A stretch of DNA of 35,223 nucleotides from NCBI GenBank assembly GCA_017656235.1, contig JACDOF010000020.1, positions 1 to 35,223 on the forward strand. The letters are read 5' to 3'. The notes under the pieces were generated by a model. It was not told where the DNA came from, searched no databases, and was given only the letters and a program-made list of their open reading frames with translations. Made by a program: the position numbers and the translations under genes. The DNA is from Brevibacillus sp. Its GTDB lineage: Bacteria > Bacillota > Bacilli > Brevibacillales > Brevibacillaceae. Shown here piece after piece: positions 1 to 35,223 of the stretch (position 1 is its first letter; the number at the start of each line of letters is the position of its first letter).

Positions 1-9
1 TTATCCACA
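1..9 (+). promoter_or_regulatory. DnaA box (perfect consensus)
   Basis: TTATCCACA, an exact match to the DnaA-box consensus, forms the first nine bases. It is cut by the window edge, so I cannot tell whether it belongs to a larger cluster upstream. The rest of 10-130 shows no gene, and I see no convincing promoter for the tRNA cluster; that promoter may lie outside the window. Confidence 0.4.
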
Positions 10-130
10 CACACTTCTCTTCTGTCCATTCGTTATCCGGTTTTGAAGGTGTGACTGTCAGAACTGCCCGAATCAAATTGGCAATCTGGATTAGCCGCTC
101 TTCACAACCTAACAATCGTTTTGACGCTAT

Positions 131-207
131 GGAGCTGTGGTGAAGTTGGAGTTCACGCCGGTCTGTCACACCGGAGGTCGCGGGTTCGAGTCCCGTCAGC
201 TCCGCCA
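131..207 (+). tRNA. tRNA-Asp (GTC)
   Basis: A 77-nt cloverleaf with CCA encoded. The acceptor stem GGAGCTG pairs with CAGCTCC. The anticodon loop CTGTCAC gives anticodon GTC, and the T-arm GCGGG-TTCGAGT-CCCGT is standard. It is the first of four closely spaced tRNA genes, probably cotranscribed, a layout typical of Firmicute tRNA clusters. Confidence 0.97.
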
Positions 208-219
208 TTTTTTTATTAT

Positions 220-295
<76 letters not shown>

Positions 296-298
296 CTT

Positions 299-374
299 GA
301 GCCATTAGCTCAGTTGGTAGAGCATCTGACTTTTAATCAGAGGGTCGAAGGTTCGAGTCCTTCATGGCTCACCA
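299..374 (+). tRNA. tRNA-Lys (TTT)
   Basis: A 76-nt cloverleaf with encoded CCA. The acceptor stem is GAGCCAT/ATGGCTC, and the anticodon loop CTTTTAA gives anticodon TTT. It starts only 3 nt after tRNA-Phe, so both must be processed from one precursor. Confidence 0.97.
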
Positions 375-383
375 GTACAATAT

Positions 384-459
384 GCGGACATAGCTCAGCT
401 GGTAGAGCGTCGCCTTGCCAAGGCGAAGGCCGCGGGTTCGAGCCCCGTTGTCCGCTCCA
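384..459 (+). tRNA. tRNA-Gly (GCC)
   Basis: A 76-nt cloverleaf with encoded CCA. The acceptor stem is GCGGACA/TGTCCGC, and the anticodon loop TTGCCAA gives anticodon GCC. It is the last tRNA of the cluster and is followed by a strong intrinsic terminator. Confidence 0.97.
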
Positions 460-478
460 TAACTGACCGACCAGCCTC

Positions 479-511
479 CACCACTTGCGTATCGTCAAGT
501 GGTGTTTTTTT
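479..511 (+). terminator. Intrinsic terminator of the tRNA cluster
   Basis: A perfect 9-bp stem (CACCACTTG 479-487 with CAAGTGGTG 496-504), an 8-nt loop and a run of seven T. Confidence 0.9.
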
Positions 512-570
512 CTACGGCGGACAAATTTACATGCAGGAATGTCCTTTCTCCAGAGCAGTTAAGTCATTTT

Positions 571-641
571 TCAGCGTGCGGACACCGTGTCCGAAGGGAC
601 CAAAAGTCCTGCTCGCGCTGCTGCCTGACCAGCAAAGATGC
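571..641. repeat. Interspersed repeat, copy 1
   Basis: This copy shares a core with 13450-13521. The best part (587-641 against 13466-13521) has five mismatches and one single-base gap over about 56 positions, including the exact 16-mer AAAAGTCCTGCTCGCG. Flanking similarity (TCAGCG, then ACC) extends the copy to 571. It lies in a 550-bp gene-free stretch after the tRNA cluster. Long open frames run through 499-972 on both strands, but none has a ribosome binding site or a recognisable product. I see nothing else between 512 and 998. Confidence 0.7.
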
Positions 642-998
642 AGGAGGGTCGACAAAGTCGTTCGTGCGGACATGTCCGTTCTCCTGTCACACTCGCGTCT
701 TGGGACGAACAGGGCGCCATTGCGAGTGCGGGCCGTTTTTCGCCAGCGAGCGGTTTGGCCAACCTGCCAGCGTAACGACGCATCCGCAGGGAAATCGCAG
801 CGGCAGCAGCATCACGTCGGCAGCGGGACATCGTTTTGACGCTGCCCCTGCGGCTCGTCGTGGAGCGATCCTGGACTGCTTCTTCGCTGGTTGGCCACCG
901 GAAGCGAGCACGAAAAACGCCCCACTCGCGTTCACGAATCTGTCCCGGAGCTTACACTCCGGGTTTTCTTAACTGCTTTTTCGAATCTGCGGTTTTAC

Positions 999-1027
999 TT
1001 GTGGGTATGCAGGGGATTTGGTACGAT
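999..1027 (+). promoter_or_regulatory. Sigma-A-type promoter for the TPR gene
   Basis: TTGTGG (999-1004), a 17-bp spacer and TACGAT (1022-1027), about 38 bp before the chosen ATG. Both hexamers are imperfect; the spacing is ideal. Confidence 0.45.
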
Positions 1028-1065
1028 ACATGAAGGGTAAAGCTCCTGTAGCTGATGGAGGTCCT

Positions 1066-2691
1066 ATGAAGAACAGCGAACAAGCAAAAAAAAGAACAGT
1101 AGTGGAATTCGAGCGGGATGCCAGTTTTTTCATCCAGAGAGGTGTACGACTGGCTCAACGCTTTGAGTATGAGAAAGCAATCAAATACTTTCGTCGGGCC
1201 GTCGAGCTGGAGCCAAGAAATGCCAACTGTTTGTGTCATTTGGCCAGTATTTTGGCTGAAACCGGACAATTTTCCGAGTCAAATGATATTTTACACTATG
1301 TCATAGACGAAGTAGATCCGGACATGGTGGAGATCTACTTCTATCTGGCCAATAACTACGCCAATATGGAGGACTATCATACGGCGGAGGAGATGGCACT
1401 TCGGTACTTGCAGGAAAGCAGAGATGGTGCATTTGCCGCCGAAGCGGAAGAGCTGCTGGATTACATTTACTTTGAGCTGGATTTGCCGCCGCGCGATCTG
1501 GACCGGACGCAAGACAGCCTCCACTTCAAACATGAGCGGGCCAGAAAAAGTCTGGAGGAAGGCCGTTTTCTGGAAGCGATGGAGCTGCTGCAGGAATTGG
1601 TCCAGGCTGATCCGGATTTTACGCCGGCCTGGAACAATCTGGCCCTCGCCTATTACTATGTAGGTGACTTCCCCAAAGCAATGCAAACGATTGAGCAGAC
1701 CCTGAGCCGCGACCCGGGAAATTTGCACGCACGATGCAACTTGGCGGTGCTTTTGTCTCATCATAATCGTACAGGGGAGTTAGCCTCCTTGATTGCCGGA
1801 TTGAAAAAAATCGTGCCGCTCCACCATGAGCCGCTGTACAAGTTGGCGACGACACTGGGCGTCCTGGGACAGCACGCGGAGGCTTATCACTTGTATCGCC
1901 GCCTGTTTCGGCACTGGGGGCATCACGATGCCTGCACGTATCATTATGCGGCCATTTCTGCTTATCAATGCGGAAAGAGGGAACAAGCGGTACGCTGGTG
2001 GCAGAAGGCGAAGCAGTTGGATCCGGATGCCGGAATAGCCGATTACTATTTGCACATGGTAAGAGAGCGGGAAGCAGGCAGCCTGGAGGAAATCCCGTAC
2101 CACTATCAGCTTCCATTCAAGAACAGTACATTTGGACACGCCGAGTGGGCACGTTCCGAAGAACTGAAGTGCGATCCGATGGTTCGCGCCTCCCTGCTTT
2201 GGGCCATGCAGCATGGAACTCCTGATGTTCAGCAAATGGTTATCCAGACACTGGCCCTGATTGGCGACGAGGAAGCAGCAGAAGCGCTGCGCCGATTCTG
2301 CCGCAGCTCGGACAATGAACACCTGCTCAAGCTGGCTTTGCTGGCTCTCAACCAGATAGGAGCAGAGCTGCCTGAGAGCCTGGGAGACTGTTCCAAGCAG
2401 GGGAAGACTGACAAGGTCGCCGATTGTATCCGTGTTTGGCTGAACAAAAAGGAACAGACAGAATTGCGGAATTGGGCATTGCTGGTTTGGGCGGCGTACC
2501 GTCATCATCGCGAAAAGATGCCGAAAATCCGAAAGCCGGAAGCATGGGTAGCGGCACTGGAGTACCTGTACGGAAAAATAACGTCCAGAAAGATTACCCT
2601 GAAGGTGTTGGCTGACAAGTACGGGTTGTCCCTGCAAACGATCGCAAAGTGTGCAAAAGAGTTATCTGCACTTGATCTACACAAATTCTAA
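1066..2691 (+). CDS. TPR-repeat protein, YvcD-like
   Basis: A 541-residue soluble protein with tetratricopeptide repeats. A clear early unit is around residues 21-55 (a YEKAIKYFRRAVELEP-type segment), and further units lie at about 165-230 and 280-330. A helical C-terminal half lacks obvious repeats and ends in a putative DNA-binding-like helix pair (about 505-535). The start at 1066 is chosen because GGAGG (1057-1061) precedes it at good spacing; an in-frame ATG at 1018 lacks a site and overlaps the promoter. The gene lies directly upstream of trxB, as yvcD does in Bacillus subtilis, and that synteny is the main reason for the name. TPR proteins mediate protein-protein contacts; the partner is unknown. 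Confidence 0.85.
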   Translation: MKNSEQAKKRTVVEFERDASFFIQRGVRLAQRFEYEKAIKYFRRAVELEPRNANCLCHLASILAETGQFSESNDILHYVIDEVDPDMVEIYFYLANNYANMEDYHTAEEMALRYLQESRDGAFAAEAEELLDYIYFELDLPPRDLDRTQDSLHFKHERARKSLEEGRFLEAMELLQELVQADPDFTPAWNNLALAYYYVGDFPKAMQTIEQTLSRDPGNLHARCNLAVLLSHHNRTGELASLIAGLKKIVPLHHEPLYKLATTLGVLGQHAEAYHLYRRLFRHWGHHDACTYHYAAISAYQCGKREQAVRWWQKAKQLDPDAGIADYYLHMVREREAGSLEEIPYHYQLPFKNSTFGHAEWARSEELKCDPMVRASLLWAMQHGTPDVQQMVIQTLALIGDEEAAEALRRFCRSSDNEHLLKLALLALNQIGAELPESLGDCSKQGKTDKVADCIRVWLNKKEQTELRNWALLVWAAYRHHREKMPKIRKPEAWVAALEYLYGKITSRKITLKVLADKYGLSLQTIAKCAKELSALDLHKF

Positions 2692-2700
2692 ATTTATAAT
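2672..2700 (+). promoter_or_regulatory. Sigma-A promoter for trxB
   Basis: TTGATC (2672-2677), a 17-bp spacer and a perfect TATAAT (2695-2700). It overlaps the end of the upstream TPR gene and lies about 50 bp before trxB, so trxB can be transcribed independently. Confidence 0.8.
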
Positions 2701-2746
2701 TAGTACAAAAAGTGTAGGATCGCTTCCTGGCGATAGGAGGTAGTGA

Positions 2747-3715
<969 letters not shown>

Positions 3716-3743
3716 CCGATTTGTAACGTGACTGAAATATTTT

Positions 3744-3779
3744 GGGGGTATGCTAAAAATACGAATTGACCCCCTTTTT
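3744..3779 (+). terminator. Intrinsic terminator 1 after trxB
   Basis: GGGGGT (3744-3749) pairs with ACCCCC (3069-type partner at 3769-3774), with a 19-nt loop followed by TTTTT. The stem is short. It is the first of two tandem terminators. Confidence 0.6.
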
Positions 3780-3794
3780 CTATATTTCCTCCTT

Positions 3795-3826
3795 GCGTGG
3801 CCGTCCGATGGTCACGCCCTTTTTTT
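3795..3826 (+). terminator. Intrinsic terminator 2 after trxB
   Basis: GCGTGGCC (3795-3802) pairs with GGTCACGC (3810-3817), with one G-T pair and a 7-nt loop, followed by a run of seven T. Confidence 0.85.
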
Positions 3827-3908
3827 ACCTGACACTTGAGGCGGGAAAAGCTGCGCGAAACAACATCGTTATGGTATTCTTAAATCAGGGTCAGAGGAGG
3901 CGAGAGTC

Positions 3909-4790
3909 GTGATCGAGAAGAGCAGTGAACGAGCCATTAATCTCCTGATCATTACAGGCATGTCAGGCGCCGGCAAGACAACGGCGGTCCAAAGCCTGGA
4001 GGATCTTGGCTTTTTTTGTGTCGACAACCTGCCCCCGATCCTGATCCCCAAGTTTGCTGAATTGATCAGACAGTCGGGTGGAGGCATCGAGCGCGTTGCA
4101 TTGGTGATTGATTTGCGCGGACGGGAGTTTTTTGACAGTCTGTCCGAGGCCATTGACAAACTGGATGAGATGGACAGCATATCTTTTCAGATTCTCTATC
4201 TCGACGCGAATGATCAAACGCTGGTGATGCGGTATAAAGAGACGCGCCGACGCCATCCGCTTTCACCGGAAGGCTCGCTGCTGGATGGGATCCACGCAGA
4301 ACGCCGCATGCTGCAGGAATTGAAAGGGCTGGCCAGCCAAATCATTGACACCAGCCAGATGAAGCCTGCCCAACTGCGGGAAAAAATCATCAGTCAATAC
4401 GCACAGACAGCCAGCCAGTTGACCGTTAATCTAATGTCATTCGGCTTTAAATACGGTATCCCGATTGATGCCGACCTCGTCTTCGACGTTCGCTTTCTGC
4501 CCAATCCGCATTACGTGGAAGAGCTGCGTCCCAAGACCGGATGTGACCGGGAAGTGGCAGAATACGTAATGAAGTGGAGCGAAACGCAAGAATTTATAGG
4601 CAAGCTGCTTGACTTCCTGACTTACACCCTGCCGCACTATCAGCGGGAGGGCAAAAGCCAATTGGTCATCGGAGTTGGTTGTACGGGCGGGAAGCATCGA
4701 TCCGTTGCCATAGCTGAACACGTAGGCGAGGTTTTGGCAAAAGATTTTCCGGTCCGGGTGACCCACCGTGACATGGAAAAGAACAAATGA
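3909..4790 (+). CDS. rapZ: RNase adapter / nucleotide-binding protein RapZ (YvcJ)
   Basis: A 293-residue P-loop protein. The Walker A motif is GMSGAGKT at 17-24. The conserved C-terminal domain includes the [15 protein letters not shown] segment near 257-271. In Enterobacteria RapZ guides RNase E to a glucosamine-6-phosphate-responsive sRNA. In B. subtilis the orthologue YvcJ hydrolyses GTP and affects competence; which role applies here is not visible. The GTG start is supported by AGGAGG at 3895-3900. The gene opens the rapZ-yvcK-whiA cluster, which is strongly conserved in Firmicutes and Actinobacteria. Confidence 0.97.
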
Positions 4791-4883
4791 GCATAGGATG
4801 GCAGAAGCAGATCATTGTTCATCGGGAAAGAGAGACCAGATTTCATATGACATGAAGGTCGTATGAAGAAAATGAGGTGACCT

Positions 4884-5873
4884 ATGTCAACAGGGAGAAG
4901 GGGTGGGCAGTCGCAGGGGCTGCCGCGCGTTGTCGTGATTGGCGGCGGAACCGGTCTTTCTGTTTTGTTGCGGGGGTTGAAGCATGAACCCGTCTACATT
5001 ACCGCTATTGTGACCGTAGCGGATGACGGCGGCAGTTCAGGCAGGCTGCGTGCAGAAATGGATATGCTCCCACCCGGGGACATTCGGAACGTTCTGACTG
5101 CATTGGCAGATACGGAACCATTGATGGAAAAGGTGATGCAGCACCGCTTTTCCAACGGCACCGGATTAATCGGGCACAATTTGGGAAATCTATTGCTTGC
5201 AGCCCTGAATGAAATAACCGGAGATTTTGTGACCGCTGTGAAAGGGTTGAGCCGGGTTCTGGCCGTGCGCGGAGAGGTGCTGCCGGCCTCCACGCAGTCC
5301 ATCCTGCTGAAAGCGGAGATGGCGGATGGGACGATTGTCTCAGGAGAGTCACAGATTCCACTGTACGGCAAACCCATCAAGCGCGTGTTTCTTGACCCTC
5401 CTGACGCTGTTCCGTTGGCTGAAGCCTCGCGTGCCATCGCTGAAGCGGATATGATCCTGATCGGTCCGGGAAGCCTGTACACCAGCATTCTTCCCAATCT
5501 TTTGGTGCGGGGGCTGTTTGACGAAATAGTCGCGTCTGCGGCGCCCAAAATCTACATTTGCAACGTGATGACACAACCGGGCGAAACGGATGGTTTCAGT
5601 GCATCCGACCATGTACGAGTAATGTACGATCACGTCGATCGTCCGTTTCTCGATACGATTATTGTCAACACGGCGGCAATCCCCGAATCCGTACAGGAAA
5701 AGTACGCGGAAAAAGGGGCAAAGCCGGTCGTTTGTGATCATGACAATTTGACAGAACTGGGACTAGCCATTTTGGCCGGACCACTGATTGCCTATGAGGA
5801 CGGGTTGCTGCGGCACGATGCCCGGGCAGTAAGCAAACAAGTGGTGTCGCTGATGACGCAGAAAAAGGGGTGA
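4884..5873 (+). CDS. yvcK: Gluconeogenesis/cell-shape factor YvcK (CofD-like)
   Basis: A 329-residue protein of the YvcK/CofD-like family. It has the N-terminal glycine-rich nucleotide-binding signature VVIGGGTGLSVLLRGLK and the VADDGGSSGRLR segment that follows. In B. subtilis the orthologue binds UDP-sugars and is needed for growth on gluconeogenic carbon sources and for normal PBP1 localisation. A site GAGGTGA (4873-4879) precedes the ATG. It sits 93 bp after rapZ and 6 bp before whiA, consistent with cotranscription. Confidence 0.96.
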   Translation: MSTGRRGGQSQGLPRVVVIGGGTGLSVLLRGLKHEPVYITAIVTVADDGGSSGRLRAEMDMLPPGDIRNVLTALADTEPLMEKVMQHRFSNGTGLIGHNLGNLLLAALNEITGDFVTAVKGLSRVLAVRGEVLPASTQSILLKAEMADGTIVSGESQIPLYGKPIKRVFLDPPDAVPLAEASRAIAEADMILIGPGSLYTSILPNLLVRGLFDEIVASAAPKIYICNVMTQPGETDGFSASDHVRVMYDHVDRPFLDTIIVNTAAIPESVQEKYAEKGAKPVVCDHDNLTELGLAILAGPLIAYEDGLLRHDARAVSKQVVSLMTQKKG

Positions 5874-5879
5874 AGCGTC

Positions 5880-6830
5880 ATGTCATTTGCTGCTCATGTT
5901 AAAAAAGAACTGACCATGCTGGAACCATCCGAATGCTGCAACCGGGCGGAGTTGTCGGCGCTGATCCGCATGAACGGCAGTCTGCAGTTCGGTGCCGGTC
6001 GGGTTGTTTTGGACATCTCTACGGAAAACGCTGCCATTGCAAGACGCATCTACGTGCTGATCAAAAAACTGTTTCAGGTACACGCTGAACTGTTGGTACG
6101 GAAAAAAATGCGTCTGAAGAAAAACAACGTATACATTGTGCGGGTCCCCCAGCAAACTAACGATATCCTGCAGGCCTTGTACATCATGGATGAGAACCTT
6201 TCCTTTTATCCGGGCATCGCACGCGAACTGACCAAAACGTCGTGCTGCCGCGGAGCCTACCTGCGCGGTGCGTTCCTGGCAGGCGGATCGGTTAACCATC
6301 CGGAGGCTTCCAGCTATCACCTGGAGATTTTCACCGCCTATCAGGATTTTTGCGAGGCGCTGACAGCACTGGCCAACCGCTATCGGCTTAATGCCAAATG
6401 CATCGAGCGGAAAAAAGGCTACGTGATGTACATCAAGGAAGGAGAAAAAATAACCGAGTTTCTCAGTTTGATTGGGGCACACCAGGCGCTGTTGTACTTT
6501 GAAGATGTTCGTATCGTCAAGGATATGCGCAACTCCGTCAACCGCCTGCACAACTGCGAAATCGCCAATATCAACAAAACGGTTAACGCAGCTACTCGCC
6601 AGATGGAAAACATCCAGTTGATTCAGCGTGAAATAGGATTGGAAAACCTGCCGCCACGGCTGCGGGAAGTAGCGGAACTGCGGCTGCTGCACCCGGATAT
6701 CAACCTGAAGGAGCTTGGCGAGCTGCTGCCCAGTGGGGTGGTGAGCAAATCGGGGATCAATCACCGGCTGCGAAAAATTAACGAAATCGCCGACAAATTG
6801 AGAGAAAATGAAAATATTTCTTCGCATTAA
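5880..6830 (+). CDS. whiA: DNA-binding protein WhiA
   Basis: A 316-residue protein. The N-terminal region has the LAGLIDADG homing-endonuclease-like fold (segments such as [17 protein letters not shown] near 121-137) but no known endonuclease activity in this family. The C-terminal part is a helix-turn-helix (about 255-305, segment [17 protein letters not shown]). WhiA is a sporulation regulator in Streptomyces and a nucleoid-associated factor linked to cell division in B. subtilis. GGGGTGA overlaps the yvcK stop and serves as its ribosome binding site, indicating translational coupling. Confidence 0.97.
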
Positions 6831-6832
6831 CG

Positions 6833-6841
6833 TGGTATAAT
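6833..6841 (+). promoter_or_regulatory. Extended -10 promoter for crh
   Basis: TGG followed by a perfect TATAAT (6836-6841), i.e. an extended -10. No good -35 hexamer is visible at 16-18 bp. It lies just after the whiA stop and 35 bp before crh. Confidence 0.6.
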
Positions 6842-6876
6842 GTCTGCAAGAAGAGAAAGAAAGAGAGGGGATCCAC

Positions 6877-7134
6877 ATGGTCCAACAACAAGTGGTCGTA
6901 AAGCTAAAAACGGGTTTGCAAGCAAGGCCAGCCGCCTTCTTTGTACAGGAAGCAAACCGTTTTGCTTCTGAGATATTTGTAGAAAAGGAAAATAAAAAAG
7001 TGAACGCCAAAAGCATCATGGGCATCATGAGCCTGGCGATCAGTTCGGGGACGGAAATTACCATCTCCGCCGAAGGACCGGATGCTTCCGAAGCTGTGGC
7101 AAGTTTAACAAAACTGGTCAGCGCGGAGGAATAA
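6877..7134 (+). CDS. crh: Catabolite-repression HPr-like protein Crh
   Basis: An 85-residue HPr paralogue. Position 15, the phosphoryl-accepting histidine in HPr, is glutamine (GLQARPA), so it cannot carry PTS phosphate. Ser46 (KSIMGIMSL) is kept, the residue phosphorylated by HPr kinase so that Crh can act as a CcpA corepressor. These two residues separate Crh from ptsH. Its place after whiA matches B. subtilis. It has its own extended -10 promoter and a strong downstream terminator, so it can be a monocistronic unit. Confidence 0.96.
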   Translation: MVQQQVVVKLKTGLQARPAAFFVQEANRFASEIFVEKENKKVNAKSIMGIMSLAISSGTEITISAEGPDASEAVASLTKLVSAEE

Positions 7135-7186
7135 GCAGCCGTCAGAAGTGAGACAGCCCCAATAAAGGGGGTGTCATAGGAAAGAA

Positions 7187-7219
7187 CCGTTCAGAAAATG
7201 GGTCTGAACGGCTTTTTTT
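7187..7219 (+). terminator. Intrinsic terminator after crh
   Basis: Perfect 9-bp stem (CCGTTCAGA 7187-7195 with TCTGAACGG 7203-7211), 7-nt loop, then a run of seven T. Confidence 0.93.
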
Positions 7220-7238
7220 GTCATATTTTGCTCCTTCT

Positions 7239-7267
7239 TTTTTGCAGTCTTATTCTTCCTGTATAAT
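7239..7267 (+). promoter_or_regulatory. Promoter for the PilZ gene
   Basis: A perfect TATAAT at 7262-7267 with a poor TTTTTG at 17 bp (7239-7244). TTGCAG at 7242 is a better hexamer but only 14 bp away. Located 61 bp before the ATG. Confidence 0.5.
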
Positions 7268-7327
7268 AGTGGGGAGAACATGTTGCCTTCACGGCCGGGA
7301 ACGTGATCAACAACTCGGAGGGAATCG

Positions 7328-7771
7328 ATGACGGAAAAAACGGCAGTGAATCAGCGGAGGTATTTTCGTCTTGACCTTGATCCACCTCTGCAAGCTCAAA
7401 TGAGCATCGTCCGAATCAAAGATAACCAGATTGAATCAGGAGAAGCCAGGGTATTGGTGGATAATCTCAGCGCAGGCGGCTTGCGTTTTTTGTCAACGTT
7501 AAAACTGCCGGTCGAGTCACAGGTTGTCCTGCAGTTTCAAATGCGTTTGTTGGGCCGTCAAGTCAAACCCCTCGGCTACATCGTGAGAAAAAGCGAGCTG
7601 TCCTCCGGCCTTTATCAATATGGCGTCACCTTTACGGTTGATGAAGAACTGAAGGCGCTGCTGGTACGGATGGTGAGTGAACTGCAGATCAAGTTTCGCC
7701 GCGGCACTACGATTACGAGCTGCGATTTCTACGACGGAGATGTCCTTACGTTTTTTCAGAACAAGGAATAA
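7328..7771 (+). CDS. PilZ domain protein (cyclic di-GMP receptor candidate)
   Basis: A 147-residue single-domain protein. The N-terminal RRYFR (10-14) fits the RxxxR part of the PilZ c-di-GMP motif, and DNLSAGGLRF (about 45-54) fits (D/N)xSxxG. Both halves of the ligand site are intact, so binding of c-di-GMP is likely. No output domain or membrane segment is present; it would act by contact with another protein. It has its own promoter and terminator, and the neighbours give no target. A GGAGG site precedes the ATG. Confidence 0.88.
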   Translation: MTEKTAVNQRRYFRLDLDPPLQAQMSIVRIKDNQIESGEARVLVDNLSAGGLRFLSTLKLPVESQVVLQFQMRLLGRQVKPLGYIVRKSELSSGLYQYGVTFTVDEELKALLVRMVSELQIKFRRGTTITSCDFYDGDVLTFFQNKE

Positions 7772-7808
7772 AGCCTCGTCCCGTCCAAAAAGGGAAACGA
7801 GGCTTTTG
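7771..7808 (+). terminator. Intrinsic terminator after the PilZ gene
   Basis: Stem AAGCCTCGT (7771-7779) with ACGAGGCTT (7797-7805), with a further CCC/GGG possible inside, followed by TTTTG. It overlaps the stop codon by one base. Confidence 0.8.
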
Positions 7809-7826
7809 TTATTGCCTGTTTTCGGA

Positions 7827-7857
7827 TGTATAGCCTGCCTGGTTTGGGGGATTGCTA
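7827..7857 (+). promoter_or_regulatory. Possible sigma-G (forespore) promoter
   Basis: TGTATA (7827-7832), an 18-bp spacer and ATTGCTA (7851-7857), a partial fit to the TGAATA/CATACTA forespore consensus. It is plausible because sspH, a spore gene, follows; the match is weak. Confidence 0.25.
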
Positions 7858-7888
7858 ATAATACCTCGTGAACCAAGGAGGTTGTGCC

Positions 7889-8074
7889 ATGAGTGAGCAG
7901 CGGGAGCAAGAACGGGACTCCCTTTTCGAAGGGCGTGACGACCATTTCGTCGATATTGATCGCATGGTCAACGAAGGGTTGGGCGGCGGCATGGTCAGCA
8001 GGCAAAACGGGTTGATCGAAGAAACCACTACGGACACTTTGGATGATCCCGAATCGACTCGATCCGTTCGGTAA
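7889..8074 (+). CDS. Small conserved-type hypothetical protein, 61 aa
   Basis: A 61-residue acidic soluble protein with no membrane segment and no family that I recognise. The ATG at 7889 follows AAGGAGG (7875-7881) at ideal spacing, which makes it a credible gene; an in-frame GTG at 7868 has no site. The glycine-rich centre (GLGGG near 32-36) is flanked by charged residues. The sspH start lies 37 bp downstream and no terminator separates them, so the two are probably cotranscribed. A forespore role is an inference from the neighbour only. Confidence 0.65.
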   Translation: MSEQREQERDSLFEGRDDHFVDIDRMVNEGLGGGMVSRQNGLIEETTTDTLDDPESTRSVR

Positions 8075-8111
8075 GAAGCCGGACAATCCGACGAATGGAG
8101 GGGGAAAACAG

Positions 8112-8291
8112 ATGGATCTGAAGCGAGCACAAGAAATCCTGAAGTCACCAGAGAAAATTGTCGTTGAGCATGCCGGGGTACCGGTTTGGATTGACGGTAT
8201 TGATGAAAACAGCAAAATGGCCCGGGTACATACGGAAGGTAACCCCCAAGATACGAGAACAGTAGCCGTCAGCGAACTTGCGGAAAAGTAA
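8112..8291 (+). CDS. sspH: H-type small acid-soluble spore protein
   Basis: A 59-residue protein that matches the SspH family from end to end: N-terminal MDLKRAQEILKSPE, a central GVPVWIDGID, and an acidic C terminus ending SELAEK. SspH is a minor SASP found in the B. subtilis spore core. The ATG at 8112 is chosen over upstream in-frame codons because GGAGGGGG (8097-8104) precedes it and because the family begins there. Its presence indicates an endospore former. Confidence 0.93.
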   Translation: MDLKRAQEILKSPEKIVVEHAGVPVWIDGIDENSKMARVHTEGNPQDTRTVAVSELAEK

Positions 8292-8300
8292 CGACCAAAT

Positions 8301-8342
8301 GAAATAAGACTTTCCCCGAACTCTCAGGGAAAGTCTTATTTC
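8301..8342. terminator. Bidirectional terminator between sspH and clpP
   Basis: A perfect 16-bp inverted repeat (8301-8316 with 8327-8342) with a 10-nt loop between two convergent genes. The outer arms are A/T-rich (GAAATAAG/CTTATTTC), so each direction gets a weak U-rich end. Confidence 0.8.
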
Positions 8343-8362
8343 ATGACAGGTGTTTCTTGTGT

Positions 8363-8959
8363 TTATTTCATGGGTGCGGAAGAAATAACGTCGTCAATCA
8401 GCCCGTACTCTTTGGCTTCCTGGGCGGACATGAAATGATCGCGATCCGTGTCACGGGCGATTCGTTCGATGGGCTGCCCGGTTCGTTCCGCATAAATACG
8501 GTTTAGGTGTTCGCGCATGCGCAAAATCCGTTTGGCAGCGATTTCGATGTCACTTGCCTGGCCTTGTGCTCCTCCCAGCGGCTGGTGAATCATGATTTCA
8601 CTGTTGGGCAGAGCGAAACGCTTCCCCTTGGCACCAGCGCACAGCAGGAAAGAGCCCATGGAGGCGGCCAGACCGACACAGATGGTGGAGACGTCGGGTT
8701 TGATATACTGCATGGTGTCGTATATGGCCATCCCCGCCGTGATTGATCCGCCCGGGCTGTTAATGTAGAGACTGATGTCTTTGTCCGGATCTTCGGCAGT
8801 AAGGAAGAGCAGCTGGGCGACAACACTGTTGGCGACAGCGTCGTTGATCGGTGTTCCCAGAAAAATAATTCGATCCTTCAGCAGGCGGGAGTAAATATCG
8901 TAAGCGCGCTCACCACGGTTGGTTTGTTCGATAACGGTTGGAATCAAGTGCATATCCAT
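8363..8959 (-). CDS. clpP: ATP-dependent Clp protease proteolytic subunit
   Basis: A 198-residue serine peptidase that forms the tetradecameric barrel used by ClpX and ClpC. The catalytic triad is visible: Ser in GLAASMGS (S100), His in IMIHQP (H125) and Asp in the DTDRDHFMS segment (D174). Length and the N-terminal [19 protein letters not shown] segment are normal. AGAGGAGG precedes the ATG. Upstream is a sigma-A promoter overlapped by a perfect CtsR operator, so heat and protein-damage induction is expected. Confidence 0.98.
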
Positions 8960-8988
8960 TGGCGATCCTCCTCTCTTTTCACAATCCT

Positions 8989-9017
8989 ATCATACACCAA
9001 AGGTCAAAAAAGGTCAA
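8989..9017 (-). promoter_or_regulatory. Sigma-A promoter of clpP
   Basis: On the minus strand, TTGACC (complement of 9012-9017), a 17-bp spacer and TATGAT (complement of 8989-8994). The -35 lies inside one CtsR heptad. Confidence 0.8.
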
Positions 9018-9018
9018 A
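9002..9018 (+). promoter_or_regulatory. CtsR operator
   Basis: A direct repeat GGTCAAA-AAA-GGTCAAA, which fits the CtsR consensus of two GGTCAAA heptads three bases apart. It covers the -35 and spacer of the clpP promoter, the expected place for repression. Confidence 0.93.
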
Positions 9019-9113
9019 CAAAAACAAAAGTACTCACCTCTCTAATCTATCCTGAAACAGGAAAAATTAAAACTGCGCTTTCCCTTCGTTTGTTTGTATT
9101 TTATTGTGGAAAG

Positions 9114-9159
9114 GAAAAAGCCCATCCCGTTTCCTGCTGACAAGTGTAACGGGATGGGC
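9114..9159 (-). terminator. Terminator of the bactofilin/anti-sigma/ECF operon
   Basis: Perfect 12-bp stem (9120-9131 with 9148-9159). Read on the minus strand it is followed by a run of T (complement of AAAAA at 9115-9119). Confidence 0.88.
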
Positions 9160-9182
9160 CTGCGGAAAGGCCGGGCCGAACG

Positions 9183-10307
9183 TCAGGCTGCGTGGGTGTT
9201 GGCGCGACGAACAGCGGCGGCCACTGCACCGACGAATACCAGCCAGATGGCTGCCGCCGCCAGCCAGCCGAGATAAGGAATCTGTGTCAACACGTACAGA
9301 CCCAGAATGCCAATCAATTCCCGCAGCAGCGGATGAAGCGGCCATTGCAAATAATCGGCCAAGCGATGGCCGGCCCACGTGCCCACAAAGATCTTGGCTG
9401 TGAACAGCAGCAGGCCCACGACCGCCACGAGCGTGACTGCAAGCGGTATGCCGATAATGGTAACGATCAGGATGAGCGTGAGAATGGGTGCTGACAGGAG
9501 CAGCAGAGCCCCAACGCCAACGTGGACACCGATTTTTTCATCCAGTTCCTGACGGATGCCAAGGAGTGCTTGCGGCAGCAGGTACCGAACGGCGAGCCAC
9601 AGGACCAATGTGCTGATCAGCGACATGGCGACGGACAGGAACGGGAAGGAGGGGCCCTCATCCGGATCAGGTTCGATTGGGGTGTACAACACTTCTCCCT
9701 CGATCTTGGCGCCGGGAGCAATAATTGCTTCATGGTGGCTGCTGTAGCGGACATCGCCGCCGATCTGGGCCGTCTGTTCAATTTGCAGACTGCCTACTTG
9801 AAGCATCGATAGTCCACGGCCCACCTCGCCGGTTATCCGCATCTCGGCAACGAATCCGTTTGCCTCCCCACCGGTCCGTCCGAAGAGGTCGGCCGTGTCG
9901 ACAAAGGCGAGAATATTCCGCCCCACCTCGCCGGTTTCAGCCAGCAGCAGGTGTTGGGTAAAGGCAGTGATGTTCCGCGAGACGCGGCCATCCACGACAA
10001 GGCGCTGGGTAAACGCCCGGATGTCTCCGTCCACCTCGCCGCGAATGGCCGTATCGGCGGAAAACGTGATCAGATCCCCGGTCACTTTTCCGCTGATCTG
10101 CACCGTCTTTGCAAACGAGTAAACATCGCCTTCAACTGTTCCCTCAATGACAACGTTGCGGCCGCTGACAAACAGGTCCCCGACATGTGTTTCCCCTTTT
10201 TCCAGCCGATACGTATCTTGAGAAAACACACCGCTTGCCAGGCAGGCATTCCCCCATCCTGCCAACAGCACAACCATAAGCAGCAGGACTTTTACGGGCA
10301 TTTTCAT
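9183..10307 (-). CDS. Membrane-anchored bactofilin-like (polymer-forming) protein
   Basis: A 374-residue protein. Residues 1-25 form a signal peptide (MKMPVKVLLLMVVLLAGW, ending ACLASG). Residues 30-205 are short glycine/valine-rich beta repeats (VIEGTVEGDVYSF, VQISGKVTGDLITF, IRGEVDGDIRAF) typical of the right-handed beta-helix of polymer-forming cytoskeletal proteins. After an acidic linker there are several membrane helices: about 220-245, 258-305 and 335-367. The beta domain would therefore lie outside the cytoplasm, unlike classical bactofilins. It starts 3 bp after the anti-sigma stop and is the last gene of that operon, so it may be part of the sensing or envelope-response output. Confidence 0.85.
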   Translation of the reverse strand: MKMPVKVLLLMVVLLAGWGNACLASGVFSQDTYRLEKGETHVGDLFVSGRNVVIEGTVEGDVYSFAKTVQISGKVTGDLITFSADTAIRGEVDGDIRAFTQRLVVDGRVSRNITAFTQHLLLAETGEVGRNILAFVDTADLFGRTGGEANGFVAEMRITGEVGRGLSMLQVGSLQIEQTAQIGGDVRYSSHHEAIIAPGAKIEGEVLYTPIEPDPDEGPSFPFLSVAMSLISTLVLWLAVRYLLPQALLGIRQELDEKIGVHVGVGALLLLSAPILTLILIVTIIGIPLAVTLVAVVGLLLFTAKIFVGTWAGHRLADYLQWPLHPLLRELIGILGLYVLTQIPYLGWLAAAAIWLVFVGAVAAAVRRANTHAA

Positions 10308-10310
10308 ACG

Positions 10311-10859
10311 TTACTTCCTCCCTTCGGATGCGATCTCCCAATGAGCAGACTGACGGTTGGCACTGGTCACGATAACGGCCGCGATGAGAGCAAGAGATAG
10401 GATGGAGAACAGGTAGCCGACCACGAGCGCATTTTCCCAGAGAACCACAGCATTATCCAGCAGCCAAAACGGAGGGAACCACAGCAGATAGGGTCTGATA
10501 ATTGGCCACAAGATGTCAATCCATAGGCTGAGCCAGCTGCCAATCCACATGGAACCCAAGAGAAGGAGAGGGAGCAGAATCAGAGCCGACTTGACCAGTG
10601 CGGCCGGATATTTCAGACGGATTCGGTGCAGCATGCCAATCGTGTGGATTTGTTCCAGGACCGACGGGTACAAGGAGGGCGGTGACGCGGAGGAGTGATG
10701 GAAAGATTGTTTAAAAAATACGCGGTCTTCCATCCAGAGTTCGCAGGACTGCCTGCACTTCTGACATTGCTGGAGATGAGCCTCAACTTCTTTCGACTCC
10801 TGATCAGACAGCTCACCATCCGTATACATCATCATGGTCAAATCATCAATATGGGACAT
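10311..10859 (-). CDS. Zinc-binding anti-sigma factor, membrane-bound
   Basis: A 182-residue protein. The N terminus has the ZAS (zf-HC2) signature H28-x3-C32-x2-C35 in AHLQQCQKC, which binds zinc and the cognate ECF sigma factor. Hydrophobic segments at about 86-108 and 145-168, with a tryptophan-rich stretch between, place it in the membrane. Its start overlaps the sigma gene end by 14 nt, which implies translational coupling and balanced synthesis. It should hold the ECF factor inactive until an envelope signal; the signal is unknown. Confidence 0.9.
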   Translation of the reverse strand: MSHIDDLTMMMYTDGELSDQESKEVEAHLQQCQKCRQSCELWMEDRVFFKQSFHHSSASPPSLYPSVLEQIHTIGMLHRIRLKYPAALVKSALILLPLLLLGSMWIGSWLSLWIDILWPIIRPYLLWFPPFWLLDNAVVLWENALVVGYLFSILSLALIAAVIVTSANRQSAHWEIASEGRK

Positions 10860-11463
10860 CGACGGCCCTCCTTTTTCCGGTGTGGTGTTGCAGCATTTCT
10901 TTTAACTGTTTGCGCGCCCGAAACAACTTGGTTCCGACGGTGTTTTTGCTCATACCCACGATACTGCCAATCTCTTCGTAGCTTAGCTCTTCGCTGAAGC
11001 GAAGGGTGACGATCAAGCGATCCGTTTCATCCAGACAGGAAAGCAGTTCATGAAAATGGTTTTGAAACTCTTTCTGCAAAAACAAGGCCTCCGGTGTATC
11101 CTGTTCGATCGAACTTCCCCTGTGCAGCTGCACGTGGAGCTGTTCGTCTTCCATCGCAACTTCTCTCTTTTTGCGCAGATAGTCAATACAGGTGTTGGAG
11201 ACAAGCCGGTAGAGCCAGGAATGGAAGGGGAGGGATTGGTTGTATTTGTGCAGATTCTGCGCGACTTTTAACCAGATTTCGTTGTAAACATCCTGGGTGT
11301 CGTGATAGGAGTAGACCATTTTTTGCACCATACGCATCACCCGGCTTCCAAACAAGTCGATCAGAGCATGAAAGCCGTCGCTGTCGCCTTGCAAAAACCG
11401 CCGGATACAGGCAAGCGCTTGCTTGTTTATTTCGTAAATATCGTCCTGCTGGTGCGGATTCAT
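10846..11463 (-). CDS. ECF-type RNA polymerase sigma factor
   Basis: A 205-residue sigma-70 family protein with only regions 2 and 4. Region 2 is at about 30-98 (FHSWLYRLVSNTCIDYLRKKR at its end). Region 4 is at about 140-190, with the helix-turn-helix segment LSYEEIGSIVGMSKNTVGTKLFRAR. AAGGGGGG precedes the ATG. Upstream is a TGAAAT-17-CGTA promoter of ECF type, suggesting that it activates its own operon. The operon continues with the anti-sigma factor and bactofilin-like protein. I cannot match it to a named sigma factor. Confidence 0.94.
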   Translation of the reverse strand: MNPHQQDDIYEINKQALACIRRFLQGDSDGFHALIDLFGSRVMRMVQKMVYSYHDTQDVYNEIWLKVAQNLHKYNQSLPFHSWLYRLVSNTCIDYLRKKREVAMEDEQLHVQLHRGSSIEQDTPEALFLQKEFQNHFHELLSCLDETDRLIVTLRFSEELSYEEIGSIVGMSKNTVGTKLFRARKQLKEMLQHHTGKRRAVDVPY

Positions 11464-11490
11464 GCATGGTCCCCCCTTCCCACTCTTAAG

Positions 11491-11517
11491 TACGGTTAAA
11501 CCACGTACAGAATTTCA
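11491..11517 (-). promoter_or_regulatory. ECF-type promoter (probable autoregulation)
   Basis: On the minus strand, TGAAAT (complement of 11512-11517), a 17-bp spacer and CGTA (complement of 11491-11494). This is close to the SigW-class consensus (TGAAAC, 16-17 bp, CGTA). It ends 28 bp before the sigma gene start. Confidence 0.65.
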
Positions 11518-11535
11518 CCTTTTTTCTTTCTGGCA

Positions 11536-11772
11536 TCATCCATGGTGTGTCTCTTCAGCCGCGTCGTCTTCCGCTTCCGTCAATTCTACCGCAACTTTTA
11601 GCCTGGCAAGCATTTTTCGTCCCTTGATAATCGTATAGTCGGTAATATGCTGGCTTTTTAGTTCGTTTAAGGCTTCCGCCAACGCCTGCTCGTCGGTATA
11701 TGGCTGGATGGTGAGCAGACACTCGTCGTCGCTTGCTTCTTGATAAATCAGGTAGTAGCTGTCAGCTGACAC
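11536..11772 (-). CDS. Hypothetical protein, 78 aa
   Basis: A 78-residue acidic soluble protein of no family that I recognise. The GTG start at 11772 is chosen because GGAAGGAAGGA lies just upstream; the longer open frame to 11880 has no site and runs through a cluster of DnaA-box-like sequences. The predicted fold alternates strands and helices (SYYLIYQEA, CLLTIQPY, a helix to about 45, then a basic strand IIKGRKMLARLKVAVEL) and ends in an acidic tail. It is transcribed toward the ECF gene with no clear terminator between. Confidence 0.6.
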   Translation of the reverse strand: MSADSYYLIYQEASDDECLLTIQPYTDEQALAEALNELKSQHITDYTIIKGRKMLARLKVAVELTEAEDDAAEETHHG

Positions 11773-11809
11773 GAATATCCTTCCTTCCGAAGTATAGTTA
11801 CCCACAATT

Positions 11810-11946
11810 TTATCAACAGCTTGTGCACAAAAACATCTGTTCGCTGGATGAATCAGGCCGGACTGCTGCCGCCTTTCCACAGATGCGGGGAAACATGTGC
11901 CATATGGCTGATAAAGTTGTTGACAATATCCACAAAGTTATTCACA
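11810..11946. promoter_or_regulatory. Cluster of DnaA-box-like sequences
   Basis: Against TTWTNCACA there is one exact match, TTATTCACA (11938-11946). Four have one mismatch: TTATCAACA (11810-11818), TTGTGCACA (11821-11829), CTTTCCACA (11873-11881) and ATATCCACA (11926-11934). All five are in the same orientation within 137 bp. They occupy the region between the divergent 78-residue and 54-residue genes. Confidence 0.5.
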
Positions 11947-12040
11947 GTTTGTCCATAAGCGGCTGGCTGCTTGGGGACAAGTCTTCAGTTATTTTCTCTC
12001 GATCGCCTCATATACATGTGGCAAAAGGGGGGATCGGAGA

Positions 12041-12205
12041 ATGGCAGCTGTTCCGGGGATTCTGATCTTGTTGATCCTGGTGGCGGTGGTCATTTACGCT
12101 ACCGCACGGCTGGTGATGGAGGATACGACCAGCTACGACATGCAGTTTCTGTGGGATCGGTACGACATTACACGGGAGGATATCAGAAAGCAGAGACAGG
12201 CATAA
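12041..12205 (+). CDS. Small single-span membrane protein, 54 aa
   Basis: The ATG at 12041 follows a GGGGGATCGGAG-type site. The 54-residue product has one N-terminal hydrophobic helix (about 4-22, rich in Leu, Ile and Val) and then a charged C-terminal tail with acidic and basic residues ending RKQRQA. No family is recognised. It is divergent from the 78-residue gene across the DnaA-box cluster and convergent with the nitroreductase gene. The start context and clean transmembrane-plus-tail pattern support it, but the short length leaves doubt. Confidence 0.55.
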   Translation: MAAVPGILILLILVAVVIYATARLVMEDTTSYDMQFLWDRYDITREDIRKQRQA

Positions 12206-12230
12206 ACAAAGAACGGATTGTTTCTGGAAA

Positions 12231-12261
12231 CAAAAAAACCGTCAGGGAGAACCCGACGGTT
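12231..12261 (-). terminator. Terminator of the nitroreductase gene
   Basis: AACCGTC (12237-12243) pairs with GACGGTT (12255-12261), with an inner GGG/CCC and a one-base bulge. On the minus strand it is followed by a run of seven T (complement of 12232-12238). Confidence 0.8.
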
Positions 12262-12320
12262 CAGAATACAGGCAAAGGGACGCGAACACGAGTGGGTGTC
12301 CGTTGAGAACCCGGTTAAGG

Positions 12321-12953
12321 TCAGAAGCGGTTCCAGACGATCACCTGTTCAACGGGGAACCGGCTGCTGGGACGGGCCGGTTGGGCCGCTTTGCCCACTG
12401 CAATCAGCATGACGGGCAGATAGCGTTCGGGTATGGAAAAGGTTTCGATAAGCTGCTGTGGATCGAAACCGCCCATTGGACAGGTGGCGTATCCCATTGC
12501 CTGGGCCGCCAGCATGAGCTGCATGGCCGCGAGCGATGCATTGCGAATCGCCTCATCGCGCGGGGCGTTCGGAATGGTGGAATAGGTTTGTTCAATTTGT
12601 TCGACCAGCCGCTTCTTCACATCTTCCGTCATAACCCCTGCCTCTACGGCCGGTGTATAGACGGCCTCCGCATTCTTGTTCGCCTGCAGATCGCCGAGTA
12701 CGGCGATGACGGCTGCAGCATCCACCACTTGTCTTTGTCCGTAGGCAATCGGCAGAAGTTTTTCCTTGGCCGTCTGCTCATGGATCACTAGAAACTTCCA
12801 ATGCTGCAGATTCCACGACGATGGGGCGCTGTTGGCCACTTCAATCAGCTGCTTGATTTCTTGCTCGGACAGTGAAAATGAAGGGTCAAACTGTTTTACG
12901 GCGCCTCTCTCTTTAACGACGGTGAAGAAATCACGTGGGGAGACTTTTTGCAT
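12321..12953 (-). CDS. NAD(P)H nitroreductase family protein
   Basis: A 210-residue FMN-dependent oxidoreductase of the nitroreductase family, similar in length and layout to B. subtilis YodC. The N-terminal FMN phosphate region is the RGAVKQFDPSF segment, and the SAPSSWNLQHWKF segment (about 44-56) is the typical FMN/NAD(P)H-binding stretch. ATCPMGGFDPQQL near 155-167 is also typical. The start at 12953 is chosen because GGAGGG precedes this ATG at 7 nt; an upstream in-frame ATG (12977) has none. The physiological substrate cannot be told from sequence. Confidence 0.9.
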   Translation of the reverse strand: MQKVSPRDFFTVVKERGAVKQFDPSFSLSEQEIKQLIEVANSAPSSWNLQHWKFLVIHEQTAKEKLLPIAYGQRQVVDAAAVIAVLGDLQANKNAEAVYTPAVEAGVMTEDVKKRLVEQIEQTYSTIPNAPRDEAIRNASLAAMQLMLAAQAMGYATCPMGGFDPQQLIETFSIPERYLPVMLIAVGKAAQPARPSSRFPVEQVIVWNRF

Positions 12954-13064
12954 CTGGCTTCCCTCCATGTACGACATTGGCTTGATTTAGTTTACCTAGG
13001 GTCAGGTGGGTTTACGACGGTCGGTCAGCAGAAGTTTCTGGATGCCGTATTCGATGTAGATTCC

Positions 13065-13355
13065 CTATCGTTCCGTGCGCAGCCGGGCGTCCAGGATAAA
13101 CGGGCCGAATGGCACGATGGAGGCGATTACGGCACCCAATACCCGCAATACCGGCCAGCGGTGCATCAAGGTCACGTGAGCTACGGCAATGAGGTAGAGG
13201 ACAAAGAAGATGCCATGCAGCCAGCCGAGGATGGTCACTGCTTCCGGCAAGCCGGCATAGTATTTGAGCGGCATGGCAATACCCAACAGCAGGAGAAACG
13301 AGATACCCTCTATGTAGCCGATTGTCCGCAGACGTCCGAGAGGGGTTTTCATCAT
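13065..13355 (-). CDS. DUF3817 integral membrane protein
   Basis: A 96-residue membrane protein with three hydrophobic helices (about 14-33, 40-64 and 70-90). The segments RTIGYIEGISFLLLLGIAMPLKY and ILGWLHGIFFVLYLI are typical of DUF3817 (YdzA-like) proteins. AGGAGGTG precedes the chosen ATG at 13355. Function is unknown in the family. It lies upstream of the nitroreductase on the same strand with a 111-bp gap, so cotranscription is possible. Confidence 0.85.
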   Translation of the reverse strand: MMKTPLGRLRTIGYIEGISFLLLLGIAMPLKYYAGLPEAVTILGWLHGIFFVLYLIAVAHVTLMHRWPVLRVLGAVIASIVPFGPFILDARLRTER

Positions 13356-13449
13356 GTAAACACCTCCTGGTAAATGAACACCCACCGTCTATTGTAGCTG
13401 CTGGAACGGCGCTTGGAAACAGAAAAAAGAGCGGACAACAGGTCCGGTC

Positions 13450-13521
13450 TCAGCGAGTAAACCAAGTGTCCCGAAGGTGCAAAAAGTCCTGCTCGCGCTG
13501 TTGCCTGGCCAGCAAAGATGC
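13450..13521. repeat. Interspersed repeat, copy 2
   Basis: The second copy of the repeat at 571-641, in the same orientation, 12.9 kb away. It lies in a 485-bp stretch without a convincing gene (13356-13841), as copy 1 does. That stretch otherwise holds only a short hydrophobic open frame on the minus strand (13626-13715) without a usable start. Confidence 0.7.
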
Positions 13522-13841
13522 CCGACTGACCGCTACAAACCGATCCGCGAGTACACGCATGTTGCGCGGGTCCCTACCGGTTCATACCGCCATTTCGCTG
13601 GGTTGACCGGAGGCTCGGGCTCTTTCTAGACATGTACAATGAAGTTGATAATCCCTACAGCGATCAGGAAAAGCATGAAAAGCAAGAATCCGACGAGTAG
13701 AAACTTAAACAGTCTCTACATTTTCTTCCCTATTCCTTTCAACCGTGGAATCGCATCCATCCGGCCGAGAACGCCGTCGAGTGCCGCCAGATGCCGTCGT
13801 GGGGGCCGTCAGTTCTGTTACCGATGGCGTCAACGCCAACG

Positions 13842-13869
13842 AAAAAGCCTCCTTTTCACAAGGAGGTTT
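13842..13869 (-). terminator. Terminator of tRNA-Arg
   Basis: AAGCCTCCTT (13845-13854) pairs with AAGGAGGTTT (13860-13869) with a 5-nt loop. On the minus strand the stem ends in a run of T. Confidence 0.8.
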
Positions 13870-13908
13870 GCAATCATTACAACGGACCAAATCAACGTTT
13901 TTTAACGA

Positions 13909-13987
13909 TGGTGCGTCCGGAGGGACTCGAACCCCCGCAAGACGCGGCTCCGGAGGCCGCCGCTCTATCCAACTGAGCTACGGACGC
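13909..13987 (-). tRNA. tRNA-Arg (CCG)
   Basis: Cloverleaf with encoded CCA on the minus strand. The acceptor stem is GCGTCCG/CGGACGC, and the anticodon loop CTCCGGA gives anticodon CCG. The T-arm is GGGGG-TTCGAGT-CCCTC. The region between anticodon and T stems is 7 nt, making 79 nt in all, slightly long. A solitary gene with its own terminator. Confidence 0.95.
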
Positions 13988-14170
13988 GCAAACTAACTGC
14001 CATCCCATTATACTGGAATTGCTTAAAAAAAAGCAAGAGAAGATCAACCCAGTTTGTCCAATAATTGAAGAGACAATCATTTCTGAGGATTGGCAGGAAA
14101 ATTGCATAAATGACGCGAATAGGATGAAGAAAGAGAAAGGAACGCGTTTGCTTAAGGGGGGCGGAACCGG

Positions 14171-15550
14171 ATGAACATGAGTTTTGGACTCTTCCAGGAA
14201 CAGACGTTAAAACTGGTCATGACGCCCGAACTGCGGCAGGCCATTACCATTCTCCAGTATTCCGCGCTTGACCTGATGTCGTATTTGCAGGAACAGGCGG
14301 CGGAAAACCCGGTAATTGAGCTGCCGGAAATCGACACAGCGGTTGAGACAGCGAGGGAAGCCAAGCCAACACCGGAAATTGATTGGAAAGAACTGATCAG
14401 CAGCCGGGCAGCCGGTGATTATTCATTAACAAAAAATGAAAGCACTTACAATCCGCTTGATTACGTACACGCTCCCACCTCCAACTTGTACCAGCACTTG
14501 CAGGAACAGTTGGGCTACTTGAAGGGACTGACCGCAGTCCAGCGAAAAATTGCTTTGTATCTGATCGGCAATCTTGACGATAAGGGATACCTGGAGATTA
14601 CGACAGAAGAGGCCAGTCGGCAGTTGGGCGTTCATGTCCAGGAAGTGGAGGACGTTTTGGCGGTGATTCAGCACTTTGATCCGGTGGGGGTGGCGGCACG
14701 CAATCTGGAAGAATGTCTGCTGCTGCAGCTTCGCCATGCCGGGCTCGACGATGACAATACCGTGCGAGTCGTGACCCACCACCTGGACGATTTGGCCCAC
14801 AATCGCTTTTCCAGGATCGCGGAAAAACTGAAGATAGGGATTGCGGATGTGCAGCGGATCGCCGATCTGGTGCGTTCGCTTAATCCACGCCCCGGTCTTG
14901 CGTACCAGCAGGCAGAGACGCGTTATGTCATCCCCGACGTGACCGTGGAGAAAGTGGAAGGGGAGTATGTGGTGCTGGTCAATGAATCATCGGCGCCGCG
15001 GCTGACGATCAGCCGATTCTACGAAAACATGCTGAAGCAGGCCAACAGCGAGACGGAGGCGCGTCAGTTCATCCAGGAGAAGCTGAACGCGGCGATTTGG
15101 CTGGCCAAGAGCATCGAACAGCGGCGGCTGACCCTGCTGCGGGTAACCCAGGCGATTGTTGAAAAGCAGATCGAGTTTTTCGAGCACGGTGTCCATTATC
15201 TAAAGCCGATGACACAGAAAGAGATAGCGGAGCGGGTGGATCTGCACGAGTCGACGGTAAGCCGGGCGACCAGCAACAAGTATGTGCAAACGCCGCGGGG
15301 CGTGTTTGAACTGAAGTACTTCTTTACGTCAGCTCTGTCGACCGCAAATGGGGATGCGGCTTCGTCGGAAAGTGTGAAGCGGCGGATCAAGGCGCTGATT
15401 GAGGCAGAAGATCGGTTCCGTCCGCTGTCCGACCAAAAGCTGACCGAGCTGCTGGAAAAAGAGGGAATCGAAATATCGCGCCGCACGGTGGCCAAGTACC
15501 GGGAGGAGATGATGATTCCCTCCTCAGCCAAGCGGAAGCGGTATACCTGA
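14171..15550 (+). CDS. rpoN: RNA polymerase sigma-54 factor
   Basis: A 459-residue sigma-54 (SigL in Bacillus). The N-terminal activator-interacting region is glutamine/leucine-rich (FQEQTLKLVMTPELRQAI). The core-binding domain is in the middle. The C-terminal DNA-binding part ends with the RpoN box SRRTVAKYRE at about 436-445, which reads the -24 element. AAGGGGGG (14154-14161) precedes the ATG; a second ATG six bases later is also possible. It is followed by a glutaredoxin-like gene and a sigma-54 activator, and a perfect -24/-12 promoter lies 2 kb downstream, so factor, activator and target are all in one locus. Confidence 0.97.
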   Translation: MNMSFGLFQEQTLKLVMTPELRQAITILQYSALDLMSYLQEQAAENPVIELPEIDTAVETAREAKPTPEIDWKELISSRAAGDYSLTKNESTYNPLDYVHAPTSNLYQHLQEQLGYLKGLTAVQRKIALYLIGNLDDKGYLEITTEEASRQLGVHVQEVEDVLAVIQHFDPVGVAARNLEECLLLQLRHAGLDDDNTVRVVTHHLDDLAHNRFSRIAEKLKIGIADVQRIADLVRSLNPRPGLAYQQAETRYVIPDVTVEKVEGEYVVLVNESSAPRLTISRFYENMLKQANSETEARQFIQEKLNAAIWLAKSIEQRRLTLLRVTQAIVEKQIEFFEHGVHYLKPMTQKEIAERVDLHESTVSRATSNKYVQTPRGVFELKYFFTSALSTANGDAASSESVKRRIKALIEAEDRFRPLSDQKLTELLEKEGIEISRRTVAKYREEMMIPSSAKRKRYT

Positions 15551-15616
15551 TGGGAAACGCTTGCCCAACAACGTGGCACACCCGTGTACAATCATGACCA
15601 TGAAAGAGGTAGCAGC

Positions 15617-15901
15617 ATGACACTTCCAAAAGATACGACGTTTCATATCGTGCTGTACGGCCGGCCCGGCTGTCATCTGTGTGAGGTGGTAAAGGAGCGG
15701 ATTCACGCTGCAGCCAGCGAGTTTCCGCTCGTCATCGAGGAGCGCAGTATCGTGGGCGACCCCGTACTGGAGGAGAAGTATCTGTTCACCATACCGGTGG
15801 TTGAGATTGACGGCGACGAAGTGTTTGTGTCAATCGATTCGATCATGAGTGAGGAACAGTTGAGAGAGGAACTTATGAGGAGACTTGGTGTTCGCGGATA
15901 G
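15617..15901 (+). CDS. Glutaredoxin-like thiol-disulfide protein
   Basis: A 94-residue thioredoxin-fold protein of the glutaredoxin-like (DUF836) type. The active site is GRPGCHLCE near 17-25 (a CxxC motif), and the cis-proline segment is FTIPVVEIDGDEV (about 57-69). The start at 15617 is chosen from the GAGGT site before it. It sits between rpoN and the sigma-54 activator, with the activator start 22 bp after its stop. A direct role in sigma-54 regulation is not implied by the sequence. Confidence 0.88.
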   Translation: MTLPKDTTFHIVLYGRPGCHLCEVVKERIHAAASEFPLVIEERSIVGDPVLEEKYLFTIPVVEIDGDEVFVSIDSIMSEEQLREELMRRLGVRG

Positions 15902-15922
15902 CTGAACGAAGGGAGGGGGACA

Positions 15923-17311
15923 GTGAGCCGGTCTATACACTCTTTTTCCAAAGAAAGCTCGGACGCAGGGCAGTTGGAGTGGCTGAAGGCGGTGGTTGAC
16001 AGCATCAATGACGGCATACTTGTCATTGACGGCGAGGAGATTGTTCGTTTGATCAACCCCGAGTACACACGTATTACAGGTGTAACCCCCGAACAGATCA
16101 TTGGTAAACGCCTGCGCCAGGTCCGTCCGGGGGCGCTGCTTCCGGAAACGCTGCGGGACGGAAAGGGAAGGGTTGGCATTTACCGCAAAGAGGGGAAGCA
16201 TGAGTATGTAGTCGATATGGCACCAATTGTGGTAAATGGAACCATTATCGGCGCCGTTTCTGTCTGCAAGGGGCTGACCGAGGTTCACAAGCTGACGAGA
16301 GAACTGAACAGGAGCAGAGAAAAAATCAGCCGTTTGGAACAGACGATGGACTCCCTTCATCAAGCGGCTTACCGATTTCATCAGATCGTTGGACAGGATG
16401 GCGGGCTTAAACAGGTGGTCGCGCTTGCCCGAAAAGCGGCTGAATCCGACCTGCCCGTTCTCATAACAGGAGAAAGCGGAACGGGCAAGGAGCTGTTCGC
16501 GCAAGCGATTCACAACGAGAGCGGAAGAGCGGATCGCCCCTTTGTGCCCGTGAACTGTGCGGCGATTCCATCCGACCTTTTGGAAAGTGAACTGTTTGGA
16601 TACGAAGGGGGTGCGTTTACAAACGCGAAAAAGGGGGGCAAGATGGGGTTGTTCGAAGTCGCCGATGGCGGCACCCTCTTTCTGGATGAGATAGGGGATA
16701 TGCCTCTTGATTTGCAGGCCAAACTGCTGCGGGTACTGCAGGAGCAAAAAATTCGCAGGATTGGCGATACCCATGAGCGGACGATCAATGTGCGCATTGT
16801 CGCAGCCACCAACAAGGATTTGCAGAACCTCGTCTCCAAGGGGAAATTCCGCGAAGACCTGCTGTACCGGCTGCAGGTTATCCGGCTGCATATCCCGCCC
16901 TTGCGTGAGAGACGCGATGATATCGGGCAGCTGGTTGACTGGATGATAAAAGGGACCGGCTGTCGATTGGAAGAACACACGCTTCAGTTGTTAAAGCAAT
17001 ACGATTGGCCGGGGAATGTACGAGAGTTGAGAAACACAATCGATTACGCAATCTGCATGGCAGATCATGATGAAATCTCCGTAGATAACCTGCCGCAGTG
17101 GATTGTGAAGCAGATTCCCGCGGCCGTTGAACCCGAGAAGCATGCAGCAACCCTGAAGGAAGTGCTGGAGGAAGCAGAGCGGCGTGCAATTTATGCTGCC
17201 ATCGAGCAGTATGGCTGGCACGTGGAAGGAAAAAAGAAGGCGGCGCAAGCTCTCGGGATATCGCTGGCTACGCTGTACAACAAGTTGAATCGGCTGCAGG
17301 TTGATCAGTGA
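15923..17311 (+). CDS. Sigma-54-dependent transcriptional activator, PAS-AAA+-Fis
   Basis: A 462-residue bacterial enhancer-binding protein. The PAS sensor domain is at about 20-120, followed by a short coiled segment to 150. The AAA+ domain (about 155-390) has Walker A GESGTGKE (183-190), Walker B GGTLFLDEIGDM (249-260) and an arginine-finger region near REDLLYRL. The C-terminal Fis-type helix-turn-helix (about 415-460) has KKKAAQALGISLATLYNKL. The sigma-54-contacting loop reads GAFTNA (230-235) instead of GAFTGA. GGGAGGGGG precedes the GTG start. Three inverted repeats and a sigma-54 promoter lie immediately downstream, so its target is almost surely the transporter/AtuA operon. The PAS ligand is unknown. 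Confidence 0.95.
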   Translation: MSRSIHSFSKESSDAGQLEWLKAVVDSINDGILVIDGEEIVRLINPEYTRITGVTPEQIIGKRLRQVRPGALLPETLRDGKGRVGIYRKEGKHEYVVDMAPIVVNGTIIGAVSVCKGLTEVHKLTRELNRSREKISRLEQTMDSLHQAAYRFHQIVGQDGGLKQVVALARKAAESDLPVLITGESGTGKELFAQAIHNESGRADRPFVPVNCAAIPSDLLESELFGYEGGAFTNAKKGGKMGLFEVADGGTLFLDEIGDMPLDLQAKLLRVLQEQKIRRIGDTHERTINVRIVAATNKDLQNLVSKGKFREDLLYRLQVIRLHIPPLRERRDDIGQLVDWMIKGTGCRLEEHTLQLLKQYDWPGNVRELRNTIDYAICMADHDEISVDNLPQWIVKQIPAAVEPEKHAATLKEVLEEAERRAIYAAIEQYGWHVEGKKKAAQALGISLATLYNKLNRLQVDQ

Positions 17312-17314
17312 AGA

Positions 17315-17332
17315 TTTCTATGTTTTTAGAAA
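17315..17332. promoter_or_regulatory. Probable activator-binding site UAS1
   Basis: Inverted repeat TTTCT-N8-AGAAA, starting 4 bp after the activator stop codon. It is the first of three sites with the same half-sites and spacing upstream of the sigma-54 promoter; the inner bases extend the symmetry (TTTCTA/TAGAAA). Confidence 0.6.
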
Positions 17333-17344
17333 AAGATGATACGC

Positions 17345-17362
17345 TTTCTACAAAGCTGGAAA
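17345..17362. promoter_or_regulatory. Probable activator-binding site UAS2
   Basis: TTTCT-N8-GGAAA, one base off the symmetric form. Its centre is 30 bp from UAS1. Confidence 0.5.
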
Positions 17363-17437
17363 CGGTGAAAACGCAGTGCAAGCCCCTAATTGTCAGGCAA
17401 TTATGACGAATCTTGCCCTCCTGGCGGCAGCGCACCA

Positions 17438-17455
17438 TTTCTAAAAAACAAGAAA
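17438..17455. promoter_or_regulatory. Probable activator-binding site UAS3
   Basis: TTTCT-N8-AGAAA, with its centre 93 bp from UAS2 and about 61 bp upstream of the -24 element. Confidence 0.5.
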
Positions 17456-17477
17456 GATCGGAGCGTATGCGATCGGA

Positions 17478-17502
17478 AAAACCTTGGCGTCCAAGGTTTT
17501 TT
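17478..17502 (+). terminator. Terminator between activator gene and sigma-54 promoter
   Basis: A 10-bp stem (AAAACCTTGG with CCAAGGTTTT), a 3-nt loop, then TT. It ends 5 bp before the -24 element and would stop read-through from the rpoN/activator genes into the operon. Confidence 0.8.
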
Positions 17503-17507
17503 CTGTT

Positions 17508-17523
17508 TGGCACACAATTTGCT
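17508..17523 (+). promoter_or_regulatory. Sigma-54 promoter (-24/-12)
   Basis: TGGCAC-ACAAT-TTGCT, an exact fit to TGGCACNNNNNTTGCW. It lies 66 bp before the transporter start and downstream of the activator gene. Confidence 0.93.
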
Positions 17524-17589
17524 CATTGCGAAGGGGTGTGACCCTATTTGGGGAACGTGGTTGATTCCGCATCTGCTGGGAGGGATATC

Positions 17590-18882
17590 ATGTTGGCGCT
17601 GTTAGGATTTTTAACGATTTTCTTCTTTTTGTTCTTGATCATGACAAAGCGGGTATCCGTCATAGTCGCACTGATTGCAGTCCCCATCGTCTTTGCACTG
17701 ATCGGGGGTTTCGGTCCCGGGATTGGCCAGATGATGCTGGACGGAGTCAAGGGGGTGGCGCCGACAGGTGTCATGCTGGCTTTTGCGATTCTCTATTTCG
17801 GCGTCATGAATGATGCCGGCATGTTTGATCCGGTCATTTCCAGGGTGTTGAAGCTGGTCAAAGGCGATCCGTTGAAAATTGTCGTCGGCACGGCCGTCAT
17901 CGCCATGTTGGCGCACTTGGACGGATCGGGCGCTTCCACGTTTCTGATTGTCATTCCCGCCCTGCTGCCCTTGTATGACCGCTTGGGAATGAGTCGTCTG
18001 GTTCTGGCCTGTGTGGTAGCTCTTGGTGCCGGTACGATGAATATCGTTCCCTGGGGCGGCCCGATGGCTCGAGCAGCCAGCGCTCTCAAACTGGATGTGA
18101 TGGATATTTTCGTGCCCATCGTACCGGCCATGATGATGGGGATCATCTGGGTGCTGGCCGTCGCCTATTGGTTGGGCAAAAAGGAACGGCAGCGGCTGGG
18201 CGTGACTGATCTGGTCTTTGACTACCATTCCGAGTTGACGGAGGAACAGCGGCAGCTGCGTCGGCCCAGGTTGTTCTGGTTTAATCTGCTGCTGACGTTT
18301 GTCACCATTGTCGCGCTGGTTGCCAACTGGCTGCCGCTGCCCATTGTATTCATGATTTCGCTGGTGGTTGCGCTGATTGTCAACTACCCGAACGTAAAAG
18401 AGCAGCAGGAGAGAATCAATGCGCAGGCACAGGGCGTGGTGCTGGTAGCGGCGATTATCTTTGCCGCCGGCATCTTTACCGGGATCCTCTCCGGTACCAA
18501 AATGATCGATGCGATGGCAGCCAGCCTGGTTCAACTGATCCCGCAAGAGTTGGGCGGGTACATACCGATTATCGTTGCCTTGACCAGCATGCCGCTCAGC
18601 CTGCTGTTCAATCCGGATGCGTATTACTTTGGTGTCTTGCCGGTGTTGAGTGAAGCGGCCTCCGCGTTTGGCGTCGCTCCGCTGGAAGTAGCCCGTGCTG
18701 CCGTCTTGGGTCAAATGACGACCGGTTTTCCCATTAGTCCGTTGACGGCTTCTACCTTTCTGTTGGTTGGTTTGGCCGGGGTAGAGCTGGGAGAACATCA
18801 GAAATTCACCTTTGGGTGGGCGTTTGGGACGACGATTGTCATGACAATCGCAGCTGTTATCGTGGGAGCCATTACACTATAA
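17590..18882 (+). CDS. CitMHS-family (citrate-metal type) transporter
   Basis: A 430-residue integral membrane protein with about 11-12 helices. The segments HLDGSGASTFLIVIPALLPLYD and GAGTMNIVPWGGPMARAAS are typical of the CitMHS family, which imports citrate or related carboxylates with a divalent metal ion and protons. The ATG at 17590 is chosen from the GGGAGGG site; upstream in-frame codons lack one and sit next to the promoter. It is the first gene of a sigma-54-dependent operon with the two AtuA-type genes, which suggests uptake of the carboxylate that the enzyme then processes. The substrate is not identifiable. Confidence 0.9.
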   Translation: MLALLGFLTIFFFLFLIMTKRVSVIVALIAVPIVFALIGGFGPGIGQMMLDGVKGVAPTGVMLAFAILYFGVMNDAGMFDPVISRVLKLVKGDPLKIVVGTAVIAMLAHLDGSGASTFLIVIPALLPLYDRLGMSRLVLACVVALGAGTMNIVPWGGPMARAASALKLDVMDIFVPIVPAMMMGIIWVLAVAYWLGKKERQRLGVTDLVFDYHSELTEEQRQLRRPRLFWFNLLLTFVTIVALVANWLPLPIVFMISLVVALIVNYPNVKEQQERINAQAQGVVLVAAIIFAAGIFTGILSGTKMIDAMAASLVQLIPQELGGYIPIIVALTSMPLSLLFNPDAYYFGVLPVLSEAASAFGVAPLEVARAAVLGQMTTGFPISPLTASTFLLVGLAGVELGEHQKFTFGWAFGTTIVMTIAAVIVGAITL

Positions 18883-18904
18883 ACAGGGAAAAGAGGTATC
18901 GTTG

Positions 18905-20224
18905 ATGCTGCGGATAGGATCAGGAGCTGGATTTTCCGGAGACCGGATAGAACCGGCTGTACTCCTCGCTGAGCGGGGGGGATTGGACTACCTCGTATTG
19001 GAATGCCTGGCTGAGCGAACGATTGCGCTGGCCCAAAAGAGAAAACGGCACAACCCGGATGAGGGATACGATCCGCTGCTGGTGCGGCGCATGACGCGTC
19101 TGCTGCCGGTTCTCAAGGAAAAGCGATTCCGGATCATCACCAATATGGGAGCAGCCAATCCGATCGCGGCGGCGGATCGGATCATCGAAATCGCCCGAGA
19201 GCTGAAGTGTCCGATTAAAGTGGCTGCAGTCACTGGAGACGAGGTAACCGATCAGATCGATCTGGAGGCAAAAGTTGTGGAAACAGGCAGACCCATTCGT
19301 ACCTATGCGCCCATCATCTCTGCCAACGCCTACATGGGAGCGGATGCGCTGCTGCCTGCGCTCGAAAGTGGTGCCGACATCATTGTGACCGGACGCGCAG
19401 CGGATCCATCCCTGTTTCTTGCGCCCATGATCTACCACTACCGGTGGGATGTGGATGACATGGACCGGATCGCTCAGGGAACGGTTGTCGGCCACCTTCT
19501 GGAGTGTGCCGGGCAGATATCAGGCGGATATTTTGCCGATCCCGGTGTCAAAGACGTGCCTGATCTGGCTGATCTGGGGTTCCCGTACGCCGACATCGAC
19601 GAGGATGGAAGGGCGACGATTGCCAAGCTGGAAGGAACAGGGGGCCTGATCACGTTGGCAACGGTAAAAGAACAGCTGCTTTATGAAGTAACGGACCCGA
19701 TGGCGTACCACACTCCGGACGTGATCGTCGATTTCAGTTCCGTTCGGTTACGCGAAGTCGCTCCCAACCGCATTGAAGTGTATGGAGCACGGGGAAGGTC
19801 AAAACCGCCGATGTTAAAGGTGAGCATCGGCTATCAGGCCGGATTCCTCGGCGAGGCGGAGATTTCCTATGCCGGCAGCAATGCCTTGGGGCGGGCGGAA
19901 CTGGCGGGAGAGATTATCCGGAAGCGATTGCAGGATGAGATAGGAGAGGTGCGGATCGACTGTATCGGCAGCACCTCCACGCATCGAAAGTCGTTCAACC
20001 CGCTTCTCGTCCCCTATGAAGTGCGGATGCGTGCTGCTGCCATGGCTGCGACGCCGGAGATGGCGGCACGGATTGGGGAAGAGGTGGAAGCGCTGTACAC
20101 GAACGGTCCGGCTGGTGGCGGTGGTGTGCGAAAAAGTGTGAATGAAGTAATCGGGATTGTCTCATCGATGATACCGCGGCGAAACGTGACCGCTCGGGTT
20201 ACCATTCGGGAGTTGATCATGTGA
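18905..20224 (+). CDS. AtuA-family protein (DUF1446), large part
   Basis: A 439-residue cytosolic protein of the AtuA/DUF1446 family, starting LRIGSGAGFSGDRIEP, with the conserved NMGAANP segment and the TGRAADPSLFLAPM segment. The family is named for acyclic terpene utilisation in Pseudomonas but is widespread beside carboxylate-catabolism genes; the reaction is not firmly established. Here the C-terminal ferredoxin-fold domain is encoded separately by the next gene, overlapping by 4 nt. GAGGT precedes the ATG, and a TTG immediately before it (18902) is also possible. Transcribed with the transporter from the sigma-54 promoter. Confidence 0.88.
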   Translation: MLRIGSGAGFSGDRIEPAVLLAERGGLDYLVLECLAERTIALAQKRKRHNPDEGYDPLLVRRMTRLLPVLKEKRFRIITNMGAANPIAAADRIIEIARELKCPIKVAAVTGDEVTDQIDLEAKVVETGRPIRTYAPIISANAYMGADALLPALESGADIIVTGRAADPSLFLAPMIYHYRWDVDDMDRIAQGTVVGHLLECAGQISGGYFADPGVKDVPDLADLGFPYADIDEDGRATIAKLEGTGGLITLATVKEQLLYEVTDPMAYHTPDVIVDFSSVRLREVAPNRIEVYGARGRSKPPMLKVSIGYQAGFLGEAEISYAGSNALGRAELAGEIIRKRLQDEIGEVRIDCIGSTSTHRKSFNPLLVPYEVRMRAAAMAATPEMAARIGEEVEALYTNGPAGGGGVRKSVNEVIGIVSSMIPRRNVTARVTIRELIM

Positions 20225-20532
20225 CGAAAAAGTTGTACGAGATAGCCCATTGTCGGGCTGGAGACAAAGGAGACACGCTTATCCTGTCACTCTTTCCATA
20301 CGATGAGCGGGACTTTTCGCTGCTTTGTGAAAAGGTAACCGCGGAAAAAGTGAAGCACCACATGCAGGGCATCGTGCGGGGAGAGGTGATTCGATACCTG
20401 CTCCCTAATGTTGCTGCTCTGCAGTTTGTCTGCCGGGAGGCTCTGCTGGGAGGAGTGACCACGTCGCTTGCCCTTGATACGCATGGAAAAAGCCTTAGTT
20501 ATGCCTTGTTGGAAATGGAGATTGATACGTGA
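20221..20532 (+). CDS. AtuA-like C-terminal domain protein, small part
   Basis: A 103-residue protein that corresponds to the C-terminal domain of longer AtuA proteins. The signature HCRAGDKGDT (near 10-19) is the conserved (A/C)RSGDKGD-type motif. The GTG start overlaps the large-subunit stop (GTGA), so the two are translationally coupled and probably form one enzyme. It is the last gene of the operon. Confidence 0.85.
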   Translation: MTKKLYEIAHCRAGDKGDTLILSLFPYDERDFSLLCEKVTAEKVKHHMQGIVRGEVIRYLLPNVAALQFVCREALLGGVTTSLALDTHGKSLSYALLEMEIDT

Positions 20533-20542
20533 GCCCCAATGT

Positions 20543-20568
20543 GGCTGTCCCCACAACAGGGGGCAGCC
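20543..20568 (+). terminator. Hairpin after the AtuA operon, weak terminator
   Basis: A 10-bp stem (20543-20552 with 20559-20568, one G-T pair) and a 6-nt loop, but only TATT follows. Its position between the operon and the cggR promoter suggests partial termination. Confidence 0.45.
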
Positions 20569-20570
20569 TA

Positions 20571-20599
20571 TTGCCTGCCAAAGGTGACTGTGCTAAAGT
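20571..20599 (+). promoter_or_regulatory. Promoter of the cggR-glycolysis operon
   Basis: TTGCCT (20571-20576), a 17-bp spacer and TAAAGT (20594-20599) with a TGC extended -10. It lies about 36 bp before the CggR operator, so bound repressor would block elongation as in B. subtilis. Confidence 0.55.
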
Positions 20600-20634
20600 A
20601 TGAGGTGAAAGTTGTCGCATTTTTTTGTTGTTTG

Positions 20635-20670
20635 CGGGACAAAAAAAGTATAACCGGGACAAAAAATGTC
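20635..20670 (+). promoter_or_regulatory. CggR operator
   Basis: Two CGGGAC boxes (20635-20640 and 20655-20660), 20 bp apart. The right unit is a full CGGGAC-N6-TGTC; the left unit has AGTA where TGTC is expected. The layout matches the B. subtilis CggR operator (two CGGGAC-N6-TGTC units with N4 between), with a degenerate left half. Confidence 0.85.
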
Positions 20671-20697
20671 CATACTCCTTTGAGAAGGAGGGGTGAT

Positions 20698-21735
20698 ATG
20701 CGCAGGTTGATTGAAGTGCAGCAAAAACTGCTGCCCGACCTGGTCGACGTGATGAGAAAACGGTACACACTGCTCCAGTCCGTCTACCATCTGCAGCCAA
20801 TCGGGCGGCGGGCTCTGGCCCAGGCCCTGATGACCACGGAACGCATTTTGCGGGCGGAAGTGGATCTGTTGAAAGAGTCGGGACTCCTTCAGGTGTCGCC
20901 GATGGGGATGAGCTGTACGATTGAGGGGCTGCGCGTGCTGGAACAGCTGGAACCGATGGTCGATGAGTTGTTCGGACTGTCCGAGCTGGCGCAAAAACTG
21001 AAGCAGCGGCTCGGCGTGCGGGACGTCATCGTGGTGCAAGGTGATGCCGACAGCTCGGAATGGGTCAAGCGAGAGCTGGGCCGGGTCGGGGCAAGACTTC
21101 TCAAACAACATGTGCGCGAAGGCGATGTCGTTGCCGTCACAGGTGGTTCGACGATCGCCAGCGTGGCTGATCACCTGTCGCCTGCTCCTCCGTTTCGGGC
21201 CGTTCAGTTCATTCCGGCGCGTGGAGGCCTGGGTGAAAAGGTGGAACTTCAGGCCAATACCCTGGCCTCGCAAATGGCGATGAAGTCTGGCGGGCAGTAC
21301 CGCCTGCTGCACGTGCCGGATCGGCTCAGCCAGGACGCCTACCAATCGCTCATGAGCGATCCGCAAATTGGCGAAGTGCTCGACCTGCTGCGGTCGGCCA
21401 GGATCGTGATTCACGGCATTGGCGATGCGCTGACAATGGCCAGGCGTCGCAAGTATACCGATGCTGAGCTGGCCGAACTGATACAGGCGGGAGCGGTATC
21501 GGAGGCGTTTGGCTACTATTTTGACGAGTCCGGAGAGATCGTCCACCGCATTCCCTCGCTCGGGCTGCAGCTTTCTGATGTAAAACAGGCGGAAGTGGTC
21601 TTGTCAATCGCCGGCGGCCACAGCAAAGCCAAAGCCATTCTCTCGTTCAGCAAGCAGATCAAGGACAACACCCTGATTACCGATGAGGGGGCGGCCCGAG
21701 CGATTTTGTCGGAAGACGGGTTGGAAGGCGGCTGA
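20698..21735 (+). CDS. cggR: Central glycolytic genes regulator CggR
   Basis: A 345-residue SorC/DeoR-type repressor. The N-terminal winged helix (about 35-75) contains ALMTTERILRAEVDLLKESGLL. The C-terminal sugar-phosphate-binding domain has GGSTIASVADHL, the effector phosphate region. CggR represses the gapA operon, and fructose-1,6-bisphosphate releases it. AGGAGGGG at 4 nt before the ATG at 20698 sets the start. It is the first gene of its own operon and lies just behind its operator. Confidence 0.96.
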   Translation: MRRLIEVQQKLLPDLVDVMRKRYTLLQSVYHLQPIGRRALAQALMTTERILRAEVDLLKESGLLQVSPMGMSCTIEGLRVLEQLEPMVDELFGLSELAQKLKQRLGVRDVIVVQGDADSSEWVKRELGRVGARLLKQHVREGDVVAVTGGSTIASVADHLSPAPPFRAVQFIPARGGLGEKVELQANTLASQMAMKSGGQYRLLHVPDRLSQDAYQSLMSDPQIGEVLDLLRSARIVIHGIGDALTMARRRKYTDAELAELIQAGAVSEAFGYYFDESGEIVHRIPSLGLQLSDVKQAEVVLSIAGGHSKAKAILSFSKQIKDNTLITDEGAARAILSEDGLEGG

Positions 21736-21951
21736 TTCCACCTGACCTTTGGAAAACGGACAGCTCCTTCGTGTCCGGCTTGGGCGCAAGATGCTGCCTG
21801 AAGCATAATCGCGCAAGGAACATGTTCTTGATGGACGTTTTCGTTGGAATTGGAAACGGAATACTAGACAAAGCGTGTTTGCACAAGCGCTGTTCAACAT
21901 GCAAGTTTCCGCTGTCACAGGCGGTACTATAGAAACCACACAGGAGGTTGA

Positions 21952-22962
<1,011 letters not shown>

Positions 22963-22992
22963 ACCGTACAATAGAAGCGTTGTGAGCGATTC

Positions 22993-23024
22993 AAGGGAGA
23001 GCTGACACTACTCTCCCTTTTCCC
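22993..23024 (+). terminator. Hairpin between gapA and pgk, partial terminator
   Basis: Perfect 9-bp stem (AAGGGAGAG 22993-23001 with CTCTCCCTT 23011-23019) followed by a broken T run. It may lower downstream transcription and leave gapA mRNA the most abundant. Confidence 0.6.
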
Positions 23025-23077
23025 TTAGATATCGTTCAAAAAGCCGAGGAGCAGTCTGGTAGGAGGAGGACCTGTCA

Positions 23078-24265
23078 GTGAACAAAAAGTCGATTCGCGA
23101 TGTTGAACTTGCCGGTCGGCGCGTCTTTTGCCGCGTCGATTTTAACGTGCCGATGCAGGAGGGGCGGATTACGGACGATACGCGGATTCGCGCGGCGCTG
23201 CCGACAATTCGGTACCTGATGGAACAGGGGGCCAAAGTGATTCTGGCCAGTCACTTCGGCCGTCCGAAAGGAAAAGTAGTCGAGGAGATGCGGCTTACGG
23301 CTGTAGGTCAGCATCTGAGCGATCTGCTGGGTACACCGGTCCGGAAACTGGATGATTGCATCGGGCCTGACGTAGAAGCTGCTGTGAATGCGATGAAGCC
23401 GGGAGAAGTGATCCTGCTCGAGAACGTGCGCTTTCATCCCGGTGAAGAGAAGAACGACCCCGAATTGGCGCAGGCGTTTGCCAGGTTGGCTGATCTGTTT
23501 GTCAACGATGCCTTTGGCACCGCGCACCGCGCCCATGCTTCCACCGCAGGGATCGCCGCTTACGTGCCTGCCGTTGCCGGCTTTTTAATGGAAAAGGAAA
23601 TCCAGTTTCTCGGCGGAGCCTTGAACAATCCGGATCGGCCGTTTACGGCGATCATCGGCGGAGCCAAGGTCAAGGACAAGATTGCCGTCATTGAAAACCT
23701 GCTGACCAAGGTAGACACCCTGTTGATCGGCGGGGGGATGGCCAACACGTTCCTCAAGGCCCAAGGCCAGGAAGTAGGGGCGTCTTTGCACGAAGAGGAC
23801 AAACTGGAGCTGGCTCGTTCGCTGACCAAGAAAGCTGAACAGCGCGGCGTCAACCTGCTGATGCCCATCGACGTCATTGTGGCCGATCGCTTTGCTGCTG
23901 ACGCCGCAAAACAGGTGGTTCCGGTAAATCAGATTCCGGATGGCTGGATGGCGCTGGATATCGGCCCGCAAACGGTCGCCGCCTTCCGCGAGGCGATTGC
24001 TTCATCCCGAACTGTGGTCTGGAATGGGCCGATGGGCGTGTTTGAACTAAAGCCGTTTGCCGAAGGGACGATTGGCGTGGCCCGCGCGATGGCTGAATGC
24101 AGCGGAACGACCATCATCGGCGGCGGTGATTCGGTGGCAGCGGTCGAGCAAGCCGGCGTGGCCGCGCAGATGACGCACATCTCGACCGGGGGCGGAGCTT
24201 CGCTGGAGTTTATGGAAGGAAAAGAACTTCCTGGTGTCACTGCACTGGCGGATAAGGAGTCGTAG
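23078..24265 (+). CDS. pgk: Phosphoglycerate kinase
   Basis: A 395-residue two-domain kinase that makes ATP from 1,3-bisphosphoglycerate. The N-terminal signature [19 protein letters not shown] and substrate-binding HFGRPKG are present. The C-terminal nucleotide site contains the [13 protein letters not shown] segment. The GTG start is supported by AGGAGGAGG. Length is normal. Confidence 0.98.
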
Positions 24266-24341
24266 CTGCCGGCGGCGGGGGAGCTTTGTACCGGGTTTGA
24301 CCAGAGTGAAAGAGAGAACAAGGATCAGGAGGTTGGTCACG

Positions 24342-25106
24342 ATGAGAACTCCGATACTGGCAGGGAACTGGAAGATGCATAAAACGATTGCGGAAGCGGC
24401 TGATTTTGCAGCACAACTGCCGGCGGAAGACCCGGCACCAGGCGTGGAGAAAGTCATCTGCGCTCCTTTTACGGCACTTGCCTTCCTGGCTGAAAAATTG
24501 CGCGATACCCCGTACCGTTTGGGGGCACAAAACATGCACCATGAGGAGCAGGGCGCGTACACCGGTGAAATCAGCCCGCTGATGTTAAAAGAGCTGGGGG
24601 TCCAGTACGTGATCATCGGCCATTCGGAGCGGCGCCAGTACTTTAACGAGACGGACGATGCGGTCAACCGCAAGGTAAAAGCGGCACTGGCCCACGGCTT
24701 AAAACCGATTGTCTGTGTGGGCGAATCGCTCGCCGAACGGGAAGAGGGCCGAACGGAAGAAATTGTGCGCCGTCAGACGGAAGCGGTTCTCGAGGGAATC
24801 ACGGAAACAGAGGCGAAAGAGATCGTGATCGCTTACGAACCCGTTTGGGCGATTGGTACCGGCAGGTCATCCACTGCGGAAGACGCCAATCAAACGATTG
24901 GCCAGATTCGCCGGGTCATTGCCGGGAAAGTCGGGGAGACGGCGGCTCAATCCATTCGCATCCAGTACGGCGGCAGCGTCAAGCCGGACAACATCGCCAG
25001 CTTTATGGCGTACCCGGACATTGACGGTGCCCTCGTCGGCGGTGCCAGCCTGACGGCAGACAGCTACTTGTCTCTCGTGCAGGGCGCGACGGCGGTGGGG
25101 AGGTAA
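24342..25106 (+). CDS. tpiA: Triosephosphate isomerase
   Basis: A 254-residue TIM barrel that interconverts dihydroxyacetone phosphate and glyceraldehyde-3-phosphate. Visible catalytic features are GNWKMHK (8-14), the electrophilic His in IGHSERR and the catalytic Glu in [11 protein letters not shown], plus the phosphate-binding [10 protein letters not shown]. The start at 24342 is set by AGGAGG and the family N terminus; the open frame extends upstream without a site. Confidence 0.98.
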
Positions 25107-25111
25107 CGAGT

Positions 25112-26659
25112 ATGGCAAACCGACCAAGACCTGTCGCATTGATCATCCTGGATGGCTTTGCCCTGCGAGAGGAGACGTACGGCAACGCTGTCGCGCAGGC
25201 GAGAAAACCAAATTTCGACCGCTATTGGAACCAATACCCGCACGCCACGCTGCAGGCGAGCGGTCTGGCCGTCGGACTGCCGGAGGGACAGATGGGCAAC
25301 TCCGAAGTAGGCCACCTGAATATTGGGGCGGGGCGAATTGTCTATCAGGATTTGACTCGCGTCAGCAAAGCGATTGAAGAAGGCAGCTTTTTTGAGAACG
25401 AAACCCTGCTTGCGGCTGTCCGGCATGCCAAACAGAAAGGAAAGAAGCTTCATTTGTTTGGCCTGCTCTCCGACGGCGGGGTACACAGCCACATTGAACA
25501 CCTTTACGCCCTGTTGGAATTGGCCAGGCGCGAAGGACTGCAAGAGGTCTATATCCACGGTTTTCTGGACGGTCGCGATGTGGCGCCGGACAGTGCAATA
25601 CACTACATCGAACAGCTGCAGGAGAAAATCAGGGAGATCGGCGTCGGCAGAATGGCCACTGTGCAGGGGCGCTACTACGCGATGGACCGCGACAAACGCT
25701 GGGAGAGAATCGAAAAGGCTTACCGGGCCATGGTCTACGGTGATGCGCCGCACTATACCGACCCGATCGCGGCGGTCAAGGAATCGTACAAGAAATCCGT
25801 GATGGACGAATTCGTCATGCCCACCGTAATCGTCGATGAAGCGGGACAGCCGATCGGCAAAGTGGAGAGCGAGGATGCGGTGATTTTCTTCAACTTCCGT
25901 CCGGATCGCGCCATCCAGATTTCCCAGGCGTTTACCAATGAAGATTTTCGCGGGTTTGACCGGGGAGAGAATCGTCCGCGCAGCCTGTTTTTCGTCTGCC
26001 TGACACACTTTTCCGAGACGGTCGACGGCTATGTCGCCTATAAACCGACCAATCTGGACAATACCCTGGGCGAAGTGCTGGCCCAGCAGGGTTTAAGCCA
26101 GCTGCGCATCGCCGAGACGGAAAAATATCCGCATGTCACCTTTTTCTTCAGCGGCGGGCGGGAGCAGGAGTTTCCCGGTGAAAAGCGGATTCTGATCCCG
26201 TCGCCCAAAGTGGCAACCTACGACTTGAAGCCGGAGATGAGCGCCCCGGAAGTGACCGATGCTGTCGTCGCCGAGATTGAAGCAGAGCGCTTTGACGTGA
26301 TCATCCTCAACTTCGCCAACTGCGACATGGTCGGCCACTCCGGAAAGATGGAACCGACGATCCAGGCCGTAGAAGCAGTGGATGCCTGTCTGGGACGGGT
26401 GGTCGACGCCGTGCTGAGCAAAGGCGGAGTGGCGGTCATCACGGCTGATCACGGCAATGCGGATCTGATGCTGGACGATGAGGGACGACCGGTCACCTCC
26501 CACAGCACCTACCCGGTTCCGGTAATCGTGACCAAGGAAGGCATCACGCTGCGGGAAGACGGCATTCTGGCCGACCTTTCGCCGACGGTGCTGGATTTGC
26601 TGCAGGTAGCCCAACCGTCGGAAATGACGGGTACTTCGCTGATCAAGAAGCAGTCATGA
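25112..26659 (+). CDS. gpmI: 2,3-bisphosphoglycerate-independent phosphoglycerate mutase
   Basis: A 515-residue manganese-dependent mutase of the alkaline phosphatase superfamily that converts 3- to 2-phosphoglycerate. The metal-binding LIILDGFAL is near residues 10-18, and the phosphorylated serine lies in [12 protein letters not shown] (S64). The C-terminal metal ligands include ITADHGNAD. It begins 5 bp after tpiA with GGGGAGG as its site. This manganese enzyme is the usual form in spore formers, where its pH sensitivity contributes to 3-phosphoglycerate storage in spores. Confidence 0.98.
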
Positions 26660-26683
26660 CCAAACTCATGGTCTTGAAGATAA

Positions 26684-27997
<1,314 letters not shown>

Positions 27998-28005
27998 GAC
28001 AAACA

Positions 28006-28039
28006 AGGGCGCCGCGCGTTTCCGGCGCCCTCGTTTTTT
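28006..28039 (+). terminator. Terminator of the glycolytic operon
   Basis: GGGCGCC (28007-28013) pairs with GGCGCCC (28024-28030), plus an outer A-T pair, followed by TCGTTTTTT. Confidence 0.92.
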
Positions 28040-28044
28040 CGCCA

Positions 28045-28078
28045 AACGAAAAAAGCCCCTTGCCGGAGCTTTTCGTTT
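28045..28078 (-). terminator. Terminator of the cytochrome c gene
   Basis: An imperfect inverted repeat (AAACGAAAAAAGCCCC with GGAGCTTTTCGTTT). Read on the minus strand it gives a hairpin followed by T residues. It lies back to back with the eno terminator. Confidence 0.65.
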
Positions 28079-28084
28079 CCGTCC

Positions 28085-28480
28085 TTATTTCTTTTCTGCA
28101 AGCCACTTTGCCAGTGCTTCTGCTTCCGGAGCGCTGACCAATCCGCCTGGCATCGCCGGAGGCTTCCCGTTTTTGATGATGTCGGCAATCTGCTTCTCGT
28201 CGTACTTGCTGCCAATGTTCGCCAGGGCCGGTCCCATGCCGCCTTCCAGGTTTTGGCCGTGACAGGACATGCAGTTGGCCTGGAAGACACTTTCCGGATT
28301 TATCTCAGCCTGCCCGCCATCCGCCATTTCCTGCTCTTTGGGGATGACGAGGGAAGCGACAAGCGCGATCACGAATACAAGAAACAAAACGCCGAACGAA
28401 GTAAAAAAGGCCTTCGCGGAATCGACGACGTCATTTTGCTGCGTATCTTTTTGATTCTTCTCTTTCCTGGAATCAGCCAT
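28085..28480 (-). CDS. Membrane-anchored c-type cytochrome (c550/c551 type)
   Basis: A 131-residue protein. A charged N-terminal tail is followed by one membrane helix (about 27-47) and an outward-facing haem domain. The haem motif is CMSCHG (near 70-75), and the distal methionine is in PPAMPGG. It is a small electron carrier of the CccA/CccB kind for the respiratory chain. AGGAGG precedes the ATG. It is convergent with eno and divergent from secG. Which of cccA or cccB it corresponds to is not clear, so no symbol is given. Confidence 0.9.
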   Translation of the reverse strand: MADSRKEKNQKDTQQNDVVDSAKAFFTSFGVLFLVFVIALVASLVIPKEQEMADGGQAEINPESVFQANCMSCHGQNLEGGMGPALANIGSKYDEKQIADIIKNGKPPAMPGGLVSAPEAEALAKWLAEKK

Positions 28481-28502
28481 CAGATAAAGACCTCCTAGCA
28501 GA

Positions 28503-28532
28503 ATGTTACACTACAGTGCAATTTTACGGCAA
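28503..28532 (-). promoter_or_regulatory. Possible promoter of the cytochrome c gene
   Basis: On the minus strand, TTGCCG (complement of 28527-28532), an 18-bp spacer and TAACAT (complement of 28503-28508), close to the start. Confidence 0.35.
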
Positions 28533-28595
28533 AATCATGACACATGCAAGGCAAGCCCAAAACCGACAAAGAAAGTACACATTTTTTCCTCTCGG

Positions 28596-28628
28596 GTTCC
28601 TGTTTATCAAGTGATTTGTAACAGGAAC
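28596..28628. repeat. Perfect inverted repeat between cytochrome c and secG
   Basis: GTTCCTGTT (28596-28604) and AACAGGAAC (28620-28628), 9 bp with a 15-nt loop and no T run on either side, so not a normal terminator. It lies between the two divergent promoters and could be an operator. Confidence 0.4.
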
Positions 28629-28685
28629 GGCGAGATGACAGCCATTTGGCCTGCTTCTCAGTCAGGCAAGCCTGTACGGGAAAGG

Positions 28686-28714
28686 TTGCTGTCCCGCTTG
28701 TTCTATGATACAGT
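28686..28714 (+). promoter_or_regulatory. Sigma-A promoter for secG
   Basis: TTGCTG (28686-28691), a 17-bp spacer and TACAGT (28709-28714), 78 bp before the secG start. Confidence 0.5.
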
Positions 28715-28791
28715 AAAAATAATGGTTTTTATGAGTCCGTCACTGTTTTGGATGACAAGACAGCGAAATAATAGCGTTGAGGTGACAAGAG

Positions 28792-29031
28792 ATGGTGTTG
28801 GCTGTCAAAATCCTGCTGGTTATCGCATGTATCGGCTTGATTGCCGTTGTATTGCTTCAATCGGGGAAAAGCGCCGGGCTGGCCGGCTCGATTGGCGGCG
28901 GAGCGGAACAGCTGCTGGGCAAGCAGAAAGCGAGAGGCATCGACGCCGTTCTGAGCAAGTTGACGGTCGTGTTTGCGGTGGCCTTCATGGTATTGGCCAT
29001 CTTGCTTGGATATTTTCTGAAAACCGGTTGA
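28792..29031 (+). CDS. secG: Preprotein translocase subunit SecG
   Basis: A 79-residue membrane protein with two hydrophobic helices (about 2-21 and 55-76) joined by the glycine-rich [22 protein letters not shown] loop characteristic of SecG. It is the accessory subunit of SecYEG and assists SecA cycling. GAGGTGAC precedes the ATG. As in many Firmicutes it lies just upstream of rnr-smpB-ssrA. Confidence 0.96.
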
Positions 29032-29042
29032 TTTGCGGGTTG

Positions 29043-29080
29043 AAAAGGGCAGCAGGCAAACGCCACGCTGCCCTTTTTCC
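29043..29080 (+). terminator. Terminator between secG and rnr
   Basis: An 11-bp stem (29043-29053 with 29067-29077), a 13-nt loop and a T run. It separates secG from rnr, which has its own promoter. Confidence 0.85.
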
Positions 29081-29090
29081 TGTTTGAGGT

Positions 29091-29119
29091 TTGCCGCGCA
29101 GGGTTGCAGCAAATACTAT
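29091..29119 (+). promoter_or_regulatory. Sigma-A promoter for rnr
   Basis: TTGCCG (29091-29096), a 17-bp spacer and TACTAT (29114-29119), about 50 bp before rnr. Confidence 0.65.
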
Positions 29120-29167
29120 AAAGAAATAACAGCGCACAGCGCGGAATTGGCAAAAGGAGTCATGATC

Positions 29168-31579
29168 ATGAACGAACAAGACATTCTGTCGTTTATGCGG
29201 GAGCAGGCGTATCACCCGATGACGATACATGAACTGGAAGAAGCTTTTCAGATTGCAAATGCAGACGATTTCAAAGAATTGGTAAAAACGCTAAACAGGC
29301 TGGAAGAGAGGGGGGAAATCGTCCGTACCCGGACCAACCGCTACGGTGTCCCGGAAAAGATGAACCTCATCAGAGGGCGCTTGCAGAGCCACGCCAAGGG
29401 ATTTGGCTTTGTCATTCCGGACAACCCGGAAGAGGGCGATCTATACATACATGCCAACGACATGAACGGCGCCATGCACGGGGACATTGTATTGGCCCGC
29501 GTGGAGAAACAGACAGGCGGCGCCCGGCAGGAAGGCCGGATCATCCGGGTCGTGGAGCGCGGCGTAACGGAAGTGGTCGGCACGTTCCAGGACGAGACCC
29601 ACTATGCCTTCGTGATCCCTGACGACAAACGATTGGGCAAGGATGTGTTCATTCCGAAAGCCGCTTACAATGGCGCGGTAGACGGACACAAAGTGGTGGC
29701 CCGGATTACCCGCTACCCGGACGGTCGTTCCAACCCGGAGGGGGAAATAACAGAAATTCTCGGCCATAAAAACGATCCGGGTGTTGACATCCTGTCGATC
29801 ATCCGCAAGTACGGCCTTCCTGAAGCGTTTCCCGAAGAGGTACTGGCCGAGGCGGAAGCGATACCTGACCAGATATCGGAAGAGGAGATCAGCGGCCGTC
29901 GGGATCTGCGCGAGCGGATGATGGTGACAATAGACGGGGCTGACGCCAAGGATTTGGACGATGCGGTTTCCCTGGAGCGGCTGCCCAACGGCCACTACCT
30001 GTTGGGTGTACACATTGCCGACGTCAGCTACTACGTCACGGAGAATTCGGCACTGGACCAGGAGGCGTATCGCCGCGGCACCAGCGTCTACCTGGTGGAC
30101 CGGGTCATTCCGATGCTGCCGCACCGTCTTTCCAACGGGATTTGCAGTCTCAATCCGAAGGTAGACCGTTTGACCATCACCTGCGACATGGAGTTTGACC
30201 GCGACGCCAATCTTGTTGCATACGACATCTACCTCAGCGTCATCCGCACCAATGAGCGCATGACTTACGCCGATGTGCGCAGCATCCTGGAGGATCGGGA
30301 CGAAGCGCTGATCGAAAAGTACGGTGAACTGGTGCCGATGTTTGAGCTGATGGCCGAACTCTGCCAAAAGCTGCGAAACAAGCGGATGCGCCGCGGGGCG
30401 ATCGACTTTGATTTCCGGGAAGCCAAGATCTACGTCAACGAACAGGGCGAACCGATCGAGATCGGCTTTCGGACCCGCTCCATCGCCGAGCAGATCATCG
30501 AAGAGTTCATGCTGGCTGCCAACGAAACAGTGGCCGAACACTTCCATTGGATGAAAAAACCGTTCATCTACCGCGTCCATGAAGATCCGGATCAGGAGAA
30601 ACTGCAGGCTTTTATGGAGTTCGTCACCACCTTCGGCTACTCCGTGCGCGGCAAGGGAAACATCATCCATCCGCGCGCGCTGCAGCAGCTTCTGGAAAAA
30701 GCAAAAGGGACGCCGGAGGAAGTGATCATCAGCACCGTCCTGCTGCGTTCGATGAAACAGGCCCGCTACGATGCCGAAAGCCTTGGACATTTCGGCTTGG
30801 CCACCGACTTTTACACCCATTTCACCTCGCCCATCCGTCGCTATCCCGACCTGATCGTTCACCGCCTGATTCGCGAGTGGGTAGAGCGCGGAACAATGAG
30901 CGAACAGCGGGAAGCGTATTGGGCGGAAAAACTGCCCGTCATTGCCGATCACGCCTCGCAGCGTGAACGCGTGGCTGTCGACGCCGAACGGGAGACCGAC
31001 GATCTGAAGAAAGCGGAGTACATGGCAGAGCGGATCGGCGAGGAGTTCGAGGGTGTGATTTCCGGCGTCACCTCGTTCGGGATTTTCGTGGAACTGCCCA
31101 ACACGATAGAAGGACTGGTGCATGTCAGTTTCCTGACCGATGATTATTACCACTACCATGAAAAGGCCTATGCGCTGATCGGGGAACGCACCGGGAAACA
31201 ATTCCGCATCGGCGATGTCGTTCAGGTGCGTGTAACCGGCGTGAATGTGGAGGAACGCACGATTGACTTCGAGATCGTCGGAATGAAAAAAAGAGCATCC
31301 CGCCCTGCCAAGTCAGAGCGCGCCGGAGATCCCGATATGCCCGTACGAGGCAAAGGAAAGGCCCCGGCAGCCGCCCAACGGAAGCGGCTCAAGAAAAAAG
31401 CGCGCAAGCGGCTGGCGAGTGCCGCCACGGAGTTTGCCGATGACTACTTTGGCGAAGACTTTCAAGAAGAGCGGCCCACCGGTGCATCCCGGCAAAAAGC
31501 TTTTTGGGAAGCGCTGCTGTCATCCAGGAAAAAGCGGAAAAAATCAGCTGCCCGTGCCGCCAGACGAAGGCGCAAATAG
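29168..31579 (+). CDS. rnr: Ribonuclease R
   Basis: An 803-residue 3'-5' exoribonuclease that degrades structured RNA. Together with tmRNA-SmpB it clears defective mRNAs, which fits its place before smpB-ssrA. An N-terminal winged-helix segment is followed by cold-shock domains. The RNB catalytic domain has [17 protein letters not shown] near 257-273, with its metal-binding aspartates. An S1 domain lies near 625-710, and a lysine-rich C-terminal tail ends in [16 protein letters not shown]. The second ATG (29168) is preferred: AAGGAG is 8 nt away from it but only 2 nt from the ATG at 29162. Confidence 0.97.
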
Positions 31580-31660
31580 TGTGCAGGGAAAAGGAGGTTT
31601 TTTCCTAACACTCACACTCACCGGCTCCCGGAACAGGGCGATGGATGAGCTCATCATCCC

Positions 31661-31689
31661 TTGCGCAAAACAGTATTTTTTGCTACACT
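31661..31689 (+). promoter_or_regulatory. Sigma-A promoter for smpB
   Basis: TTGCGC (31661-31666), a 17-bp spacer and TACACT (31684-31689) with a TGC extended -10, 35 bp before the smpB start. Confidence 0.7.
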
Positions 31690-31723
31690 ATCTGTTACGA
31701 TTCCGGCAAGTGAGGTGAGCTTG

Positions 31724-32197
31724 ATGTCCAACGGAAAAGCCGGCACCAAGACAGTCGCACAAAACCGCAAGGCCAGACATGACTATCATATTGAGGACGT
31801 ATACGAAGCGGGCATTGCCCTGACCGGCACGGAGATCAAGTCAGTGCGGGCCGGACGCATACAACTGAAAGACAGCTTCGCTCGCGTGGAAAATGGGGAG
31901 GTGCTGCTGCACAACGTGCACATCAGCCCCTATGAGCAGGGGAACCGCTACAACCACGAACCGGAGCGGACGCGCAAGCTGCTGCTTCACCGCAACGAAA
32001 TCCTCAAACTGCACGGGCTGACCCGGGAAAAGGGCTACGCCCTCGTTCCGCTCAGCGTCTACCTGAAAGGCGGCTGGGCCAAGGTGGAGCTGGCGCTGGC
32101 CAAAGGGAAGAAGATTTACGACAAGCGTGAGGATATGAAGAAGCGGGATGCACAGCGTGAAGTAGAGCGCGCCCTGCGCGAGCGGCAGAAGCGATAA
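31724..32197 (+). CDS. smpB: SsrA-binding protein SmpB
   Basis: A 157-residue tmRNA partner that binds the tRNA-like domain and brings it to stalled ribosomes. It has the N-terminal [19 protein letters not shown], the [11 protein letters not shown] segment and the basic C-terminal tail with [14 protein letters not shown], which occupies the mRNA channel. GAGGTGAG precedes the ATG. It lies 284 bp upstream of ssrA; the interval contains a probable separate small RNA. Confidence 0.98.
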
Positions 32198-32211
32198 GCT
32201 GTCGGATGAGA

Positions 32212-32226
32212 ATGGAAACGCTGGCG
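32212..32226 (+). promoter_or_regulatory. Possible cre (CcpA) site
   Basis: The sequence from 32212 to 32226 (ATGGAAACGCTGGCG) fits WTGNAANCGNWNNCW except for its last base. It ends 11 bp upstream of the -35 of the next promoter, a position compatible with activation. Weak evidence. Confidence 0.25.
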
Positions 32227-32237
32227 GGAAGCTTACA

Positions 32238-32266
32238 TTGATTTTGCTATACGCCCGTGATATATT
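32238..32266 (+). promoter_or_regulatory. Strong sigma-A promoter between smpB and ssrA
   Basis: TTGATT (32238-32243), a 17-bp spacer and TATATT (32261-32266) with a TGA extended -10. It is one of the best promoters in the window. No protein gene follows, so it must drive an RNA. Confidence 0.8.
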
Positions 32267-32272
32267 GTAAGT

Positions 32273-32421
32273 ACTACCTCACCAGAGTACCCAGCTGAAT
32301 GATGTGAGGTAGTGGGAAGTATCATAGCAGGAGCAGTTGTTGTGTGCAAACCTTTCATGACCTTAGACGTTATGCTCCTCTGGACGGCTGCCGTTTGACC
32401 GAACGCCGTCCAGGTTTTTTC
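32273..32421 (+). ncRNA. Candidate small RNA, about 150 nt
   Basis: The segment starts at the expected initiation point of the promoter at 32238-32266 and ends in an intrinsic terminator. It folds into a 5' hairpin of 9-10 bp (CTACCTCAC 32274-32282 with GTGAGGTAG 32304-32312). A second stem, AGGAGCA (32329-32335) with TGCTCCT (32373-32379), encloses a 37-nt single-stranded loop containing pyrimidine-rich CCTTTCATGACC. The terminator stem (32380-32413) ends in six T. No open frame is credible. It does not resemble 6S, SRP, RNase P or any riboswitch that I know. An alternative is that it is a leader of pre-tmRNA. Confidence 0.6.
32380..32421 (+). terminator. Terminator of the candidate small RNA
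   Basis: Perfect 9-bp stem CTGGACGGC (32380-32388) with GCCGTCCAG (32405-32413), followed by G and six T. Confidence 0.88.
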
Positions 32422-32453
32422 TCCACGTGTACGACCAGGTAACGTGGATTTTT
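32422..32453 (+). terminator. Second tandem terminator before ssrA
   Basis: TCCACGT (32422-32428) pairs with ACGTGGA (32442-32448), followed by TTTTT. It leaves only about 28 bp before the tmRNA 5' end. Confidence 0.65.
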
Positions 32454-32481
32454 GTGTCATTTGGCTGTTTTTTATCAACAT

Positions 32482-32838
32482 GGGGGCGTTCTGGATTCGA
32501 CGGGAATGGTTGAGCATAAGAAGCGAGCCGGGGGGCTGCGGACCCCGTCATCAACGCGGAAAGCCATAACTGGCAACAAACAACTTTCTCTCGCTGCCTA
32601 ATTAACCAGCGAGGCTCTACCACTCCATTGCCCGCGTGGCGTGCGTAGGGCTCACTACTAGCGGGCTGCGCCGGCGGCCTCCGCCTGGGGCCAAAGGAAG
32701 AAGACCAATCAGGCTAGGGTAGCGGCTGGCGTGTCGTTCCGCAGGCCGCTAACCGAAACGCAATAGAACGACTGCGCTCGGAGATGCTTATGTGGTCGCC
32801 GTTTTCGGACGGGGGTTCGAATCCCCCCGCCTCCACCA
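32482..32838 (+). ncRNA. ssrA: Transfer-messenger RNA (tmRNA)
   Basis: A 357-nt tmRNA. The 5' GGGGGCG pairs with 3' CGCCTCC, and the tRNA-like ends include the GGATTCGACGGG segment and the T-arm GGGGGTTCGAATCCCCC. CCA is encoded. The tag reading frame starts at GGC (32572) after ATAACT and runs to TAA (32599-32601): G-N-K-Q-L-S-L-A-A, so with the charged alanine the tag is AGNKQLSLAA. The C-terminal LAA is the degradation signal for ClpXP. I find no good promoter immediately upstream, so its transcription start is unclear. Confidence 0.97.
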
Positions 32839-32850
32839 ATATCATGAGAG

Positions 32851-32877
32851 AGAGTACCGCATGAGGTGCTCTTTTTG
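32851..32877 (+). terminator. Terminator of ssrA
   Basis: AGAGTACC (32851-32858) pairs with GGTGCTCT (32865-32872), one G-T pair, 6-nt loop, then a run of T. Confidence 0.8.
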
Positions 32878-33045
32878 TGTTTTTACGTGAGTTTTGTGGG
32901 GTTCGTGGAGGTGTCAAAGCGTTGGTATGTCTGAGTTTGTTGGACGTGCTGGTTATGAATAGCGAGAGTGTCTCTCATGATGTACATTTTCTGTCACAAC
33001 CGATATGAGAGATAAACCTAACAAAATAATTTTTTCTTGAAGTGG

Positions 33046-33074
33046 TTTACAAATTTTTGCCAACGTGTTAGATT
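33046..33074 (+). promoter_or_regulatory. Sigma-A-type promoter of the RT module
   Basis: TTTACA (33046-33051), a 17-bp spacer and TAGATT (33069-33074). Transcription would start near 33081, about 165 nt before the RT gene. Confidence 0.65.
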
Positions 33075-33080
33075 GAATAT

Positions 33081-33230
33081 TAAGTCATTAGGTGACGAAC
33101 GGAGGTTATATCTACCGGACGTATATCCGGGTATGGTGAGTAGCCTATTTCTCTCATGGCTATTCCAAAGAGAGAACTTACTTTTACTTATAGCTTCCGT
33201 GAAAGGTCTTGCCTTTAGGCAAGATCTTTT
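33081..33230 (+). ncRNA. Candidate structured RNA upstream of the reverse transcriptase
   Basis: A transcript from the promoter at 33046 would begin here and contain three hairpins. The first is TACCGGA with TCCGGGTA around 33113-33133. The second is TTCTCTC (33149-33155) with GAGAGAA (33170-33176), 7 bp perfect, with an alternative TAGCC/GGCTA pairing. The third is a 12-bp stem (33202-33213 with 33218-33229) with a TTTA loop that ends in T residues like a terminator, five bases before the RT ribosome binding site. No open frame here has a ribosome binding site at proper distance. It could be the RT's template or cofactor RNA, or simply a regulatory 5' leader. Confidence 0.5.
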
Positions 33231-33247
33231 GTTATAGGGGGGTTAGT

Positions 33248-34750
33248 ATGTTAAAGGAAGAGTTAACTAATCATATTAAGATGATTGCAGAAAGAAAGGC
33301 TAGCGAGTACCACTTGTATCACAATAATATTGAGCTTATTTATCAACGAAATAAAAGAAGGGTTAGGAACCCCACAAGAAAAGAAATCATTGTCCCCGAT
33401 TATTGGAAGGTAGATAAGAAACATAATCCTTTCTATGTTCTTAAACACCTTAACCAAATTAGTAACTCTATTTTTAACAAACTTGTGGATGGTACATATG
33501 AACCTTTCGAACCTCATTTGAAGTATATCCAGAAGAAAAATAGTACAAAGACTAGGCCAATTCAAATTTTTCAAATACCAGATGAGGCGGTCTCTAATTA
33601 TTTCTATAATAGGTTGCTTGGAAAAAATAAACATCGTTTTAGTTCATTTTCTTATGCCTATAGAAATGACAGGAATGTACATTATGCCATTCAAGATATC
33701 GCAATTGACATTAAAACTAGCCCTAGAATGTTTGTAGCCGAATTTGACTTTCGTGATTTTTTTGGTTCTATTCAGCATGAATATCTTTTCAAGCAGTTTG
33801 ATGAAAATGGCTTTTTAATAAGCGAATTTGAAAGAAGTATAATTAAGTCTTTCCTGAAACATTTTCCTAAAGGTATACCTCAGGGTACTTCATTATCATT
33901 ATTCTTAGCCAATATGGTATGTTGGAAATTGGATAAACAACTTGAGAAGGAAGGGTTAAGGTTTGCAAGGTATGCTGATGATACCATTATTTGGTCTGAG
34001 GAGTACTCTAAAATATGCAAAGCCTTTGAAATTATTCAAGGATTCTCCAGAGAAACCGGGGTGGAAATAAATCTACACAAATCTGACGGTATTAGCCTTT
34101 TATCAAAAGAAGGAATGCCCTCCGAGTTTAGCTCATATAAAACCTCTATAGATTTTTTAGGGTATTCACTTTCAGGTGATAATGTAAGTATAAAAAATGC
34201 ATCAGTCAACAAAATAAAAAGAGAAATCAGTTATATTTTATATCGGAATTTAATTCAACCACTTAGAGGGACAAAGTTACAATCGGTTACTATACCTAAC
34301 AATAACATGGACACAGATTTTGTTACGGCTATAATGCAAATAAGAAGATATTTATATGGAAACCTTAGCGAGCATATGCTAAAAAGCTATCTCAATGGTT
34401 CATACAAGCGTTTAAACTTTAAGGGGATAATGAGTTTTTATCCTCTAATTGATGACATTGATCAGATGAAATATTTAGATAGGTGGCTTATTTCTACCAT
34501 TCTAAATGCCCTTAAGAAAAGAAATAGGTTGCTAATTAGGCATGGTCATAACTGTTCTAATCAATTCCCGTTCAACCTAACTCATAAGGATATTCTTGAA
34601 AGATGTAAACAAATGAGAATTCATGGAAAGAAAGGGCTAATAGAGATACCTAGCTTCCTAAGGATTTTCAGAGCAATTCAAAAGCAAGTTATTATAAAAG
34701 GGATTGAGAAAACTATGCATCCAAAATCAAATGAATATGATTATGAGTAA
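33248..34750 (+). CDS. Reverse transcriptase, probable defence-associated (DRT/UG type)
   Basis: A 500-residue stand-alone reverse transcriptase. N-terminal residues 1-95 are helical and basic. The finger motif is KTRPIQIF (101-108). Motif A is EFDFRDFF (165-172), motif B GIPQGTSLSLFLAN (209-222), the catalytic YADD is at 242-245, motif D is GVEINLHKSD (271-280) and motif E is IDFLGYSL (301-308). Residues 330-500 form a mainly helical extension of unknown type, with no HNH, En or nitrilase domain and no maturase that I recognise. AGGGGGG (33236-33242) sets the ATG at 33248. The gene is AT-rich (19 G+C in 33841-33900) beside a GC-rich core, lies after ssrA and follows a structured RNA. That suggests an acquired anti-phage RT; the class is not assignable by eye. 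Confidence 0.85.
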   Translation: MLKEELTNHIKMIAERKASEYHLYHNNIELIYQRNKRRVRNPTRKEIIVPDYWKVDKKHNPFYVLKHLNQISNSIFNKLVDGTYEPFEPHLKYIQKKNSTKTRPIQIFQIPDEAVSNYFYNRLLGKNKHRFSSFSYAYRNDRNVHYAIQDIAIDIKTSPRMFVAEFDFRDFFGSIQHEYLFKQFDENGFLISEFERSIIKSFLKHFPKGIPQGTSLSLFLANMVCWKLDKQLEKEGLRFARYADDTIIWSEEYSKICKAFEIIQGFSRETGVEINLHKSDGISLLSKEGMPSEFSSYKTSIDFLGYSLSGDNVSIKNASVNKIKREISYILYRNLIQPLRGTKLQSVTIPNNNMDTDFVTAIMQIRRYLYGNLSEHMLKSYLNGSYKRLNFKGIMSFYPLIDDIDQMKYLDRWLISTILNALKKRNRLLIRHGHNCSNQFPFNLTHKDILERCKQMRIHGKKGLIEIPSFLRIFRAIQKQVIIKGIEKTMHPKSNEYDYE

Positions 34751-34947
34751 ATTGTTCTTTGTTATTGTAAAGTTCAGCTTATGATTGGGAAAATGAATAA
34801 CACGGAGAGATATTGATTAGACCTTCAAGATTTTTCCTATTATGATTGAATGGATTGGGCGTGGAATTGGAAATTTGAACTCGCTCCAGCTCCGCACCTG
34901 GCGATCACCGTAATAAATGTGAAAAAACGCAGAATAATAAGGCGTTC

Positions 34948-34985
34948 TGGTAATAAGCCTCTATGTACCGGACGCCTTTTCATTT
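34948..34985 (+). terminator. Intrinsic terminator downstream of the RT gene
   Basis: AAGGCGTTCTGG pairs with CCGGACGCCTT (about 11 bp, one bulge) around a 17-nt loop, followed by TTTC. It is about 200 bp after the RT stop; the 34751-34947 interval shows no gene. Confidence 0.65.
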
Positions 34986-35116
34986 CATATATCCGTCTTT
35001 TCGGGAATTTGGTACATAGAATCTGAATCGAAATCTAAAAAAGTTTTCAGAACGAGGAACTCGATCACACCGATCACGGTTGCGGAAAAGACGCATCCTA
35101 ATAAAATACCCTTCAT
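34985..35116 (-). CDS. Possible small membrane protein, 43 aa
   Basis: A 43-residue open frame on the minus strand. It starts MKGILLGCVFSATVIG, a hydrophobic segment with a lipobox-like LLGC, and has a second hydrophobic patch and an acidic tail ending PEKTDI. No ribosome binding site is visible, and the start may not be correct. It could be a small membrane protein or the end of a longer broken gene. Unrecognised. Confidence 0.3.
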   Translation of the reverse strand: MKGILLGCVFSATVIGVIEFLVLKTFLDFDSDSMYQIPEKTDI

Positions 35117-35132
35117 CAGCTTGTTTGTACAG

Positions 35133-35219
35133 TTAAGCTTCTTTCCGAACAGTCAACTTAGACTCAAATTCCAATTCTGATAGATAATTGGTAATTGTTT
35201 CGATGGGGCGTTTTCCCAT
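35133..35219 (-). CDS. Possible small protein or gene fragment, 28 aa
   Basis: A minus-strand open frame that starts at the window edge with MGKRPIETITNYLSELEFES and stops at 35133, 17 bp before the next small open frame. The composition looks like coding sequence (amphipathic helix), but the real start and upstream context lie outside the window. The two frames might be pieces of one frameshifted gene or two overlapping small genes. Unrecognised. Confidence 0.25.
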   Translation of the reverse strand: MGKRPIETITNYLSELEFESKLTVRKEA

Positions 35220-35223
35220 GTTA

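What the first reader, a model, noticed from the sequence alone, without database searches (positions are those of the whole stretch)
33046..34750. Promoter - structured RNA - stand-alone reverse transcriptase: candidate new DRT-type defence system
Seen: a 500-residue RT with all catalytic motifs intact (EFDFRDFF, GIPQGTS, YADD), an unassigned C-terminal extension of about 170 residues, and no intron or retrotransposon partner. It sits in an AT-rich patch right after ssrA and has its own promoter and structured leader. Known: several DRT/UG systems (for example DRT2 and DRT9) consist of an RT with an upstream non-coding RNA that it copies. Inference: this is a one-gene RT plus ncRNA system; I cannot place it in a described class.
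Basis: partly seen in the sequence, partly recalled or inferred. Interest (0 to 1): 0.9.

Follow-up and report, generated by a model that had tools for sequence, protein, structure and literature searches.

The report
DRT9 anti-phage reverse transcriptase with ncRNA
A single gene and the small RNA in front of it form a DRT9 phage-defence system, a type already described, in which the enzyme is known to copy a short run of U's over and over into long poly-A DNA; this copy in a Gram-positive bacterium is ordinary, apart from a host that lacks the exonuclease which keeps the system silent in E. coli.

Summary
The 500-aa RT (33248-34750) matches the Drt9 profile over its whole length (699.8 bits; next family 104.4), has 55% identity and a predicted fold (TM 0.96) in common with solved DRT9, and groups with four Bacillaceae DRT9s (100/99). 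The leader is the DRT9 ncRNA: a covariance model built from 16 upstream regions, the window's among them, hits 45 of 62 distinct DRT9 loci at E<=0.01, each just ahead of the RT, and 11 of its 15 pairs show compensatory change. The U4 template (33182-33185), Tyr24 and the C-terminal tyrosines Y497 and Y499 are present. The mechanism (protein-primed poly-dA, abortive infection) is taken from published relatives; nothing was tested in this organism. The gene lies in AT-rich DNA directly behind ssrA; in the two other genomes held for the genus that site holds restriction-modification genes. ExoI, the silencer found in E. coli, is absent from this host and from the ten other Bacillota and Bacteroidota DRT9 hosts searched, so what silences DRT9 there is an open, testable question. 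New member of a known kind.

The parts
33248..34750 (+). DRT9 (UG28) reverse transcriptase, 500 aa; YADD at residues 242-245, N-terminal helix with Tyr24, C-terminal tail SNEYDYE with Tyr497 and Tyr499
   Evidence: PADLOC Drt9 E 4.8e-211 over residues 3-497; PDB DRT9 sequence E 8.3e-179; Foldseek TM 0.96, 55% identity to 9vma; Y24 and Y497 invariant in the 29 family members aligned
33078..33201 (+). DRT9 ncRNA core
   Evidence: covariance model hit, 96.7 bits, with the window in the training set; fold z = -6.4
33084..33096 (+). 5' stem-loop of the ncRNA (33084-33088 with 33092-33096)
   Evidence: 4 of 5 pairs with changes on both sides in 16 sequences, 97.5% of cells paired
33099..33200 (+). 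long-range closing stem of the ncRNA (33099-33110 with 33189-33200) enclosing inner hairpins and the template loop
   Evidence: single-strand fold; two covarying helices of 5 pairs each
33182..33185 (+). U4 template; the stretch CUUACUUUUACUU around it is identical in the E. coli DRT9 ncRNA
   Evidence: the four T invariant in 16 of 16; U-run of at least 4 in 46 of 48 distinct model hits. In the free-RNA fold two of the four U's are paired
33201..33230 (+). 3' hairpin (SL6-like, 13 bp) just before the RT ribosome-binding site
   Evidence: fold; hairpin plus T-run at the same place in many homologues by eye; SL6 is missing from the mature SenDRT9 ncRNA
33046..33074 (+). possible sigma-70-type promoter (TTTACA, 17 nt, TAGATT)
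   Evidence: 9 of 12 consensus match, 0.8 expected by chance; weak
32482..32838 (+). ssrA (tmRNA), likely insertion site of the AT-rich island
   Evidence: ARAGORN, Rfam RF00023; degenerate copy of its 3' end on contig C13

Best explanation
It is a DRT9 anti-phage defence system. Shown here: an intact RT of the DRT9 family and, directly upstream, a conserved and covarying ncRNA with the U4 template. Inferred from published work on SenDRT9, PsaDRT9 and E. coli DRT9: the ncRNA wraps the RT, RT-ncRNA complexes assemble into hexamers, a C-terminal tyrosine (Y497 and/or Y499) primes synthesis, and the enzyme copies the U's repeatedly into kilobase-long poly-dA attached to itself. In uninfected cells a host 3'-5' exonuclease would remove the product. 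During infection phage factors favour its synthesis and protect it, so poly-dA builds up and the infected cell stops before phage is released (abortive infection). The gene was probably gained with an island behind ssrA.
For: Drt9 profile 699.8 bits against 104.4 for the next family. Full-length match to the one DRT9 chain sequence in PDB 9ioa, 9iob, 9nlv, 9nlx, 9vku and 9vma, E 8.3e-179. AlphaFold model (pLDDT 89.2) on DRT9 at TM 0.96, rmsd 1.6 A; best group II-type RTs 0.52-0.58, DRT2 chain 9c0i 0.41. Tree: Bacillaceae DRT9 clade of 5 rows, 100/99. ncRNA model hits at E<=0.01 in 45 of 62 distinct DRT9 loci, 29 of the 46 not used for training, and 0 of 4 non-DRT9 sources; 92.9% of cells paired, covariation 0.589 against 0.264 in shuffles. 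U4 present. Priming tyrosines and Tyr24 at the places the papers show to matter. The four closest homologues lie near DarTG (two of them), a type IV-like and a type I restriction enzyme.
Against: No expression, cDNA or phage data exist for this locus. In the Nature study 2 of 10 cloned DRT9 systems are named as defending in E. coli, so activity is not automatic. The host lacks ExoI, the silencer used in E. coli, so that step must differ. The RNA contacts that build the hexamer were not checked, and the window's ncRNA is shorter than that of E. coli (124 against 148 bases). In the free-RNA fold two of the four template U's are paired. The contig ends 473 bases after the RT, so a partner such as a SLATT protein cannot be excluded.
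Confidence: 0.93

Rival explanations
1. A new DRT class that resembles DRT9 but makes a different product, for example a DRT10 (UG17)-like tandem repeat from a longer template.
For: UG17 is among the better secondary PADLOC matches (94.5 bits); DRT10 and DRT9 ncRNAs are described as similar.
Against: 605 bits separate Drt9 from UG17. The template loop is the conserved U4, whereas the DRT10 loop is poorly conserved with an A-B-A' pattern; the tail carries tyrosines, while DRT10 uses a serine. DRT10 is described as tripartite with a SLATT protein.
Confidence: 0.02
2. Group II intron, retron or DGR reverse transcriptase, or its remnant.
For: Generic RT similarity: TIGR04416 129.8 bits; DGR and retron chains among the distant structural matches.
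Against: TIGR04416 scores far below its cutoff of 300; no intron RNA at Rfam's thresholds; full-length DRT9 match.
Confidence: 0.005
3. A true DRT9 that is silent or decaying in this host, without ExoI or a suitable trigger.
For: No ExoI domain in the genome; a repeat ends the contig close by.
Against: Intact frame with the catalytic, priming and template elements kept. RTs with open frames also occur in eleven other hosts in which no ExoI domain was found.
Confidence: 0.05

Closest known systems
SenDRT9 / E. coli DRT9 (PDB 9nlv, 9vma; PMC12483538, PMC12489045)
   Same: RT fold over its full length, 55% identity, N-terminal helix Tyr, C-terminal YDYE, upstream ncRNA with an identical template stretch CUUACUUUUACUU; the two E. 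coli copies found also lie behind ssrA
   Different: Bacillota host without ExoI; shorter ncRNA (124 against 148 bases for the model hit); no ORF of integrase size between ssrA and the RT, whereas E. coli has an integrase there
DRT9 of Bacillus sp. FJAT-29937, Domibacillus tundrae, Bacillus sp. FJAT-27245, Shouchella tritolerans (L009, L010, L026, L054)
   Same: 67-74% identical RT, same ncRNA layout, one starred clade
   Different: other defence neighbours; no tRNA or tmRNA found in the fetched stretches
DRT2 (UG2)
   Same: single RT plus upstream ncRNA
   Different: Drt2 profile only 77.8 bits; fold TM 0.41; DRT2 copies a ~120-nt template by rolling circle
DRT10 (UG17)
   Same: protein-primed repeat synthesis on a ncRNA
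   Different: 94.5 bits only; serine primer, A-B-A' template, SLATT partner

Membership tests
DRT9 (UG28) | RT of the UG28/Drt9 sequence family over its full length | tested here: met
   699.8 bits, residues 3-497; E 8.3e-179 to the solved DRT9 chain; tree
DRT9 (UG28) | DRT9 fold with N-terminal helix extension | tested here: met
   TM 0.96 to 9vma, helix 2-38; a prediction
DRT9 (UG28) | intact YADD catalytic site | tested here: met
DRT9 (UG28) | structured ncRNA directly upstream of the RT | tested here: met
DRT9 (UG28) | U-rich template in the ncRNA loop | tested here: met
   U4 at 33182-33185; invariant in 16 of 16; at least U4 in 46 of 48 distinct hits
DRT9 (UG28) | C-terminal priming tyrosines | tested here: met
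   Y497, Y499 in SNEYDYE; Y497 invariant in 29 aligned of 62 loci; 4 of 62 RT tails have no Tyr in their last 14 residues (L011 and L046 are broken or leave the frame, L065 and L067 are divergent). Presence tested, priming not
DRT9 (UG28) | RNA kissing contacts that build the hexamer (SL5/SL5.1, SL4/SL4) | not tested
   read; the window's inner arms were not compared with them
DRT9 (UG28) | poly-dA synthesis and phage defence | not testable with these tools
   needs the bench
DRT9 (UG28) | SLATT partner (occasional, not required) | tested here: inconclusive
   no ORF over 60 aa follows the RT before the contig end; tblastn with one Thioclava SLATT matched only its own locus among 62, a weak test for so variable a family
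Group II intron maturase | maturase-level score and intron RNA | tested here: not met
   129.8 bits against cutoff 300; no intron at Rfam's thresholds
DRT10 (UG17) | UG17 RT | tested here: not met
   94.5 against 699.8 bits for Drt9

The most novel reading that the evidence does not exclude
DRT9 in Bacillota and Bacteroidota is kept silent by something other than ExoI, either another 3'-5' single-strand exonuclease or a different control of the RT-ncRNA complex. The 'silencer against trigger' switch worked out in E. coli would then be one host-specific version of a more general scheme.
Probability: 0.65. Interest if true: 0.4.

Novelty: new member of a known kind. Interest (0 to 1): 0.22.

Why it matters
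It places a complete DRT9 system, ncRNA and template included, in a Gram-positive host and shows that the RNA layout and the priming tail hold across phyla. The useful question is regulatory: in E. coli, wild-type SenDRT9 could not be transformed into a strain without ExoI, yet in this host and 11 of the 17 other DRT9 hosts searched no ExoI domain was found. The site behind ssrA also looks like a defence hot spot in this genus.

Tried and rejected
Single-protein scans of genome contigs and viral contigs found no relatives; the alignment-based scan then gave 61 loci, of which L068 and L069 are too weak and served only as controls. tblastn against phages gave 22 records, none covering 80% of the query; among plasmids 2 of 2639 records with a match cover 80% (Hymenobacter, Thioclava). 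Rfam on the leader at a relaxed E-value gave three matches, all below gathering scores. A second intact ssrA in the genome was not found; only the degenerate copy on C13 appeared. That C13 is the far side of the same island is inference: nothing joins it to C20. An empty site could not be proved: the first clear gene on C13 (Mpo1-like) is absent in one relative and only 32% identical in the other.

Results against a uniform ncRNA: 14 of 62 distinct DRT9 loci gave no model hit at E<=1. Three belong to the close group (51 loci): L019 and L055, which show the U4 loop by eye, and L031, whose contig starts about 113 bases before the RT. The other eleven are all the divergent members (34-39% identity; L004, L056, L057, L059, L060, L061, L063-L067). 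Nine of those eleven were tested and score best with Drt9, 484-586 bits (L061 and L065 not sent). Three hits (L035, L036, L050) lie between E 0.01 and 1. L049 has U3; L035 is misaligned in the model alignment (U5 by eye).

Limits: I chose 29 of 62 loci for the tyrosine alignment and 17 of the 62 plus the own genome for the ExoI search, where the completeness of those 17 genomes is not given. The model was trained on 16 loci that it then finds again. The tree leaves out L011, L046 and L062 (broken or cut).

Papers: PMC12483538: outline, sections 3-8 and 23, part 1 of section 45, passages. PMC12489045: outline, part 1 of 3 of the results, passages. PMC8934634, PMC13275509, PMC12632851: passages only. 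'Bacillota', 'Firmicutes', 'Bacillus' and 'ssrA' do not occur in the held main text of PMC12483538, nor 'Bacillota' in that of PMC12489045; supplements could not be read. The literature searches are only.

Full report
What is there. It follows ssrA (32482-32838) where GC drops from about 0.55 to 0.33. The window is the whole of contig C20 of a 3.6-Mb genome; it ends 473 bases after the RT, in a stretch with near copies on C6, C17 and C25. The genome is listed as same phylum as G176, whose contig is the 'Bacillota bacterium' record L011: L006 lies inside L011.

What the RT is. PADLOC's Drt9 profile covers residues 3-497 with 699.8 bits; the next family scores 104.4, UG17 94.5 and Drt2 77.8. Pfam sees only RVT_1 at 94-307, which is why the C-terminal part looked unassigned. 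The group II maturase model TIGR04416 scores 129.8 against a cutoff of 300. The only PDB sequence at E<=1e-50 is the DRT9 chain shared by 9ioa, 9iob, 9nlv, 9nlx, 9vku and 9vma (E 8.3e-179). An AlphaFold model from 28 family members (mean pLDDT 89.2) matches DRT9 complexes at TM 0.89-0.96; the next matches are group II-type RTs at 0.52-0.58, and DRT2 9c0i scores 0.41. The last seven residues were modelled with low confidence, so the place of the priming tail is not shown here.

Relatives. An alignment-based scan of one genome per species gave 61 loci, 59 of them DRT9 relatives (49 at 48-74% identity, 10 at 34-39%). With the window, a Thioclava plasmid copy and an E. coli copy (two genomes of 5426 by DNA similarity, same RT accession) that makes 62 distinct loci. 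A tree of 60 rows (59 of these 62, plus one outgroup) puts the window with the Bacillus, Domibacillus and Shouchella proteins at 100/99; E. coli and Photobacterium sanctipauli, the source species of the published PsaDRT9, lie in another part of the same 48-row group. DRT9 is rare among kin: 1 of 99 genomes at relatives' range and 2 of 398 in the phylum sample, the window's own counted in both.

The ncRNA. 33078-33238 folds far better than its shuffles (z = -6.4). In 16 aligned upstream regions the UUUU of the loop is invariant. RNAalifold, given only the alignment, finds the 5' hairpin and the long-range stem, 11 of 15 pairs with compensatory change. Against controls: 92.9% of cells paired (75.9% in shuffles), covariation 0.589 (0.264; 0 of 500 as high), and every slid version far lower. 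A covariance model from these 16 hits 47 of 68 sources at E<=0.01 and 50 at E<=1, one hit each, on the RT strand just ahead of the RT. Without two duplicates that is 45 and 48 of 62 distinct DRT9 loci; of the 46 not used for training, 29 and 32. By group it is 48 of 51 close and 0 of 11 divergent loci at E<=1. The 4 non-DRT9 sources gave none. In the 48 hits the U-run is 4 in 36, 5 in 9, 8 in 1, 3 in 1 and misaligned in 1 (duplicates removed). The window's CUUACUUUUACUU is the same in E. coli DRT9. The published template is U123-126; counted from the start of the E. coli model hit the U4 there begins at 127. In the window's own free-RNA fold two of the four U's are paired, so the open loop rests on the solved complexes, not on this fold.

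Key residues. The paper names Y496 and Y498 in IMNPQSLNYDYE as likely primers, and the other names Y25 as stacking on the ncRNA. The window has MHPKSNEYDYE with Y497 and Y499, and Y24 at the Y25 place. Y24 and Y497 are invariant in the 29 members I aligned. Of 62 tails read, 4 have no Tyr in the last 14 residues: L011 and L046, which are broken or leave the frame, and L065 and L067, which are divergent; the tails of L036 and L064 also look out of frame.

Mechanism. By the published work: RT-ncRNA complexes assemble into hexamers, a tyrosine primes, the U's are copied over and over to poly-dA; ExoI removes it in uninfected E. coli; phage gp58 protects it and escape mutations in phage ribonucleotide reductase point to dATP supply; accumulation leads to abortive infection. 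The elements for synthesis that I checked are present here; the RNA contacts of the hexamer were not checked. The regulation cannot be quite the same: the ExoI domain PF08411 has no match in this genome, in 5 of 5 other Bacillota and 5 of 5 Bacteroidota DRT9 hosts searched, and is present in 6 of 7 proteobacterial ones (none in Ramlibacter); of 14 control genomes only E. coli has it. Other exonucleases were not searched.

Setting. In the two other genomes held for this genus the stretch behind ssrA carries other defence genes: in G002 a C5 methyltransferase with TdeIII- and EcoO109I-type endonucleases; in G001 an N6 methyltransferase and a weak HsdR-like fragment (21.3 bits, below the Pfam cutoff of 25) with a transposase, named by eye, between them. 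A degenerate copy of the ssrA 3' end and terminator (83% identity, E 2.4e-8) lies at the start of contig C13, as expected of the far edge of an ssrA island; that link is inference. DRT9 also follows ssrA in the two E. coli genomes, with an integrase between, and in a Desulfobacula MAG (L046); that is the only tmRNA among the 60 other loci scanned, many of them short. The four nearest homologues have DarTG (L009, L010), a type IV-like (L026) or a type I restriction enzyme (L054) nearby.

Verdict. It is a new member of DRT9.

Noticed in passing
L088 (G001) and L089 (G002), downstream of ssrA: In both other genomes held for the genus the site behind ssrA holds different restriction-modification genes, so it looks like a defence hot spot.
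   Followed up: partly
G000 contig C13 (L074) 176-230: Degenerate copy of the ssrA 3' end plus terminator at a contig start, possible far boundary of the island.
   Followed up: partly
L049 5811-5921 (Luteimonas sp. 8-5) and L043 369-484 (Urechidicola): DRT9 ncRNAs with a three-U and an eight-U template run: natural test cases for how many U's are needed. L049 is a Drt9 by profile (623.9 bits).
   Followed up: partly
L004, L056, L057, L059, L060, L061, L063-L067: A divergent DRT9 group (34-39% identity to the window RT; Drt9 is the best profile in the 9 of 11 tested) with no hit to the ncRNA model; some show other U-rich loops such as CUCAUUUUAU upstream.
   Followed up: partly
window 34985-35219, - strand: Two short ORFs at the contig end; the last ~100 bases have near copies on contigs C6, C17 and C25, so a repeat probably broke the assembly here.
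   Followed up: no
L006/L011 (Bacillota MAG, contig of 15010 bases): DRT9 RT with one internal stop codon, a broken copy or a sequence error; its upstream ncRNA is in the model's training set and complete.
   Followed up: no
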